NCBI GenBank assembly: GCA_001899065.1
Contig: MKUZ01000031.1
Location: 207,687 to 271,686 of the forward strand
Length of the DNA: 64,000 nt
Source: Devosia sp. 66-22
GTDB taxonomy: Bacteria > Pseudomonadota > Alphaproteobacteria > Rhizobiales > Devosiaceae
Reading direction: 5' to 3'
Shown here: piece by piece, positions 1 through 64,000 of the stretch
Numbering within the stretch: the stretch's first letter is position 1
Layout of the letters: every line of letters begins with the position of its first letter
The notes under the pieces: model-generated
Seen by the model: only the letters and a program-made list of their open reading frames with translations
What the model was told of the DNA's origin: nothing
Databases searched by the model: none
Translations under genes and position numbers: made by a program

Positions 1-846
1 GCCATCATCGGCGAGATCGGCACCGCCGGCGGCACCGGCCACGTCATCGAATTCGCCGGCGAAGCGATCCGCTCGCTGTCGATGGAAGGGCGCATGACGG
101 TGTGCAACATGACCATCGAGGGCGGCGCCCGCGCCGGCCTGATCGCGCCCGACGAGAAGACCTTCGAGTATGTAAAGGGCCGGCCGCGCGCGCCAAAAGG
201 CGAAGCGTTCGACATGGCGCTCGAATACTGGAAGACGCTGAAGTCGGACGAGGACGCGCACTACGACAAGGTGGTGATCCTCGATGCTGCCAAGCTCCCT
301 CCCATTGTATCGTGGGGCTCCTCGCCCGAGGACGTGATCTCGGTCAATGGCGTGGTGCCGAACCCTGACGACATCAAGGACGAGAACAAGCGGGCCTCCA
401 AGTGGCGCGCGCTCGACTATATGGGTCTGAAGCCCGGTACGCCGATCACCGACATCACCATCGAGCGCGTGTTCCTCGGTTCGTGCACCAATGGCCGGAT
501 CGAGGACCTGCGTGCCGCCGCCAAGGTGGTCGCGGGCCGCAAGGTCGCCGCTGGCGTCAACGCCATGGTGGTGCCGGGTTCGGGCCTCGTGAAGGAGCAG
601 GCGGAAGCCGAGGGCCTCGACGTGATCTTCAAGGATGCCGGCTTCGAATGGCGCGAGCCGGGCTGCTCGATGTGCCTTGCCATGAACCCCGACAAGCTCA
701 AGCCGCATGAGCGCTGCGCCTCGACCTCGAACCGCAATTTCGAGGGTCGCCAGGGCTTCAAGGGCCGCACGCATCTGGTGTCGCCGCAGATGGCGGCGGC
801 GGCCGCGATCGCCGGGCATTTCGTCGATATCCGCGAGTGGCACTGA
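1..846 (+). CDS. leuC: 3-isopropylmalate dehydratase large subunit, 3' part
   Basis: Isomerises 2- to 3-isopropylmalate in leucine synthesis, as a complex with LeuD. The gene enters from the left edge in frame 1, and 281 codons are visible of a family length near 470. The 4Fe-4S cysteines are seen in the LGSCTNG motif (Cys codon at 484) and in PGCSMC (664 and 673). The C-terminal swivel-facing region is intact and ends in a TGA stop. leuB and leuD lie 10-14 kb away on the other strand, so the leucine genes are not one operon here. The identification is secure; the start lies outside the window. Confidence 0.97.
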
Positions 847-848
847 GG

Positions 849-913
849 AAGCGAGTAGTGAGGAGCGAAATAGCGAATAGGGCGCCCTGTCTGCCTCTCG
901 CTATTCGCTCCCC
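849..913. repeat. intergenic palindromic repeat, copy A
   Basis: An imperfect inverted repeat follows the leuC stop. The left arm at 862-875 (GGAGCGAAATAGCG) pairs with the right arm at 899-911 (CGCTATTCGCTCC) with one bulged base. It is built from AGCGAATAG units. A second copy with the same units follows atpD at 52071-52157. Such units are typical of dispersed small palindromes; a terminator or RNA-stabilising role is only inferred. Confidence 0.6.
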
Positions 914-916
914 GCA

Positions 917-1360
917 ATGCGCTCGTCGCTCATGAATCCCTGGACCGACCGCACCGCTCCCTCGCTCGACGATTTCGAGGAAATCGCCGCCGCCGCGTGG
1001 GCTGCGCTTCCGGAGCGCTTCCGCGAGCTGGCCGGTAACGTGCCCTGCGTCGTCTCCGAGTTCCCGGACGAGGAGACGATGCGCGAGATGGAGCTCGAAA
1101 CCGAGTTCGACATTCTCGGCCTGTTCCGCGGCGTCGGCCTGCCGCAGGGCGGCGCCACGCCGTTCACCGGGCAGTTGCCCAACCAGGTCTGGCTCTATCG
1201 CCGCCCGATCCTCGACTACTGGGCCGAGAGCGAGGAGGGCGAGACGCTGGGGCAGATCATCACCCATGTGCTCGTGCACGAGATCGGCCACCATTTCGGC
1301 TTCTCGGACGAGGATATGGAGGCCATCGAAGCGCAGGCCGCACTCGAAGACCAGCGCTGA
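917..1360 (+). CDS. zinc metallopeptidase-like protein (DUF1025 family)
   Basis: A small zincin-like protein of 147 residues. The zinc motif HEIGH is at residues 121-125, followed by HFGFSDED, typical of the minimal metallopeptidase family PF06262. The segment GLFRGVGLPQ before the motif is also characteristic. There is no signal peptide or membrane segment, so it is probably cytoplasmic. A second ATG at 932 is an equally reasonable start and neither has a clear Shine-Dalgarno site. Its stop overlaps the start of ybaK by one base (TGATG), suggesting translational coupling. The substrate is unknown. Confidence 0.85.
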   Translation: MRSSLMNPWTDRTAPSLDDFEEIAAAAWAALPERFRELAGNVPCVVSEFPDEETMREMELETEFDILGLFRGVGLPQGGATPFTGQLPNQVWLYRRPILDYWAESEEGETLGQIITHVLVHEIGHHFGFSDEDMEAIEAQAALEDQR

Positions 1361-1833
1361 TGTCGCACACCACGCAGGGCACGCTGCTGCTCAGCAAGCT
1401 CGGCATCGCCTTCGAGCTCCATCCCTACGACTATGATCCGGAGGCGCCGCGCATCGGCCTCCATGCGGCGGAAGCGCTGGGGATCGACCCCAGCCAGACG
1501 TTCAAGACACTGATGGCGGAGGTCGACGGGAAGCCGGTCTGCGTGGTGATCCCATCCGACGCCGAGGCCTCGATGAAGAAGCTCGCGGCGACCTTCGGCG
1601 GCAAGTCGGCGGCGATGATGAAGGTGCCCGATGCCGAACGCCTTACCGGCTACAAGGTCGGCGGCATCGGCCCCTTCGGCCAGAAGCGCAAGGTGCCAAC
1701 GGCGCTCGACGAGACCGCCGAACTCTACGACAGCATCTACATCAATGCCGGGCAGCGCGGCCTGCTGCTCGCCATCGCGCCGGCGGACGCCGCGAAGGCC
1801 GCGGACATGCGGGTGGCGGACCTGACGGCCTGA
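1360..1833 (+). CDS. ybaK: Cys-tRNA(Pro)/Cys-tRNA(Cys) deacylase
   Basis: A trans-acting editing enzyme that hydrolyses cysteine mis-attached to tRNA-Pro. At 157 residues it covers the whole YbaK/EbsC fold. It shows the family segments FKTLMAEVDGKPVCVVIP, a lysine-containing stretch near residue 70, and GGIGPFGQKRKVPT, which lines the active site. It is coupled to the upstream metallopeptidase gene by a one-base overlap. Assignment rests on end-to-end family resemblance. Confidence 0.93.
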   Translation: MSHTTQGTLLLSKLGIAFELHPYDYDPEAPRIGLHAAEALGIDPSQTFKTLMAEVDGKPVCVVIPSDAEASMKKLAATFGGKSAAMMKVPDAERLTGYKVGGIGPFGQKRKVPTALDETAELYDSIYINAGQRGLLLAIAPADAAKAADMRVADLTA

Positions 1834-1906
1834 GCCGGCGCGGCGCAGCCCTGTCATGCCGCTGCCGCGGGTTGAACGGCGGGCCGGTTCCCGGTAATCC
1901 CAAGCC

Positions 1907-2557
1907 ATGCAGAGCTTCCCGCAGCATTTGATCGACGGCTATGCCGCTTTCATCCGCGGCCCCTATGCAGAGGCCGAGGGCAAGTACAAGACACTGGCCA
2001 AGGAAGGCCAGTCTCCCACCACCATGGTCATCGCCTGCTGCGACAGCAGGGCGGCGCCCGAGACGATCTTCGATGCAGGGCCCGGCGAACTGTTCGTGCT
2101 GCGCAACGTGGGCAACCTCGTGCCGACCTTCCAGCCGGACGGCGGGCAGCATGGCACGTCGGCGGGCATCGAGTTCGCGGTCGCGGCGCTCGAGGTCGAA
2201 AATCTCGTGGTGCTGGGCCATGGCCGGTGCGGCGGCATCCGCGCCGCGCTCAATCCCGGCCATGCGCTGGCGCAGGGCGATTTCATCGGCAAGTGGATGG
2301 CGATGCTGGCGCCGGTCAGCGACGAGGTGGCCAAGTACAAATTCCTCACCCCGACCGAGCGGGAAACGGTGCTGGAGCGGCTCAGCGTGCGCAACTCGAT
2401 CAACAATCTGCGCACCTTCCCCTATGTGAAGGAGCGCGAGGCGGACGGCCGGCTCCGGCTGCACGGCGCGTGGTTCGATATTTCAACGGGCGAGCTGTGG
2501 GTGATGAACCCCGAGACCGGCGATTTCAGCCGCCCTGAGCTACCACCCGAAGCCTAG
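1907..2557 (+). CDS. beta-class carbonic anhydrase
   Basis: Interconverts CO2 and bicarbonate. The protein has 216 residues. The zinc/catalytic motif CCDSR gives Cys44, Asp46 and Arg48, and LGHGRCGG gives His105 and Cys108, so the full zinc site is present. The final part (AWFDISTGELWVMNPETGDF) matches plant/CynT-type beta enzymes. Its TAG stop shares three bases with the stop of the convergent DMT transporter gene. It is probably a stand-alone gene, as no cyanase or bicarbonate transporter is nearby. Confidence 0.95.
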   Translation: MQSFPQHLIDGYAAFIRGPYAEAEGKYKTLAKEGQSPTTMVIACCDSRAAPETIFDAGPGELFVLRNVGNLVPTFQPDGGQHGTSAGIEFAVAALEVENLVVLGHGRCGGIRAALNPGHALAQGDFIGKWMAMLAPVSDEVAKYKFLTPTERETVLERLSVRNSINNLRTFPYVKEREADGRLRLHGAWFDISTGELWVMNPETGDFSRPELPPEA

Positions 2558-3432
2558 GCTCCGGCGCGCCGCGCCAGGAGGCGCGGACCGAAGACGTTGA
2601 GCAGCAGCCCGACGAACACCAGCGCGCCGCCGGCGATCTCGTGGCCGGTGACCTGCTCGCCCAGGAAGATGGCACCCGCGGCGATGCCGGCGACCGGCAC
2701 GAACAGGGCGAAGGGCGACACCTGGCTCGCCGGATAGCGGCTGAGCAGCCAGGCCCAGGCGCCGAAGCCGAAGATCGTGGCGGCGTAGGACATGAAGGCG
2801 ATGGAGGCGACGCCGCGCCAGGTGATCGCCTCGAGTGCCGCGGGGATCGCTCCGGGTCCCTCGAAGATCAGCGAAGCGGCGAGCAAGGGCAGCGGCGGCA
2901 CCAGCGCCGACCAGACGACGAAGCCGAGCATGTCGACGCGGCCCGCCTTCTTGCCGGCCATGTTGCCCAGCCCCCAGCAGACGGCCGCGACAATGGTCAG
3001 GGTCAGCGGCAGCAGGGCGGCGCCCTCGAGCCGTTCGAGCGCAATGACCCCGATCCCCGCGAAGGCGATGGCCGCGGCCGCGATCTGCCAGACATTGGGG
3101 TGCTCGCCGAACATGGCGAACGCCAGGAGGATGGTGAAGAACACCTGGAGCTGGATGACGAGCGACGCGAGCCCGATGGGCATGCCCAGCTTGACGGCGA
3201 TGAACAGGATGCCGAACTGCCCCACGCCGATGGCAAGGCCGTAGCCGAGCAGGATCGGCCAGCCGACCTTGGGGCGGCGGATGAAGAACACCGCCGGCAG
3301 CGCCGCGAACAAATAGCGCAGCGCCGTCAGCAGCAGAGGCGAGACTTCGTCGACGCCCCAGCGGATCGCCAGGAAGCTGAGGCCCCAGACAAGAGCGACG
3401 GCGACCGCGAGGAGGATGTCCCTTGGTGCCAC
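2554..3432 (-). CDS. DMT-superfamily (EamA) exporter
   Basis: An inner-membrane permease with two EamA repeats and about ten hydrophobic helices over 292 residues, the usual family length. A GTG start at 3432 is chosen because GGAG lies a few bases upstream and translation then begins directly with the first helix (APRDILLAVAVALVWG). A longer frame would add about 40 implausible Arg-rich residues. The conserved GLSFLAIRWG segment is typical of amino-acid/metabolite exporters. The gene starts 20 bases downstream of asd and is probably cotranscribed with it, hinting at export of an amino-acid metabolite; the substrate is unknown. Confidence 0.88.
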   Translation of the reverse strand: MAPRDILLAVAVALVWGLSFLAIRWGVDEVSPLLLTALRYLFAALPAVFFIRRPKVGWPILLGYGLAIGVGQFGILFIAVKLGMPIGLASLVIQLQVFFTILLAFAMFGEHPNVWQIAAAAIAFAGIGVIALERLEGAALLPLTLTIVAAVCWGLGNMAGKKAGRVDMLGFVVWSALVPPLPLLAASLIFEGPGAIPAALEAITWRGVASIAFMSYAATIFGFGAWAWLLSRYPASQVSPFALFVPVAGIAAGAIFLGEQVTGHEIAGGALVFVGLLLNVFGPRLLARRAGA

Positions 3433-3452
3433 GATGCCGCTCCGGAGCCGGC

Positions 3453-4493
3453 TTACGCCGCCTTGCGCTCGACCAGCTTGCGCTCGACGAGCGTCTCGAG
3501 GATCTGCACGGTGTTGAGCGCGGCGCCCTTGCGGAGGTTGTCCGAGACGACCCACATCGACAGGCCGTTCTCGACCGTCACGTCCTCGCGGATGCGCGAG
3601 ACATAGGTGTCGTATTCGCCCACCGCCTCGATCGGCGTGGCGTAGCCGCCGGACTCGCGCTTGTCGACGACCGAGATGCCCGGCGCGTCGCGCAGGATAT
3701 CGCGCGCTTCATCGGGCGTGATTTCCTTCTCGAACTCGATGTTGACCGCCTCGGAGTGACCGACGAACACGGGCACGCGCACGCAGGTGGCGCTGAGCTT
3801 GATCTTGGGATCGAGGATCTTCTTGGTCTCGGCCACCATCTTCCACTCTTCCTTGGTCGAGCCGTCTTCCATGAAGACGTCGATGTGCGGAATGACGTTG
3901 AAGGCGATCTGCTTGGTGAACTTCCTGGGGGTGGGGGAATCGTTGACGAAGATGCCCTTGGTCTGCGTCCAGAGCTCGTCCACACCCTCCTTGCCGGCGC
4001 CGGAGACCGACTGGTAGGTCGCCACCACGACGCGCTTGATGGTGGCCGCGTCGTGCAGCGGCTTCAGCGCGACGACGAGCTGGGCGGTGGAGCAGTTGGG
4101 ATTGGCGATGATGTTCTTGCGGTCGTTCTGCGCCATGTAGGCGTCGAGCACGTGGGCGTTGACCTCGGGCACCACGAGCGGCACGTCGGCGTGGTAGCGC
4201 CAGAAGGACGAATTATCGACCACGATGCAGCCAGTGGCGCCGATCCTCTCGCCATACTCCTTGGCGATGGAGGAGCCGGCCGACATCAGGGCGAAGTCGA
4301 CGCCGGAGAAGTCGAAGTGCTCGAGGTTCTGCACCTTGAGGCGCTTGTCGCCGAAGCTGATCTCCTGCCCGACCGAGCGGGCGGAGGCGAGAGCGATGAC
4401 CTCGGAGGCCGGAAACTTGCGCTCGGCGAGGATGTTGAGCATTTCGCGGCCCACATTGCCCGTGGCCCCGACGACAGCGACGCGATAACCCAT
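3453..4493 (-). CDS. asd: aspartate-semialdehyde dehydrogenase
   Basis: Reduces aspartyl phosphate to aspartate semialdehyde with NADPH, the branch point to lysine/diaminopimelate, threonine and methionine. The 346-residue form starts at the ATG followed by GYRVAVVGATGNVG, the dinucleotide-binding motif; an in-frame ATG at 4514 is a less likely start. The catalytic cysteine is Cys134 in NPNCSTAQ. The segment VFVGHSEAVN also fits the family. AAGGGA lies about nine bases upstream of the chosen start. A 37-codon Lys/Thr-rich frame and hairpins occupy the leader, pointing to amino-acid-dependent control. A DMT exporter gene follows. Confidence 0.97.
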   Translation of the reverse strand: MGYRVAVVGATGNVGREMLNILAERKFPASEVIALASARSVGQEISFGDKRLKVQNLEHFDFSGVDFALMSAGSSIAKEYGERIGATGCIVVDNSSFWRYHADVPLVVPEVNAHVLDAYMAQNDRKNIIANPNCSTAQLVVALKPLHDAATIKRVVVATYQSVSGAGKEGVDELWTQTKGIFVNDSPTPRKFTKQIAFNVIPHIDVFMEDGSTKEEWKMVAETKKILDPKIKLSATCVRVPVFVGHSEAVNIEFEKEITPDEARDILRDAPGISVVDKRESGGYATPIEAVGEYDTYVSRIREDVTVENGLSMWVVSDNLRKGAALNTVQILETLVERKLVERKAA

Positions 4494-4584
4494 GGAACTG
4501 ATCCCTTGACCCATCCCCCGCGCCGGCGACCGGCGGCGTAACCTCTTCGGCCTCTCCCCGGCGGGGAGCTGCCCGGGGAAAAGC
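4494..4584 (-). promoter_or_regulatory. asd leader with mutually exclusive hairpins
   Basis: Between the small leader frame and asd, the transcript can form CTCCCC-GCC-GGGGAG (4554-4568). Alternatively, the CCCCGG just after the leader stop can pair with CCGGGG, which shares bases with that hairpin, so the two structures compete. A third short stem GCCGG-TCG-CCGGC lies closer to asd. No run of U residues follows, so a classical intrinsic terminator is not evident; Rho-dependent or translational control would be alternatives. The hairpins are seen; their regulatory function is inferred. Confidence 0.4.
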
Positions 4585-4698
4585 TTAGCGGGTGGTTTTG
4601 GTGGTTTTGGTCTTGAGGCCGAGCGGCAGCACCGGGACGCGCCGGGGACCGAAGGCCTCCAGCTCGATGATCTCGATGTCCATCATGTCTTCGCGCAT
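4585..4698 (-). CDS. 37-residue Lys/Thr-rich putative leader peptide of asd
   Basis: A complete small reading frame with ATG at 4698 and TAA at 4585-4587. GAGG lies eight bases before the start and a promoter-like sequence about 25 bases further up. The peptide ends KTKTTKTTR: five Thr and three Lys codons among the last nine, two of the Lys codons being AAA, which is uncommon in this GC-rich window. Asd makes the common precursor of Thr and Lys, so this resembles an attenuator peptide such as ThrL. The run is encoded by a 9-base tandem repeat (ACCAAAACC), so chance low complexity or an unrelated small protein remain possible. Confidence 0.55.
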   Translation of the reverse strand: MREDMMDIEIIELEAFGPRRVPVLPLGLKTKTTKTTR

Positions 4699-4723
4699 CG
4701 CGAATACCTCAAGCAATGAGCGG

Positions 4724-4751
4724 CTTTTACGCCGAAATGGCAAAGAGTCAA
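4724..4751 (-). promoter_or_regulatory. promoter of the asd leader
   Basis: On the minus strand a TTGACT -35 (complement of 4746-4751) is followed after 16 bases by TAAAAG (complement of 4724-4729). Transcription would begin about 20 bases before the small leader frame. The -35 lies in the perfect palindrome GTCAATTGAC at 4747-4756. Confidence 0.5.
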
Positions 4752-4780
4752 TTGACGGCGATTCGTGCTAGAGGCCGCTG

Positions 4781-5959
4781 ATGCGCAAATATGACGTCCT
4801 TGTCCTTGGAGCCGGTGCGGCCGGCATGATGGCCGCCATCGAGGCCGGCAAACGTGGGCGTTCGGTGCTGGTGATCGACCATGCCAAGGCGCCGGGCGAG
4901 AAGATCCGCATCTCGGGCGGCGGCCGCTGCAATTTCACCAATGTGAACACCCGGCCTGACCGCTTCCTGTCGCAGAACCCCAAATTCGCGGTGTCGGCGC
5001 TGAGCCGCTACGCGCCGCAGAAGTTCATCGACCTGGTCAAATCCTATCGCATCGCCTTCCATGAGAAGACGCTGGGCCAATTGTTCTGCGACGGTTCGTC
5101 GGTCCAGATCGTCAATCTGCTGACCAGCGAGATGGGCAAGGCCGGGGCGGAACTCGAGCTTGGTGTGGCGATCGAGACGGTGGAGAGGGCCGAGGGGGGC
5201 TTTCGGGTGCAGCTCTCGTCGGGCCCGGTGGAGACGGCTTCGCTGGTGGTTGCGACGGGCGGCAAGTCCATCCCCAAGATGGGGGCGACCAATTTCGGCT
5301 ATCGGCTGGCCGAGCAGTTCGGGCTCGCCTTCACCGAGACGCGGCCGGCGCTGGTGCCGCTCACCTTCGAGCCGCGCATTCTCGAGCGGCTGGGGCCGCT
5401 TTCGGGCATCGCCGTGGACTCGACGGTGAGCGCCAATGGCAAGACTTTCCGCGAGGCGATGCTGTTTACCCATCGCGGTCTCAGCGGTCCGTCGATCCTC
5501 CAGATCTCGAGCTACTGGCGGGAGGGCGATGCCATCGTGGTCAACCTGCTGCCCGACATGGATGTGCCGGGCATGCTGAAGGACGCGCGCGCCGCAACGC
5601 CCAAGCTGGCGCTGCAGACCGTGCTGTCGGCGCATTTGCCCAAGCGGCTGGCGCAGATGCTGGCCGAGGACATCGGCATCGCATCGATGATGGGCGACAT
5701 CTCGGACAAGAAGATCGCCGGCGTGGCCGAGAGCCTCTCGCGCTGGACGCTGAAGCCGACCGGCTCGGAGGGCTATCGCACCGCCGAGGTGACGCTTGGC
5801 GGCGTGGACACCAAGGGGCTCAACTCGACCACGATGGAGGCGCGCGGTGTCCCCGGGCTCTATGTCGTCGGCGAAGTCGTCGACGTCACCGGCTGGCTTG
5901 GCGGCTACAATTTCCAGTGGGCCTGGGCGAGCGGCTGGGCGGCGGGGCAGGCGGCCTAA
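4781..5959 (+). CDS. HI0933/YhiN-family flavoprotein (NAD(P)/FAD oxidoreductase)
   Basis: A 392-residue flavoprotein of the HI0933-like (BaiN/YhiN) family. The N-terminal FAD-binding motif GAGAAGMMAA is at about residues 10-19, followed by the family signature EKIRISGGGRCNFTN. The C-terminal FAD motif GLYVVGEVVDVTGWLGGYN is present, with AWASGW near the end. Its in vivo substrate is not known for most members. The gene is divergent from the asd leader and convergent with the next gene, with which it shares three bases of stop codon (5956-5959). The family is certain, the reaction is not. Confidence 0.9.
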   Translation: MRKYDVLVLGAGAAGMMAAIEAGKRGRSVLVIDHAKAPGEKIRISGGGRCNFTNVNTRPDRFLSQNPKFAVSALSRYAPQKFIDLVKSYRIAFHEKTLGQLFCDGSSVQIVNLLTSEMGKAGAELELGVAIETVERAEGGFRVQLSSGPVETASLVVATGGKSIPKMGATNFGYRLAEQFGLAFTETRPALVPLTFEPRILERLGPLSGIAVDSTVSANGKTFREAMLFTHRGLSGPSILQISSYWREGDAIVVNLLPDMDVPGMLKDARAATPKLALQTVLSAHLPKRLAQMLAEDIGIASMMGDISDKKIAGVAESLSRWTLKPTGSEGYRTAEVTLGGVDTKGLNSTTMEARGVPGLYVVGEVVDVTGWLGGYNFQWAWASGWAAGQAA

Positions 5960-6459
5960 CCGCGCCACGGGGTCAGGCGCGGGAGCCAGCGGCGGACATT
6001 GGCGCGATAGCGGTCGTACTGCTCGCCATAGCTCCGGCTCAGCGTCGGCTCTTCATAGGCCAGCACGAACAGGTGCACCGTCAGCCAGACGACGGCGCCC
6101 CAGATCAGCACGCTCACGCTCCCCAGCAGCAGCGCCTGGCCCAGGATCAGCGAGACCACAGCGACATACATGGGGTTGCGCACGAGGCGATAGGAACCGG
6201 TGACGACGAGCGATTTCGTGGGCGCGATCGGCGCAGGCGTGCCGAGGCCCCGGAGCGCAAAGCGCGCGAAGGTCTCGATGAGCAGCGCGGCGCCGGGCAG
6301 CAGGAGCGCGATGCCGAACCAGCGGAACGGTTCGAAACCCAGAAAGGGCGGCCCCAGTCGATAGCCCGAAAGGGCCCATGGGATGACGCCCGCGACAATG
6401 CCGGGCGCAACGAACAGGAACGCGATCGAGCCGACGATGGCGCGGAAGCGCTCGTTCAT
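5956..6459 (-). CDS. isoprenylcysteine methyltransferase-like membrane protein
   Basis: A 167-residue integral membrane protein with about four hydrophobic segments. The motif SYRLVRNPMYVAVV is the signature of the ICMT/PEMT-like methyltransferase superfamily, where it contributes to S-adenosylmethionine binding. The C-terminal EEPTLSRSYGEQYDRY segment also matches. AGGAG lies five bases before the ATG. Bacterial members methylate lipids or small molecules; the substrate here cannot be told from the sequence. Confidence 0.82.
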   Translation of the reverse strand: MNERFRAIVGSIAFLFVAPGIVAGVIPWALSGYRLGPPFLGFEPFRWFGIALLLPGAALLIETFARFALRGLGTPAPIAPTKSLVVTGSYRLVRNPMYVAVVSLILGQALLLGSVSVLIWGAVVWLTVHLFVLAYEEPTLSRSYGEQYDRYRANVRRWLPRLTPWRG

Positions 6460-6500
6460 GGGGTCTCCTGCCGCGGCGGCGCACTATCCTCCCCGGGCCC

Positions 6501-6529
6501 TTGCCCCGTCAATCGCGCTGGATTATAGG
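6501..6529 (+). promoter_or_regulatory. promoter upstream of the ABC exporter
   Basis: TTGCCC (6501-6506), a 17-base spacer and TATAGG (6524-6529). This is the best promoter-like sequence in the 274-base gap before the ABC transporter gene. Confidence 0.45.
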
Positions 6530-6565
6530 GGCATATCTTCGGCACTGGCCCAGGGAGGCGTGTTC

Positions 6566-6610
6566 ATGTTCCATCGCACCGATCGCCCGCTGGGCGGAAT
6601 GGCGGCCTAG
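6566..6610 (+). CDS. 14-codon leader frame
   Basis: The frame MFHRTDRPLGGMAA ends in TAG. A strong GGAGG lies seven bases before its ATG, and the promoter-like sequence is about 40 bases upstream. It lies before the ABC exporter gene, so it may be a leader peptide or just a chance frame. No amino-acid run suggests what it would sense. Nothing else recognisable was seen between 6611 and 6733. Confidence 0.25.
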   Translation: MFHRTDRPLGGMAA

Positions 6611-6733
6611 CTCCGCCTCCCGGCCTCCCCGCGGGCCCTCCTTCAGTTCCATCGCCGACCGTTCCCTGCCGTCGGCGGCATTTGTCGAAACTCTTCTCAT
6701 TTCAGGACCGGTGCGTTGGCATCGGCAGTGATC

Positions 6734-8533
6734 ATGGCCAGTTCAAAGCTCGCAAAGGAAGGCGATGCCTATCGCAAGGTCCTCGGCTTCACTCTCCGCC
6801 AGTGGCGGCATCAACCCTGGACGCTGGGCGCAATGCTCGGCGCCTTCATGCTGGCGACCGTGCTCGACGTGCTGACGCCGCTCTATGCCGGCCGGCTCGT
6901 CGATGCCGTCGCGCGGGGCGGCGACGCGGCGCTCGGCGCCGCAATCGAAGCCTTCGCGGTTCTCATCGCGCTTGGGCTGGGTGCCGTCATCGTGCGCCAG
7001 ATCGGCTTCATGACGATCATCCAGTTCACGCTCAGGATGATGGCCGACACGGCGCAGAACGCGTTCCGGCGCGTGCAGCGCTTCTCCACCGACTGGCACG
7101 CCAACACCTTTGCCGGCTCGACGGTGCGCAAGGTGACGCGCGGCATGTGGGGCATCGACCAGCTCAACGACGTGCTGATCATCTTCATGTTCCCCAGCCT
7201 CGTGATGCTGGTGGGGACGACGATCATGCTCGGCCTCATCTGGCCGATGATGGGTGTGATCATCGCGGTTGGATCGGTGATCTACATCGTGCTCACCGTG
7301 TGGCTGTCGGTGAGTTTCGTGTCGCCTGCGGCCAGCCTCGCCAACATGTGGGATACGCGCATGGGCGGCGCGCTCGCCGATGCGATTTCGTGCAACGCGG
7401 TGGTCAAGGGCTTCGGCGCCGAAGACCGCGAGGAAGAACGGCTGAGCCATGTCGTGGGCAAGTGGCGCTCGCGCACCGCGCGCACCTGGAATCGCGGCAC
7501 GCTCAATGGCGGCATCCAGGGCGCGATGCTCATCGTGCTGCGCACCGCGATCGTGGGCTTTGCGATCCTGCTGTGGCAGCAGGGCGTGGCGGCGGCCGGC
7601 GACATCGCGCTGGTGCTGACCTCGTTCTTCGTGCTGCAGGGTTATCTGCGCGACATCGGCCAGCACGTGCGCAATTTGCAGCGCGCGGTCAACGACATGG
7701 AGGAACTGGTCGACGTGCACCTCGCGCCCGTCGGGATCGAGGACCGGCCGGACGCCAAACCGGCCATGATCGAGGAGGGGCATATCGCGTTCGAGAACGT
7801 GACCTTCCAGTATGGCCGGCACGCCAATCCGCTCTACAGCGACTTCTCGGTGACCATCCCCGCCGGGCAGCGCGTGGGTCTCGTCGGCCATTCGGGCAGC
7901 GGCAAGACGACCTTCGTCAAGCTCATCCAGCGGCTGCACGATGTCACCGGCGGGCGGATCACGATCGACGGCACCGACATCCGCGACATGACGCAGGCGT
8001 CGTTGCGCAGCCAGATCGCGATCGTGCAGCAGGAGCCCATCCTGTTCCACCGCTCGCTCGCCGAAAACATCGCCTATGCACGTCCCGGCGCGACGCGACG
8101 CGAGATCATGGAAGCGGCGAGGCTGGCGAGCGCCCACGACTTCATCGAGGCGCTGCCCAAGGGCTACGAGACGCTGGTGGGCGAGCGCGGAGTGAAGCTC
8201 TCGGGCGGCGAGCGCCAGCGCGTGGCCATTGCGCGGGCGTTCCTCGCCGACAGTCCGATCCTGATCCTCGACGAGGCGACGTCGTCGCTCGATTCGGAGT
8301 CGGAGCTGCTGATCCAGAAGGCGATGGAACGGCTGATGGTGGGGCGCACGACGATCGTCATCGCGCACCGGCTCTCGACCGTGCGCTCGCTCGACCGGCT
8401 GCTGGTGTTCGACAAGGGCCGCGTCACCGAGGAAGGCACGCATGAGCAGCTCGTGGGCCGCGATGGCGGCATCTATCGCCGGCTGTTCGAACGCCAGGCG
8501 CTGGAGCTGACGCGCGGCATGAAGGTCGCCTAG
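6734..8533 (+). CDS. ABC exporter, fused permease and ATPase
   Basis: A half-transporter of 599 residues. The N-terminal half is a type-I exporter membrane domain with about six helices. The C-terminal ATPase has Walker A GHSGSGKTT near residue 385, signature LSGGERQRV near 490, Walker B ILILDEA near 509 and H-loop IAHRLST near 543. It should act as a homodimer or with a partner encoded elsewhere. The ATG at 6734 is chosen; TTG at 6716 and GTG at 6728 are in-frame alternatives. Its stop overlaps that of the convergent monooxygenase gene. Substrate: unknown (lipid, peptide or drug). Confidence 0.93.
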   Translation: MASSKLAKEGDAYRKVLGFTLRQWRHQPWTLGAMLGAFMLATVLDVLTPLYAGRLVDAVARGGDAALGAAIEAFAVLIALGLGAVIVRQIGFMTIIQFTLRMMADTAQNAFRRVQRFSTDWHANTFAGSTVRKVTRGMWGIDQLNDVLIIFMFPSLVMLVGTTIMLGLIWPMMGVIIAVGSVIYIVLTVWLSVSFVSPAASLANMWDTRMGGALADAISCNAVVKGFGAEDREEERLSHVVGKWRSRTARTWNRGTLNGGIQGAMLIVLRTAIVGFAILLWQQGVAAAGDIALVLTSFFVLQGYLRDIGQHVRNLQRAVNDMEELVDVHLAPVGIEDRPDAKPAMIEEGHIAFENVTFQYGRHANPLYSDFSVTIPAGQRVGLVGHSGSGKTTFVKLIQRLHDVTGGRITIDGTDIRDMTQASLRSQIAIVQQEPILFHRSLAENIAYARPGATRREIMEAARLASAHDFIEALPKGYETLVGERGVKLSGGERQRVAIARAFLADSPILILDEATSSLDSESELLIQKAMERLMVGRTTIVIAHRLSTVRSLDRLLVFDKGRVTEEGTHEQLVGRDGGIYRRLFERQALELTRGMKVA

Positions 8534-10029
8534 TTGTCGAGCGGAAGCGCGGTGCGTTTGCTGCCGCGCTTCCGCGCATATTCGTCGGCGAGGGTGGTGA
8601 AGTCCGCAGCCGTGTAGTGGCTCAGCCATTCGCTGAACGGGTTCGACTTGCGCTTGTGTGGGAGCCCGAGCTCGAGCAGCAGCACATCGAGATAGTTGTG
8701 CATGTGCGCGCTGACCCAGTAGGCGCGCGTCGGTTCGACCAACGTGTTGGCGCGCTTCCAGTCGCGGACCCGCAGGCGGCTCGCCTCCTGTTCGTCGGGT
8801 GAAGGCAGCGCCAGGTCGCCGCGCTCGACGGCATCGAACCACAGGGCGGCGATCTCCGACGATGTAATGTGCAGCGGGTTGTGGTTGAAGCCCGCGAACA
8901 TCAGGTGCGGCAGGGCCGGGTGGACGATGTGGCGGTAGAGCTGCACGCCGTCGCTGTTGCTCTCGAATTCGCTGCGCGCCGGTTCGGGCAGGAAGGGCAG
9001 AGCGGGCCGCTTGTAGCCGATGGCGAGGATGACGGTGTCGACCTCGATCTGCATGCCGTCCGCGAGGATCACGCCCGTCTCGGTCAAGCCGGTGAGCGCC
9101 GAGCGATGCGGCTCGATCTCGCCGCGGATGACGGCGGGGACGTAACCATCGGGTGCGAGCGTGCCGCGCAACTGCCGGTGCATCGGATAGGACGGATCGA
9201 GCAAGGCAAGCCGTGCTCGCGCCGCGGCATCGTGCCGGCCGCCTCTTAGTCCCAGTGCGCGGCGGACCATGCTGTCGGTAATGCCGGCATTGATGTCGGC
9301 GGAGCGTGGGTTGTAGCGCTGGGTGAGCTGTTGCAGGCGGTGCGGATAGACCCATGAGCGCGAAAAGAAGCTCGACAGCCGTTCGGTCGCGAGGCGCGAG
9401 GTGTACTGGCCCAGCATCTTGCGCGGGATCATCCAGCGCGCTTCGCGGAAGATGTGGTGGATCTGCGGCGCGTGGCCGACGGCGAAGCTCGCCATGTCGA
9501 CAGCGCTCTTGCCCAGTCCGATGATGGCGACGCGCTGGCCGTCGAGCATGTCGGGGCCGGTCACCTCGTGTTCGGTCAGCACCTGGCCCGTGAAGCGCTC
9601 GCGGCCCTCGAGCGCGATCTCGGCCTTTTCGTGCGTGTAGTGGCCCGCGGCGACGACCACCGCGTCGGCATCGTGGGTGATCGGGCTGCCGGGTGTGTTG
9701 AGGCCGAGCCGCCAGCCCGGGGGGATCGGTGCGAGGTCGGTGACCTCGTGGCCATAGCGCACATCGAGCGCGTAATGCGCGATGGCGGCCTCCACATAGC
9801 GGCGGATGTCGGCGGCCGATGGAAACGGACCCGGATCGAACGGCCAAGGGAAATCGCTGAAGGCATAGAGCTCACGGTGATTCTGGAGCTGTACGCCAGC
9901 ATAGGCGCGGGCCCATACGCCGCCCGGCGCGGACGCGCGCTCGTAGATCGTCACCTCATGGCCGAGGCGCTTGAGCGTCTTGGCGGCGGCGATGCCGCAC
10001 ACCCCGCATCCGATGACAGCGACCCGCAT
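8530..10029 (-). CDS. flavin-containing monooxygenase-like protein
   Basis: A 499-residue FAD/NADPH enzyme. The FAD motif GCGVCG at residues 7-12 follows RVAVI, a second nucleotide motif GLGKSA comes mid-protein, and the ATGY-like segment AIGYKRP near residue 330 is typical of FMO/Baeyer-Villiger relatives. The ATG at 10029 is preceded by a perfect AAGGAGG five bases away, which excludes the 29-residue longer version. The gene is divergent from a luciferase-like flavin oxidoreductase, suggesting a shared role in oxidising an organic compound. The substrate is unknown. Confidence 0.9.
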   Translation of the reverse strand: MRVAVIGCGVCGIAAAKTLKRLGHEVTIYERASAPGGVWARAYAGVQLQNHRELYAFSDFPWPFDPGPFPSAADIRRYVEAAIAHYALDVRYGHEVTDLAPIPPGWRLGLNTPGSPITHDADAVVVAAGHYTHEKAEIALEGRERFTGQVLTEHEVTGPDMLDGQRVAIIGLGKSAVDMASFAVGHAPQIHHIFREARWMIPRKMLGQYTSRLATERLSSFFSRSWVYPHRLQQLTQRYNPRSADINAGITDSMVRRALGLRGGRHDAAARARLALLDPSYPMHRQLRGTLAPDGYVPAVIRGEIEPHRSALTGLTETGVILADGMQIEVDTVILAIGYKRPALPFLPEPARSEFESNSDGVQLYRHIVHPALPHLMFAGFNHNPLHITSSEIAALWFDAVERGDLALPSPDEQEASRLRVRDWKRANTLVEPTRAYWVSAHMHNYLDVLLLELGLPHKRKSNPFSEWLSHYTAADFTTLADEYARKRGSKRTALPLDN

Positions 10030-10137
10030 GCCGGCCTCCTTGCGCGCGCCAGCCGGCGGCGCCGGCATAAGGCCCGATGGCCCCATTGATGTCCAGTTCG
10101 GCTGGAATTTCGGCAAGCCGATGACGATATTGGCGAA

Positions 10138-11133
10138 ATGACCCTGCCGCTTTCGATCCTCGATCTCGCCCCCGTCCCCGACGGCACGACCTCACCTGAA
10201 GCCCTGCAGAACATCGTCAGCCTCGCCAGGCTCGGCGACGAGCTTGGCTACACCCGCGTCTGGTATGCCGAACATCACGGCATGCCCTCGATCGCCTCGT
10301 CGTCGCCCGAGGTGCTGATTGCGACGGCGGCCGCGAACACGCGGCGTATCCATGTGGGGTCGGGCGGCGTGATGCTGCCCAACCATGTGCCGCTGCGCGT
10401 GGTCGAGACCTACCGCACGCTCAACGGTCTCCATCCCGGCCGCATTGATCTCGGCATCGGACGAGCCGGGGGCAGCGACGGGCGAACGCTCAGCGCGCTG
10501 CGCTCGACCGACGGCAGCTACTTCTCGCACGAGCTCGCCGAACTACTGGCGTTCGAGGAAGGCACGTTCCCCGCCGATCATCCGTTCGCGCCGATCGCTG
10601 TCGTGCCCGAGAAGGTCGCGCTGCCGCCGATTTTCCTCCTTGGCTCATCCGGCGCCAGCGCGGCAGCGGCCGGGCAGCTGGGGGTCGGCTATTCGTTCGC
10701 CGCGCATTTCTCGGCGACACCGGCTGCGCCGGCCTTCGCCGCCTATCGTGCGGCGTTCCGGCCCTCGGCGCAGTTCGACAGGCCGCACGCAATCCTCGCC
10801 GTTTCGGCGCTTGTCGCGCCAAGCGAGGAGGAGGCCAGATACCTCTCGAGCTCGCAGGCGGTGAGCTGGGCGCTGTTCCACTCGGGCGATCTGCGCCGGC
10901 TGCTCGCACCCGAACAGGCGAGCAAATGGCCGCTGACGCCGCAGCAGGAGGCGATCGTTGCCAATCAGGGCAAGCTGTGGATTGTCGGCGACCAGCAGCA
11001 GGTCAAGGCGACGATCGAAGCGCAGGCGGAGGCCGCCGGCGCCGATGAGGTGATGGTGACCACCACGGCGTGGAGCCACGCGCACCGGCTGCGGTCGTAC
11101 CGGCTCCTCGCGGATGCGTTCGGGCTGACTTAA
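10138..11133 (+). CDS. LLM-class flavin-dependent oxidoreductase
   Basis: A luciferase-like monooxygenase of 331 residues. Segments [23 protein letters not shown] and [17 protein letters not shown] match the FMN-binding TIM barrel of the MsnO8/YhbW subfamily, which lacks a proven physiological substrate. The 108-base gap to the divergent FMO-like gene presumably holds both promoters. The TAA stop shares three bases with the leuB stop. Flavin would be supplied by a reductase not seen here. Confidence 0.9.
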
Positions 11134-12224
11134 GCTGCGAGCTTCTTGAGCACGGCGGCGCCCATTTCCTCGGTGCCCACCGACTTGCCGCCCTGCGCGA
11201 TGTCGCCGGTGCGCAGGCCATCGTCGAGCACGGCGGCAATCGACGCCTCGAGCTTGTTGGCGAGCTCGATCAGGCCGAAGGAATAGCGCAGCGCCATGGC
11301 AAAGCTCGCCAGCATGGCGATCGGGTTGGCGACGCCCTTGCCGGCGATATCGGGGGCCGAGCCGTGCACCGGCTCGTACAGCGCCTTGCGGCGGCCATTG
11401 GCATCGGGCGCGCCGAGCGAGGCGGAAGGCAACATGCCGAGCGAGCCGGTGAGCATCGCCGCGGCGTCCGAGAGGATGTCGCCGAACAGATTGTCGGTGA
11501 CCATCACGTCGAACTGCTTGGGGTTGCGGACGAGCTGCATCGCCGCATTGTCGGCGAGGATGTGGTGGAAGGCGACGTCGGAATAGTCCCGGGCGACGGA
11601 CTGGGCGACTTCGTCCCACAATACGCCTGACTTCATGACGTTCTTCTTGTCGGCCGAGTGCACCTTCTTGCCGCGGGTGCGGGCGAGGTCGAAGGCGACG
11701 CGCACGATGCGGTCGATCTCATAGGTCTCGTAGACCTGGGTATCGACGGCGCGCTTCTGGCCATTGCCCAGGTCGGTGATCTCCTTGGGCTCGCCGAAAT
11801 AGACGCCGCCGGTGAGTTCGCGCACGATCAGGATGTCGAGGCCCTCGACCAGCTCGCGCTTGAGCGAGGAGGCTTCGGCGAGCGCCGGGTAGCAGATGGC
11901 CGGGCGGAGATTGGCGAAAAGCTGCAGATCCTTGCGCAGGCGGAGGAGGCCGGCTTCGGGGCGCACCTCGTAGGGTACCTTGTCCCATTTCGGTCCACCG
12001 ACAGCGCCGAAGATCACCGCGTCGGCGGCGAGGGCCTTCCGCATATCGTCTTCGGAGATGGCCGCGCCGTGCTTGTCATAGGCCGAGCCGCCAACAAGGC
12101 CGCGGTCGATCGAGAAGTCGCCCTTGCCCTCCTTGTTGAGCCAGGCGACGAGCTTTTCGACTTCGCCCATGACCTCGACGCCGATGCCGTCGCCGGGGAG
12201 CAGGAAGAGGGAATGAGTGGCCAT
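11130..12224 (-). CDS. leuB: 3-isopropylmalate dehydrogenase
   Basis: Oxidatively decarboxylates 3-isopropylmalate with NAD in leucine synthesis. The 364-residue protein begins at the ATG before [14 protein letters not shown]. Substrate- and metal-binding segments are visible: [26 protein letters not shown] and the [20 protein letters not shown] stretch. [14 protein letters not shown] is the nucleotide-site signature. An upstream ATG at 12260 lacks support. leuD lies 2.4 kb upstream on the same strand, with gdh and other genes between. Confidence 0.97.
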
Positions 12225-12314
12225 GATGTCCTCGCCGTACTGGTGGTTACGGGCCGGCACATAGGAGCTTTTGGGTCTCTAGCGCAAGGGCGGAAACCGC
12301 CCGGCGCGTCCACC

Positions 12315-12336
12315 GGGCCGGCGCTGGCGCCGGCCC
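12315..12336. terminator. GC-rich hairpin after the glutamate dehydrogenase gene
   Basis: A perfect 10-base inverted repeat, GGGCCGGCGC-TG-GCGCCGGCCC, 18 bases beyond the leftward gdh stop. It has no T-tract. Flanking pieces CCGGCACATAGG (about 12255) and CCTATGTCGG (about 12336) add a weaker outer inverted repeat. It may be a terminator or a dispersed palindrome. Confidence 0.45.
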
Positions 12337-12353
12337 CTATGTCGGTGTGGCCG

Positions 12354-13617
12354 CTAGCTGACGAAGAAGGGCTGGGTGCCGTGCGCCTCGATGGCGGTGG
12401 CGAGGCGACCGAGCGCGTGGATGTAGGCGGCGCTGCGCATCGACACCTTGCGCTCGGCGGCGATCGACCAGATGGCGCGGCCCTCGCGCTCGACGATCTT
12501 GAGCAGGCGCTGATGGATCTCGTCGAGGTCCCAGTAATAGCCCTGCCGGTTCTGCACCCATTCGAAATAGGAGACCGTGACGCCGCCGGCATTGGCGAGG
12601 ATGTCGGGGAGCACGGTGACGCCGCGCTGCGCGAGGATCTTGTCGGCATCGGGCGTGACCGGTCCGTTGGCCAGCTCGAGCACGACCCGGGCCTTGATGG
12701 TTCCGGCATTGCCGGCATCGATCATGTCCTCGAGCGCGGCGGGGACCAGCAGGTCGGCCTCGACGGCAATGAGGGTGGCGGGATCGATGACCTGCGCGCC
12801 GAGGTCGGCGGCCATGTCGGCGACCCTGCGGCCGGCTTCCTTGCCGGCGACGAGGCGGGTCACGTCGAGCCCTTCGGGGCGATGGATGGCGCCGGTCGAG
12901 TCCGAGACGGCGACGATTTTGTTGCCGTCGGCGGCCGAAAGCAGGGCGTAGAACTGGCCGGCATTGCCGAAACCCTGGATGGCGACGGTGTGGGCGCGGT
13001 CGAGGCCGAGCTCGCGGGCGAGATGGCGCACCAGGTAGAAGCCGCCGCGCGCCGTGGCGTCGTTGCGGCCGAGCGAACCGCCGAGCGCGATCGGCTTGCC
13101 GGTGATGACGGCGGGGGAGACCTGGCCGACGATCTGGCCGTATTCATCCGCCATCCAGCCCATGATCATGGCGTTGGTGTAGACGTCGGGCGCCGGAATA
13201 TCGCGGTCGGGCCCGATGATGCGGGCGAAGGCCTGCACATAGGCGCGCGACAGGCGCTCGACTTCGGACTTGGAGAGCTGGTGCGGGTCGACGCGCACGG
13301 CGCCCTTGCCGCCGCCATAGGGCAGGTTCATCACCGCGCATTTGAAGGTCATCCAGAAGGCCAGCGTCGACCTCCTCGATGCTGGCGTCGGGGTGGAAGC
13401 GGATGCCGCCCTTGGTGGGACCGCGGGTGTCGTCGTAGCGGCAGCGCCAAGCGAGGAAGGATTTGCGTGAGCCGTCATCCATGCGGATCATCAGGCGCGT
13501 CTTGGTGGTTTCGCGCGGATATTTGAGTTTCTCGATGACGTCCGGATCGATCTGCAGATGGCTGGCCGCCTCTTCGAGACGGATCAGGGCACGGTCCAGA
13601 AGGGTATCATCGCTCAT
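12354..13617 (-). pseudogene. gdhA: Glu/Leu/Phe/Val dehydrogenase, frameshifted
   Basis: Glutamate dehydrogenase-type gene split between two frames. Frame one (start ATG 13617, with GGAG six bases upstream) encodes about 82 good residues to FHPDASIEEV. Frame two continues from LAFWMTFKCAVMNLPYGGGKG (active-site lysine region) through the dinucleotide motif IQGFGNAGQ to the C-terminal NAGGVTVSYFEW. The join is at about 13365-13371. Comparison with the usual EEVxxLAFW spacing suggests two bases missing, as if one GA were lost from GAGA. Together the parts give about 420 residues, the full family length. It could be a recent mutation or an assembly error; both halves are otherwise well preserved. 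Confidence 0.85.
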
Positions 13618-13787
13618 AGCGGCTCCGGTTGGTCAGAAACTGTGCGCATCGCATAAATTGCGGGCACTTCTCTGCCACGGCGACGAAAGTCGGTCAACAA
13701 AGCTGACCGATATTGCCTAGATCGGCCCCATTGTGCCTACCAGCTGAGCATATTGGCCGAGCCAGCGTTCCGGCCTATATCACGGCC

Positions 13788-14180
13788 ATGACTCTGGTCT
13801 TTCCCACCCAGCCGCTGCCGGAAATCGTTGTCAATTCGGACGACCGGGACCGGGTGCTGCTGCTCGCCGAGCGCGTCACGGAGCGGATGCCCTATGTGTC
13901 GGCCTATCTCGAGCGCGAGCTCAACCGGGCGGAAATCTGCCAGCCCTGGGAGCCGGCCGGGGTGTCGATGGGTCACCAGGTGCTGTTCCGGCTCGACGAC
14001 GAACCGCGAGTGCGACTGGGCCGGCTGAGCTACCCGAACCGGCCGCTGACCGAGAAGGGAAATGTGCCCATCCTGGGCGCCGTCGGTGCGGCGCTGATCG
14101 GGATGCGCCGCAAGGCGAGCATCGAGTGGCTCGACAATGGCCGGCTGCGCACCCTCACGGTGCTCGATTACGGCTGGTAG
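13788..14180 (+). CDS. Rnk/GreA C-terminal-domain protein
   Basis: A 130-residue protein resembling the nucleoside diphosphate kinase regulator Rnk. An N-terminal helical hairpin (LAERVTERMPYVSAYLERELNRAE) precedes a GreA/GreB C-terminal fold (VSMGHQVLFRLDDE, GNVPILGAVGAALIGMRRKASIEW). These proteins bind RNA polymerase near the secondary channel. The ATG at 13788 fits the family length; an upstream in-frame start at 13713 would add an unrelated 25 residues. It is convergent with the RidA-like gene, seven bases apart. Confidence 0.78.
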   Translation: MTLVFPTQPLPEIVVNSDDRDRVLLLAERVTERMPYVSAYLERELNRAEICQPWEPAGVSMGHQVLFRLDDEPRVRLGRLSYPNRPLTEKGNVPILGAVGAALIGMRRKASIEWLDNGRLRTLTVLDYGW

Positions 14181-14187
14181 CCGCCGG

Positions 14188-14577
14188 TCAGCTCTTGGCC
14201 GCGCCGATGCGAGCGGTGACCTCGATCTCGATCTTCATCGCCTCCTCGATCATCTTGACGATGAGCATGGAGGCGGCCGGGCGGATGTCCTTGAACACTG
14301 CGCCCACGGCGTCGACGACGTCGTCGACATAGGAGGCGTCGCCGACGTAATAGGTGACGCGCACGGTATCCTCGATCGAGGCGCCGGCCTGCCGCAGGGC
14401 CTTGTCGATGGTGGCGAGGGCATTGCGCGCCTGTTCGCCGACACTCTCGGGCATCTTCATGGTGGCGTAGTCGTAGCCGGTGGTGCCGGATACATAGACG
14501 GTGTCCTCATGACGCACGGCGCGGGAATAGCCGAACTTCTGCTCGAAGGGCGAGCCGGTCGAAACGCGTTGCACCAT
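14188..14577 (-). CDS. RidA-family protein
   Basis: A YjgF/RidA fold protein of 129 residues; canonical members hydrolyse reactive enamines/imines from amino-acid metabolism. Segments YVSGTTGYDYATMKMPESVGEQARNALATIDKAL and KIEIEVTARI are typical. The usual catalytic Arg in the PAR motif reads PAA here (IRPAAS), so it belongs to a non-canonical subgroup and may lack deaminase activity. The ATG at 14577 lies three bases after the leuD stop; a GTG at 14589 would overlap leuD. Coupling to leuD is likely. Confidence 0.88.
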   Translation of the reverse strand: MVQRVSTGSPFEQKFGYSRAVRHEDTVYVSGTTGYDYATMKMPESVGEQARNALATIDKALRQAGASIEDTVRVTYYVGDASYVDDVVDAVGAVFKDIRPAASMLIVKMIEEAMKIEIEVTARIGAAKS

Positions 14578-14579
14578 CG

Positions 14580-15185
14580 TCAGATCCACGGCCGCTGGTT
14601 GGCGATCTTGCCCTCATAGGAGGCGATTTCGGCGCTTTCCTTGAGGGTTGTCGCGATGTCGTCGAGGCCCTCGAGCAGCACATGCTTGCGCGCCGGGTCG
14701 ATGTCGAAATGGATGGTGCCGCCGTCCGGCCCCTTGATGGTCTGGCTTTCGAGGTCGACCGAGATGGTGGCGTTGGAGCCGCGCTCGGCATCATCCATCA
14801 GGAGCTTGAGCTGCTCGGGCGTCACGACGATGGGCAGAATGCCGTTCTTGAAGCAGTTGTTGTAGAAGATGTCGGCGAAACTGGTCGAGATCACGCAGCG
14901 CACGCCGAAATCCAGCAGGGCCCAGGGCGCATGCTCGCGCGACGAGCCGCAGCCGAAATTGTCACCGGCCACGATGATCGAGGCGTGCCGGTAGGCCGGC
15001 TTGTTGAGCACGAAATCGGCGTTCTCCGAACCGTCCTCGTTGTAGCGCATCTCCGAGAATAGGGCGGTGCCAAGGCCGGTGCGCTTGATCGTCTTAAGGT
15101 ACTGCTTGGGAATGATCATGTCGGTGTCGATATTGATGATCGGCAGCGGCGCGGCGACTCCGGTGAGTTGCGTGAATTTGTCCAT
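14580..15185 (-). CDS. leuD: 3-isopropylmalate dehydratase small subunit
   Basis: The swivel-domain partner of LeuC. At 201 residues it has the usual length. Typical segments are [23 protein letters not shown], the substrate-loop motif [17 protein letters not shown] and [23 protein letters not shown]. It is followed closely by the RidA-like gene. Its partner leuC is 14 kb away on the opposite strand. Confidence 0.97.
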
Positions 15186-15286
15186 GGCAGAACCCCTTTC
15201 GAGCGCGGGTAATGACCCGGACGCGCCCGGAAATCAAGGGCATGGGCCGACGCCGCGCTCGCCAGGCGCCGGCGCTGGCGTGCGGC

Positions 15287-15583
15287 TCAGGCCGGGACGA
15301 ACTCGAAATCGTTGTCGAGCACGCCTTCGACGCGGTCGCCGACCTGCAGGACCAGCTTCTGGTTCTTGAGCTCGGCGATCCATTCATCCCACGCCACGAG
15401 GTCGAGGCCGCCGGGCCGGTCCTGCTCCTGGGATTCGCCGGAATTGAGCAGGTACTGGTCGAACACGATGCGGAGCGTGATCTGCGAGCGGGTGCCGGAG
15501 GGCAGTTCGGACCAGGCGGGCTGGCCGCCGCGGGCCTCGGCCCACTGGCGGATTTCATCGGCGGTTCTGAGGATACGGGACAT
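15287..15583 (-). CDS. hypothetical 98-residue protein, paralogue 1
   Basis: Not recognised as a named family. It has 98 residues with Trp-rich segments IRQWAEARGGQPAW and LVAWDEWIAELKNQKLVLQV, ending DNDFEFVPA. GGAG stands six bases before the chosen ATG; a longer in-frame version to 15835 would run through a terminator and the neighbouring gene. It is the same length as the next gene upstream and clearly related to it (GL-x-x-VxWxxWxAEL...LxLxV...EFV). No signal peptide or membrane segment is present, so it is probably cytoplasmic. A GC palindrome at 15258-15278 follows it. Confidence 0.75.
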   Translation of the reverse strand: MSRILRTADEIRQWAEARGGQPAWSELPSGTRSQITLRIVFDQYLLNSGESQEQDRPGGLDLVAWDEWIAELKNQKLVLQVGDRVEGVLDNDFEFVPA

Positions 15584-15591
15584 GGGACGCT

Positions 15592-15621
15592 CCAAAACAA
15601 ATGGCCCGGCGAACGGGCCAT
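15592..15621 (-). terminator. intrinsic terminator between the paralogues
   Basis: A perfect 8-base inverted repeat, ATGGCCCG (15601-15608) and CGGGCCAT (15614-15621), with a five-base loop. Reading leftward it is followed by the T-rich ATTTGTTTT. It would end transcription of the 15643-15939 gene. Confidence 0.65.
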
Positions 15622-15642
15622 CACAGTAGCCGGAATCGGCGG

Positions 15643-15939
15643 TTAGTTGAGAGTCTTGCGCTCGACGAATTCGTACTCGGTATCGCCGTTCTCGGAAACC
15701 CGCAGGGCGAGTTGCTGCCGGTCGAGCTCGGCGAGCCAGGCGGCCCACGAGACCGGGCTCAATCCCTGGTCGGTGGCCGGCATATCCGCCGGGCGGGGCG
15801 GCCGTTCGAACCTGAGCGCCAGGCGGGCCCGCCATTCGCCGAAGCGATTGGGGGAGCGAGACATGGCCGGCAGGCCGTGGCGCTCGGCAACCCAGGCCTG
15901 GATGTCCCGGTGGCGCGTCAGTGTATGTGCGTGCGTCAT
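15643..15939 (-). CDS. hypothetical 98-residue protein, paralogue 2
   Basis: Function unknown. It has exactly the same length as its downstream neighbour and the same layout: IQAWVAERHGLPAM near the start, a basic middle part, then GLSPVSWAAWLAELDRQQLALRV and an EYEFVE ending. The pair looks like an old tandem duplication, now quite diverged, each copy with its own transcription stop or start signals. No catalytic motif was seen. Confidence 0.75.
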   Translation of the reverse strand: MTHAHTLTRHRDIQAWVAERHGLPAMSRSPNRFGEWRARLALRFERPPRPADMPATDQGLSPVSWAAWLAELDRQQLALRVSENGDTEYEFVERKTLN

Positions 15940-16050
15940 TGTTCCCCTCCCAAAGCTCTACGCGTCAAACTTCGCGGCAAGGCCGTGGTTCCGAACGCAA
16001 CTGGGAGAGTTGGACTCAAACTTGAGCGGAACCGCCCGCCGCCGTCTCTT

Positions 16051-16833
16051 CTACTCGCTGAGTCGCGTGGCGAGTTTGAGGCGCGTCAAATCCGCCGGCG
16101 AAAAATAGCTCAGCCGGTCGGGCGGCGTTTCGAGGGCGCGCAGCCACACTTCGCCGTCGACGCCCATGTCGAGGAGATAGCGCGAGATCTCGGCGGTCAT
16201 GCTCTGCGCGTCGCTCATGGCACTGCCGGCGGCGGCCAGGCGCGAGGCAAGCGTGGAGTCGGCGGGCGTCGCGGCATAGATCTGGTGCACCGCGATGGCG
16301 GTGGTCGGCGACGCCACGCGCTCACTGCCACCGGCAAAGACCAGCGGACAGGATGAGGCGCAAAGCGCGCCCGCGGCAACGGACGTGGCAAAACCCTTCT
16401 CACGGATCAGGCGGCCCATTTCGAGCGCATCGGCGACCGAGCCGCCAGGCGAATCGAGCGCGACGGTCTTGATGTACTCGGCGAAGGCCGCAACCTGCTC
16501 GGCGAAGCCGGCGGCCGAACCCGGCATGATGGTGCCGGTGACGGTGAGCGCACCGCCGCTGCCCAGCTTGATCTCGAGCGGCTGGCGCAGCACGTCCATG
16601 GGCGTCGATATGTCGGGGCCGGGCGCGCCGCCGGGAGAGGACGGGTCGAAGGCGGGCAGGATCGGCACGAGTTCGGAGGGAAGGGCCAGCGGCTGCTGGC
16701 CGCTGAGCTCGGTGTAGTCGAGATAGAGGATCACCGCGGTGGCCGAGAGCAGGCCGAAGAAGGCGGCGCGGATGATGGCGCCGTCCTCGAACGCTGCGGC
16801 CCAGTCGACGATGCGGCGGGTGACCGTGGGCAT
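16051..16833 (-). CDS. membrane-anchored ClpP-like protease (COG3904 type)
   Basis: A 260-residue protein with one N-terminal membrane helix (about residues 22-39), a Pro-rich linker and a ClpP/crotonase-fold domain. LDSPGGSVADALEMGRLIRE resembles ClpP and signal-peptide peptidase SppA. Ser160 in CASSCPLVFAGG and His183 in AVHQIY occupy the positions of the ClpP catalytic Ser and His. The domain probably faces the periplasm. The start overlaps the stop of the upstream membrane-protein gene by ATGA, implying the two work together. The substrate is unknown. Confidence 0.75.
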   Translation of the reverse strand: MPTVTRRIVDWAAAFEDGAIIRAAFFGLLSATAVILYLDYTELSGQQPLALPSELVPILPAFDPSSPGGAPGPDISTPMDVLRQPLEIKLGSGGALTVTGTIMPGSAAGFAEQVAAFAEYIKTVALDSPGGSVADALEMGRLIREKGFATSVAAGALCASSCPLVFAGGSERVASPTTAIAVHQIYAATPADSTLASRLAAAGSAMSDAQSMTAEISRYLLDMGVDGEVWLRALETPPDRLSYFSPADLTRLKLATRLSE

Positions 16834-18170
16834 CAGCGCTTACGGGTGACGTCGAGCGGCGTGACGGTGGCGTCGGTGCCGGCCGGCTTGTCGGCTTCGC
16901 CAGCGGGCATTGTCGCGGGCTCCTCGATGGGGGGCGCGGGTTCGGCCGGCGCGACTTCGACAATGCCCGGGTCGACCATCGGCTTGCCCGAGAGCTGGCG
17001 GTAGAGGTCCATGGCGCGGATCATCTCGGCGGCGGTCATCGTCTCGGCTTCCTCGATGGTCGAGGTCTCGCGCCGCATGGCGTCATAGGCGATCATCAGC
17101 ACGAGCACGAGAACCACCGGCAGCAGGTCGATCGAGATCGCGCCCGCCCAACTCGGAATGAAGTCGGACCAGTAGCGTAGCACCGCCTCCGCCGAGGACA
17201 GCGGCACGAAGCGCGTCGGCTCCACCTTGGGCTGGGCGAGGATCTCGTCGGCGGCGGTGGCGAGCGCGGCCGACTGGGCGGCGACGGATTCGCGCACCGT
17301 GCCCATCACCGCATCCTGCCGGCTGACGAGGTCGGTGGTGCCGCCATCGGCGACCGGGGCGATGAAGCCGAGCGACAGGTCGGCGGCGGCACGTTTCACC
17401 GACGGAGCGACGCCGGTTTCCTGCAGCGAGGCGATGATGGCGTTGAGCTGCACCACTTCGGCGGCAAACTCGTCGGAGCGCGGTCCGACATCGCCGGTGC
17501 CCGAGACCAGCTCGCGCATCCTGGCGAGGTGGGCCGAGCCCTGGTCGAACTGGCCCTGCACCTCGGTGCGCGAATTGGTGATGGTCGAGCTCAGCTCGTT
17601 CATCTGCGCCGACATCTGGGTCAGAAGCTGAACCACCGAACCCGAGCCGGTCGTGCCGGTCAGTGCGCCAGAATTGCGCTCGTCCTCGGCAAGGCGGGCG
17701 AACCGCTCGGAGGCGCGCTGCACGTCAGGCAGCAGCGACTGGCTGGCGAGCGCGTTGGAATGGGCTTCGTCGAGGTCCTGCACATAGCCCTGGAGCGTGA
17801 CCGCGAGATGCTGCTCGAGCGCGGCGGAGCCGGCGAGCGCGGCGGCGTTAAGCCAGGACGACATCGCCATGATCATGAAGCAGCCGATCGCCATGGTGAC
17901 GAACAGGCCGATCCGCTGCACGCCTGCCGTGACGATGGGCACGAAGCGCAGCATGAAGGTCCAGAACGCGTAGATCGCGACCGACACGGCGGCCGAATAG
18001 ATGATCGCGGCGAAGAACACGAAGGTCGCCGTGCCGTCGAGCAGGCCGCGCACGCCGAGGTAGGTGTAGACACCGGACGCCAGGGCGAGCACCGCCAGCG
18101 CGAACCGCGTCATGGTCTCGACGCCGTTCAGCGTCTGCTGAATGCGGGCGGCATTGTTCCTGCGCAGCAT
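16833..18170 (-). CDS. multi-pass membrane protein of unknown function
   Basis: A 445-residue protein, not recognised as a family. Three hydrophobic helices lie near residues 22-45, 49-76 and 87-112, then a long polar, Ala/Gln/Ser-rich region of likely helical, coiled-coil character (about 115-335), a fourth helix near 343-362 and an acidic, Pro-rich tail ending in KR. The ATG at 18170 is chosen because the longer frame to 18308 only adds Arg/Pro-rich residues. It overlaps the ClpP-like gene by four bases, so the pair may form a membrane protease and its adaptor; that is inference from context only. Confidence 0.7.
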   Translation of the reverse strand: MLRRNNAARIQQTLNGVETMTRFALAVLALASGVYTYLGVRGLLDGTATFVFFAAIIYSAAVSVAIYAFWTFMLRFVPIVTAGVQRIGLFVTMAIGCFMIMAMSSWLNAAALAGSAALEQHLAVTLQGYVQDLDEAHSNALASQSLLPDVQRASERFARLAEDERNSGALTGTTGSGSVVQLLTQMSAQMNELSSTITNSRTEVQGQFDQGSAHLARMRELVSGTGDVGPRSDEFAAEVVQLNAIIASLQETGVAPSVKRAAADLSLGFIAPVADGGTTDLVSRQDAVMGTVRESVAAQSAALATAADEILAQPKVEPTRFVPLSSAEAVLRYWSDFIPSWAGAISIDLLPVVLVLVLMIAYDAMRRETSTIEEAETMTAAEMIRAMDLYRQLSGKPMVDPGIVEVAPAEPAPPIEEPATMPAGEADKPAGTDATVTPLDVTRKR

Positions 18171-18306
18171 GTCGGTCGTCCCCGAGGGGCAACGGCCCCG
18201 AAGCGGCACGTTAAGGGGCCAAGTGCGGCGGGAAAACGGCGGGAAGAGCGCGGCACCACGCAGGCTCCTGCCACTTCCTGGCAGGCGGGACGGCCACATC
18301 TCGCGC

Positions 18307-18969
18307 ATGAGCTATGCGCAGAGCCTCTGGATCTACACCGTCCTGCCGTTCGGCATCGTCGTGGTGCCGGGCATGGATATGCTGTTTGCCGTCACCAATG
18401 CCCTGACGGGTGGACGCCGGGCCGGCATCGCGGCGGTGGGCGGGCTGATGCTGGGCGGGGCGTTTCACGCCGTGATTGCCGCCTTCGCCGTGGGTGTGCT
18501 GCTCAGCCTTGCGCCACACGCCTTCACCTGGCTGCTGCTGGCGGCTTCCGCCTATATGGCGTGGATCGGCTTCACCCTGATGCGCTCGTCGATCGTCATC
18601 GACGCCGTGCCCGATGCGGAACGTCGGCGGCTCTGGGTGATCTTCTCGCAGGGGACAATCACGTGCCTCCTCAACCCCAAGGCCTACCTGTTCACGCTGT
18701 CGGTCTACCCGCAGTTTCTCCGGCCGATCTATGGACCGCTCTGGGCGCAGGCGCTGGTGATGGGGACGCTGGGCGTGCTGATGCAGCTCGTCATCTATGG
18801 CGGCATGGCGCTGGCGGCGAGCCAGGTGCGCAGCTTCCTGCTCGACAGCCCCGCGGTGACGATCTGGATCGGCCGGATCGCGGGACTGCTGTTCGTTGCC
18901 GTCGCGCTGGTTTCGGCGTGGCACGCCTGGACCGGGTTGGCGATCGCTAGCCCTTCGCCAGTTTCCTGA
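18307..18969 (+). CDS. LysE/RhtB-family amino-acid exporter
   Basis: An inner-membrane exporter of 220 residues with about six hydrophobic helices. The N-terminal VVPGMDMLFAVTNALTGGRRAGIAAVGG matches the PGP-x2-loop signature region of the RhtB family, and CLLNPKAYLFTLSVYPQF is the second conserved loop. The likely cargo is homoserine/threonine-like or other amino acids. It is convergent with the HEAT-like gene, overlapping by 23 bases. Confidence 0.88.
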   Translation: MSYAQSLWIYTVLPFGIVVVPGMDMLFAVTNALTGGRRAGIAAVGGLMLGGAFHAVIAAFAVGVLLSLAPHAFTWLLLAASAYMAWIGFTLMRSSIVIDAVPDAERRRLWVIFSQGTITCLLNPKAYLFTLSVYPQFLRPIYGPLWAQALVMGTLGVLMQLVIYGGMALAASQVRSFLLDSPAVTIWIGRIAGLLFVAVALVSAWHAWTGLAIASPSPVS

Positions 18970-19570
18970 GCACTTTCTCGACGCGCGCCTTCTTGGCGGG
19001 GGCGTCGATGGTCGCGAGCCGCTTGTCGAGCATCGCGACGAGGCGTGCCTTGTGCGCCGGCGTCACGGCCGCGGCGGCGAGTTCGGCATACATCGGGAAC
19101 TGGTTGGCGGCAGCGTCGGCCAGCCGGTCGAGCAATGCGGGCATGGCCCTGGGTTCGCCAGCCTGCGCCAGCCGGGCGAGGGTCGACATCGCCTTGTCCT
19201 TGGCGATCACCGAGCCCTTGTCGGCGGCAGCAAGGATATCCTTGAGGCGGGCCGCAACGTCTCCGGCCTTCACGCCGGCGATGGTGTCGATGGCCGACAG
19301 CGCGCCCCAGACATTGCGGTTGTTCCTTGATTTGAGGAGGGCGAAGAACGCCTCGGCGTGCGGCGCGACGAGGTCCGGGGCGCGTTCGCCGAGCTCGTAG
19401 AGCACCTTGATGGCGTCGTTCTGCACGGCGACCGTGCCCGTCGTCAAGGCGTCGGCCAGCGTGGCGATGGCGCGCTTATCGGGCTTGGCGGCAAGGGCTT
19501 CCGCCAGCTCGACATTGGGCCGTTCGTCGTTGCGGTCGAGGGCCGAGGCGAGCCTGTCGAGGACGCTCAT
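18947..19570 (-). CDS. HEAT-like repeat protein
   Basis: A soluble 207-residue alpha-helical protein. Repeated helix pairs of about 35-40 residues (ATLADALTTGTVAVQNDAIKVLYELG, FFALLKSRNNRNVWGALSAIDTI, LLDRLADAAANQFPMYAELA) suggest a HEAT/ARM solenoid for protein binding. It ends KARVEKVLRKLAKG. Its ATG overlaps the stop of the zinc-ribbon gene by four bases, so they are one transcript. No enzymatic motif was seen. Confidence 0.75.
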   Translation of the reverse strand: MSVLDRLASALDRNDERPNVELAEALAAKPDKRAIATLADALTTGTVAVQNDAIKVLYELGERAPDLVAPHAEAFFALLKSRNNRNVWGALSAIDTIAGVKAGDVAARLKDILAAADKGSVIAKDKAMSTLARLAQAGEPRAMPALLDRLADAAANQFPMYAELAAAAVTPAHKARLVAMLDKRLATIDAPAKKARVEKVLRKLAKG

Positions 19571-19824
19571 GCGGTCCGCCAGCGTTCGAGCCTGGGCAGC
19601 GAGCGGGTGAAGATCCACCCCATCACACGCGGCATGCCCTGTTCGGCGAGCCGGTCGATGCAGAAGGACTGCATCTCGGCGACCGTGAAGGCGGGCTGTG
19701 TGAACCGGCCGTCGCGGTAGCACAGCGAGCAGTATTTGGCCGAGTGCGTGCCGTTGGCCTCGGTGCCGCCGTGGCCGGGGTCCTTGCCCATGGGCATCGA
19801 ACAGCTCTGGCAGATATCGGGCAT
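19567..19824 (-). CDS. small zinc-ribbon protein
   Basis: An 85-residue protein of the putative zinc-ribbon family PF12674. Two CxxC-type pairs bind zinc: CQSCSMPMG at residues 5-13 and YCSLCY at about 31-36, with GTEANGTHSAKYC between. The C-terminal FTVAEMQ and PRLERW segments are also family hallmarks. AGGAG precedes the ATG by seven bases. It is divergent from a MerR regulator across 79 bases and coupled to the HEAT-like gene. The family function is unknown, though a MerR partner suggests stress or effector sensing. Confidence 0.88.
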   Translation of the reverse strand: MPDICQSCSMPMGKDPGHGGTEANGTHSAKYCSLCYRDGRFTQPAFTVAEMQSFCIDRLAEQGMPRVMGWIFTRSLPRLERWRTA

Positions 19825-19903
19825 GGATAATCTCCTGACGCGCTTGACCGCGATGGATCGACGGCATACGAAAACCGTGGAGTTCAGTCAATGGTTTTTC
19901 AGA
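19825..19903. promoter_or_regulatory. divergent overlapping promoters, zinc-ribbon and merR genes
   Basis: Rightward TTGACC (19844-19849), 17 bases, TACGAA (19867-19872). Leftward TTGACT, 17 bases, TATGCC, ending close to the rightward -10. The two promoters overlap, so a MerR protein bound between the elements could control both. No perfect dyad typical of MerR operators was identified. Confidence 0.5.
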
Positions 19904-20263
19904 ATGCGCATCGGTGAGCTGTCGCGGCGGAGCAAGCTGCCGCGCGACACCATCAGGTTCTATGAGCGGAACGGGCTGATCGGCTCGGCGCCGTCGGCGG
20001 AGGCGTCCAACGACTATCGCGACTATCCCGAGGAGACGGTGGAGCGGCTGAAAATGATCGGCGTCGCGCGCGCCGCGGGGTTCAGCGTGACCGATCTCAG
20101 GCTGCTGCTCCAGGCGATGGAGGGCGCGGCGGAGCCGGGCTTCGATCCGGAAGGCTATCTCGACGGCAAGATCGCCGAACTGAAGCTGCTGATCGCGCAG
20201 TCGGAACGGCTGCTCGATGTACTGAGCGCGACGCGCGCCGCGCTCAGCCGGGTTCCGGGCTAG
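19904..20263 (+). CDS. MerR-family transcriptional regulator
   Basis: A 119-residue DNA-binding regulator. The N-terminal winged helix reads MRIGELSRRSKLPRDTIRFYER, followed by NDYRDYPEETVERLKMIGVARAAGFS. A dimerisation helix fills the C-terminus. There is no cysteine cluster, so it is not an obvious mercury or metal sensor. The ATG at 19904 opens the canonical domain; a longer frame from 19736 would overlap the divergent gene. Likely targets are itself and the divergent zinc-ribbon/HEAT operon. Its stop overlaps that of deoD. Confidence 0.9.
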   Translation: MRIGELSRRSKLPRDTIRFYERNGLIGSAPSAEASNDYRDYPEETVERLKMIGVARAAGFSVTDLRLLLQAMEGAAEPGFDPEGYLDGKIAELKLLIAQSERLLDVLSATRAALSRVPG

Positions 20264-20970
20264 GCGGTCGCCACGTCGAGGCAGAGGCTGACCATGTCCT
20301 TGAGCGAGGTCTGGCGCTCCTCGGCGCTGATCTCCTGATGCGTGACGAGGCAGTCGGTCATCGTGCACACCGTCAGCGCCTTCACATCGAAGCGCGCCGC
20401 CAGCGTGTAGAGCGCGGCCGATTCCATCTCGACGCCGATGACGCCGTGGCCGGGGAGGCGGCCGTAACCCGCCATGCCCGGCTCGACATGGTAGAAGATG
20501 TCCGAGCTCAGCATGTTGCCCACATGGTAGCGCATGCCCTTCTCCTCGGCCTTGTCGGCGGCCGAGCGGAGCAGGCCGTAATCGGCGATGGGAGCGAAGT
20601 TGAAGGCGCCGAAGCCATCCTTGACGATTGTCGAATCCGTGGTGGCAGCCTGCGCGATGATCAGGTCGCGCACCTTCACCCTGGCATTGAGCCCGCCGCA
20701 GGTGCCGATGCGGATCAGCGTCTTGAGACCGTAGACATTGATCAGTTCGTGCACATAGATCGAGAGCGAGGGCTGGCCCATGCCGGTCGCCTGCACGCTC
20801 ACGCGCTTGCCGTTCCAGGTGCCGGTGTAGCCCAGGCAATTGCGCACCGAATTGACCAGCTTGGCGTCCTTGAGGAAGGTCTCGGCGACCCATTTGGCGC
20901 GCAGCGGATCGCCCGGCAGCAGCACGGCTTCGGCGTAGTCGCCCGGTTTGGCATGATTGTGCGGGGTCAT
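20260..20970 (-). CDS. deoD: purine-nucleoside phosphorylase, DeoD type
   Basis: Phosphorolyses purine (deoxy)ribonucleosides for base salvage. The 236-residue protein contains VLLPGDPLRAKWVAE (phosphate loop), QATGMGQPSLSIYVHEL, RIGTCGGL and the ribose-binding GVEMESAALYTLA. This matches hexameric bacterial DeoD over its full length. It is divergent from argC with 74 bases between starts. Confidence 0.96.
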   Translation of the reverse strand: MTPHNHAKPGDYAEAVLLPGDPLRAKWVAETFLKDAKLVNSVRNCLGYTGTWNGKRVSVQATGMGQPSLSIYVHELINVYGLKTLIRIGTCGGLNARVKVRDLIIAQAATTDSTIVKDGFGAFNFAPIADYGLLRSAADKAEEKGMRYHVGNMLSSDIFYHVEPGMAGYGRLPGHGVIGVEMESAALYTLAARFDVKALTVCTMTDCLVTHQEISAEERQTSLKDMVSLCLDVATA

Positions 20971-20983
20971 TGCGGCTTCTCCT

Positions 20984-21012
20984 TTGCGTGCACCTCAAGG
21001 AAACCCTATATG
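20984..21012 (+). promoter_or_regulatory. argC promoter
   Basis: TTGCGT (20984-20989), a 17-base spacer and TATATG (21007-21012), placed about 30 bases before the argC start. Confidence 0.55.
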
Positions 21013-21044
21013 TGCCCGCGCATTTGCTCCAGACGGAGGCGGAA

Positions 21045-21995
21045 ATGGTCGCGAAGATTTTCATCGATGGCGAGGCCGGCACGACGGGCCTGCAGATTCG
21101 CGAGCGGCTGGCTGGCCGGCGCGACCTCGAGGTGATCTCGATTGCCACCGACAAGCGCAAGGACCTCGACGAGCGCAAGCGGCTGCTGAATGCGGCCGAC
21201 GTGGCGATCCTGTGCCTGCCCGATGATGCGGCCAAGGAAAGCGTGTCGCTCATCGAAAACGACACGACGCGGGTGATCGACGCCTCGACGGCGCACCGCA
21301 TTGCCGCCGGCTGGGCCTATGGCTTTGCCGAAATGGACAAGGCGCAGTCCGCGGCCATCGCCAACGCCCGGCGCGTCGGCAATCCGGGCTGCTGGCCGCA
21401 GGGCGCCATCGCGACGCTGCGGCCGCTGATCGAGGCGGGGCTGATCCCGGCCGACTATCCGGTGACCGTCAACGGCATCTCCGGCTACACCGGCGGCGGC
21501 AAATCGATGATCGCCGATTACGAAGGCGCGGGCGAGGACGCCAATGAATTCATGCCGTATGGGCTGACGTTCAAGCACAAGCACCTGCCCGAGCTGCAGA
21601 CCTATGCCAAGCTCGGCGCCACGCCGCTGTTCACCCCGGTGGTGGGCAATTTCGCGCAGGGCATGGTCACCATGGTGCCGCTGCAGCTCTCGATGGCCGC
21701 GACGATCCCGACGGGGCGGCAACTGCACGACGCGATCGCCGCGCATTACGCGGCGATTCCCGATGGTTTCGTCGAGGTCGCGCCCTATCAGGAGGCCGAG
21801 CGGCTGCCTGAGCTCAATCCGGAAATCTACAACAATACCAACCGCATGAAGCTGCACGTCTTCGCCAATGACGAGAAGGCGCAGGCGGTGCTGATCGCGG
21901 TGTACGACAACCTCGGCAAGGGGGCCTCGGGTGCTGCGGTGCAGAACCTCAACCTGATGCTGGGCGTTGCCGCCGACACGTCGCTCGCGGCGTAG
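21045..21995 (+). CDS. argC: N-acetyl-gamma-glutamyl-phosphate reductase, type 2
   Basis: Reduces N-acetylglutamyl phosphate with NADPH in arginine synthesis. At 316 residues it is the short type-2 form. It opens with the nucleotide motif DGEAGTTGLQIRERL; the catalytic Cys116 lies in VGNPGCWPQG, and GISGYTGGGKSM follows. GGAGG is six bases before the chosen ATG. It is followed after eight bases by a DUF1737 gene. No other arg genes are near. Confidence 0.96.
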   Translation: MVAKIFIDGEAGTTGLQIRERLAGRRDLEVISIATDKRKDLDERKRLLNAADVAILCLPDDAAKESVSLIENDTTRVIDASTAHRIAAGWAYGFAEMDKAQSAAIANARRVGNPGCWPQGAIATLRPLIEAGLIPADYPVTVNGISGYTGGGKSMIADYEGAGEDANEFMPYGLTFKHKHLPELQTYAKLGATPLFTPVVGNFAQGMVTMVPLQLSMAATIPTGRQLHDAIAAHYAAIPDGFVEVAPYQEAERLPELNPEIYNNTNRMKLHVFANDEKAQAVLIAVYDNLGKGASGAAVQNLNLMLGVAADTSLAA

Positions 21996-22003
21996 GGGCC
22001 GGC

Positions 22004-22213
22004 ATGCAGATCTACCGGTTCCTGACAGGCGAAGACGATTCCGCCTTCTGCCACAAGGTCACCAAGGCGCTCAGCGAGGGCTGGGCGCTGCATGGTTCGC
22101 CCAGCTATGCCTATGACGCGGCGAGCAAGAAGATGCGCTGCGGCCAGGCCGTCACCAGGCTGGTGTCCGACCAGCCCTACGACCCCGACAAGAAGCTCGT
22201 CGACTACGTCTAG
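22004..22213 (+). CDS. DUF1737 small protein
   Basis: 69 residues. The opening IYRFLTGEDDSAFCHKVTKALSEGWALHGSPSYAYD is typical of the DUF1737 family, small soluble proteins of unknown role. It starts eight bases after argC and may be cotranscribed with it. Confidence 0.85.
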   Translation: MQIYRFLTGEDDSAFCHKVTKALSEGWALHGSPSYAYDAASKKMRCGQAVTRLVSDQPYDPDKKLVDYV

Positions 22214-22328
22214 CCGGTCTAACCGCCGGATGAACGGCCGGTTCAAGCCCGGTTCCGGCGGGCTGCGCTACACCACCATCAAGAACGCGGCGAGATGAAG
22301 CCGCATCTGATGAGTGGAGTGCCGGAAA

Positions 22329-22553
22329 ATGCGTGTCAAAGTCCTGAGCCTGGCCCTGTTGGCCGCGATCGTGGCTTTGCCCGTGCCCGCCAGCCAGTTG
22401 CTGTCCGGGTCGTTTTCCGCCCCCTCACCGGTCGCCCGGATCGTGCCCGGCGACGCCAATCTGCGCTTCCTGCTGCAGGACCCGTTCCTCATCGACCAGA
22501 CGAGCTTCGCGTGGCCGACCGAATTTTCGGGCGAGATCCTGGCGAAAAACTAG
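22329..22553 (+). CDS. small putative secreted protein
   Basis: A 74-residue frame beginning with a basic and hydrophobic stretch (VKVLSLALLAAIVALPVPAS) that fits a Sec signal peptide with cleavage after ALPVPA-S. The short mature part (about 50 residues) has no cysteines and no known motif. An ATG at 22314 is an alternative. GGAG lies about ten bases upstream. Its TAG shares three bases with the stop of nudK. It is possibly a real exported peptide, with moderate certainty. Confidence 0.5.
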   Translation: MRVKVLSLALLAAIVALPVPASQLLSGSFSAPSPVARIVPGDANLRFLLQDPFLIDQTSFAWPTEFSGEILAKN

Positions 22554-23125
22554 GAAAGCAGCCGCTTCAGCGCGGCATATTGGAGCAAAAGCAGGGTTTT
22601 GGCGTCGGCGATTTCGCCGCTTTCGATCATCGCCATGGCCCGCGCGAACGGCAGGCGGAGCACTTCGATGTCCTCGCCCTCGTGATGCAGCCCGCCGCCG
22701 GCGCCGCCAGCCGGGCTGTCGACGAAGCCGACATAGAGTGTCAGCCGCTCGGTGACGGAGCCGGGGCTCATGAAGCAGTCGAACGCCTTGATCAGCTCGC
22801 CGACGCGGTAGCCGGTCTCCTCCTCGGCTTCCCTGCGGGCGCAGGTCTCGGGATCGTCGCCCTCGAGCTTTCCGGCGCAGACCTCGATCAGATAGGGCGA
22901 CTCACCGCGATAGAAGGCCGGGTAGCGGAACTGACGGATGAGGATGACCGCGCCGTCGGCCCGGTCGCAGAGCAGCACGGCGGCGCCGTCGCCGCGGTCA
23001 TAGGTCTCGCGAATCTGATGCTGCCATTCGCCGTTGCGGCGCCGGAATTCGAATTCGTGGCGCTGCACCAGCCCCCATCTGTCCGAGAGCGTGATGGTGC
23101 TGATGGGGCGGAGGAAGTCGGCCAT
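22550..23125 (-). CDS. nudK: Nudix hydrolase, NudK-like (GDP-mannose pyrophosphatase)
   Basis: 191 residues, the same length as E. coli NudK, which hydrolyses GDP-mannose and ADP-ribose-type sugar nucleotides. The Nudix region AGKLEGDDPETCARREAEEETGY and the following CFMSPGSVTERLTLY closely match that subfamily. ILIRQFRYPAFY is the conserved substrate-side segment. The ATG before ADFLRPI is chosen over one 19 codons further up. Substrate specificity is inferred from the resemblance. Confidence 0.88.
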   Translation of the reverse strand: MADFLRPISTITLSDRWGLVQRHEFEFRRRNGEWQHQIRETYDRGDGAAVLLCDRADGAVILIRQFRYPAFYRGESPYLIEVCAGKLEGDDPETCARREAEEETGYRVGELIKAFDCFMSPGSVTERLTLYVGFVDSPAGGAGGGLHHEGEDIEVLRLPFARAMAMIESGEIADAKTLLLLQYAALKRLLS

Positions 23126-23237
23126 GCGCGGGCTCCGGTGACGCGTTGCTCGGGGACTTTGCACAGGCCGCCAGCGATTCACACGACAGATTTCCGGGGC
23201 CGGGCAGAAAGTCTGACGCCGTGCGGACCATTCCGCT

Positions 23238-23266
23238 TTGACCTTGGCAGTCGAGGCGGCTAGAAG
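23238..23266 (+). promoter_or_regulatory. promoter of the sdh operon
   Basis: TTGACC (23238-23243), a 17-base spacer, then TAGAAG (23261-23266). It lies about 60 bases before the sdhC start and is the strongest promoter-like sequence seen for the operon. Confidence 0.6.
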
Positions 23267-23324
23267 TCTCGAACCATTCCAAACTACGGGCGGCGAGCTA
23301 CGGCGACCCGCCGTCGAGACGCTT

Positions 23325-23708
23325 ATGGCAGCCCGTTTCCGGCCCCTTTCTCCGCACCTGCAAATCTACAGATTCACGCTGACGATGGCCAATTCCATCA
23401 TCCAGCGCGGCACCGGCATGGCGATGTATTTCGGCACGCTGCTGATCGTGCTGTGGCTGGGCGCGGCGGCGCTGGGCGATGGCCCGCTGGGCGTGATGAA
23501 TGCGATCTTCGGCTTTTGGCTGGTGCAGATCGTGCTGTTCCTCGCCACCTGGGCGCTGTTCCACCACATGCTGGGCGGCATCCGCCACTTCGTGTGGGAC
23601 AGCATCCACATGCTCGATCCGGTGGGGCGCGAGACGATCACGCGCCTGCAATGGATCGCGTCCATCCTCCTCACGCTGGGCGCGTGGGCCATCCTCGTGT
23701 GGTTCTGA
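23325..23708 (+). CDS. sdhC: succinate dehydrogenase cytochrome b556 subunit
   Basis: A membrane anchor of complex II with 127 residues and three hydrophobic helices. The N-terminal RPLSPHLQIYRF is diagnostic. His residues in LFHHMLGGIRHFVWD include the heme b ligand. The ATG at 23325 places the conserved motif at the usual distance; the upstream extension is unlike SdhC. Its TGA overlaps the sdhD ATG (TGATG). Confidence 0.95.
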   Translation: MAARFRPLSPHLQIYRFTLTMANSIIQRGTGMAMYFGTLLIVLWLGAAALGDGPLGVMNAIFGFWLVQIVLFLATWALFHHMLGGIRHFVWDSIHMLDPVGRETITRLQWIASILLTLGAWAILVWF

Positions 23709-24088
23709 TGATCGACAAGGCCACCCTCTCCAATCCCAAGACGCATTACGGCAGCGGCAAGCACGCGACGCGCGAGTTCAGGACGCAGCGTCTCACCGGC
23801 ATGCTCAACGTCCTGCTGACGATCTTCTTTGTGTGGTTCGTCGTCCGCCTCGCCGGCGCCGAACGTGCCGAGATGGTCGACATTGTTCGCAACCCGCTGG
23901 TCGCGCTCGGGCTCGTGCTGCTCATCGTGAATGTGAGCGTGCATATGCGCATCGGCATGCACGAGGTGATCGAGGACTATCTCTATGAGGGGCAGAACCG
24001 GCTGGCCAACATGGCCAACAATGCGTTCGCCATCTTCGTTCCGGCGGTGACGATCCTCGCCGTCGCTAAAATCGTGTTCTGGGGCTAG
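23708..24088 (+). CDS. sdhD: succinate dehydrogenase hydrophobic anchor subunit
   Basis: The second anchor subunit, 126 residues with three membrane helices. [19 protein letters not shown] holds the heme/quinone-site His and Asp-Tyr typical of alphaproteobacterial SdhD. It overlaps sdhC by one base and meets sdhA directly at TAGTG, showing tight coupling. Confidence 0.94.
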
Positions 24089-24093
24089 TGCCG

Positions 24094-25902
24094 ATGGCGG
24101 CTTATGACATCATCGACCACGAATTCGACGTGGTGGTCGTGGGCGCCGGCGGCGCGGGCCTGCGGGCGACGCTGGGCATGGCCGAGCAGGGCTTCAACAC
24201 CGCCTGCGTGACGAAGGTGTTCCCGACGCGCTCGCACACAGTGGCGGCGCAGGGGGGCATCGCCGCTTCGCTCAAGAACATGGGACCCGACAGCTGGCAG
24301 TGGCACATGTACGACACCGTCAAGGGGTCGGACTGGCTGGGTGACAACGACGCGATGGAGTACCTGGCGCGCGAGGCGCCGGCCGCCGTCTACGAGCTCG
24401 AGCACTATGGCGTGCCGTTCTCGCGCACCGAGGAAGGCAAGATCTACCAGCGGCCGTTCGGCGGCCATATGACCGAATTCGGCGACGGCCCGCCGGTGCA
24501 GCGCACCTGCGCCGCCGCCGATCGTACCGGCCACGCCATCCTCCACACGCTCTACGGCCAGTCGCTGCGCCACAATGCGCAGTTCTTCATCGAGTATTTC
24601 GCGCTCGACCTGCTGATGGGCGAGGACGGCTCGTGCCAGGGCATCATCGCCTGGAAGCTCGACGACGGCACGCTGCACCGCTTCCGCTCCAAGCTCGTCG
24701 TACTGGCGACGGGCGGTTACGGCCGCGCCTACTTCTCGGCGACCTCGGCGCACACCTGCACCGGCGACGGCAACGGCATGGTGGCGCGGGCGGGGCTGCC
24801 GCTCCAGGACATGGAGTTCGTGCAGTTCCATCCCACCGGCATCTATGGCTCGGGCTGCCTCATTACCGAAGGGGCGCGCGGCGAGGGTGGCTATCTCGTC
24901 AATTCCGAGGGCGAGCGCTTCATGGAGCGCTATGCGCCCAACGCGAAGGACCTCGCTTCGCGCGACGTGGTTTCGCGCTGCATGACGATCGAAATCCGCG
25001 AGGGCAGGGGCGTGGGGCCGAAGAAGGATCACATCTTCCTCCACCTCGACCATCTCGATCCCAAGGTGCTGCATGAGCGCCTGCCGGGTATCTCGGAGAG
25101 CGCCAAGATCTTTGCCGGCGTCGATCTCACGCGCCAGCCGATCCCGGTGCTGCCGACGGTCCACTACAATATGGGCGGCATCCCGACGAACTATCACGGC
25201 GAGGCGCTGAACCCGGTCGAAGGCGACCCCGACCGCACCGTCGAGGGGCTGATGGCCGTGGGCGAAGCCGCCTGCGCCTCGGTGCACGGCGCCAACCGGC
25301 TCGGCTCCAATTCGCTCACCGACCTCGTGGTGTTCGGCAGGGCTGCGGCGCTGCGCGCGGGCAAGACGCTTGACCGTGGCAAGGCGGTGCCTGCCGTCAA
25401 TCGCAGCAGCGAGGAGAAAATCCTTGCCCGCTTCGACCGGCTGCGCAACGCCAATGGCGGCACGCCGACGGCGGAGCTGCGCGACCGCATGCAGCGCACC
25501 ATGCAGGAAGATGCCGCGGTGTTCCGTACCGGCGAGACGCTCGCCACTGGCGTTCGCCGGATGAAGGACGTCTATGCGCTCAAGTCCGACATCAAGGTCA
25601 CCGACCGCTCGATGATCTGGAACAGCGATCTGGTCGAGACGCTCGAGCTCGAGAATCTGCTGGCCAATGCGCTGACCACGGTGGTGAGCGCCGAGGCGCG
25701 CACCGAGAGCCGCGGCGCTCATGCGCGCGAGGACTTCCCCAATCGCGACGATGCGAACTGGCGCAAGCACACGATCAGCCGCATCGACGATGCGGGCACC
25801 GTGACGCTGAGCTACCGGCCTGTGCATGTCGACCCGCTGACGCCGGAAAACGAAGGCGGCATCGAGCTCAAGAAGATCGCTCCCAAGGCGCGCGTCTACT
25901 GA
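24094..25902 (+). CDS. sdhA: succinate dehydrogenase flavoprotein subunit
   Basis: Oxidises succinate to fumarate with covalently bound FAD. There are 602 residues from the ATG at 24094; a GTG at 24088 overlapping the sdhD stop is an alternative. GAGGAGLRA binds [14 protein letters not shown] contains the flavinylated His, and [21 protein letters not shown] and [13 protein letters not shown] are active-site segments. The C-terminal part is complete. A hypothetical secreted protein gene, not sdhB, follows with a one-base overlap. Confidence 0.98.
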
Positions 25903-26339
25903 TGCGCCGCGGGCTCGCACTGGCCGTCATCGTGCTCGGCACGGGCGCAGTGCAGGCCGCCCGGATCGACGAGGGCGCGATCCCGGATCTGGGCCGGTTC
26001 ATCGAAGGCTGCTGGGTGAACGATGAGGGCATCCTTGCCGCCGATGCCGGCCGGCAGGTCGAGCTCTGCTTCAGCGGCGGCGCGCTCGATGCGGCGCTGC
26101 TCGACGCAGGCGGCGCGCGGCTTTCGGCTGCGCCCGGTTCTTACGCGTTCCGCAACGAGAAGATCGTTCTCACCGGCCATGCCGACTGGCTGTTCGGCCG
26201 CCCCACGCTCATCTGCGACGTCGGCATCAAGCCCTATGTCCGCCTTGGGCTGTTCGACTGCGTCGGCAGCGGCACGGACGCGCCCGTGATGTTCTACGAG
26301 GACATGCTGTTCCTCGCGCAGAAGCCGGCGGCGACATGA
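25902..26339 (+). CDS. hypothetical exported protein in the sdh operon
   Basis: 145 residues, unrecognised. The N-terminus RRGLALAVIVLGTGAVQAA is a likely Sec signal peptide. The mature part has four cysteines (CWVND, LCFSGG, ICDVG and FDCVG) that could form disulfides in the periplasm. It starts within the sdhA stop (TGATG), so it is translated with sdhA. A function linked to complex II is not shown by any motif. Confidence 0.7.
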   Translation: MRRGLALAVIVLGTGAVQAARIDEGAIPDLGRFIEGCWVNDEGILAADAGRQVELCFSGGALDAALLDAGGARLSAAPGSYAFRNEKIVLTGHADWLFGRPTLICDVGIKPYVRLGLFDCVGSGTDAPVMFYEDMLFLAQKPAAT

Positions 26340-26379
26340 GCGGCAGACCGTACTAAGATAGGCCATCATGGAGGCCCCA

Positions 26380-26610
26380 ATGGGCATCATTGAAAAGATC
26401 GTCGTGAGCGACGAAACGCTGAGGGGCCTGGAGGCAGACGCGCGGGTACACGGTCGCACCGTCGAGCAGGAGGCCGCGCATCGTATTGAGGTGCAGCACA
26501 AGTCGCTGGATCGCGAAGCGCTCATCGAAAGGGCTCGCACGTTTCGCGAGTCGCTGCCGCCTCAAACCACAGACAGTCTGACCTTGCTGCGGGAAGACCG
26601 CGACAGGTGA
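26380..26610 (+). CDS. ribbon-helix-helix antitoxin (FitA/VapB-like)
   Basis: 76 residues. The N-terminal KIVVSDETLRGLEADARVHGRTVEQEAAH has the FitA-like ribbon-helix-helix pattern, and the acidic/basic C-terminus LLREDRDR is the toxin-neutralising tail common in this family. The ATG at 26380 has GGAGG five bases upstream; the earlier ATG at 26368 lies before that site. It overlaps the toxin gene by GTGA. It likely represses its own promoter. Confidence 0.82.
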   Translation: MGIIEKIVVSDETLRGLEADARVHGRTVEQEAAHRIEVQHKSLDREALIERARTFRESLPPQTTDSLTLLREDRDR

Positions 26611-27008
26611 TTGTCATCGATAGCTCCGTCGCGTTGCAATGGGTGCTCCCGGAACCGGATGGCGAGCGATCGCGATCCTATTTGGGTGCGCCCGACACGA
26701 CCGCGCCGGACATCATCCTCATCGAGGTCGCCAATGTGCTCGCAAAGAAGGTTCGAGCCGACCAGATGACCGCCGACGAGGCAAAGGTTGCACTCTCCAT
26801 TGTGCAGGATGGTATTGGCCGAGTTGCCGAAAGTGCACCCCTCGTCCACCGGTCGCTAGAGCTTTCTGTCCAGCTCAGTCACCCCGTCTATGACTGCGTC
26901 TTCCTCGCCTGCGCCGAACGCCATGGTCGCCTCGCCACGCGCGATGCACCGTTCATCAGGCGCCTCACCGAGCGCGGCTTTGGTCATCTGCTGGAGCCGA
27001 CGCTATGA
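26607..27008 (+). CDS. vapC: PIN-domain toxin (VapC-like ribonuclease)
   Basis: A 133-residue type II toxin with a PIN fold. Acidic active-site residues are visible in VIDSSVALQWVLPE, DIILIEVANVL, YDCVFLACAE and LATRDAPF. It probably cleaves tRNA or other RNA, held inactive by the upstream RHH antitoxin. The start is a GTG overlapping the antitoxin stop. Its own stop overlaps the next gene by ATGA, so the module is embedded in the sdh transcript. Confidence 0.9.
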   Translation: MIVIDSSVALQWVLPEPDGERSRSYLGAPDTTAPDIILIEVANVLAKKVRADQMTADEAKVALSIVQDGIGRVAESAPLVHRSLELSVQLSHPVYDCVFLACAERHGRLATRDAPFIRRLTERGFGHLLEPTL

Positions 27009-27445
27009 GCGCCTCGACTCCCACAACCGGCTATTCCGGCACGCCGCTCGCGCAGAAGCTCGGGCTCAAGGATGGGCAGCGGGTGATGTTCATTGCGCTG
27101 CCGCCCGAGCTCAAGGAACTGCGCAAATCGCGCGATTTCATCGAGATCGCAGAAGCGGGGTGGGAGACGTTCACCGACGGCGATCCGGGATATGACGTGA
27201 TCCACGGCTTCACCGCGTCGCGCGCGGTGCTCGAGAGATCGGCAAAGAAGCTGATGCGGCAGATCGACCGCGACGGAACGATCTGGATTTCGTGGCCGAA
27301 GAAGGCCAGTAAGGTTCAAACCGACATCACCGAGGACACGATCCGCGAAGTGGTCCTGCCCATCGGGCTGGTCGATGTGAAGGTGGCGGCCGTCTCCGAG
27401 ATCTGGAGCGGCCTCAAGCTGATGATCCGCAAGGAGCTGAGATGA
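27005..27445 (+). CDS. DUF3052 family protein
   Basis: 146 residues, cytoplasmic. GYSGTPLAQKLGLKDGQRVMFIALPPEL and GTIWISWPKKASKVQTDITEDTIREVVLPIGLVDVKVAAVSEIWSGLKL match the DUF3052 family throughout. The function is unknown. It overlaps the toxin gene and the next gene by four bases each, so it is part of the same operon. Confidence 0.88.
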   Translation: MSASTPTTGYSGTPLAQKLGLKDGQRVMFIALPPELKELRKSRDFIEIAEAGWETFTDGDPGYDVIHGFTASRAVLERSAKKLMRQIDRDGTIWISWPKKASKVQTDITEDTIREVVLPIGLVDVKVAAVSEIWSGLKLMIRKELR

Positions 27446-27738
27446 AGAAGACCCTGCTCGTTCTCGCCGCGCTGGCGTTCGTGACCCCGGCCGGGGCCGC
27501 GCCGCCAACCGCCGAGCAGAAGGCGGAGTTCCTCGCCACCTGCCTCAAGGTGGCGCCGGAGGCGGGGACGCTGTGCACCTGCAAGGCCGATGCCGCGATG
27601 TCGCTCGTCGACAGCGAATTCATGGCCGTCATCATCGCCTCGATGCAGGGCAAGGACGTGCCGGCCGCGCTCTATGACACCTACAACGACTACATCGCCC
27701 GTTCGACCCAGGCGTGCGGCATGGGGAGCGCGATGTAG
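27442..27738 (+). CDS. small exported Cys-rich hypothetical protein
   Basis: 98 residues with a signal peptide (KKTLLVLAALAFVTPAGAA). The mature part has four cysteines (TCLKVAP, LCTCKAD, ACGMG), suggesting two disulfides in the periplasm. Its layout resembles small exported proteins found beside respiratory genes, but no family was recognised. It overlaps DUF3052 by ATGA. Confidence 0.7.
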   Translation: MKKTLLVLAALAFVTPAGAAPPTAEQKAEFLATCLKVAPEAGTLCTCKADAAMSLVDSEFMAVIIASMQGKDVPAALYDTYNDYIARSTQACGMGSAM

Positions 27739-27740
27739 CG

Positions 27741-28007
27741 ATGGCGACGCCGCTCAAGAAGATCACGTTCGAGAAAGCCGAGCGCGAGGCCATTGTTGGT
27801 CGCATCCAGCGCTATTTCGCCGACGAGCTCGAACAGAGCATCGGCAACATTCCCGCCGAACAGCTCCTGCAGTTTTTTGGCGAGATCATCGGGCCGTTCT
27901 ACTACAATCGCGGCCTCAACGATGCGCAGGCGGCGTTCGCCCGCATCGCCGACAGTTTCAACGACGAGATCTATGGTCTCGAACAGCGCGAAGCGCGCAG
28001 CCGCTAG
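27741..28007 (+). CDS. DUF2164 family protein
   Basis: 88 residues. ITFEKAEREAIVGRIQRYFADELEQSIGNIPAEQLLQFFGEIIGPFYYNRGLNDA fits the DUF2164 family over nearly all its length. The role is unknown. It starts two bases after the preceding stop and ends nine bases before sdhB. Confidence 0.87.
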   Translation: MATPLKKITFEKAEREAIVGRIQRYFADELEQSIGNIPAEQLLQFFGEIIGPFYYNRGLNDAQAAFARIADSFNDEIYGLEQREARSR

Positions 28008-28016
28008 GTAACCGCC

Positions 28017-28796
28017 ATGGTCGAACTCTTCCTGCCCAAGAACAGCCAGCCCACCAAGGGCAAGACCTGGCCGAAGCCGTCGGGGCTGCGGCTGCGCGAG
28101 TACCGCGTCTATCGCTACGATCCGGACACCGAAGCCAATCCGCGCATCGACACCTATTTCGTCGACCTCGACGATTGCGGGCCGATGGTGCTGGACGGTC
28201 TGCTGTGGATCAAGAACAAGGTCGACCCCACGCTGACGCTGCGCCGCTCGTGCCGCGAGGGCATCTGCGGCTCCTGCGCGATGAATATCGACGGCTTCAA
28301 CACGCTCGCCTGCACCAAGGCGATGGACGACATCAAAGGCGCCATCCGCATCTATCCGCTGCCGCACATGCCGGTGGTCAAGGATCTGGTGCCGGACCTG
28401 TCGACTTTCTACGCGCAGCACCGCTCGATCGAGCCCTGGCTCAAGACGACGACGCCGGCACCGGCGACCGAATGGCTGCAGAGCAAGCCCGAGCGCGAGA
28501 AGCTCGACGGGCTCTATGAGTGCATCCTGTGCGCCTGCTGCTCAACCTCGTGCCCATCCTACTGGTGGAACGGGGAGAAGTATCTCGGTCCGGCGATCCT
28601 GCTGCAGGCCTATCGCTGGCTGATCGACAGCCGCGATCAGGCGACCGAGGAGCGGCTCGACAATCTCGAAGACCCGTTCAAGCTCTATCGCTGCCACACC
28701 ATCATGAACTGCTCCAAGACCTGCCCCAAGGGCCTCAATCCCGCCAAGGCGATCGCCGAGATCAAGAAGATGATGGTGGAGCGCAAGGCGGCCTGA
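28017..28796 (+). CDS. sdhB: succinate dehydrogenase iron-sulfur subunit
   Basis: Transfers electrons from SdhA to quinone via three Fe-S clusters. The 259 residues contain the 2Fe-2S ligands in [16 protein letters not shown] and the 4Fe-4S/3Fe-4S ligands in [16 protein letters not shown] and [17 protein letters not shown]. Unusually it is separated from sdhA by about 2.1 kb holding six small genes, although all lie on the same strand almost without gaps. Confidence 0.98.
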
Positions 28797-28821
28797 GCCG
28801 CCTCGGAAAGGGGCGGGGCAC

Positions 28822-29043
28822 ATGGAAATCATCGCGCGCGTCCCCGATGCCACGCTGGCCCGGTCGCTGATCGTGGCGCTGCGGGCCTATGGCTTTCACC
28901 CCGAGGACGCCCAGGATGGCGGGCTGCCGGGCATCACCGATCCGATCTTCGGCCGGGGCGTGCCGATCCGGGTGCCGGAAGAAGAAGCCGAGGACTGCCG
29001 GGTGCTGGCGGCCGAACTGCTCAAGGAAATGCAGGCACGCTAG
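28822..29043 (+). CDS. DUF2007-like small protein
   Basis: 73 residues. The pattern VPDATLARSLIVALRAYGFHPEDAQDGG...VPIRVPEEEAEDCRVLAAEL resembles the ferredoxin-like DUF2007/putative signal-transducing protein fold, in which a short protein ends with a variable binding face. It follows sdhB by 25 bases, probably on the same transcript. The family call is moderate. Confidence 0.65.
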   Translation: MEIIARVPDATLARSLIVALRAYGFHPEDAQDGGLPGITDPIFGRGVPIRVPEEEAEDCRVLAAELLKEMQAR

Positions 29044-29103
29044 CGGGCGGGCGAGTCCCTATAATGGCCACGATCGTGCGGCCATGTGCCATCAACTTAG
29101 GGT

Positions 29104-29132
29104 TTGAGGCCTCCCCGCGATTGGTCTATATG
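29104..29132 (+). promoter_or_regulatory. promoter of the Omp19-like gene
   Basis: TTGAGG (29104-29109), a 17-base spacer, TATATG (29127-29132), about 33 bases before the lipoprotein start. Confidence 0.55.
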
Positions 29133-29165
29133 GCACCGCTCATTTTCAACCGGGACATTGTCGGC

Positions 29166-29750
29166 ATGAACAAAGCACTTCCGCTGCTGGGCGTCGTCGC
29201 CATCCTGCTCGTTGCCGGATGCTCGTCGACCCGCGTCGCCGTGAACAATGCCGGCTCGACCGAGCAGCTTGGCGCCGTGCAGACCGGATCGGTCTCGACC
29301 ACCGCGCTGCCGCCGATCGGGCCCAATGGCGAAGTGCAGCGGGGCGTGCCGCCGCTGACCCCGACCACCACCGACCCGCTGGTGGCCGACACGCAGCCCG
29401 GTGTTTCGGGCGGCCTGACCAGCGCCGGCGGCGATTTCAACAGCTCCGGCCGCGACCTGTCGGGCGGCCTGACGGTCGAGAAACTGCTCGGCCGCTGGAC
29501 GGTGGTGTCGGGCGGGGCCGAGTGCCAGCTCAACCTCACCCAGACCGCCAAGACCGGCACCGGCCGCTACCGCGCCAATGCCCCGGCCTGCAGCCTTTCG
29601 GGCCTCAGTGTCGTCGCGAGCTGGACCCTGGCCGGCTCGCAGGTGCAGCTGTTTGACGAGAGCGGCAACCTGATGGCGGCGCTGATCCTGAGCGGCAACC
29701 GCTTCGTGGGCACGCTGTCGGGCGGTACCGGCATCTCGATGGTGGGCTGA
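29166..29750 (+). CDS. outer-membrane lipoprotein, AprI/Inh (Omp19-like) family
   Basis: A 194-residue lipoprotein. The lipobox LVAGC puts the acylated cysteine at residue 19. A low-complexity, Thr/Pro/Gly-rich linker is followed by a beta-barrel domain (LLGRWTVVSGGAECQLNLTQT...FDESGNLMAAL) of the protease-inhibitor family, as in Brucella Omp19. Two cysteines in the domain can form the family disulfide. The ATG at 29166 is fixed by the signal peptide. It likely sits in the outer membrane and inhibits proteases. Confidence 0.85.
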   Translation: MNKALPLLGVVAILLVAGCSSTRVAVNNAGSTEQLGAVQTGSVSTTALPPIGPNGEVQRGVPPLTPTTTDPLVADTQPGVSGGLTSAGGDFNSSGRDLSGGLTVEKLLGRWTVVSGGAECQLNLTQTAKTGTGRYRANAPACSLSGLSVVASWTLAGSQVQLFDESGNLMAALILSGNRFVGTLSGGTGISMVG

Positions 29751-29810
29751 GGCTCGCCGGCAGAGATTCCCGCTTCGCGGCACTGACTCGGTGGGGTATG
29801 GGCTGTCTCC

Positions 29811-30911
29811 GTGAGCCCGCCCGCCAACCATCCCGTCTCAAAGGCCCTTGCCGATCTCGTCGGGCGCGGGGCGCTGAGCGCCGATCCGCTGCAGGCGCAG
29901 GCGGCGCGGGCGCTCGACCGCATCGCCGACGGGCTCGGCCGGCCCGCCGGCCTGTTCCGCAAGCCGAGGCCCGTCCGCGGCGCCTACCTCGTGGGGTCGG
30001 TGGGACGGGGCAAGACGATGCTGATGGATGTGTTCTTCGAGACCGTCCCCATCCGGCAGAAGCGGCGGCTGCATTTCGACGAGTTCATGGACGAGGTGCA
30101 TACGGCCATCGCGGACTGGCGGCGCGGGCACCAGTCCGACCCGATCCCCGAGGTGACAAGGCCGCTGCTCGACACGACGCGGCTGCTCTGCCTCGACGAG
30201 TTTCAGGTCAGCGACATCACCAATGCGATGCTGCTCGGGCGGCTGTTCGAGCGGCTGTTCGCGGGCGGGGTGACGCTGGTGGCGACCTCGAACACGGCGC
30301 CAGACGCGCTCTATCGCGATGGGCTCAACCGGCAGCTCTTTTTGCCGTTCATCGGGCTACTGAAGACGCATGTCGAGGTGGTGGAGCTCGATGGGCCGAC
30401 CGACTACCGACGGCTCAAATTCGCGGGCGAGGCGGTCTACCAGTTCGGCGCCGGGCCGGCGGTGGCGGCGGCGATGGACCGGCTGTGGCTGAAACTGACG
30501 GGCGGGGCGCCGGCGCGGGCCGAGTCCGTCCATTCGCTGGGCCGCGACATCGCGGTGCCGGCGGCGGCGATGGGGGCGGCCCGGTTTCCGTTCGCGGCGC
30601 TGTGCGAAAGCCCTTTGGGGGCGCGGGACTATCTGCGGCTCGCGCATGCCTATGACACGCTCATGATCGACGGCGTGCCGCAGTTCGGGCCGACCAATCC
30701 GAGCGCCGCCAAGCGCTTCATCCTGCTGGTCGATACGCTCTACGACCGGGGGATCAAGCTCGCGGCGAGCTTTGCGGTGCCGCTGGGCGAGCTTGCCGCC
30801 GGCTCGCGCAATGCGGGCGAATTCCAGCGTACGGTGTCGCGCCTCGTCGAAATGCAGTCCACGGCCTATCTGGAGGCGGCCCACAAGCCCGCGACGCCGA
30901 CCAAGGGCTGA
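29811..30911 (+). CDS. zapE: cell division ATPase ZapE (AFG1 family)
   Basis: A 366-residue P-loop ATPase. Walker A GSVGRGKT is at residues 62-69, Walker B is LLCLDEFQVSD and the arginine-finger region is near RLFERLF. The C-terminal LIDGVPQFGPTNPSAAKRFILLVDTLYDRGIKLA is typical. Family members act at the divisome or in mitochondrial respiratory-complex quality control. The start is GTG. It precedes mdh, an arrangement common in alphaproteobacteria. Confidence 0.94.
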   Translation: MSPPANHPVSKALADLVGRGALSADPLQAQAARALDRIADGLGRPAGLFRKPRPVRGAYLVGSVGRGKTMLMDVFFETVPIRQKRRLHFDEFMDEVHTAIADWRRGHQSDPIPEVTRPLLDTTRLLCLDEFQVSDITNAMLLGRLFERLFAGGVTLVATSNTAPDALYRDGLNRQLFLPFIGLLKTHVEVVELDGPTDYRRLKFAGEAVYQFGAGPAVAAAMDRLWLKLTGGAPARAESVHSLGRDIAVPAAAMGAARFPFAALCESPLGARDYLRLAHAYDTLMIDGVPQFGPTNPSAAKRFILLVDTLYDRGIKLAASFAVPLGELAAGSRNAGEFQRTVSRLVEMQSTAYLEAAHKPATPTKG

Positions 30912-30912
30912 C

Positions 30913-30941
30913 TTGTTAACGCAACCCTCAGGGGCTATAGG
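30913..30941 (+). promoter_or_regulatory. mdh promoter
   Basis: TTGTTA (30913-30918), 17 bases, TATAGG (30936-30941), about 38 bases before the mdh ATG. It lies immediately after the zapE stop and probably drives mdh-sucCD. Confidence 0.6.
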
Positions 30942-30973
30942 GGCGGCCAATTTCAACCATAAGGCAGGACTAG

Positions 30974-31942
<969 letters not shown>

Positions 31943-31950
31943 TCCCGCAC

Positions 31951-32505
31951 ATGCGCCTCGCCCGCCTTGCAATCCTCCTCGCCCTCGCCGCGCTGCCGAG
32001 CGCGGCACAGGCGGAGAGTGCCTATACCGACCTCGATCTGTCGTCCTGCGACGTGCTCGAGCGGTACGAGGATGGCGGCGCGGTGATGCGCTGCCAGGGC
32101 TATGGCGGCATCGACGTCGTGGTGAGCGAAGGCGATGCGCGCATGGACGTCGACTATGGCGCGCCCAGCGGCGCCTTCGAGACCTTCTTTGCCTTCAACG
32201 GCGTGGGCGAGACGATCGAATGGATGCTGGATGGCGAGGGCGCGCCCTATGCGGCTGCGCTGCGCTTCCACATCGACAATGACGGCAACCTCGCCGCGCA
32301 GGCGCTGGTTGTCAGCAAGATCGGCACCGCCGATGCTCCCGGCTGCGTGGTCGGGGTGGTGGATGCGGCGGCCGACCAGGCCAATGGCGTGGCGCGCGGG
32401 CTGGGTGCCCTTGCTCCCGCCTTCGATTGCACGACCGACAAGGTTGCGATCGTTCCCGGCGCGAGCGAGCTCGTCGCCGGCTTCGGTGGCGCCAACAACA
32501 ACTAG
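31951..32505 (+). CDS. hypothetical exported protein between mdh and sucC
   Basis: 184 residues, unrecognised. The signal peptide RLARLAILLALAALPSAAQA ends with a good AQA-E cleavage site. The mature part contains four cysteines (SSCDVLERY, MRCQGYGG, APGCVVG, FDCTTD) and no catalytic motif. It starts eight bases after mdh and ends 27 bases before sucC, so it lies in the operon. A periplasmic location is inferred. Confidence 0.75.
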   Translation: MRLARLAILLALAALPSAAQAESAYTDLDLSSCDVLERYEDGGAVMRCQGYGGIDVVVSEGDARMDVDYGAPSGAFETFFAFNGVGETIEWMLDGEGAPYAAALRFHIDNDGNLAAQALVVSKIGTADAPGCVVGVVDAAADQANGVARGLGALAPAFDCTTDKVAIVPGASELVAGFGGANNN

Positions 32506-32532
32506 CACGTTGCCCTTACAAGGAGTGCCGAC

Positions 32533-33726
32533 TTGAATATCCACGAACACCAGGCCAAGGCACTGCTCAAGACGTACGGCCTGCCCGTTGCGTCGGGCGT
32601 CGCCATCTTCAAGCCCGAGGAAGCGGAGGCCGCGGCCAGGTCGCTGCCCGGTCCGCTCTATGTGGTGAAGTCGCAGATCCATGCGGGCGGCCGCGGCAAG
32701 GGCAAGTTCAAGGAACTCGGGCCAGACGCCAAGGGCGGCGTGCGCCTCGCCAAATCGCCGGCTGAGGTCGCCGCCAACGCCAAGGAAATGCTCGGCAATA
32801 CGCTCGTCACCAAGCAGACGGGCGCGGCGGGCAAGCAGGTCAACCGGCTCTATGTCGAGGACGGCGCGGACATTGCGCGCGAGCTCTACTGCTCGCTGCT
32901 GGTCAATCGCGAAACCGGCGAAGTCGCCTTCGTCGTTTCCACCGAAGGCGGCATGGACATCGAAACGGTGGCGCATGACACGCCCGAGAAGATCGTGACC
33001 GTCGACATCGACCCGGTGGCCGGCGTCACCGCTGCCGACGTCGCCAAGATCAGCGCGGCGCTCAAGCTCGAGGGCGCCGCCGCCGCGGATGCCAAATCGG
33101 TGTTCCCGGCGCTCTACAAGGCGTTCACCGAAAAGGACATGAGCCTGCTCGAAGTGAATCCGCTGATCGTGATGGCAGACGGCCATATCCGCGTGCTCGA
33201 CGCCAAGGTGAGCTTCGACAACAACGCGGCGTTCCGCCACCCCGAGCTCGCCGACCTGCGCGATCTCAGCGAGGAGGACGCCAAGGAGATCGAGGCGTCC
33301 AAGTTCGACCTCGCCTATGTGGCGCTCGACGGCAATATCGGCTGCATGGTCAACGGCGCGGGCTTGGCCATGGCGACCATGGACATCATCAAGCTCTATG
33401 GCGAAGAACCTGCCAACTTCCTCGATGTGGGCGGCGGCGCGAGCAAGGAAAAGGTCACGGCGGCGTTCAAGATCATCACCGCCGACCCCAACGTCAAAGG
33501 CATCCTGGTCAACATCTTCGGCGGCATCATGCGCTGCGACGTGATCGCCGAGGGCGTGATCGCCGCGGTCAAGGAAGTCGGGCTCCAGGTGCCGCTGGTG
33601 GTCCGGCTCGAAGGCACCAATGTCAAGGAAGGCAAGGCCATCCTTTCCGCCTCCGGCTTGAACGTCATTCCAGCCGACGATCTCGACGACGCTGCGCAGA
33701 AGATCGTCGCCGCCATCCGGGGATAA
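32533..33726 (+). CDS. sucC: succinyl-CoA synthetase beta subunit
   Basis: Couples succinyl-CoA hydrolysis to ATP/GTP formation with SucD. The 397-residue ATP-grasp protein begins [34 protein letters not shown] is the nucleotide-binding segment, and [18 protein letters not shown] and [15 protein letters not shown] are the C-terminal signatures. The start codon is TTG, supported by AAGGAG eight bases upstream. Confidence 0.98.
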
Positions 33727-33777
33727 TTCGATCGCCCGATCGTTCGGGCATCAAGCCAGTCTGAAGGACCGAACTTA

Positions 33778-34683
33778 ATGTCCATTCTCGTCAACAAAGA
33801 CACCCGCGTTCTCGTGCAGGGCCTCACCGGCAAAACCGGCACCTTCCACACCGAGCAGGCGCTCGCCTATTACGGCACCAAGATGGTGGGCGGTACGCAC
33901 CCCAAGAAGGGCGGCGAGACCTGGTCGTCGGGCGTCGACGGCACCGAGCTGCCGATCTTTGCCTCGGTGGCCGAGGGCAAGGAAAAGACCAACGCCAACG
34001 CGTCGGTGATCTATGTGCCGCCGGCGGGCGCCGCCGACGCCATCATCGAGGCGATCGACGCCGAGATCCCGCTGATCGTCGCGATTACCGAGGGCGTGCC
34101 GGTGCTCGACATGGTGCGGGTCACGGCGCGGCTCGAAAAGTCGAAGTCGCGGCTGATCGGGCCCAACTGCCCCGGCGTGCTGACGCCGGAAGAGTGCAAG
34201 ATCGGCATCATGCCGGGCTCGATCTTCAAGAAGGGGTCGGTCGGGATCGTGTCGCGTTCGGGCACGCTGACCTATGAGGCCGTGTTCCAGACCACCAATG
34301 CCGGGCTCGGCCAGACCACGGCGGTGGGCATTGGCGGCGATCCGGTCAAGGGCACCGAATTCATCGATGTGCTGGAAATGTTCCTCGCCGACGACGCCAC
34401 CAAGTCGATCATCATGATCGGCGAGATCGGCGGGTCGGCCGAGGAAGAGGCGGCCCAGTTCCTCGTCGACGAAGCGAGGAAGGGCCGCAAGAAGCCGATG
34501 GCCGGGTTCATCGCCGGCCTCACCGCCCCCAAGGGCCGTACAATGGGCCATGCTGGCGCCGTAATTTCAGGGGGTAAGGGCGGGGCCGAGGACAAGATCG
34601 CGGCAATGGAGGCGGCCGGCATCAAGGTGTCGCGTTCGCCTGCCAGGATCGGCGTCACCCTCGCCGAAGTGCTCAAGGGCTAA
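33778..34683 (+). CDS. sucD: succinyl-CoA synthetase alpha subunit
   Basis: A 301-residue CoA-binding subunit. [20 protein letters not shown]-like opening, [20 protein letters not shown] and the phosphohistidine region [19 protein letters not shown] are present. It lies 51 bases downstream of sucC. The 292-base gap to sucA contains repeats but no gene. Confidence 0.98.
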
Positions 34684-34686
34684 ACA

Positions 34687-34797
34687 GCGGTTGGCCGAGC
34701 GAGCCCCCTTGGGATCGCCCGGACAGAGCGCAAGGAGCGAAGCGGTCGGCCGAGCGAGCCCGATCGGGACCGTTTGGACGGAGCGCAGGGAAAGCAA
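34687..34797. repeat. two-copy 55-base tandem repeat
   Basis: Copy one, 34687-34741, and copy two, 34742-34797, both begin GCGGTYGGCCGAGCGAGCCC and both contain GGACRGAGCGCA. They are roughly three-quarters identical with period 55. They lie directly after the sucD stop. No coding capacity is evident. An RNA-processing or stability element is possible. Confidence 0.6.
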
Positions 34798-34863
34798 GCG
34801 TCGCAACACGCGGGAAAGTGAAGAAAACCGGCCTTTGAGACCAACGTCGGAATGCCCAAATTC

Positions 34864-34878
34864 TTAGCAGGATGCTAA
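34864..34878. promoter_or_regulatory. palindrome upstream of sucA
   Basis: TTAGCA-GGA-TGCTAA, a perfect inverted repeat in an AT-rich patch 98 bases before sucA. It could be an operator or part of the promoter region. A weak TTGAGA at 34835-34840 precedes it but no convincing -10 was found. Confidence 0.35.
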
Positions 34879-34975
34879 TCTAACACCGTCATAGTCCGCT
34901 CAACGCGGAACGGCGGCCCTCTCCGGGCGGCCGGCAAACAGGGAACACGGGGAAAAGCCCCGCCTTACAGACACG

Positions 34976-37966
34976 ATGACCCGACAGGAAAAGAACGAGC
35001 AGTTCTTACTTTCCTCTTTCCTCTACGGCGGCAACGCCACCTACATCGAGGACCTCTACACTCGCTTCAAGGCTGATCCGAAGTCCGTCGATCCGACCTG
35101 GGCCAGCTATTTCGGCCGGCTCGAGGATTCAGCGGCCGATGCGCGCAAGAACGCGGAAGGTCCGTCCTGGGCCCGGACCGACTGGCCGCAGCAGATCAAT
35201 GGCGAGCTGGTCTCGGCGCTCGACGGCAATTGGGGCGAACTGGTCGTCAAGACCAACGCTGCGCTTGGCAAGAAGGCCGCCGCCGACGGCGCTCCGGCCC
35301 CGAGCCAGGCCGATGTGCTGCAATCGGCGCGCGACTCGATCCGCGCCATCATGATGATCCGGGCCTATCGCTCGCGCGGGCATCTGCATGCCGACCTCGA
35401 TCCGCTGCGCCTCAAGCAGGACGAGCCGGCCACCGAGCTCGACCCCAAGACCTACGGCTTCACCGACGCCGACAATACGCGGCCGATCTTCATCGACAAT
35501 GTGCTGGGTCTCGAATTCGCGACGATCCCGCAGATGCTCGAGATCCTGCAACGCACCTACTGCTCGACCGTGGGCGTCGAGTACATGCACATGAACGATC
35601 CTGAGGCCAAGCAATGGGTCCAGGAGCGCATGGAGGGGCCCGACAAGGAGATCCGCTTCACGCCCGAGGGCAAGCGGGCCATCCTGAACAAGCTGATCGA
35701 AGCTGAGGGTTTCGAGAAGTTCCTCGACGTCAAGTATACGGGCACCAAGCGCTTCGGCCTCGACGGCTCGGAGGCGCTGATCCCGGCGCTCGAGCAGATC
35801 ATCAAGCGCGGCGGCGCGCTGGGGGTCAAGGACATCGTTCTAGGCATGGCGCATCGCGGCCGCCTGAACGTGCTCACCCAGGTGATGGCCAAGCCGCACC
35901 GCGCGCTGTTCCACGAGTTCAAGGGCGGTGCCTACTACTCCGAGGACGTCGAAGGCTCGGGCGACGTGAAGTACCACCTCGGGGCGTCGTCCGACCGCGA
36001 GTTCGACGGCAATTCGGTGCATTTGTCGCTGACCGCCAATCCGTCGCATCTCGAGATCGTCGATCCGGTGGTGCTGGGCAAGGCCCGCGCCAAGCAAGAC
36101 CAGCGCGCCGCGGTCAATGACCGCTTCGTCGAGCCGCGCCAGGTCGACCGCTCGGTGGTGCTGCCGCTGCTGATCCATGGCGATGCGGCCTTTGCCGGGC
36201 AGGGCGTGATCGCCGAGTGTCTCGGTCTGTCGGGCCTCAAGGGGCACCGCACGGGCGGCTCGCTGCATTTCGTCATCAACAACCAGATCGGCTTTACCAC
36301 CTCGCCGATGTATTCGCGCTCGTCGCCCTATCCCACCGACGTCGCCAAGATGATCGAGGCGCCGGTGTTCCATGTGAACGGCGACGATCCGGAAGCGGTG
36401 GTCTATGTGAGCAAGGTCGCGACCGAGTTCCGGCAGCGCTTCGGGCGCCCGGTGGTCATCGACATGTTCTGCTACCGTCGTTTTGGCCACAATGAAGGCG
36501 ACGAGCCCAGCTTCACCCAGCCTCTGATGTACTCCAAGATCCGGAGTCACAAGACGACGCTGGAACTGTATTCCGAACGGCTGATCGGCGAAGGCCTGCT
36601 GACCTCCGACGAGGTCGATGGACTCAAGGCCGAGTGGCGCGCCCGACTCGAATCCGAATTCGAACTGGGGCAGGATTTCCGCCCCAACAAGACCGACTGG
36701 CTCGACGGCCAGTGGAAGGACATGAAGCGTGCCGATGCGGACGGTCCGCGCCGCGGCGACACGGGCGTGGCGCTCGACCAGCTCGTGCGGATTGGCACGG
36801 CGCTCACCAAGGTGCCGGCGAGCTTCAACGTCCACAAGACGGTCAAGCGCTTCATGGACAGCCGCCTTGCCGCGATTGAAAGCGGCGAAGGCATCGACTG
36901 GGCGACCGGCGAAGCGCTGGCGTTCGGCACGCTGCTCGAAGAGGGGCACCCAGTGCGCCTGTCGGGGCAGGATTCCGAGCGTGGCACGTTCACCCAGCGC
37001 CACTCCGTGCTCAACGAGCAGGAGACCGGCGAGACCTATACGCCGCTCAACAATATCGGTCCCGACCAGGAACGCTACGAGGTCATCAACTCGATGCTCT
37101 CGGAAGAGGCGGTGCTCGGCTTCGAGTACGGCTATTCGCTGGCCGAACCCAACACGCTCACGCTGTGGGAAGCGCAGTTCGGTGACTTCGCCAATGGCGC
37201 GCAGGTGGTGGTGGACCAGTTCATCAGCTCTGGCGAACGCAAGTGGTTCCGCATGTCGGGCCTGGTGATGCTGCTGCCGCATGGCTATGAGGGGCAGGGG
37301 CCGGAGCATTCGTCGGCTCGCCTCGAGCGCTATCTGCAGCTGTGCGCCGAAGACAATATGCAGGTCGCCAACTGCACCACGCCGGCCAACTACTTCCACA
37401 TCCTGCGCCGGCAGGTGAAGCGCGATTTCCGCAAGCCGCTGATCCTGATGACGCCCAAGTCGCTGCTGCGCCACAAGCGCGCGACCTCGACGCTGAGCGA
37501 GCTGGGGCCGGAGAGCTGCTTCCATCGCCTGCTGTGGGACGACGCCGAGGCGCCCGGTCCCAAGAAGACGACGATCCAGCTCGCGCCCGACGACAAGATC
37601 CGCCGCGTGGTGCTGTGCTCGGGCAAGGTCTATTACGACCTGCTCGAGGATCGCGAGAAGCGCGGCATCAACGACGTCTACCTGCTCAGGCTGGAGCAGC
37701 TCTATCCGTTCCCGGCCAAGGCGCTGCTCGACGAGCTCAACCGCTTCAAGAATGCCGAAGTTGTCTGGTGCCAGGAAGAGCCCAAGAACATGGGCGGCTG
37801 GGCGTTCGTGCAGCCCTATGTCGACTGGGTGCTCGAGCAGATGGGCCGCACGCATGACCGTCCGCGCTATGTCGGCCGGCCGGCTTCGGCCTCGACGGCA
37901 ACGGGTTTGATGCGCACCCATCTTGCGCAATTGCAGGCTTTCCTCGAAGAAGCGTTCGCGAACTAA
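34976..37966 (+). CDS. sucA: 2-oxoglutarate dehydrogenase E1 component
   Basis: The thiamine-diphosphate-dependent decarboxylase of the 2-oxoglutarate dehydrogenase complex, 996 residues and full length. The N-terminal SSFLYGGNATYIEDLY interacts with E2. GMAHRGRLNVL, HLGASSDREFDGNSVHLSLTANPSHLE, GDAAFAGQG and the ThDP segment around FTTSPMYSRSSPYPTDVAKM are present. It is followed by sucB after 12 bases. Confidence 0.98.
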   Translation: MTRQEKNEQFLLSSFLYGGNATYIEDLYTRFKADPKSVDPTWASYFGRLEDSAADARKNAEGPSWARTDWPQQINGELVSALDGNWGELVVKTNAALGKKAAADGAPAPSQADVLQSARDSIRAIMMIRAYRSRGHLHADLDPLRLKQDEPATELDPKTYGFTDADNTRPIFIDNVLGLEFATIPQMLEILQRTYCSTVGVEYMHMNDPEAKQWVQERMEGPDKEIRFTPEGKRAILNKLIEAEGFEKFLDVKYTGTKRFGLDGSEALIPALEQIIKRGGALGVKDIVLGMAHRGRLNVLTQVMAKPHRALFHEFKGGAYYSEDVEGSGDVKYHLGASSDREFDGNSVHLSLTANPSHLEIVDPVVLGKARAKQDQRAAVNDRFVEPRQVDRSVVLPLLIHGDAAFAGQGVIAECLGLSGLKGHRTGGSLHFVINNQIGFTTSPMYSRSSPYPTDVAKMIEAPVFHVNGDDPEAVVYVSKVATEFRQRFGRPVVIDMFCYRRFGHNEGDEPSFTQPLMYSKIRSHKTTLELYSERLIGEGLLTSDEVDGLKAEWRARLESEFELGQDFRPNKTDWLDGQWKDMKRADADGPRRGDTGVALDQLVRIGTALTKVPASFNVHKTVKRFMDSRLAAIESGEGIDWATGEALAFGTLLEEGHPVRLSGQDSERGTFTQRHSVLNEQETGETYTPLNNIGPDQERYEVINSMLSEEAVLGFEYGYSLAEPNTLTLWEAQFGDFANGAQVVVDQFISSGERKWFRMSGLVMLLPHGYEGQGPEHSSARLERYLQLCAEDNMQVANCTTPANYFHILRRQVKRDFRKPLILMTPKSLLRHKRATSTLSELGPESCFHRLLWDDAEAPGPKKTTIQLAPDDKIRRVVLCSGKVYYDLLEDREKRGINDVYLLRLEQLYPFPAKALLDELNRFKNAEVVWCQEEPKNMGGWAFVQPYVDWVLEQMGRTHDRPRYVGRPASASTATGLMRTHLAQLQAFLEEAFAN

Positions 37967-37978
37967 GGACCGAGAGAC

Positions 37979-39304
37979 ATGGCAACCGACATCCGAGTTC
38001 CGGCGCTGGGCGAAAGCGTCACCGAAGCGACCATCGGACAATGGTTCAAGAAAGTGGGCGACACCGTCGCCGCCGATGAGCCGGTTGTCGAGCTCGAAAC
38101 CGACAAGGTCACCATCGAAGTGCCGGCTCCGTCGGCCGGCGTGCTGCAGGCGATCTCGGCCAATCCGGGCGACACGGTCAATGTGGGCGCGCTGATCGGC
38201 GCCATCGGCGAGGGTGCCGCGGCGCCCGCCCCGAAGGCACCTGAGCCGCCCAAGCCCGCTGCTGCCACGGCAGCGCCTGCGGCTCCGGCCTTCAAGCCCG
38301 AACCGGCGCCGCCGGCTCCGGGCAATGGCGGTGCCGCTCCGGCGCCGGCTCCGTCGGCGCAGAAGCTGATTGCCGAGAACGGTCTCAGTGCCGGCGACAT
38401 TAACGGCTCGGGCCGCCACGGCCAGGTGCTCAAGGAAGACGTGCTCGCGGCCATGAGCCGTCCGGCGGCTCCGGCCGCCGCGCCGGCGCAGAGCGCGGTC
38501 TCGGGTTCGGCCGCCGTTGCGCCGCGTCCGGCTCCGGCGCCTGTCGCTGCACCCGCTCCGGCGCCGGCCCCCGTGCCGCGCGCTCCGGTCGCGGTTGCCG
38601 ACGAATCGCGCGAAGAGCGCGTGAAGATGACGCGCCTGCGCGCCACCATCGCGCGGCGCTTGAAGGATGCGCAGAACACCGCCGCCATGCTCACCACCTT
38701 CAACGAGGTGGACATGAAGCCGGTGATGGATCTGCGCGCTCAGTACAAGGATCTGTTCGAAAAGAAGCACGGCGTGAAGCTGGGCTTCATGGGCTTTTTC
38801 ACCAAGGCGGTCGTGCACGCCCTCAAGGAAATCCCCAACGTCAATGCCGAGATCGACGGCGACGAGATCGTCTACAAGAATTATGCCCATATCGGCATCG
38901 CCGTGGGCACCGATCGCGGCCTCGTGGTGCCCGTAGTGCGCGATGCGGACAAGCTGTCGATCGCCGGCATCGAAAAGGACATCGGCCGGCTGGGCAAGCT
39001 CGCCCGCGACGGTGCGCTGTCGATGGCCGACATGCAGGGCGGCACCTTCACCATCACCAATGGTGGCGTCTATGGCTCACTGATGTCGACGCCGATCCTC
39101 AACGCGCCGCAGTCGGGCATCCTAGGCATGCACAAGATCCAGGAGCGGCCGGTGGTGGTCGACGGGCAGATCGTGGTGCGGCCGATGATGTATCTGGCGC
39201 TCAGCTACGATCACCGCATCGTCGACGGCAAGGAAGCCGTGACCTTCCTGGTGCGCGTCAAGGAGAGCCTCGAGGCGCCGGAGCGTCTGGTTCTCGACCT
39301 CTAG
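37979..39304 (+). CDS. sucB: dihydrolipoyl succinyltransferase, E2 of 2-oxoglutarate dehydrogenase
   Basis: 441 residues in three modules. The lipoyl domain (about 1-75) has its modified lysine in [12 protein letters not shown] Pro/Ala-rich linker with a peripheral subunit-binding domain ([25 protein letters not shown]) follows. The catalytic domain carries the active-site His in [16 protein letters not shown]. Long Ala/Pro linkers flank the binding domain. It is in the operon with sucA. Confidence 0.98.
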
Positions 39305-39317
39305 GGGGCCGAGACCG

Positions 39318-40082
39318 ATGCCGCAGCAAAACGGCGTTCTCATCGTCACCGGCGGCAGTCGCGGCATCGGCGCCGCGACGTCGCTGCTTGGCGCCGAGCG
39401 CGGTTATGCGGTGGTCGTCAACTACACGAACAATGTCGCGGCGGCGGAGCAGGTCTGTGCCCGCATCCACCAGCAGGGCGGCGAAGCGGTCGCGGTGCGC
39501 GGCGATGTCGCCAATCCCGCGGATGTCGAACACATCTTCCAGGCAGCCGACCGGCTGGGCACGCTCACCGGCCTAGTCAACAATGCCGGCATGATCTATC
39601 CCGCCCAGCGGCTTGACGAGATGGACAATGACCGTCTGCGCCGCTCCTTCGAGGTCAATGTGTTCGGCACCTTCTACTGCGCGCGCGAAGCGGTGAAGCG
39701 GATGTCGACCCGGCATGGCGGCAATGGCGGGGCCATCGTCAACATCAGCTCGGGGGCGAGCAAGGTGGGCGGTGGCGGCACCTATCTCGACTACGCCGCG
39801 GCCAAGGGCGCCATCGACACCTTCACGGTGGGCCTTGCGACCGAAGTCGCGGCCGAGGGCATCCGCGTCAACAATGTACGCCCCGGCGTCATCGAGACCG
39901 AGATCCACGCTTCCGCCGGCGATCCCGGCCGGGTGCAGCGCATGGTCTCGCAATTGCCCATGGCGCGGGCCGGCACTGCTGAAGAGGTCGCCAGGGCCAT
40001 CCTCTGGCTGCTGTCGGACGAGAGCTCCTATTCCACCGGCACCACCGTCACGGTCAGCGGCGGCCGGGCCATTCTCCCCTAG
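39318..40082 (+). CDS. SDR-family oxidoreductase
   Basis: A 254-residue classical short-chain dehydrogenase. The cofactor motif TGGSRGIGAA is at residues 11-20, then NNAG, a Ser in NISSGAS, and catalytic Tyr159/Lys163 (YAAAK). The C-terminal YSTGTTVTVSGGR is typical. NADP preference is likely from the Arg in the glycine motif. It lies between sucB and lpdA, though it has no known part in the complex; the substrate is unknown. Confidence 0.92.
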   Translation: MPQQNGVLIVTGGSRGIGAATSLLGAERGYAVVVNYTNNVAAAEQVCARIHQQGGEAVAVRGDVANPADVEHIFQAADRLGTLTGLVNNAGMIYPAQRLDEMDNDRLRRSFEVNVFGTFYCAREAVKRMSTRHGGNGGAIVNISSGASKVGGGGTYLDYAAAKGAIDTFTVGLATEVAAEGIRVNNVRPGVIETEIHASAGDPGRVQRMVSQLPMARAGTAEEVARAILWLLSDESSYSTGTTVTVSGGRAILP

Positions 40083-40090
40083 GATTGCCG

Positions 40091-40480
40091 ATGACCACCG
40101 AACTCTGGCTGCTGTTCCTGAGCCTGCCGCTCTATGGGCTCTACCTCGGTGCCCAGTCGCTGATCTTCCGCTGGAAGCATGGCGTGCTGTATGCCGCCTC
40201 CGCCCGCGACGAGGAGTTGCCGGAGGGCGAGCTGCTCGGCCGCGCCGAACGGGCGCTCAAGAACTTCCAGGAGACGTGGCTGGTCTACGTGGTCCTGATC
40301 CTGATCGCCCACCTCGCCATGCCCGGCGACACGCTGATCTTCTGGGGCGCGGTGGTGTGGGGCGTCGCCCGCATCGCCTACCTGCCGCTCTATCTGGCCG
40401 GCACGTTCATGGTGCGCTCCATTGTGTGGAATGTCTCGCTGATCGGGCTTGCCATGATGGTGTGGGGCGTTCTGTTCTAG
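40091..40480 (+). CDS. MAPEG-family membrane protein
   Basis: 129 residues with four hydrophobic helices. RAERALKNFQETWLVYVV contains the Arg/Asn/Glu pattern of the MAPEG glutathione-dependent enzyme family (eicosanoid and glutathione metabolism). WGVARIAYLPLYLAG is the second conserved part. The ATG at 40091 is preferred over a TTG at 40085. The activity is unknown. Confidence 0.82.
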   Translation: MTTELWLLFLSLPLYGLYLGAQSLIFRWKHGVLYAASARDEELPEGELLGRAERALKNFQETWLVYVVLILIAHLAMPGDTLIFWGAVVWGVARIAYLPLYLAGTFMVRSIVWNVSLIGLAMMVWGVLF

Positions 40481-40535
40481 TTTTCCGGGCGTTCAGCGAC
40501 TACATAGACGGCACAGCAAAGCAGGAATCTTCGCC

Positions 40536-41945
40536 ATGGCGGACCAATTCGACCTCACCGTGATCGGCTCGGGCCCGGGCGGCTATGTGTGCGCCATCCG
40601 CGCGGCGCAGCTCGGCATGAAAGTGGCCGTGGTCGAGAAGATGCCAACCTTCGGCGGCACCTGCCTCAACATCGGCTGCATCCCCTCCAAGGCGCTGCTG
40701 CATGCGAGCGAGCTGTTCGAGGAAGCGGGTCATAATTTCAGCCACCTCGGCATCGACATCCCGCCGCCGCAGCTCAACCTGGCGCAGATGATGACGCACA
40801 AGGACGAGACGGTGGCCGCCAACGTCAACGGCGTCTCCTTCCTGTTCAAGAAGAACAAGATCACGCCCTTCACCGGCACCGGCTCCATCGCCGGCCCGGG
40901 CAAGGTGAAGGTCGCGCTGGCGGGCGGCGGCGAGCAGGTGATCGAGAGCAAGCACGTCGTCATTGCGACGGGCTCGGTGCCGGCGACACTGCCGGGGATC
41001 GACATCGACGAGGAACGCGTCGTTACCTCCACCGGCGCCCTGGCGCTCGGCACCGTGCCGGAGCGGCTGCTGGTGATCGGCGCAGGCGTGATCGGACTGG
41101 AACTGGGTTCCGTCTGGGCGCGCCTTGGTTCCAAGGTCACGGTGGTCGAATTCCTCGACCGCATCCTTCCCGGCATGGATTCTGAAGTGGCGCGGCAGTT
41201 CCAGCGCATCCTGCAGAAGCAGGGCATGGAGTTCCGCCTTTCCTCCAAGGTCAAGTCGATCGACAAGCAGGACGACGGCTCGCTCACCGTGCGCATCGAG
41301 CCGGCACAGGGCGGCGACATGCAGATCATCGATGCCGATGTCGCGCTCGTCGCCATCGGCCGCAAGCCCTACACGCAGGCACTGGGCCTCGAGACGGTGG
41401 GCATCGTGCTCGACGAGCGCGGCCGCGTGCCGGTCAGCCCCGCCTATGGCACCACGGCCGAGAATGTCTATGCCATCGGCGACGTGATCGTCGGCCCCAT
41501 GCTCGCGCACAAGGCCGAGGACGAAGGCATTGCCGTGGCCGAGATCATCGCCGGCCAGCATGGCCATGTGAACTATGGCGCCATGCCGTCGGTGGTCTAC
41601 ACCAATCCCGAGATCGCTTCGGTGGGCAAGACCGAGGACGAGCTCAAGGCCGCCGGCATCGACTACAAGGTTGGCAAGTTCCCCTTCACCGCCAATGGCC
41701 GCGCCAAGGCGCAGCTTGCAACGCAAGGCTTCGTCAAGATCCTCGCCGATGTCGCCACCGACCGCGTGCTGGGCGCTCATATCGTGGGCAAGAATGCCTC
41801 CGAGATGATCGAGGCGTTGACGGTGCTGATGGAATTCTCCGGCTCCGCCGAAGACCTCGCCCGCACCACCGCCGCCCACCCGACGCTGTCGGAAGCGATC
41901 CGCGAGGCGGCGCTGATGTGCGGCGACGGGGCGATTCACATCTAG
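40536..41945 (+). CDS. lpdA: dihydrolipoyl dehydrogenase
   Basis: E3 of the 2-oxoglutarate (and possibly pyruvate) dehydrogenase complex, 469 residues. FAD motif GSGPGGYVCA, redox disulfide Cys43/Cys48 in GGTCLNIGCIPSK, NAD motif GAGVIGLELGSVW, and the C-terminal active-site His in AAHPTLSEA. It ends the sucAB cluster. Confidence 0.98.
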   Translation: MADQFDLTVIGSGPGGYVCAIRAAQLGMKVAVVEKMPTFGGTCLNIGCIPSKALLHASELFEEAGHNFSHLGIDIPPPQLNLAQMMTHKDETVAANVNGVSFLFKKNKITPFTGTGSIAGPGKVKVALAGGGEQVIESKHVVIATGSVPATLPGIDIDEERVVTSTGALALGTVPERLLVIGAGVIGLELGSVWARLGSKVTVVEFLDRILPGMDSEVARQFQRILQKQGMEFRLSSKVKSIDKQDDGSLTVRIEPAQGGDMQIIDADVALVAIGRKPYTQALGLETVGIVLDERGRVPVSPAYGTTAENVYAIGDVIVGPMLAHKAEDEGIAVAEIIAGQHGHVNYGAMPSVVYTNPEIASVGKTEDELKAAGIDYKVGKFPFTANGRAKAQLATQGFVKILADVATDRVLGAHIVGKNASEMIEALTVLMEFSGSAEDLARTTAAHPTLSEAIREAALMCGDGAIHI

Positions 41946-41991
41946 CTCAGGCTTTGGAACGCGATCAGCGCGTCGCCGCGTACGTGGGGGC

Positions 41992-42016
41992 TGGGTCCCG
42001 GCTTCGCTGGGATGAC
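41992..42016. repeat. TGGGTCCCGG...GGGATGAC palindrome
   Basis: TCCCGGC-TTC-GCTGGGA stem-loop followed by TGAC. In reverse it reads GTCATCCC...GGGACCCA, the same family as the element at 62280-62356. It lies after the lpdA stop and between convergent genes, so it may help terminate both. Confidence 0.5.
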
Positions 42017-42057
42017 ATCAGTGGAACGCTGGTAGCTGCGATTCGTGTCCGGGCCAC

Positions 42058-43032
42058 CTAGGGCTCGACCTCGGCTGCTGCGACGTCCGCGGGCTTCGGC
42101 TTGCGCTTGCGGCCGAAGAGCCAGACGCCGAACAGGACCAGGGCCGTGCCGGCGGCGTGCCAGAGGGTGAAGTTCTCGCCCAGCACGCTGATGGCAAGGC
42201 TCACCGTCACCACCGGCGACACGTTGCCGATGATGGCCGTGCGCTCGGGGCCGATCATGCCGATGGCGCCCGAGATGCAGTAGGCGGGGAGCACGGTCGA
42301 GATCAGGCCGACGGCCAGCATCAGCACGAGGCCGTAGCCGTCGATGGCGAGGTCGCTGAGCGGGTGCGAAGCGAGGAAATGGATGATGACGGCGGGGCCT
42401 GCCGCGCTCATGGCGATCGAGGTGAAGAGCTGCGCGCCGAGGCGGTCGATCAGCGGCTTGGCGAGAATCTGGTAGGCGGCGTAGACAACGGCCGAGCCGA
42501 AGACCAGCAGCGAGCCGAGCACGACGTTGTCGCCCTCGATGGCGAAGTCGGTCGCAAAGATGAGCGCGATGCCGCAATAGCTCACCACCAGGGCCGCGAG
42601 CATCAGCGGCGTGACCTGCCGCCTGAAGAACAGCGCTCCAAACAGCAGCACGAAGAACGGGTAGGTGAGCAGGATCAGCCGGTCGAGCTGCGCCGTGATG
42701 TAGGTGAGCGCCGAGAAATCGAGGTAGCTCGCCACGTAGTAACCGAGGAGGCCGACGCCCATTGCCTGCAGCAGCGTAGTGCGCGTCAGCACCGGGGTGG
42801 CATCGCTGCCGGCTTCCGCGCGCTTCCGGCGATAGCCCAGCACGCCCAGCGTCACGAACACCGGCACCGACACGATCATGCGCCAGGTGAGCGTCGTCAG
42901 CGTGTCGATGCCGACGCCGAGCGCCAGCTTGTTGAAGATGCCCTTGGTGGCAAAGAAGGCGGCGCCGAGCAGCGCGAGGGCGATGCCGAGCATCTGGCGG
43001 GAAGCGAGCGGGGAAGCTGAAGCGGTGGTCAT
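42058..43032 (-). CDS. DMT-superfamily (EamA) exporter
   Basis: 324 residues with about ten helices in two EamA repeats. LALLGAAFFATKGIFNKLALG at the start and ISGAIGMIGPERTAIIGNVSPVVTVSLAISVLGE in the second repeat are typical. The C-terminal tail RKRKPKPADV is cytoplasmic. It is unlike the exporter at 2554-3432 in detail. The substrate is unknown. The 190-base gap downstream of its start, up to xerC, shows nothing beyond weak palindromes. Confidence 0.88.
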   Translation of the reverse strand: MTTASASPLASRQMLGIALALLGAAFFATKGIFNKLALGVGIDTLTTLTWRMIVSVPVFVTLGVLGYRRKRAEAGSDATPVLTRTTLLQAMGVGLLGYYVASYLDFSALTYITAQLDRLILLTYPFFVLLFGALFFRRQVTPLMLAALVVSYCGIALIFATDFAIEGDNVVLGSLLVFGSAVVYAAYQILAKPLIDRLGAQLFTSIAMSAAGPAVIIHFLASHPLSDLAIDGYGLVLMLAVGLISTVLPAYCISGAIGMIGPERTAIIGNVSPVVTVSLAISVLGENFTLWHAAGTALVLFGVWLFGRKRKPKPADVAAAEVEP

Positions 43033-43222
43033 CGGGGTTCCGTTATCGTCGCCCCGCCCTGGATCACCGGATAGGTCCCGCGCCAGAGGCGGGGCCGGTG
43101 CGTGAGGTCAATGAACGCGCGCGCCGGTCCCGAGGGAGCCGGTAATCATGATGCCGATGGTGCGCAGCGCGGTCATGCCAGCGTTGCTACGCCTGGTGCC
43201 GGGCCGTGTAAAGGGCGAGGGC

Positions 43223-44158
43223 TCACCCCGCCCTGCTGCGCGGATGGGCCGCCCGGTAGGCGTCGAGCAGGCGTTCGGTGTCGACGGCGGTGTAGATCTG
43301 GGTGGTCGACAGCGAGGCGTGGCCGAGCAGTTCCTGGATGGCGCGCAGGTCGCCGCCGCGACCGAGCAGGTGGGTGGCGAAGCTGTGGCGCAGGGCGTGC
43401 GGGGTAGCAGACGGCGGCAGGCCAACGGCGCCGCGCAGTTGCGCCATGCGCAACTGGATTAGCCGCGGCGACAGCACGCCGCCCTTGACGCCGCGGAACA
43501 GCGGTTGGCTCGGCGTCAACGGGAAGGGGCAGAGGCCCTGATACGTGTCGATGCTGGCGCGGACGCTGTCGATCAGCGGCACCAGCCGCGTCTTGCCGCC
43601 CTTGCCGGTGACGCGCAAAGCGGGGCCGTCGAGATCGGCGCGGCTCAGCGCCAGTGCTTCGGAGATGCGGAGGCCGGCGCCGTAGCAGAGCGAGAGCACC
43701 GCCATGTCGCGCGCCGCGACCCAGGGCCGGTCCTCAAGCTCGTCGGTGGTCGCGATGGTCGCCTTGGCTTCGAGCACGGTCAGCGCCTTGGGCAGCGACT
43801 TCTTCGCTTTGGGCGTGCGCACGATGTTGAGCGCTTCGGTCGACAGCACGCCTTCGCGTTCGAGGAAGCGGAAGAACGATTTGATAGCGCTCAGCGTGCG
43901 GGCGAGCGAGCGGGGCTCGATCCCGTCTTCGCGCCGGCTCGCCATAAAGGCGCGCACATCGGCGCCGCGCATGTCGCGCAGCGTCGCGGTGGTCACCGGA
44001 CCGCCGGCGTGGGGGCCGAGGAAATTGATGAACTGGCCGAGGTCCCGCTGGTAGGCCTCGGTCGTCTTGGGCGCGAGCCGCCGGACGCTCTGCAGGTCGC
44101 GCAGCCAGCGCACGATCTGGGTGTTGATCTCGTCGTCGGCGATCAGGGCAGTGGACAT
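43223..44158 (-). CDS. xerC: tyrosine recombinase XerC
   Basis: Resolves chromosome dimers at dif with XerD. The 311-residue protein has an N-terminal SAM-like domain (LAPKTTEAYQRDLGQF) and a catalytic domain with Arg in GLRISEAL, Lys in TGKGGKTR, HALRHSFATH and Tyr in STTQIYTAVD. All catalytic residues are seen. Proximity to priA matches the chromosomal xerC of rhizobial genomes rather than a phage integrase. Confidence 0.92.
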   Translation of the reverse strand: MSTALIADDEINTQIVRWLRDLQSVRRLAPKTTEAYQRDLGQFINFLGPHAGGPVTTATLRDMRGADVRAFMASRREDGIEPRSLARTLSAIKSFFRFLEREGVLSTEALNIVRTPKAKKSLPKALTVLEAKATIATTDELEDRPWVAARDMAVLSLCYGAGLRISEALALSRADLDGPALRVTGKGGKTRLVPLIDSVRASIDTYQGLCPFPLTPSQPLFRGVKGGVLSPRLIQLRMAQLRGAVGLPPSATPHALRHSFATHLLGRGGDLRAIQELLGHASLSTTQIYTAVDTERLLDAYRAAHPRSRAG

Positions 44159-44300
44159 GGGTCGAGACTAGGCAGTTGATGTGAACGATGGGTTGAAGGA
44201 GTCGCTATGCCGATCGGCGATCGATGGCCGGCGCGACGCGGTGTTCCTCGTGAGCAAGGTGATCTAGTGGCGGTGGCGCGAAGCAGCTAAGGCTCGACTG

Positions 44301-45203
44301 ATGATCCGTGTCGCGCTCGCTTTGTTGCCGCTGCTTGCCGTGCCTGCCGCCGCGCAGGAGGCGCAGATCGCTCTCGGCACGGGCGTGTTGGGACTCCATG
44401 CCGACGAGATCGTCTACGAGGGCGGCAAGCGGATCAGTCATCTCGTCTGGACCACATCGGCGGCGCCGCTGCTCACGGCGGGGCTCGAGGTGCGCTGGCC
44501 CGAAGGCTGGCGGCTCGATGTGGACGGCAGCTTCGCGGTGTCGGGCGTATCGTTCATGGCCGATTATGACTGGCTGGGGGCGGTGCAGCCGGCTGCGGGG
44601 TTCGAAGACTGGACCGACCGGTCGCTGCACCCCGATACGCGGCTCGACTTCTATGCCAGCGGCCGCGCGGCGATCGGGCATGGACTGGTCACGGCCGGGC
44701 CGGTCGAGATCGGCGCGGCGCTGGGCGGCCGCTACAGCGCGGTGCGCTGGACAGCCTGGGGCGGCAGCTACAGCTACAATTCGGGCACCGACATCGGCAG
44801 CTTCGATCCCAGGGCGCGGATCATCAGCTACGAGCAGCGCATGCCTGTCGGTTTCGTGCGACTCGATGCGAGTGCGGGCAGCGGGGCGCTGCGCCTCGAC
44901 GGCAGCGCCGAACTCGGGCTCGCCCTCGGTCCGAATGACATCGACGACCACTGGCTGCGCGGCCTGCGCTTTTACGACCGGTTCGGCGTGACGCCGGTGC
45001 TGCGCCTCGCGGCCGATGCGAGCTACACAGTTTCGGACCGGCTGACGCTCACGGCGGGCGCCTCGTTCGAGCATCTGTTCACAGTCCGCGGCGACACGCT
45101 GATGGTCGACCGGACGACGGGCGAGTCCGTGCTGCTGCCCGACGGCGCGGCGATGAGCTTTAGCGCGCTCACCCTGCGCGCCGGGGCCATCGGCCGCTTC
45201 TGA
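44301..45203 (+). CDS. omptin-family outer-membrane protease
   Basis: 300 residues with signal peptide (RVALALLPLLAVPAAA). Segments match OmpT/Pla strands and loops: DEIVYEGGKRISHLVW, ADYDWLG, WTDRSLHPDT, ISYEQRMPVGF and DDHWLRGLRFYDRF. The catalytic pairs are present: Asp88/Asp90 (DYD) and Asp215/His217 (DDH), equivalent to OmpT Asp83/Asp85 and Asp210/His212. The C-terminal residue is Phe, as required for outer-membrane assembly. Omptins normally need LPS. It stands alone between xerC and priA, a non-enterobacterial occurrence. Confidence 0.85.
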   Translation: MIRVALALLPLLAVPAAAQEAQIALGTGVLGLHADEIVYEGGKRISHLVWTTSAAPLLTAGLEVRWPEGWRLDVDGSFAVSGVSFMADYDWLGAVQPAAGFEDWTDRSLHPDTRLDFYASGRAAIGHGLVTAGPVEIGAALGGRYSAVRWTAWGGSYSYNSGTDIGSFDPRARIISYEQRMPVGFVRLDASAGSGALRLDGSAELGLALGPNDIDDHWLRGLRFYDRFGVTPVLRLAADASYTVSDRLTLTAGASFEHLFTVRGDTLMVDRTTGESVLLPDGAAMSFSALTLRAGAIGRF

Positions 45204-45254
45204 TGCAGAAACAGCTTGCGCCGCCTATATCAGCCGTGAACAAAGCATGATCGG

Positions 45255-47423
45255 ATGAGCGAGCTCGGCAACATCGTCGCAGTGATGGTGAGTGTGTCCG
45301 TCGATGGGCCCTACTCCTATCGCGTGCCCTACGGAAAAACCGTGGTGCGCGGCTCGATCGTGGCCGTGCCGCTGGTCGGGCGGCTGACGCTGGGCGTCGC
45401 GTGGGGCGAGCCCAAGGACAATTACGCCCACAACCGGCTCAAGGACATCGAGATCATCTACGACGTCCCGCCGCTGTCGGACGAGTTGCTCAAGACCGTC
45501 GACTGGGTGAGCCGCTATACGCTGGCGCCGCCGGGCCTCGTACTGCGCTCGGTGCTGCGCTCGACCGAGGCGCTGGAGCCCGACCGGCCGGTGCTGGCCT
45601 ATCGCCGGACCGGCCACGAGCCGGACCGGCTGACCCCGGCGCGGAGCCGCGTGCTCGACACCGTCGCCGATGGCGAAGCGTGGACCAAGACGCTGCTGGT
45701 CGGCACCTCCGGCGTGTCGCCCTCGGTGATCGACGGACTGGAGCGGGCGGGGGCGCTCGAGCGGCTCGAAATCCCGGCCCCGCCGATCGTTCAGGATCCG
45801 GACCCCGATGCCGCGCCGCTGACGCTGTCGGCTGAACAATCGGCCGCCATGGGCCAGATCCGCGAGCTCGACGCGCAGCAGTTCGGCGTGGCGCTGCTCG
45901 ACGGCGTCACCGGCGGCGGCAAGACGGCGGTGTTCTTCGAGGCCGTCGCTGATACGCTGCGGGCCGGCCGGCAGGCGCTGGTCCTGCTGCCCGAAATCGC
46001 GCTCACGGGCACCTTCCTCGACCGTTTCGCCAAGCGTTTCGGCACCCGTCCCGCCGAATGGCACTCCGACATGACCCCGGCGCAGCGCACCCGGACCTGG
46101 CGCGGCATCAATGACGGCACGGTGCGGGCGGTCGTGGGCGCGCGATCGGCGCTGTTTCTGCCGTTCCACGAGCTCGGTCTCATCGTTCTCGATGAGGAGC
46201 ATGACGGGGCCTACAAGCAGTCCGACGGCGTCAACTATCATGCGCGCGACATGGCCGTGGTGCGGGCTCGTTTCGCCGAGGCGCGGGTGATCCTCTCGTC
46301 CGCCACGCCCTCGGTCGAATCGCGCAACAACGCCAATAGCGGGCGCTACAAGCATGTGCTGCTGACCTCGCGCTTCGCGGCGCAGGCGCTGCCCGACATC
46401 ACGGCGCTCGACATGCGCGAGGAGCCGCCCGAGAAAGGGCGGTGGATCGCGCCGCGCCTCGCGCGCGAAATCTTCGCCACGCTCGACCGCGGCGAGCAGG
46501 CGCTGCTGTTTCTCAACCGCCGCGGCTACGCGCCGCTGACGCTGTGCAAGTCGTGCGGCCACCAATATCAGTGCCCCGATTGCGACGCCTGGCTGGTCGA
46601 GCACCGGTTCCGCGGCGTGCTGATGTGCCACCATTGCGGCTACGAGCAGCGTCGCCCCAAGGTGTGCACGGAATGCGGCACCGAGGATTCGCTGATTCCG
46701 ATCGGCCCCGGCATCGAGCGCGTGGCCGAGGAGGTGGCGCTGCGCTTCCCCGAGGCGCGCACGGTGATCCTGAGCTCCGACATGGGCTCGAACGCGCAAT
46801 TGCGCGAACGCTTCGCCGAGATCGAGCGCGGCGAATACGATCTCATCATCGGCACGCAGCTGGTCGCCAAGGGCCATCACTTCGAGAAGCTGACATTGGT
46901 GGGCGTGCTCGACGCCGACCTCGGCCTCGCACATGGCGACCCGCGGGCGGCGGAGAAAACCTTCCAGATCCTGACGCAGGTCACCGGCCGTGCCGGCCGC
47001 GCCAGCAAGGCCGGCCGCGCCTTCCTCCAGACCTATCATCCGACCCATCCGGTGATGGAGGCGATGGTCAAGCAGGACCGCGAGGCGTTCTATGCCCATG
47101 AACTCGAGGTGCGGGAGGACGGGCAATTGCCGCCTTTCGGCCGGCTTGCGGCGCTGATCGTGTCGGCCAGCGAGCATGACGACGCCATGGGTTTTGCCCG
47201 CAAGCTGCTGAGCGCGGCACCACAGGCCGAGGGGCTGCGGCTGTTCGGTCCGGCGGATGCCCCGGTCGCCATGGTGCGCGGCCGCCATCGGGTGCGGCTA
47301 TTGGCGCAGAGTCCCAAGGATTTCGACCTCTCGGGCTATGTCCGCTTCTGGCTCACATCGGCCGAGCGCGTTACCGGGAATCTGAGGGTCCAGGTGGATA
47401 TCGATCCCATCAGCTTCTACTGA
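45255..47423 (+). CDS. priA: primosomal protein N' (replication restart helicase)
   Basis: 722 residues. The N-terminal DNA-binding domain is followed by Walker A GVTGGGKTAVF, DEEH box DEEHDGAYKQ, and zinc-binding cysteines in CKSCGHQYQCPDC and CHHCGYEQRRPKVCTECG. Motifs V/VI are near GTQLVAKGHHF and TQVTGRAGRA. It reloads the replisome at stalled forks. A weak stem GTCCCG/CGGGAC follows the stop. Confidence 0.97.
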   Translation: MSELGNIVAVMVSVSVDGPYSYRVPYGKTVVRGSIVAVPLVGRLTLGVAWGEPKDNYAHNRLKDIEIIYDVPPLSDELLKTVDWVSRYTLAPPGLVLRSVLRSTEALEPDRPVLAYRRTGHEPDRLTPARSRVLDTVADGEAWTKTLLVGTSGVSPSVIDGLERAGALERLEIPAPPIVQDPDPDAAPLTLSAEQSAAMGQIRELDAQQFGVALLDGVTGGGKTAVFFEAVADTLRAGRQALVLLPEIALTGTFLDRFAKRFGTRPAEWHSDMTPAQRTRTWRGINDGTVRAVVGARSALFLPFHELGLIVLDEEHDGAYKQSDGVNYHARDMAVVRARFAEARVILSSATPSVESRNNANSGRYKHVLLTSRFAAQALPDITALDMREEPPEKGRWIAPRLAREIFATLDRGEQALLFLNRRGYAPLTLCKSCGHQYQCPDCDAWLVEHRFRGVLMCHHCGYEQRRPKVCTECGTEDSLIPIGPGIERVAEEVALRFPEARTVILSSDMGSNAQLRERFAEIERGEYDLIIGTQLVAKGHHFEKLTLVGVLDADLGLAHGDPRAAEKTFQILTQVTGRAGRASKAGRAFLQTYHPTHPVMEAMVKQDREAFYAHELEVREDGQLPPFGRLAALIVSASEHDDAMGFARKLLSAAPQAEGLRLFGPADAPVAMVRGRHRVRLLAQSPKDFDLSGYVRFWLTSAERVTGNLRVQVDIDPISFY

Positions 47424-47481
47424 GTCCCGCGCCGATCCGGGACCAGCGACAAAACGCGCGAAAAAGCCCTCTGGCCCTGCC

Positions 47482-47511
47482 TTGCGGGCGCGCGGAAGCG
47501 TGTGATAGAGG
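47482..47511 (+). promoter_or_regulatory. possible atp operon promoter
   Basis: TTGCGG (47482-47487), 18 bases, TAGAGG (47506-47511), within the 193-base gap after priA and about 105 bases before the atpH start. The match is moderate. Confidence 0.35.
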
Positions 47512-47616
47512 GGGCGCGATTTCGGGGGCAGGTGGGCGCTCCCGATAGACCAACGCGCCGTTCGTCCGGGCTAGTGGGCGATTGAGAGCGCGGCCAGCAA
47601 CAGGGATGAAGCGGCA

Positions 47617-48176
47617 TTGGCAGAGCAGAGTGGTGTGCTGACCCAGATCGCGCGGCCTTACGCGGCGGCGCTGTTTGATCTGGCCAAGTCGGAGAATTCG
47701 GTCGAGGCGATCGAGCAGGGTCTCGACAGGCTCGTCGCGCTCGCCAGTGAAAGCCCGGATTTTGCGCGGTTCCTGCGCTCTCCCGTGATCAACGCCGAGG
47801 AAAAGCTCGTCGCCATGCACGCGGTGCTCGAGCGCGCCAAGCCGCATACGAGGGTGGGCGATTTTGTGCGCGTCGTGGCGCGCAATGGCCGGCTGTTTGC
47901 CCTGCCGGCGATGATCGCCGCTTTCAAGAATCTGGCCGCCGGACATCGCGGCGAAATTTCCGCCGACGTGACCTCGGCTATCCCGCTCAGCGCCGCGCAA
48001 GCCAAGTCGCTTGCCGACACGCTCACGAGCAAGATCGGCAAGTCCGTCTCGCTCAACCAATTTGTCGATCCCTCGCTGATCGGCGGCCTTGTGGTCAAGG
48101 TCGGCTCGCAGATGATCGACAGCTCCCTCAAAACCAAGCTCCAGGCGATGAAGATCGCGATGAAAGAGGTCGGATA

Positions 48177-48177
<1 letters not shown>
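47617..48177 (+). CDS. atpH: ATP synthase delta subunit
   Basis: A peripheral-stalk subunit of F1, 186 residues. [26 protein letters not shown] and the C-terminal [26 protein letters not shown] are diagnostic. The start is TTG, since the only nearby ATG (47606) is in another frame; AGGGA lies 11 bases upstream. Its TAA overlaps the atpA ATG. Confidence 0.96.
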
Positions 48178-49712
<1,535 letters not shown>

Positions 49713-49723
49713 GAAAGCGCGCG

Positions 49724-52068
<2,345 letters not shown>

Positions 52069-52070
52069 CC

Positions 52071-52157
52071 AGAAGCGAACAGCGCAACAGGGAGTAGCGA
52101 ATAGGGGTAACAGGCGGTTGGCGACCATTCGCTATTCGCTGCTCGCTATTTGCTAAG
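52071..52157. repeat. intergenic palindromic repeat, copy B
   Basis: Left units GGGAGTAGCGAATAGG (52090-52105) face right units ATTCGCTATTCGCTGCTCGC (52127-52146), forming an imperfect hairpin. It shares AGCGAATAG/CTATTCGCT units with the copy after leuC at 849-913. It lies within the atp operon, between atpD and atpC, so it could tune atpC expression relative to atpD. Confidence 0.55.
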
Positions 52158-52161
52158 TTGA

Positions 52162-52587
52162 ATGATGGCCGAAGGCGTCAAGATCGAGATCGTCTCTCCC
52201 GAGCGGCTGGTGCTGTCCGAGCAGGCTCGCTCGGTCATCGTGCCGGGAGCGGAAGGCTACTTCACGGTGCTGGGCGACCACGCGCCGCTGATGACAACGC
52301 TGAAGCCGGGCTTCATCACGGTCACCGACCAGGCCAATGTCGCGCATGTGTTCTATGTGCGCGGCGGCTTTGCCGACGTGGCGCCGACCGGCCTCACCAT
52401 TCTCGCCGAGGAAGCCCGCCCGGTGGCGGATTTCAACCGCACCGAGATCGAGGCGCTCATTGCGAGCGGCATGACCGCGCTCGAAGCGGCGACGACTGCC
52501 GAAGAGCAGGATCGCCTGCGCACCGAGATCGACCAGTGGAAGAACCTGCTGCTCGAAGCCGGCACGGTGGGCCAGACCGCCCACTGA
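52162..52587 (+). CDS. atpC: ATP synthase epsilon subunit
   Basis: 141 residues. KIEIVSPERLVLSEQARSVIVPGAEGYFTVLGDHAPLMTTLKPG is the beta-sandwich domain of epsilon; the C-terminal helical part (NRTEIEALIASG...) is present. Start ATG at 52162, or the adjacent ATG at 52165. It ends the operon and is followed by a terminator. Confidence 0.96.
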   Translation: MMAEGVKIEIVSPERLVLSEQARSVIVPGAEGYFTVLGDHAPLMTTLKPGFITVTDQANVAHVFYVRGGFADVAPTGLTILAEEARPVADFNRTEIEALIASGMTALEAATTAEEQDRLRTEIDQWKNLLLEAGTVGQTAH

Positions 52588-52614
52588 CACCATCGGCTCG
52601 CCGAGCGGTATCGA

Positions 52615-52642
52615 GGGCGCCTCCGGGCGCCCTTTGCTTTTT
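52615..52642 (+). terminator. terminator of the atp operon
   Basis: GGGCGCC (52615-52621), loop TCCG, GGCGCCC (52626-52632), then TTTGCTTTTT. A classical intrinsic terminator 27 bases after atpC. Confidence 0.85.
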
Positions 52643-52668
52643 GCGGCAGCGCTCATCCTCAGACATGC

Positions 52669-52685
52669 TTCACGGCTCCTTAACG
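52669..52685 (+). promoter_or_regulatory. CtrA-like box before chemoreceptor 1
   Basis: TTCA-N7-TTAACG, close to the CtrA consensus TTAA-N7-TTAAC. CGGGAATGC follows at 52708-52716, 22 bases on. The same arrangement precedes chemoreceptors 2 and 3. Confidence 0.45.
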
Positions 52686-52816
52686 GGGGCCGTGCGATTT
52701 CTTGCGGCGGGAATGCCTCACTGGATCTGCCGGGCTGATTTTGCCGGCGTCTGACATCAACCGCCGCGCTTCGCATCGGGCGCGGCTGAACGTGCGCGCG
52801 GGAACACTGTCACATT

Positions 52817-54817
52817 ATGAAATTGCGGACCAAGATACTGCTCATCGTTGCTGTCATGGGCTTCGTCATCGTCGGTATTGGCGGCATGGCGGTCTACATC
52901 ACCAATGTCTATTCCCGCCAGGTCAATGAGCTCGAGGCGGCCTCCGCCCGTGCCTTCAATGGCGAGCATCTCAACCGCCTCGTCACCGCGGTGGTGATGG
53001 ATGCGCGCGGCATCTATGCCTCCGATACCACTGAGCAGGCCAAGCCGTTCGGCGACGGCATCCTCGCTTCGCTCGACAAGATCGATGCGCACCTCGCCAC
53101 CTGGCGTCCGCTGGTGAAGGCCGAGGACCTGCCGGCTTTCGAGCAGGTGGTCACCCGCACAGCCGAGTTCCGTACCTTCCGCGCCGAGACCGCGCGACTG
53201 GGCACGATCGATCCGGCGCTCGCCAACGAGCAGGGCAACAACGAGGCCAATCGCGCCAACCGCAAGGCCTACCAGGCCGAGATCGACGAAGTGGTCAAGA
53301 AGGACCAGGCCGATTTCGACGCGCTGCATGCCGACCTTGCGCGCTTCCAGTCGATCGTCTTGCCCAGCGTGCTCGGCGTCATCCTGCTCGGCCTCATCGC
53401 CGGCACTGCCACCGCCATCTTCATTGCCACCCGCCACGTGGTGCGGCCGCTTGCGGCGATGACCGCGGCGATGGGGCGGCTCGCGCAGGGCGACCTCAAG
53501 GTCGAAATCCCGGGCCTGGGCAAGACCGACGAGATCGGCCAGATGGCTACCGCCGTCGGCGTGTTCAAGGAGAACGCCATTCAGGTCGCGCAGCTCAGCG
53601 AGCTCGAGCGCGAGGGCATCGAGCGGGCGCGGGCGCGTGCTGCCGCGATGGAGACATTCCAGTCGGGCTTTGACGATGTGGTGAGCGCCACCGTCGATGG
53701 CGACCTCTCCAAGCGCCTCCCCACCGGCTCGTCAGAGCCAGATCTCGAAGTGCTGGCGACCAAGTTCAACACCCTGATGGAAACCGTCGATGGCGGCCTG
53801 CGCGGCGCGGGCGACGTGCTGGCGGCGCTTGCCGCGGCCGACATCAGCCGTCGGATGGAGGGCGACTATCGCGGCGCCTTCGGTCGTCTCAAGGACGACA
53901 CCAATGCGGTGGTCGACAAGCTGACGGCGATCGTGGGCCGGCTCAAGAAGACCTCCTACGACCTCAAGACGGCGACGGGCGAAATCCTCGCCGGCGCCAA
54001 CGACCTCAGCGAGCGCACCACCAAGCAGGCGGCGACGATCGAGGAAACGTCGGCGGCGATGGAGCAGCTCGCGGAGACCGTGCTCAAGAATTCGGAGCGC
54101 GCCAGCGAGGCGTCGGTCAGCGCGGCCGACATCACCACGGCGGCGACCGAAGGCGGCAACGTGATGGTCCGCGCCAACGAGGCGATGGAGAAGATCACCG
54201 CATCGTCGGGCAAGATCAGCAACATCATCGGGCTCATCGACGACATCGCTTTCCAGACCAACCTCCTCGCTCTCAATGCCTCGGTCGAGGCGGCGCGGGC
54301 CGGCGAGGCGGGCAAGGGCTTTGCGGTGGTCGCGGTCGAAGTGCGGCGCCTCGCACAGTCGGCGGCGGAAGCGTCGTCCGAGATCAAGGGGCTCATCGAG
54401 CAGTCCGCGAGCGAGGTCACGGCCGGCTCGCGCCTCGTCTCCGATGCGGCGGGCAAGCTCACGGGCATGCTCGAGGCGGTGCAGCGCAACCACGCGCTGC
54501 TCGAGTCGATCGCCGCCGAAAGCCGCGAGCAGGCCACCGCCATCACCGAGGTCAATGTCGCCGTCCGTCAGATGGACGAGATGACCCAGCACAATGCGGC
54601 GCTGGTGGAAGAGACCAACGCGGCCATCGAGCAGACCGAGGCACAGGCCGTCGAGCTCGACCAGGTGGTCGACATCTTCCATCTCGAGGGGCAGCAGGCG
54701 ACCCACGCGCCGGCACAGCGGACTGCGGTCGCCGCGCCGAAGTCGACCCGAACCAAGGCAGCCGCCAAGACGTACCTCGCCGACGGCAACGCGGCCCTCG
54801 ACTGGGCCGAATTCTAA
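52817..54817 (+). CDS. methyl-accepting chemotaxis protein 1
   Basis: A 666-residue chemoreceptor. Membrane helices at about 7-29 and 181-205 bracket a helical periplasmic domain of about 150 residues. A HAMP domain follows (about 206-260) and a second HAMP-like segment (near 290-370). The cytoplasmic hairpin tip [20 protein letters not shown] is near residue 470. It ends DWAEF, fitting the x-[HFYW]-x-x-[HFYW] pentapeptide that tethers CheR/CheB. The periplasmic domain has no recognised ligand motif. Confidence 0.95.
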
Positions 54818-54821
54818 GCGT

Positions 54822-54838
54822 TTTACCGTAGGTTAACG
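54822..54838 (+). promoter_or_regulatory. CtrA-like box before chemoreceptor 2
   Basis: TTTA-N7-TTAACG, 21 bases before CGGGAATGC at 54860-54868. It starts right after the stop of chemoreceptor 1. Confidence 0.5.
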
Positions 54839-55006
54839 CTGATCGGCGATAGTCGAAGGCGGGAATGCACTCGAACGACTGGGGTTGGGCCGGATGCTGG
54901 CCCGCCATGATCCGCGTGCGGCCTGTCTTCCTCCGCATGCGATCCCCAGTCGCCGGGTGACATCCACCGCAACAGCGGTGTCAGCGTCACACTGGGGGTT
55001 ACCGTC

Positions 55007-57079
55007 TTGAGCTTTTCGGCAGTCGCCGCGTCCGATCGCGGCTCACTTAGCGTGTCTGGATTCTCCATGAGGTTCGGCGCGATCGCCGCCGGACTCTCGA
55101 TCGTCGTTCTAACCGTCGGCCTCGCCATCGCCGGCAGCAGCCTGTGGGTGTCGCAGAGCCTCGAGCGCAGCGGTGCCGAGTCGGCGACGCTGATGAGCTC
55201 GATGCGCGATCACATGACCGCCGACATGATGCATGATAGCATGCGTGGCGTCGTGTTTCGCGCCATGTACGCCGCGGCGATCGCCGACAGCGCGATGCTG
55301 GCAGATGCGCGCGTCGAGGTCGATGAGTATGGCGGTATGTTCCGTGCGGCGATCGCCGCGCAGGAGGAGCTTTCGCTGCCGGCCGATATCCGCAGCGCCG
55401 TCACCGCCCTCGGCGAGCCGCTCGATGCCTACATCACGGCGGCGGCTCACATTGTCGACCGGGCGATCGGCGGTGACGTCCTGGGCGCCCGCGAGGAGCT
55501 GAGTGCGTTCGACGCGAGCTTCAAGGCGCTCGAGGGCAAAATGTCCGACGTGTCGGACGCCATCGAAGCGGCCAATGCCCGTGAAGCAGCCACCGCCGCG
55601 ACCAATGCCACCATGGCGCATATCGCCAATTGGGGTGGTCTCGCCATCTTCCTTGTGCTCGCCGGCGCCATCGCCGTGCTGTCACGCAGCCTCATCGCCC
55701 GGCCGCTCGCGGGTACCACCAGCAGCCTCACCAAGCTTGCGGGTGGCGACCTCGACGTCGCACCGATCGCGCGCAGCGCCATCCGCGAAGTCGCCGAGAT
55801 CGGCCGCGCGCTCGACGTGTTCCGTGGCGTGCTGCAGAACCGGGCGGAACTGGCCAAGGTCGCCGACGCGGCGGCCGCGACCAACACCACGCGTGTCGAG
55901 CGGACCAGCGCGCTCAACGCCGATCTGTCCACCGTCGTCGGTGCGGCGATCCTGGGCGACTTTTCCAAGCGCGTGCATACCGACCTGGGCGACGCCGAGC
56001 TCAACGGCCTCGCCCAGAGCGTCAACAATCTGGTCGAGACCTTCGACCGCGGCATTTCGGAAACCGGCCAGGTTCTCTCGGCGCTGGCCGAGGCCGATCT
56101 CACGCAGCGTATGAACGGCCAGTTCGCCGGCGCATTGGCGCGGCTCAAGGCCGATACCAACGCTGTTGGTGACAAGCTGACCGACGTGGTCCAGCAATTG
56201 CGCGGCACCTCGCGGACGCTCAAGACCGCGACCGGCGAGATCCTTGCCGGTGCGAACGATCTCAGCGAACGTACCACCAAGCAGGCGGCAACGATCGAAG
56301 AGACGTCGGCCACAATGGAGCAGCTCGCCGCGACCGTGGCGCAGAATGCCACGCGCGCGCAGGAAGCCAGCGCCAGCGCCCAGTCGGTCACCAACACGGC
56401 GGAAGCGGGCGGCAAGGTGATGCTGGCGGCCACCGAGGCGATGGAGCGGATCACCGCCTCGTCGGGCAAGATCAGCAACATCATCGGCCTCATCGACGAC
56501 ATCGCGTTCCAGACTAACCTGCTGGCGCTCAACGCCTCGGTAGAAGCGGCGCGCGCCGGCGATGCCGGCAAGGGCTTTGCCGTCGTCGCGGTCGAAGTCC
56601 GGCGCCTCGCGCAGTCGGCGGCGAGCGCGTCCTCCGAGGTCAAGGCACTGATCGAGCAGTCGGGCACGGAAGTGGCCGGTGGCTCCAAGCTGGTGGCGGA
56701 AGCCGCCAGCAAGCTCGAAGCCATGCTAGAGGGGGCGCGCAAGAACTTCGAACTTCTGCAGGGCATCGCGCGCGAAAGCCGCGAACAGGCCTCGGCGATC
56801 GACGAGGTCAATGTCGCCGTGCGTTCGCTCGACGAGATGACGCAGCACAATGCTGCGCTGGTCGAGGAGACCAATGCCGCCATCGAGCAGACCGAGGCAC
56901 AGGCCGCCGAGCTCGACCGCATCGTCGACATCTTCACCATCGCCGACCAGCCGGCCCGCACCGCCCAACCGGCGCGGCGCGAGGCGCGGGCACCGCGGGA
57001 GCAGATCAAGTCCGCGGCGCGGACCTATCTCGCCAGCGACGGCAACGCGGCTGTCGACAAGGACTGGTCGGAGTTCTGA
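55007..57079 (+). CDS. methyl-accepting chemotaxis protein 2
   Basis: 690 residues from a TTG start, supported by GGGGG eight bases upstream in the same setting as chemoreceptor 4 (GGGGGG before its ATG); an ATG at 55067 is the alternative. Membrane helices near 25-48 and 205-227, helical periplasmic domain, HAMP, second HAMP-like module, and the signalling tip near 491. It ends KDWSEF with a CheR-type pentapeptide. The periplasmic region differs from the neighbours while the cytoplasmic half is nearly the same. Confidence 0.94.
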
Positions 57080-57104
57080 CAGCCGGACGACCTAGTCAGG
57101 TCCC

Positions 57105-57170
57105 CAGTACAATGCGGCGCTGGTCGAGGAGACCGGCGCCGCCATCGCGACGGACCATGCAGCGTTCTGA
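57105..57170 (+). pseudogene. decayed 3' end of a chemoreceptor gene
   Basis: Twenty-two codons in one frame to TGA read [21 protein letters not shown], resembling the conserved [19 protein letters not shown] of the adjacent receptors; the DNA identity is high over about 45 bases. The final DHAAF also fits the tethering pentapeptide pattern. No upstream receptor sequence remains. It appears to be a scar of a lost tandem copy. Confidence 0.65.
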
Positions 57171-57192
57171 CCACCGGCAGAATAGAACGGCG

Positions 57193-57209
57193 TTCACTCG
57201 GTCTTAACG
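57193..57209 (+). promoter_or_regulatory. CtrA-like box before chemoreceptor 3
   Basis: TTCA-N7-TTAACG, 21 bases before CGGGAATGC at 57231-57239. Confidence 0.5.
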
Positions 57210-57338
57210 TGCCAACGTTATCTCTGCTCTCGGGAATGCACTTACGGACTGGCTTTGACTGCGGCGAAGTGCGGCTTCCCCCGTTCGGCTCCAGATTTGG
57301 CGAGTGCAGGCCAGCGCACTTTGGAGTCGATTTTCAGC

Positions 57339-59741
57339 ATGCGTATCAATTCCCTTTCCCTCAAGGTCGCCCTTTTTGGCGGCATTGGCCTCGCGGCGGT
57401 GTTTGCCGTGGGCATGACGGTCCTCGTCCAGCAGGTGTCGCGCACCATTGAAGCGCAGACCCGCCAGCTGCAGACCGAGACCACCAGCGGCATCGCCGAG
57501 TCGGTGTCGTCCGGCCTGATGCATGCCGAGCGCTCGGCCGAGGGGGTGGTGACCGCGCTCGAAGCGCTGCACGCGGCCGGGGTCACCGACCGCGCCGCTT
57601 ATGATGCGGCGCTCAACCGCTTCCTCGAACGCAACGGCGAATTGCTGGGGACCTGGGCCGGGCTCGAGCCCAATGCGCTCGACGGCAACGACGCCGCTTT
57701 CGCCAACCAGCCGGGCTACGACGCCACCGGCCGCTACGTCGTCTACTGGAACCGCGCCTCCGGCTCGATCGTGCGCGAAGTGCTCATGGGCTATGACGAG
57801 CCGGGCACCGGCGACTACTACCTCAAGCCCAAGGCGCTCGGCCGCACCGTCGCCATCGAGCCCTACAGCTATTTCGTGGGCGGCAAGGACACGCTGATGA
57901 TGTCCTTCGGCGCCCCGATGATGGCGGGCGACACCTATATCGGCACCGGCGGCATCGACCTGGCGCTCGACAACATCAATACGCGCGTGTCCGCGGTGAA
58001 GCCGTTCGGTACCGGCAGCGTCATCATCGTCAGCACCTCGGGCCTCGTCGTGGCGCATCCCGATGCGACGCTGATCGGCAAGGTGCTCGAGGCGTCCGAC
58101 CCGGCGCGCGGCATCGTCGAGCGCGCGCTCGAAGGCGACGAATCCGAGGAGGCGACGACGATCGGCGCCGGCGGCCAGCCGGTCCGGCTGATCGCCGTGC
58201 CGTTCAGCGCCGGCGGCACCGCCGATCGCTGGGTCGCCATTTCGAGCGTCCCGCTGGCGACGCTCGAGGCCACGGTCAATGAGGGCCGCACCACTATCAT
58301 CGCGCTGGCGGGGCTGTGTGTGCTGATCGCCTGCGCCCTGCTGTTCGTCCTTGTCGGGCGGCTGGTGGGCGGTCCGCTGGGCAAGATGAGCCGCACTGTC
58401 ACCGTCATGGCCGAGGGCGACTACAGCGTCGCCGTGCCTGAGACGCAGCGTACCGACGAAGTGGGCACGCTCGCCCGCGCCGTCGAAGTGTTCCGCCAGA
58501 ACGGCCAGAAGGTCGCCGAGATGACCGAAGCGGAAGCCATCCGCATCATCCGCGACCAGGAAACGCGCAGCGCCATGATGAAGGGGCTCGAGGAAGCATT
58601 CGGCGCCGTCGTCGACGCCGCTGTCGCCGGCGACTTCAGCCGGCGCGTTGATGCCGAGTTCCCCGATCCGGAGCTCAGCGCCATCGCCACCTCGATCAAC
58701 AATCTGGTCGAGACGGTCGACCGCGGCATCGCCGAGACCGCCTCGGTGCTGGGCGCGCTCGCCGATACCGACCTCACCCGCCGCATGCAGGGCGACTATC
58801 GCGGCGCCTTCGCGCAGCTCAAGCAGGACACCAATGCGGTGGCCGACAAGCTCACCGCCATTGTCGGCCAACTCAAGACCACCTCGCGCGATTTGCGCAC
58901 GGCGACCGGCGAGATCCTCTCGGGTGCCAACGATCTCAGCGAGCGCACCACCAAGCAGGCCGCAACCATCGAGGAGACGTCGGCGGCCATCGAGCAGCTC
59001 TCCCAGACGGTGCTCGCCAATTCCGAGCGCGCCCGCGAAGCCTCGCGCGATGCGTCGGACGTGACGACGGCGGCCGAGGAGGGCGGCGCGGTGATGACCC
59101 TCGCCAATGGCGCCATGGAGCGCATCACGCAGTCCTCGGCCAAGATCAGCAATATCATCGGGCTCATCGACGACATTGCGTTCCAGACCAATCTGCTGGC
59201 GCTCAATGCGTCGGTGGAAGCGGCGCGGGCGGGCGATGCAGGCAAGGGCTTTGCCGTGGTCGCCGTCGAGGTGCGCCGCCTCGCCCAGTCGGCCGCGAGC
59301 GCCTCCGCCGACGTCAAGGCGCTGATCCAGCAGTCGGGCACCGAAGTTGCGGCCGGCTCCAAGCTCGTCGCCGATGCGGCGCGCAAGCTCGGCAGCGTGC
59401 TCGAGGCCGTACGCAACAACCGTAGCCTGCTCGAAGGCATTGCGCGCGAAAGCAGCGAGCAGGCGTCCGCCATCGCCGAGGTCAATGTCGCGGTGCGGCA
59501 GATGGACGAGATGACCCAGCACAATGCGGCGCTGGTCGAGGAAACCAATGCGGCCATCGAGCAGACCGAGGCGCAGGCCACCGAGCTCGATCAGGTGGTC
59601 GCGGTGTTCCGCATTGCCGGGGGGGCCGCGGCGCGGGAGACGCCGGTCCGAGGGCCAGCTCCCCGCAGCAAGCCCGCCGCCCGGCAGCAATATCTGCGCG
59701 AGGGCAACGCCGCCGTGGACAGGGATTGGGCGGAGTTCTAG
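57339..59741 (+). CDS. methyl-accepting chemotaxis protein 3 with Cache-like sensor
   Basis: 800 residues. A first membrane helix near 8-28 and a second near 317-340 enclose a sensor of about 285 residues. [49 protein letters not shown] and [15 protein letters not shown] are typical of double-Cache small-molecule sensors. HAMP modules and a signalling tip near 604 follow. It ends RDWAEF. The ATG at 57339 is chosen because the longer frame adds 28 unrelated residues. Confidence 0.95.
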
Positions 59742-59757
59742 GGCCACGCAGTTCTCC

Positions 59758-59774
59758 GTAACCGATCCTTAGCC
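59758..59774 (+). promoter_or_regulatory. CtrA-like box before chemoreceptor 4
   Basis: GTAA-N7-TTAGCC, a weaker match than in the three other upstream regions. Here CGGGAATGC occurs inverted, as GCATTCCCG at 59786-59794. Confidence 0.4.
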
Positions 59775-59843
59775 ATGCGGGCCTAGCATTCCCGCCCGAC
59801 AGTGCCCGTCCGCGCCAGCGGACGGCAGCCGGGGGGTCTCGTC

Positions 59844-62252
59844 ATGCAGCTCGTTCCGTCGTTACGGCTTTCGCAGAAACTGCCGCTGGCCCTGATCGGC
59901 TCGGCCATCGTGGTCGCCGCCGGTGTCGGCATCGCCTCTTATCTGATCGCTTCGAACGCGCTCGAAAGCCAGGCGCGCCAACAGCTTGCCACCATCGCCT
60001 TTGAGCGGGCCAATCAGCTGGCGACGTATCTGCAGACCGTGCAGCTCGACCTCACCAAGACCGGGCGCGCCACCGCGACGCGGACCGCGACCAACAACAT
60101 GGCGCAGGGCTGGCAGGGCATGGAACTGCAGGGCGGCGAAGGGAACGCCTCGACCAAGCTCAAGGGCGTGTTCTCGGGCATGGATGCCGCCGAGCGGCTC
60201 GCCACCGACGTACCCAAGGGCGCGCCGCCCGACTACACGCAGAACCACAAACGCTACCAGCCGGTATTCCGCGAGCAGATCACGGCGAACGGCTACCGCG
60301 ACCTCTATCTCTTCGATGCGCTGGGCAATCTTGTCTATTCGGTCACCAAGGCGGACGATTTCGCCTCCAATTTCGCCGCCGGCAGCGCCGATCCGCTCGC
60401 CAGTTCCGGCCTCGGCGAGGCGTTCCGCGCCGCCGCCGCGCAGACCACGTCCGATGGTGTCGCGTTCGTCGATTTCTCACCCTACGCGCCGCAGGGCGGC
60501 GAGTTCCTTGCCTTCCTCGCGACGCCGCTGCTCGACGATGACGGCGCGCTCACCGGCGTGCTCGCCATCTCGTTCGGAGCGGAAAAGCAGAGTGCGGTGA
60601 TCTCCTACCGCTCTGGCCTCGGGGCCACGGGCGACACGATCATCGTTGCGCCCGACGGGCTGGCGCGCTCGGATTCGAGCTTTACGCCGCAGAACGACAT
60701 GCTGCAGCCGACGCTGTTCGACGACGCCATCAAGGAGGCCATCTGGGGCGTGCCGACCGAGACCGGCTCCAACGACTTCCGCGGCCGCAGCGTCATCGCC
60801 GCTGCCGCTCCGGCCGACATCACGGCCACGAAGAGCTGGGCGGTGATGGCGGTGATGGATCGCGACGAGATCTTCGCGCCGGTCGCCCGGCTCTACCAGA
60901 GCATGCTGCTGGTGGGCGGCACGCTGCTGGCGCTTGTCGGCCTTGCCGGTCTGCTGTTCTCGCGCGGCCTCACGCGGCCGATCACGGCCCTCACCGCCGG
61001 GATGAAGAAGCTGGCGCAGGGCGACCTCGACGTCGAGAACCGCTACGCCGGCCGGCGCGACGAGATCGGCGAGATGGCCGATGCGGTCGAAGTGTTTCGC
61101 GCCAATGCGCGGCAGGTCGAGGCGATGTCCGAGGACGAGCGCGCCGCATCCGAGCGTCACCGCGAAGAGCGGGCGCTGATGATGCGCAACCTGCAGCGCT
61201 CCTTCGGCCAGGTGGTGGACGCTGCGGTGCGCGGCGACTTCTCGCGGCGCGTCACGGCCGATTTCCCCGATGCCGAGCTCAACAGCCTGGCCGACAGCGT
61301 CAACAATCTGGTCGAGACGGTCGATCGCGGCCTCACCGAAACCGGCGACGTGCTGTCGGCGCTAGCCAATTCCGATCTCAGCCTGCGCGTTGTGGGCGAG
61401 TATGAAGGGGCCTTCGGGCGCCTGCGCGACGACACCAACAATGTGTGCGACACGCTGAGCGAAACCATCCAGGGCCTGCGCCACACCTCGCGCACGCTCA
61501 AGACCGCGACCGGCGAGATGCTGTCTGGCGCCAACGATCTCAACGACCGCACCAGCAAGCAGGGCCAGACCATCGAGGAAACCTCGACGGCCATGAGCCA
61601 GCTCGCCCAGACCGTGGGCGACAATGCCAAGCGCGCCGAAGCCGCGAGCGCCAAGGCCCGCGCGGTCAGCCAGACCGCGACTGAGGGCGGCGTCGTGATG
61701 AACCGCGCCACCGAGGCGATGGAGCGGATCACGGCGTCCTCGGGCAAGATCAGCAACATCATCGGGCTCATCGACGATATCGCGTTCCAGACGAACCTGC
61801 TCGCGCTCAACGCCTCGGTGGAAGCGGCGCGGGCCGGCGAAGCGGGCAAGGGCTTTGCGGTGGTTGCCGTCGAAGTGCGCCGCCTCGCGCAATCGGCCGC
61901 GCAGGCGAGCTCGGAGGTCAAAGGCCTCATCGAGCAGTCGGGCAGCGAAGTCACCGGTGGTTCGCGGCTCGTCGCCGAGGCCGCGCAGAAGCTCGTCGCC
62001 ATGCTGGAAGCGGCCAAGGAATCATCGTCGCTCATCGACGGCATCGCCACCGCCAGCCGCGAACAGGCGCACGCCATCGACAAGGTCTCCGAAGCCGTCC
62101 GCGCGATCGACGAAATGACCCAGCACAACGCCGCGCTTGTCGAAGAAACCAACGCCGCCATCGAGCAGACCGAAGCGCAGGCGAGCGAGCTCGACCGCGT
62201 CGTCGACGTCTTCCACCTCGAAGACATGCCCTCTCCCCGCCGCGCCGCCTGA
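59844..62252 (+). CDS. methyl-accepting chemotaxis protein 4
   Basis: 802 residues. Membrane helices near 14-36 and 353-374 flank a large periplasmic sensor; [26 protein letters not shown] suggests a Cache/PAS-like fold. HAMP modules and the signalling tip (near 639) match the neighbours. Unlike them it ends [10 protein letters not shown] and lacks the W-x-x-F pentapeptide, so adaptation would depend on the other receptors. GGGGGG precedes the ATG by seven bases. Confidence 0.95.
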
Positions 62253-62279
62253 CGCGGCTTGCGTCCAGCCTATTGATCG

Positions 62280-62444
62280 TCATCCCCGGGCCTGACCCGG
62301 GGACCCAACACGCGTCGCACCCGGCTGGGTGGCCGGGTCTTCGCCCGGCCATGACGGGTGAAGGGCGGTTGATGGTGAGGGGCCCCGCTCTTGCGGGGAC
62401 GGCAGGCGGTAGCTGGGATGGCATCTGCGGGTGAGATGCCATCG
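62280..62444. repeat. GTCATCCCCGGG palindromic element and further hairpins
   Basis: A 77-base element (62280-62356) with ends GTCAT...ATGAC contains two stems: CCCCGGG/CCCGGGG (62285-62303) and GGCCGGG/CCCGGCC (62332-62351). Downstream are CCCCGC/GCGGGG (62384-62399) and a 9-base stem GATGGCATC/GATGCCATC (62418-62444). This family of intergenic palindromes is widespread in rhizobial genomes. The 248-base gap lies between convergent genes and holds no gene. Confidence 0.7.
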
Positions 62445-62500
62445 ATGATGCGTTGCCGCCGGTACAAACTTGAGGGCCGTCAGGACGTCCTGGCGCGGGC

Positions 62501-63187
62501 TCAGTCGAGCGCAGCCGCCACCAGTGCCTTGGCGTGGAGCTCGGTCGTGTCGTAGGTCGGGATCGGGCTGACGCTGTCGTCGATCAGCATGCCGATTTCG
62601 GTGCAGCCCAGGATCACCGCCTCGGCGCCGCGGGCTGCCAGCCGCGCGATAGCGTCGACATAGAGGCGTCGCGACTCCTCGCGCACGATGCCGCGACAGA
62701 GCTCCTCATAAATGATGCCGTTGAGGTTGGTGATGCCGATGTCGGGCACCAGCACCTCGAGCCCACGCTCCTCAAGGCCATCGATATAGAAGCGCTGCTC
62801 CATGGTGAAGCGCGTGCCGAGCAGGCCCACCGTCCCGATCCCGTCGGCGAGCAGTGCATCCGCGGTCGGGGCGGCGATGTGGATGAAGGGCACGGTCAGT
62901 GCCGCGACGATCTGTGGCGCGCAGATATGCATGGTGTTCGTCGCGAGCCCGATCACGCCGCAGCCCTGGGCTTCGAGCGAAGCGGCGATCTGCGCCAGTT
63001 GCGCACCGGCGCCATCCCAGTCGCCGGCACGCTGCATCGCCTCGATGGGTGCGAAATCCACCGAGTGGACGATCACCGGCGCCGAATGGAGGCCACCGCG
63101 CAGCCGCGCGGTCTCGCGATTTAGAATGGCGTAATAGTGAGCCGTCGACTCCCAGCTCATGCCACCGATGAGGCCGATCGTCTTCAC
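62501..63187 (-). CDS. aspartate/glutamate racemase family protein
   Basis: 228 residues from a GTG that overlaps the rppH stop (GTGA). KTIGLIGGMSWEST opens the fold. Of the two catalytic cysteines, the second is present (Cys195 in ILGCTEIG), while the first position is Thr83 (ATNTMH), as described for the L-Asp/Glu-specific E. coli racemase YgeA. It may interconvert L- and D-acidic amino acids. Operon with rppH. Confidence 0.88.
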   Translation of the reverse strand: MKTIGLIGGMSWESTAHYYAILNRETARLRGGLHSAPVIVHSVDFAPIEAMQRAGDWDGAGAQLAQIAASLEAQGCGVIGLATNTMHICAPQIVAALTVPFIHIAAPTADALLADGIGTVGLLGTRFTMEQRFYIDGLEERGLEVLVPDIGITNLNGIIYEELCRGIVREESRRLYVDAIARLAARGAEAVILGCTEIGMLIDDSVSPIPTYDTTELHAKALVAAALD

Positions 63188-63717
63188 GCGCGCCGGAGCT
63201 GCGACGGCAGCTCGCGGAATGCCCTGACCACTTCGAGATAGGCCTGTTTCTTGAACGGCACGATCAGGTCGGGCAGCCGGTCGAGCTCCTCCCAGCGCCA
63301 CATGTCGAACTCGGCCGGCATGCTGCCGTTACCCGGCTCGAGCACGTCGATCTCGCTTTCGGTGCCGGTGAAGCGATAGGCGAACCAGCGCTGTCGCTGA
63401 CCGCGATACTTGCCCTTGAGCGCAATGCCGATCATGTCGTCGGGCAGATCGTAGTAAATCCAGCCGGGGGCTTCGGCGACCAGTTCGATTGAGCGGATCG
63501 AGGTTTCCTCGAACAGTTCGCGCACCGCCGCATCGTGGGGATTCTCGCCCTTGTCGATGCCGCCCTGCGGCATCTGCCAGGGCGCGCCGCGCTCGGAAGA
63601 GTCCTCCGGGTCGTCCTCGGGCTTGCGACGCCCGATGAACACCTGTCCCCTGGCGTTGAACACAGCGGTGCCCACGCAGTCGCGATAGGGCATTTTTTCG
63701 CGATCGATCTTGCTCAT
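63184..63717 (-). CDS. rppH: RNA pyrophosphohydrolase
   Basis: Removes pyrophosphate from mRNA 5' ends to trigger decay (also hydrolyses diadenosine polyphosphates). 177 residues from ATG 63717. The Nudix box GGIDKGENPHDAAVRELFEETSI is complete, and WQMPQGG before it is typical of RppH. It is coupled to both neighbours by four-base overlaps. Confidence 0.95.
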   Translation of the reverse strand: MSKIDREKMPYRDCVGTAVFNARGQVFIGRRKPEDDPEDSSERGAPWQMPQGGIDKGENPHDAAVRELFEETSIRSIELVAEAPGWIYYDLPDDMIGIALKGKYRGQRQRWFAYRFTGTESEIDVLEPGNGSMPAEFDMWRWEELDRLPDLIVPFKKQAYLEVVRAFRELPSQLRRA

Positions 63718-64000
63718 GCACCGGCCTTCATCAGCGCGCTCACGGGGACGATGGCAAAGCCGCGGCTCTCCACCGCGCCTGCCCATTCGGCGAGAGTCTG
63801 CACCGAAACGGGCAGGGCCGAGATGACGCCGATCGCCTGTCCGGCATCGGTGGCGCGCGCTTCGAGCGCGGCGAGCTGCGCGAGGATCGAGGCGCGCGTG
63901 GGGTTCTGGTCGAGCATCATGTCGGCGCGCCCGAACTCGACATTGTTGGCGGCGGCGAGCTGAGGCGCCACCGAGCGGTTTGAGCTGCCGTCGTCGAGAT
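63714..64000 (-). CDS. divergent polysaccharide deacetylase family protein, 3' part
   Basis: The frame runs out of the right edge; about 95 C-terminal residues are visible. LDDGSSNRSVAPQLAAANNVEFGRADMMLDQNPTR and GVISALPVSVQTLAEWA match the YibQ/DUF610 family of polysaccharide deacetylase-like periplasmic proteins that often precede rppH in alphaproteobacteria. Its stop overlaps the rppH ATG. Confidence 0.85.
   Translation of the reverse strand, partial: LDDGSSNRSVAPQLAAANNVEFGRADMMLDQNPTRASILAQLAALEARATDAGQAIGVISALPVSVQTLAEWAGAVESRGFAIVPVSALMKAGA

Follow-up and report, generated by a model that had tools for sequence, protein, structure and literature searches.

The asd gene of Devosia sp. 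66-22 is very probably preceded by a genuine leader peptide gene that senses lysine and threonine, and sequence comparison places predicted leaders of this kind in many families of one order. The locus lies within the window, meaning the whole 64,000-nucleotide stretch of contig MKUZ01000031.1 that was analyzed. It is likely that ribosomes translating the leader sense the charging of both tRNA-Lys and tRNA-Thr, and that the signal would be passed to asd through the output scheme proposed below.

Organization and distribution of the asd leader

The first-pass annotation of the window had described a 37-codon frame ending in KTKTTKTTR, two of whose lysine codons are the uncommon AAA, at a short distance from asd and equipped with a promoter-like sequence and a Shine-Dalgarno site. 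These elements are readily found in the sequence (Table 1). Five threonines and three lysines occupy the last nine residues of the leader, two of the three lysine codons are AAA, and the stop codon ends at 4585, leaving 91 nt before the asd ATG. The identification of the downstream gene as asd is confirmed by matches to NCBIfam PRK14874 and TIGR01296, and its best named relatives are those of a Devosia sp. (93% identity) and Devosia insulae (91%). The leader start codon and its Shine-Dalgarno-like site were read in the window copy only.

Table 1. Features of the leader-asd region; positions are counted from the first letter of the window.
Feature	Position	Strand	Basis and remarks
Probable promoter of the leader-asd transcript	TTGACT 4751-4746, TAAAAG 4729-4724	minus	16 nt spacing; conservation
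Leader Shine-Dalgarno-like GAGG	4710-4707	minus	8 nt 5' of leader ATG
Leader peptide gene (predicted)	4698-4585	minus	37 codons + TAA; translation MREDMMDIEIIELEAFGPRRVPVLPLGLKTKTTKTTR, then stop
Putative Lys/Thr control codons AAG ACC AAA ACC ACC AAA ACC ACC	4591..4614	minus	Sequence and codon counts
Segment 2 (UCCCCG)	4574..4579	minus	Reachable by ribosome on leader stop; partner is segment 3
Segment A (CUCCCCGC)	4561..4568	minus	Partner is segment 3 or segment 5; helix scan and ribosome-mask folds
Segment 3 (CGGGGAG)	4554..4560	minus	Partner is segment 2 or segment A
Hairpin between segments 3 and 5	4518..4536	minus	No U-tract 3' of hairpin
Segment 5 (GCGGGGG)	4515..4521	minus	Long-range partner of segment A; 5' of asd ribosome-binding site
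asd Shine-Dalgarno-like AAGGGA	4502..4507	minus	Sequence
asd, aspartate-semialdehyde dehydrogenase	3453..4493, ATG at 4493	minus	NCBIfam and Pfam matches

A strict sigma-70 consensus scan of the window found no promoter, and the promoter claim therefore rests on conservation: of the 59 loci from the window's family, 56 have TTGAC 145-220 nt 5' of the leader stop and 50 fit the pattern TTGAC-N16-18-TANNW. From this promoter element we infer that the 5' UTR of asd includes the leader frame. The divergent neighbor (4781-5959, plus strand) is an HI0933-like (TIGR00275) FAD-binding flavoprotein gene. Its start and the leader TTGACT are 30 nt apart, so that two divergent promoters would be packed into a short intergenic stretch. 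Elsewhere in the window, the plus-strand frame at 82-846 is presumably the C-terminal part of a LeuC, and the one at 1907-2557 is presumably a beta-type carbonic anhydrase, both judged by eye.

To count leaders among relatives, loci identical over the last 200 nt were first removed; a locus was then scored as a carrier if a frame stopping 40-180 nt before asd had Lys or Thr at 5 or more of its final 10 positions. The most Lys/Thr-rich tail of each locus was taken as its leader, a choice that favors detection and was applied alike to shuffled sequences. Loci in which no asd start was found (L089, L103, L174, L182, L220, L226 and L245) were excluded. Of 60 distinct loci from the window's family, taken as Devosiaceae, 59 carry a Lys/Thr-tailed frame (76 of 77 with duplicates counted); the exception is L225 of genome G021, where the leader may have been lost or the asd start misassigned. 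An order-wide sample contains the leader in 22 of 61 loci, which represent 12 of 39 families, and 27 of these 39 are without it at this strict cut-off. When the cut-off is relaxed to 4, a score that shuffles reach in 2.4% of cases, 30 of the 61 order loci and two Methylobacterium loci qualify. Among named loci the leader is present in 40 of 75, with Mesorhizobium, Brucella, Bartonella, Rhizobium and Phyllobacterium among the carriers. At the strict cut-off it was not found in the named loci of Hyphomicrobium, Xanthobacter and Blastochloris, which we take to belong to the window's order, or in those of Sphingomonas, Novosphingobium, Erythrobacter and Parvibaculum. A class-wide sample yielded 1 of 27 loci, a set in which one locus (L237) belongs to the window's order by taxonomy label. 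The sole case above the cut-off in this sample, L230 (family f51; same class, other order by label), reads TTTKKTKTVA-stop 109 nt before asd.

When the 99 window open reading frames that have an upstream region are compared, a set that includes asd itself and many frames that are not genes, asd ranks first with 8 Lys/Thr of the last 10 residues, the runner-up having 5. A search of the window's genome with a model of the leader, in which 150 of 2297 first-look candidates were scored, gave a single match at E < 9, at asd, with the next at E 9.6. The pattern KTTKTx-stop, which the window copy does not fit owing to one extra codon before its stop, has five matches in 13 genomes, all directly before asd; its backwards control has one, in G027. 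A Rhizobiaceae pattern matched in 1 of 121 genomes, being too strict and uninformative on prevalence.

Competing pairings and the form of the output

The first-pass annotation had placed mutually exclusive hairpins in the gap between leader and asd, and had suggested aligning the asd upstream region of related genomes. We aligned the stretch from leader tail to asd start in 35 Rhizobiaceae-type loci (alignment A1) and in 59 from the window's family (A2); these sets, and a further set of 36 loci, were drawn from loci with at least 5 Lys/Thr in the last 15 residues. Conservation extends to the frame, to its Lys/Thr run and to competing pairings that covary. When helices are enumerated exhaustively and ranked by double changes, both alignments have the same three at the top: segment 2 with segment 3 (2:3), segment A with segment 3 (A:3), and segment A with segment 5 (A:5). 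The combination of 2:3 and A:5 has 94.2% paired cells and 8 double-change cells in A1, and 98.0% and 9 in A2, where slid versions reach at most 72.3% and 71.6% paired cells, respectively. Its covariation score is reached by 0 of 500 shuffles in either alignment, and further pair types in A1 are no more numerous than in shuffles (242/500). By these comparisons, 2:3 and A:5 are well supported in both clades and A:3 well in A1 but weakly in A2, where its number of pairs with a double change is matched by 301 of 500 shuffles and its covariation score by 9 of 500, and where several slid versions outscore the actual register.

Segments A and 5 match better within than between genomes, both in 31 loci at about one per family (p 0.0005; loci with at most 75 nt from stop to ATG dropped) and in 36 loci (p 0.0012; L056, L078, L090 and L205 omitted). 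Within A1, where these segments hardly vary, matched pairs are no better than mismatched ones (p 0.50), and in A2 the CGGG of segment 5 is invariant. RNAalifold predicts a variant of 2:3 for A1 and a weak consensus without A:5 for A2, and the 94-nt fold of the window is not unusual (z -1.43). A Bartonella locus (L083) retains the GC-rich segments 3' of the leader stop, and its long-range helix can reach into the asd Shine-Dalgarno sequence (CCTGCTCTCTCC with GGAGAGAGACAGG). Known Rfam RNA families, including the lysine riboswitch, were ruled out as the identity of the region: a search of window positions 4300-4900 against Rfam 15 at E up to 10 gave no match at gathering score and one chance sub-threshold match, and the 20 loci searched among 110 gave no match other than a tRNA.

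The positions of the segments suggest how the leader may work. Segment 2 ends at a narrow distance after the leader stop (8-10 nt in A1, 9-14 nt in A2; SD below 1), and segment A begins on average 17.3 and 17.6 nt past it in A1 and A2, respectively. When the stop codon occupies the ribosomal A site, about 10 nt beyond it lie under the ribosome, which would thus cover segment 2 and leave segment A exposed. This stop-to-segment distance, kept in two clades of differing sequence, is the best hint of mechanism. When lysine and threonine are plentiful, the ribosome would reach the leader stop and cover segment 2, so that segment A would be free for segment 3 or segment 5; the long-range A:5 helix would then close the region beside the asd ribosome-binding site and reduce asd translation. 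Under shortage of lysine or threonine, the ribosome would stall in the Lys/Thr run, segment 2 would remain free and take segment 3, and with 2:3 formed A:5 would be disfavored and asd expressed.

Folding simulations with a ribosome mask bear on these steps. For nascent RNA in the window's family, 2:3 is favored in 56 of 59 loci during an early stall and A:3 in 50 of 59 with the ribosome at the stop. A stall at the last threonine resembles the stop (2:3 above 0.5 in 9 of 59 loci, A:3 in 40 of 59), and only an early stall would therefore discriminate. In full-length RNA, the loci with A:5 above 0.5 increase from early stall to stop, from 3 to 16 of 59 in the window's family and from 5 to 21 of 35 in A1, part of the shift arising simply because masking takes segment 2 out of pairing. 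In A1 nascent RNA at an early stall, the aligned 2:3 register exceeds 0.5 in 1 of 35 loci; summed over the region, 2:3 amounts to 5.7-6.4 pairs at the early stall and falls from 5.7 to 0.4 by the stop. In the mixed-family set A:5 barely shifts (13 versus 12 of 37, stall versus stop). The mixed-family and region-sum folds omit L056, L090, L205 and loci with less than 85 nt from stop to ATG (L223, L224 and L192). The region-sum bounds of segment 3 partly miss the window's family, for which the register-based counts serve. All folds are free of pseudoknots, and 2:3 combined with A:5 would be one.

Which step of asd expression is controlled can be approached through terminators, scored as a hairpin with T at 5 or more of the 8 positions that follow it. 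There is no such site at the window locus, in the 59 leaders of the window's family or in 41 mixed-family leaders, and the earlier caution that no U-tract follows the hairpins still stands. Of the 35 Rhizobiaceae-type leaders, 16 have a terminator-like hairpin (14 Mesorhizobium, 1 Aminobacter and 1 other), a pattern that would fit gain or retention of a terminator in a single branch. In L051 and the 15 others, this T-tailed hairpin (GCGGGTTTTCT) is located between segments 3 and 5. From these counts, intrinsic termination is not the general output, and the lack of intrinsic terminators in the window's family and in the mixed families points to translation initiation as the probable one. Outside Mesorhizobium-type leaders translation initiation is the most likely output; here we infer the polarity of each step. 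For the window's own clade, we consider the chances of control through translation initiation about even. One folding test gives this no support, since the change in asd Shine-Dalgarno accessibility (stall minus stop, equilibrium folding, L056, L090 and L205 omitted) has the wrong sign in all three groups, at -0.046, -0.061 and -0.066.

The strongest competitor is classical transcription attenuation, in which the same sensor would cause premature termination at an intrinsic terminator, at a U-poor hairpin or through Rho. The anatomy and geometry of the leader, which fit discrimination between stall and stop, would serve this output too, and the T-tailed hairpins of the Rhizobiaceae-type leaders speak for it there. 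However, the intrinsic form finds no terminator in the other two sets of leaders, and segment 5, near the asd start, would be without a role if termination occurred at an earlier hairpin. We regard this output as possible but doubtful. The first-pass annotation had likened the locus to classical attenuation, and the likeness extends to the codon run and the competing pairings; the transcription terminator of the classical scheme is absent in the window's clade. Returning to translation initiation, the proposal in its most specific form is an attenuator without a terminator, shared by many families, in which one peptide may read both lysine and threonine, partly through the rare AAA codon and one tRNA-Lys isoacceptor, and may act on asd translation initiation through a possibly pseudoknotted long-range helix. 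We advance this full combination tentatively, with confidence a little short of even.

Conservation of the peptide tail

By eye, the body of the peptide differs even between congeners while its tail is kept, in forms such as KTTKTP-stop, KTTKTA-stop, KTTTKTV-stop, TKTTTTT-stop and others. For 12 of 18 congeneric genomes other than the window's own, the Lys/Thr run is where the DNA match begins. Lysine codons of the tail are AAA in 125 of 133 cases in the window's family, versus 38 of 533 in 32 long open reading frames of the window (more than 250 codons, GC3 of at least 0.72). Two tRNA-Lys genes, with anticodons UUU and CUU, are present in the window's genome, and in standard decoding AAA is read by the UUU species, on which the AAA codons would thus depend. 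The AAA preference fits a sensor, and it equally fits a need to avoid G in this stretch. Threonine codons are similarly uniform in the window's family (ACC in 214 of 236). The tail is nearly fixed there as nucleotides, and an additional constraint at the RNA level is therefore possible in this family.

This uniformity is what favors a second alternative, that the tail is conserved as an RNA or DNA element, nearly G-free and A/C-rich, that is unstructured or protein-binding, and does not act as control codons. Several observations weigh against it: 1) third positions change across clades with Lys and Thr kept, and spacings change; 2) the frame terminates at a nearly constant spacing to segment 2; and 3) SEP5, a comparable frame of Sinorhizobium meliloti, is translated, according to the available part of its report (PMC10117765). 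Within A1, threonine codons at alignment columns 16-18 vary at the third position (ACC/ACG), as does the valine codon before the stop (GTC/GTG), and one threonine codon has a first-position G in 7 of 35 loci. We judge a purely nucleotide-level role unlikely.

By analogy to SEP5, as far as its report was available (PMC10117765), the leader frame is probably translated, which would also be expected if it encoded a functional small protein that lies before asd by happenstance. This was rejected as highly improbable, given that the body diverges, that the peptide has no Pfam or NCBIfam match and that the last residues alone are kept. A chance, low-complexity origin from a 9-base tandem repeat, a caution raised in the first-pass annotation and correct in that the window copy contains the repeat, is answered and has a negligible probability, because a score of 5 or more Lys/Thr comes up in 0.33% of cases when 221 loci are dinucleotide-shuffled, and because the run recurs in nearly all loci of the window's family and in 12 of 39 sampled families with different codons and spacings.

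Relation to known leaders

The enzyme encoded by asd makes the common precursor of lysine, threonine and methionine. If the proposal is correct, a leader reading two amino acids would explain control of this branch at loci without a lysine riboswitch match, in an order whose members range from symbionts and associates of plants or animals to soil bacteria. It would, moreover, be an attenuator that works with no intrinsic terminator.

Similar leaders are those of E. coli thrL, hisL and pheA, in which control codons for the pathway product are found near the leader stop and RNA pairings compete. They belong to other genes, each ends in an intrinsic terminator, and thrL senses threonine and isoleucine. 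The asd leader shares with them the position of its putative control codons and the competing pairings; unlike them, the leaders of the window's family are without an intrinsic terminator.

In the open-access literature, the one directly relevant report, available in part, is that of S. meliloti SEP5, a small translated frame in the 5' UTR of an "aspartate dehydrogenase" gene, proposed in 2023 as such a leader and reported as conserved only in Sinorhizobium (PMC10117765). This gene is probably asd, and the earlier statement that no example on asd had been described in this group was thus nearly right, the exception being the leader suggested for S. meliloti. Compared by description, SEP5 and the window's leader are alike in having a cluster of threonine and lysine codons near the 3' end of the frame and in lying in the 5' UTR of asd. 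They differ in that the available part of the SEP5 report describes no RNA structure, whereas the asd leader described here extends to many families and has defined predicted pairings (PMC10117765). Homology probably failed to reveal the wider family because the tail alone is conserved; if the present reading is correct, a remark on one species would become a general regulatory element.

Two further systems offer partial parallels, insofar as the available parts of their reports describe them. The actinobacterial LEU element before leuA consists of a control-codon peptide with the other elements of an attenuator missing, and resembles the asd leader in a possible pseudoknot and in pairing that involves the downstream Shine-Dalgarno region; it differs in gene, amino acid and phylum, and in that its codon run is reported to pair with the Shine-Dalgarno box (PMC1262725). 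The cysS uORF motif uORFC-8-2 of Rhodobacterales is, like the asd leader, an alphaproteobacterial candidate for ribosome-mediated attenuation, but with cysteine codons, cysS as its gene and an intrinsic terminator (PMC8632094). Set beside these systems, the asd leader is not wholly new: classical attenuation is right in kind, and the leader departs from the classical scheme by having no terminator here.
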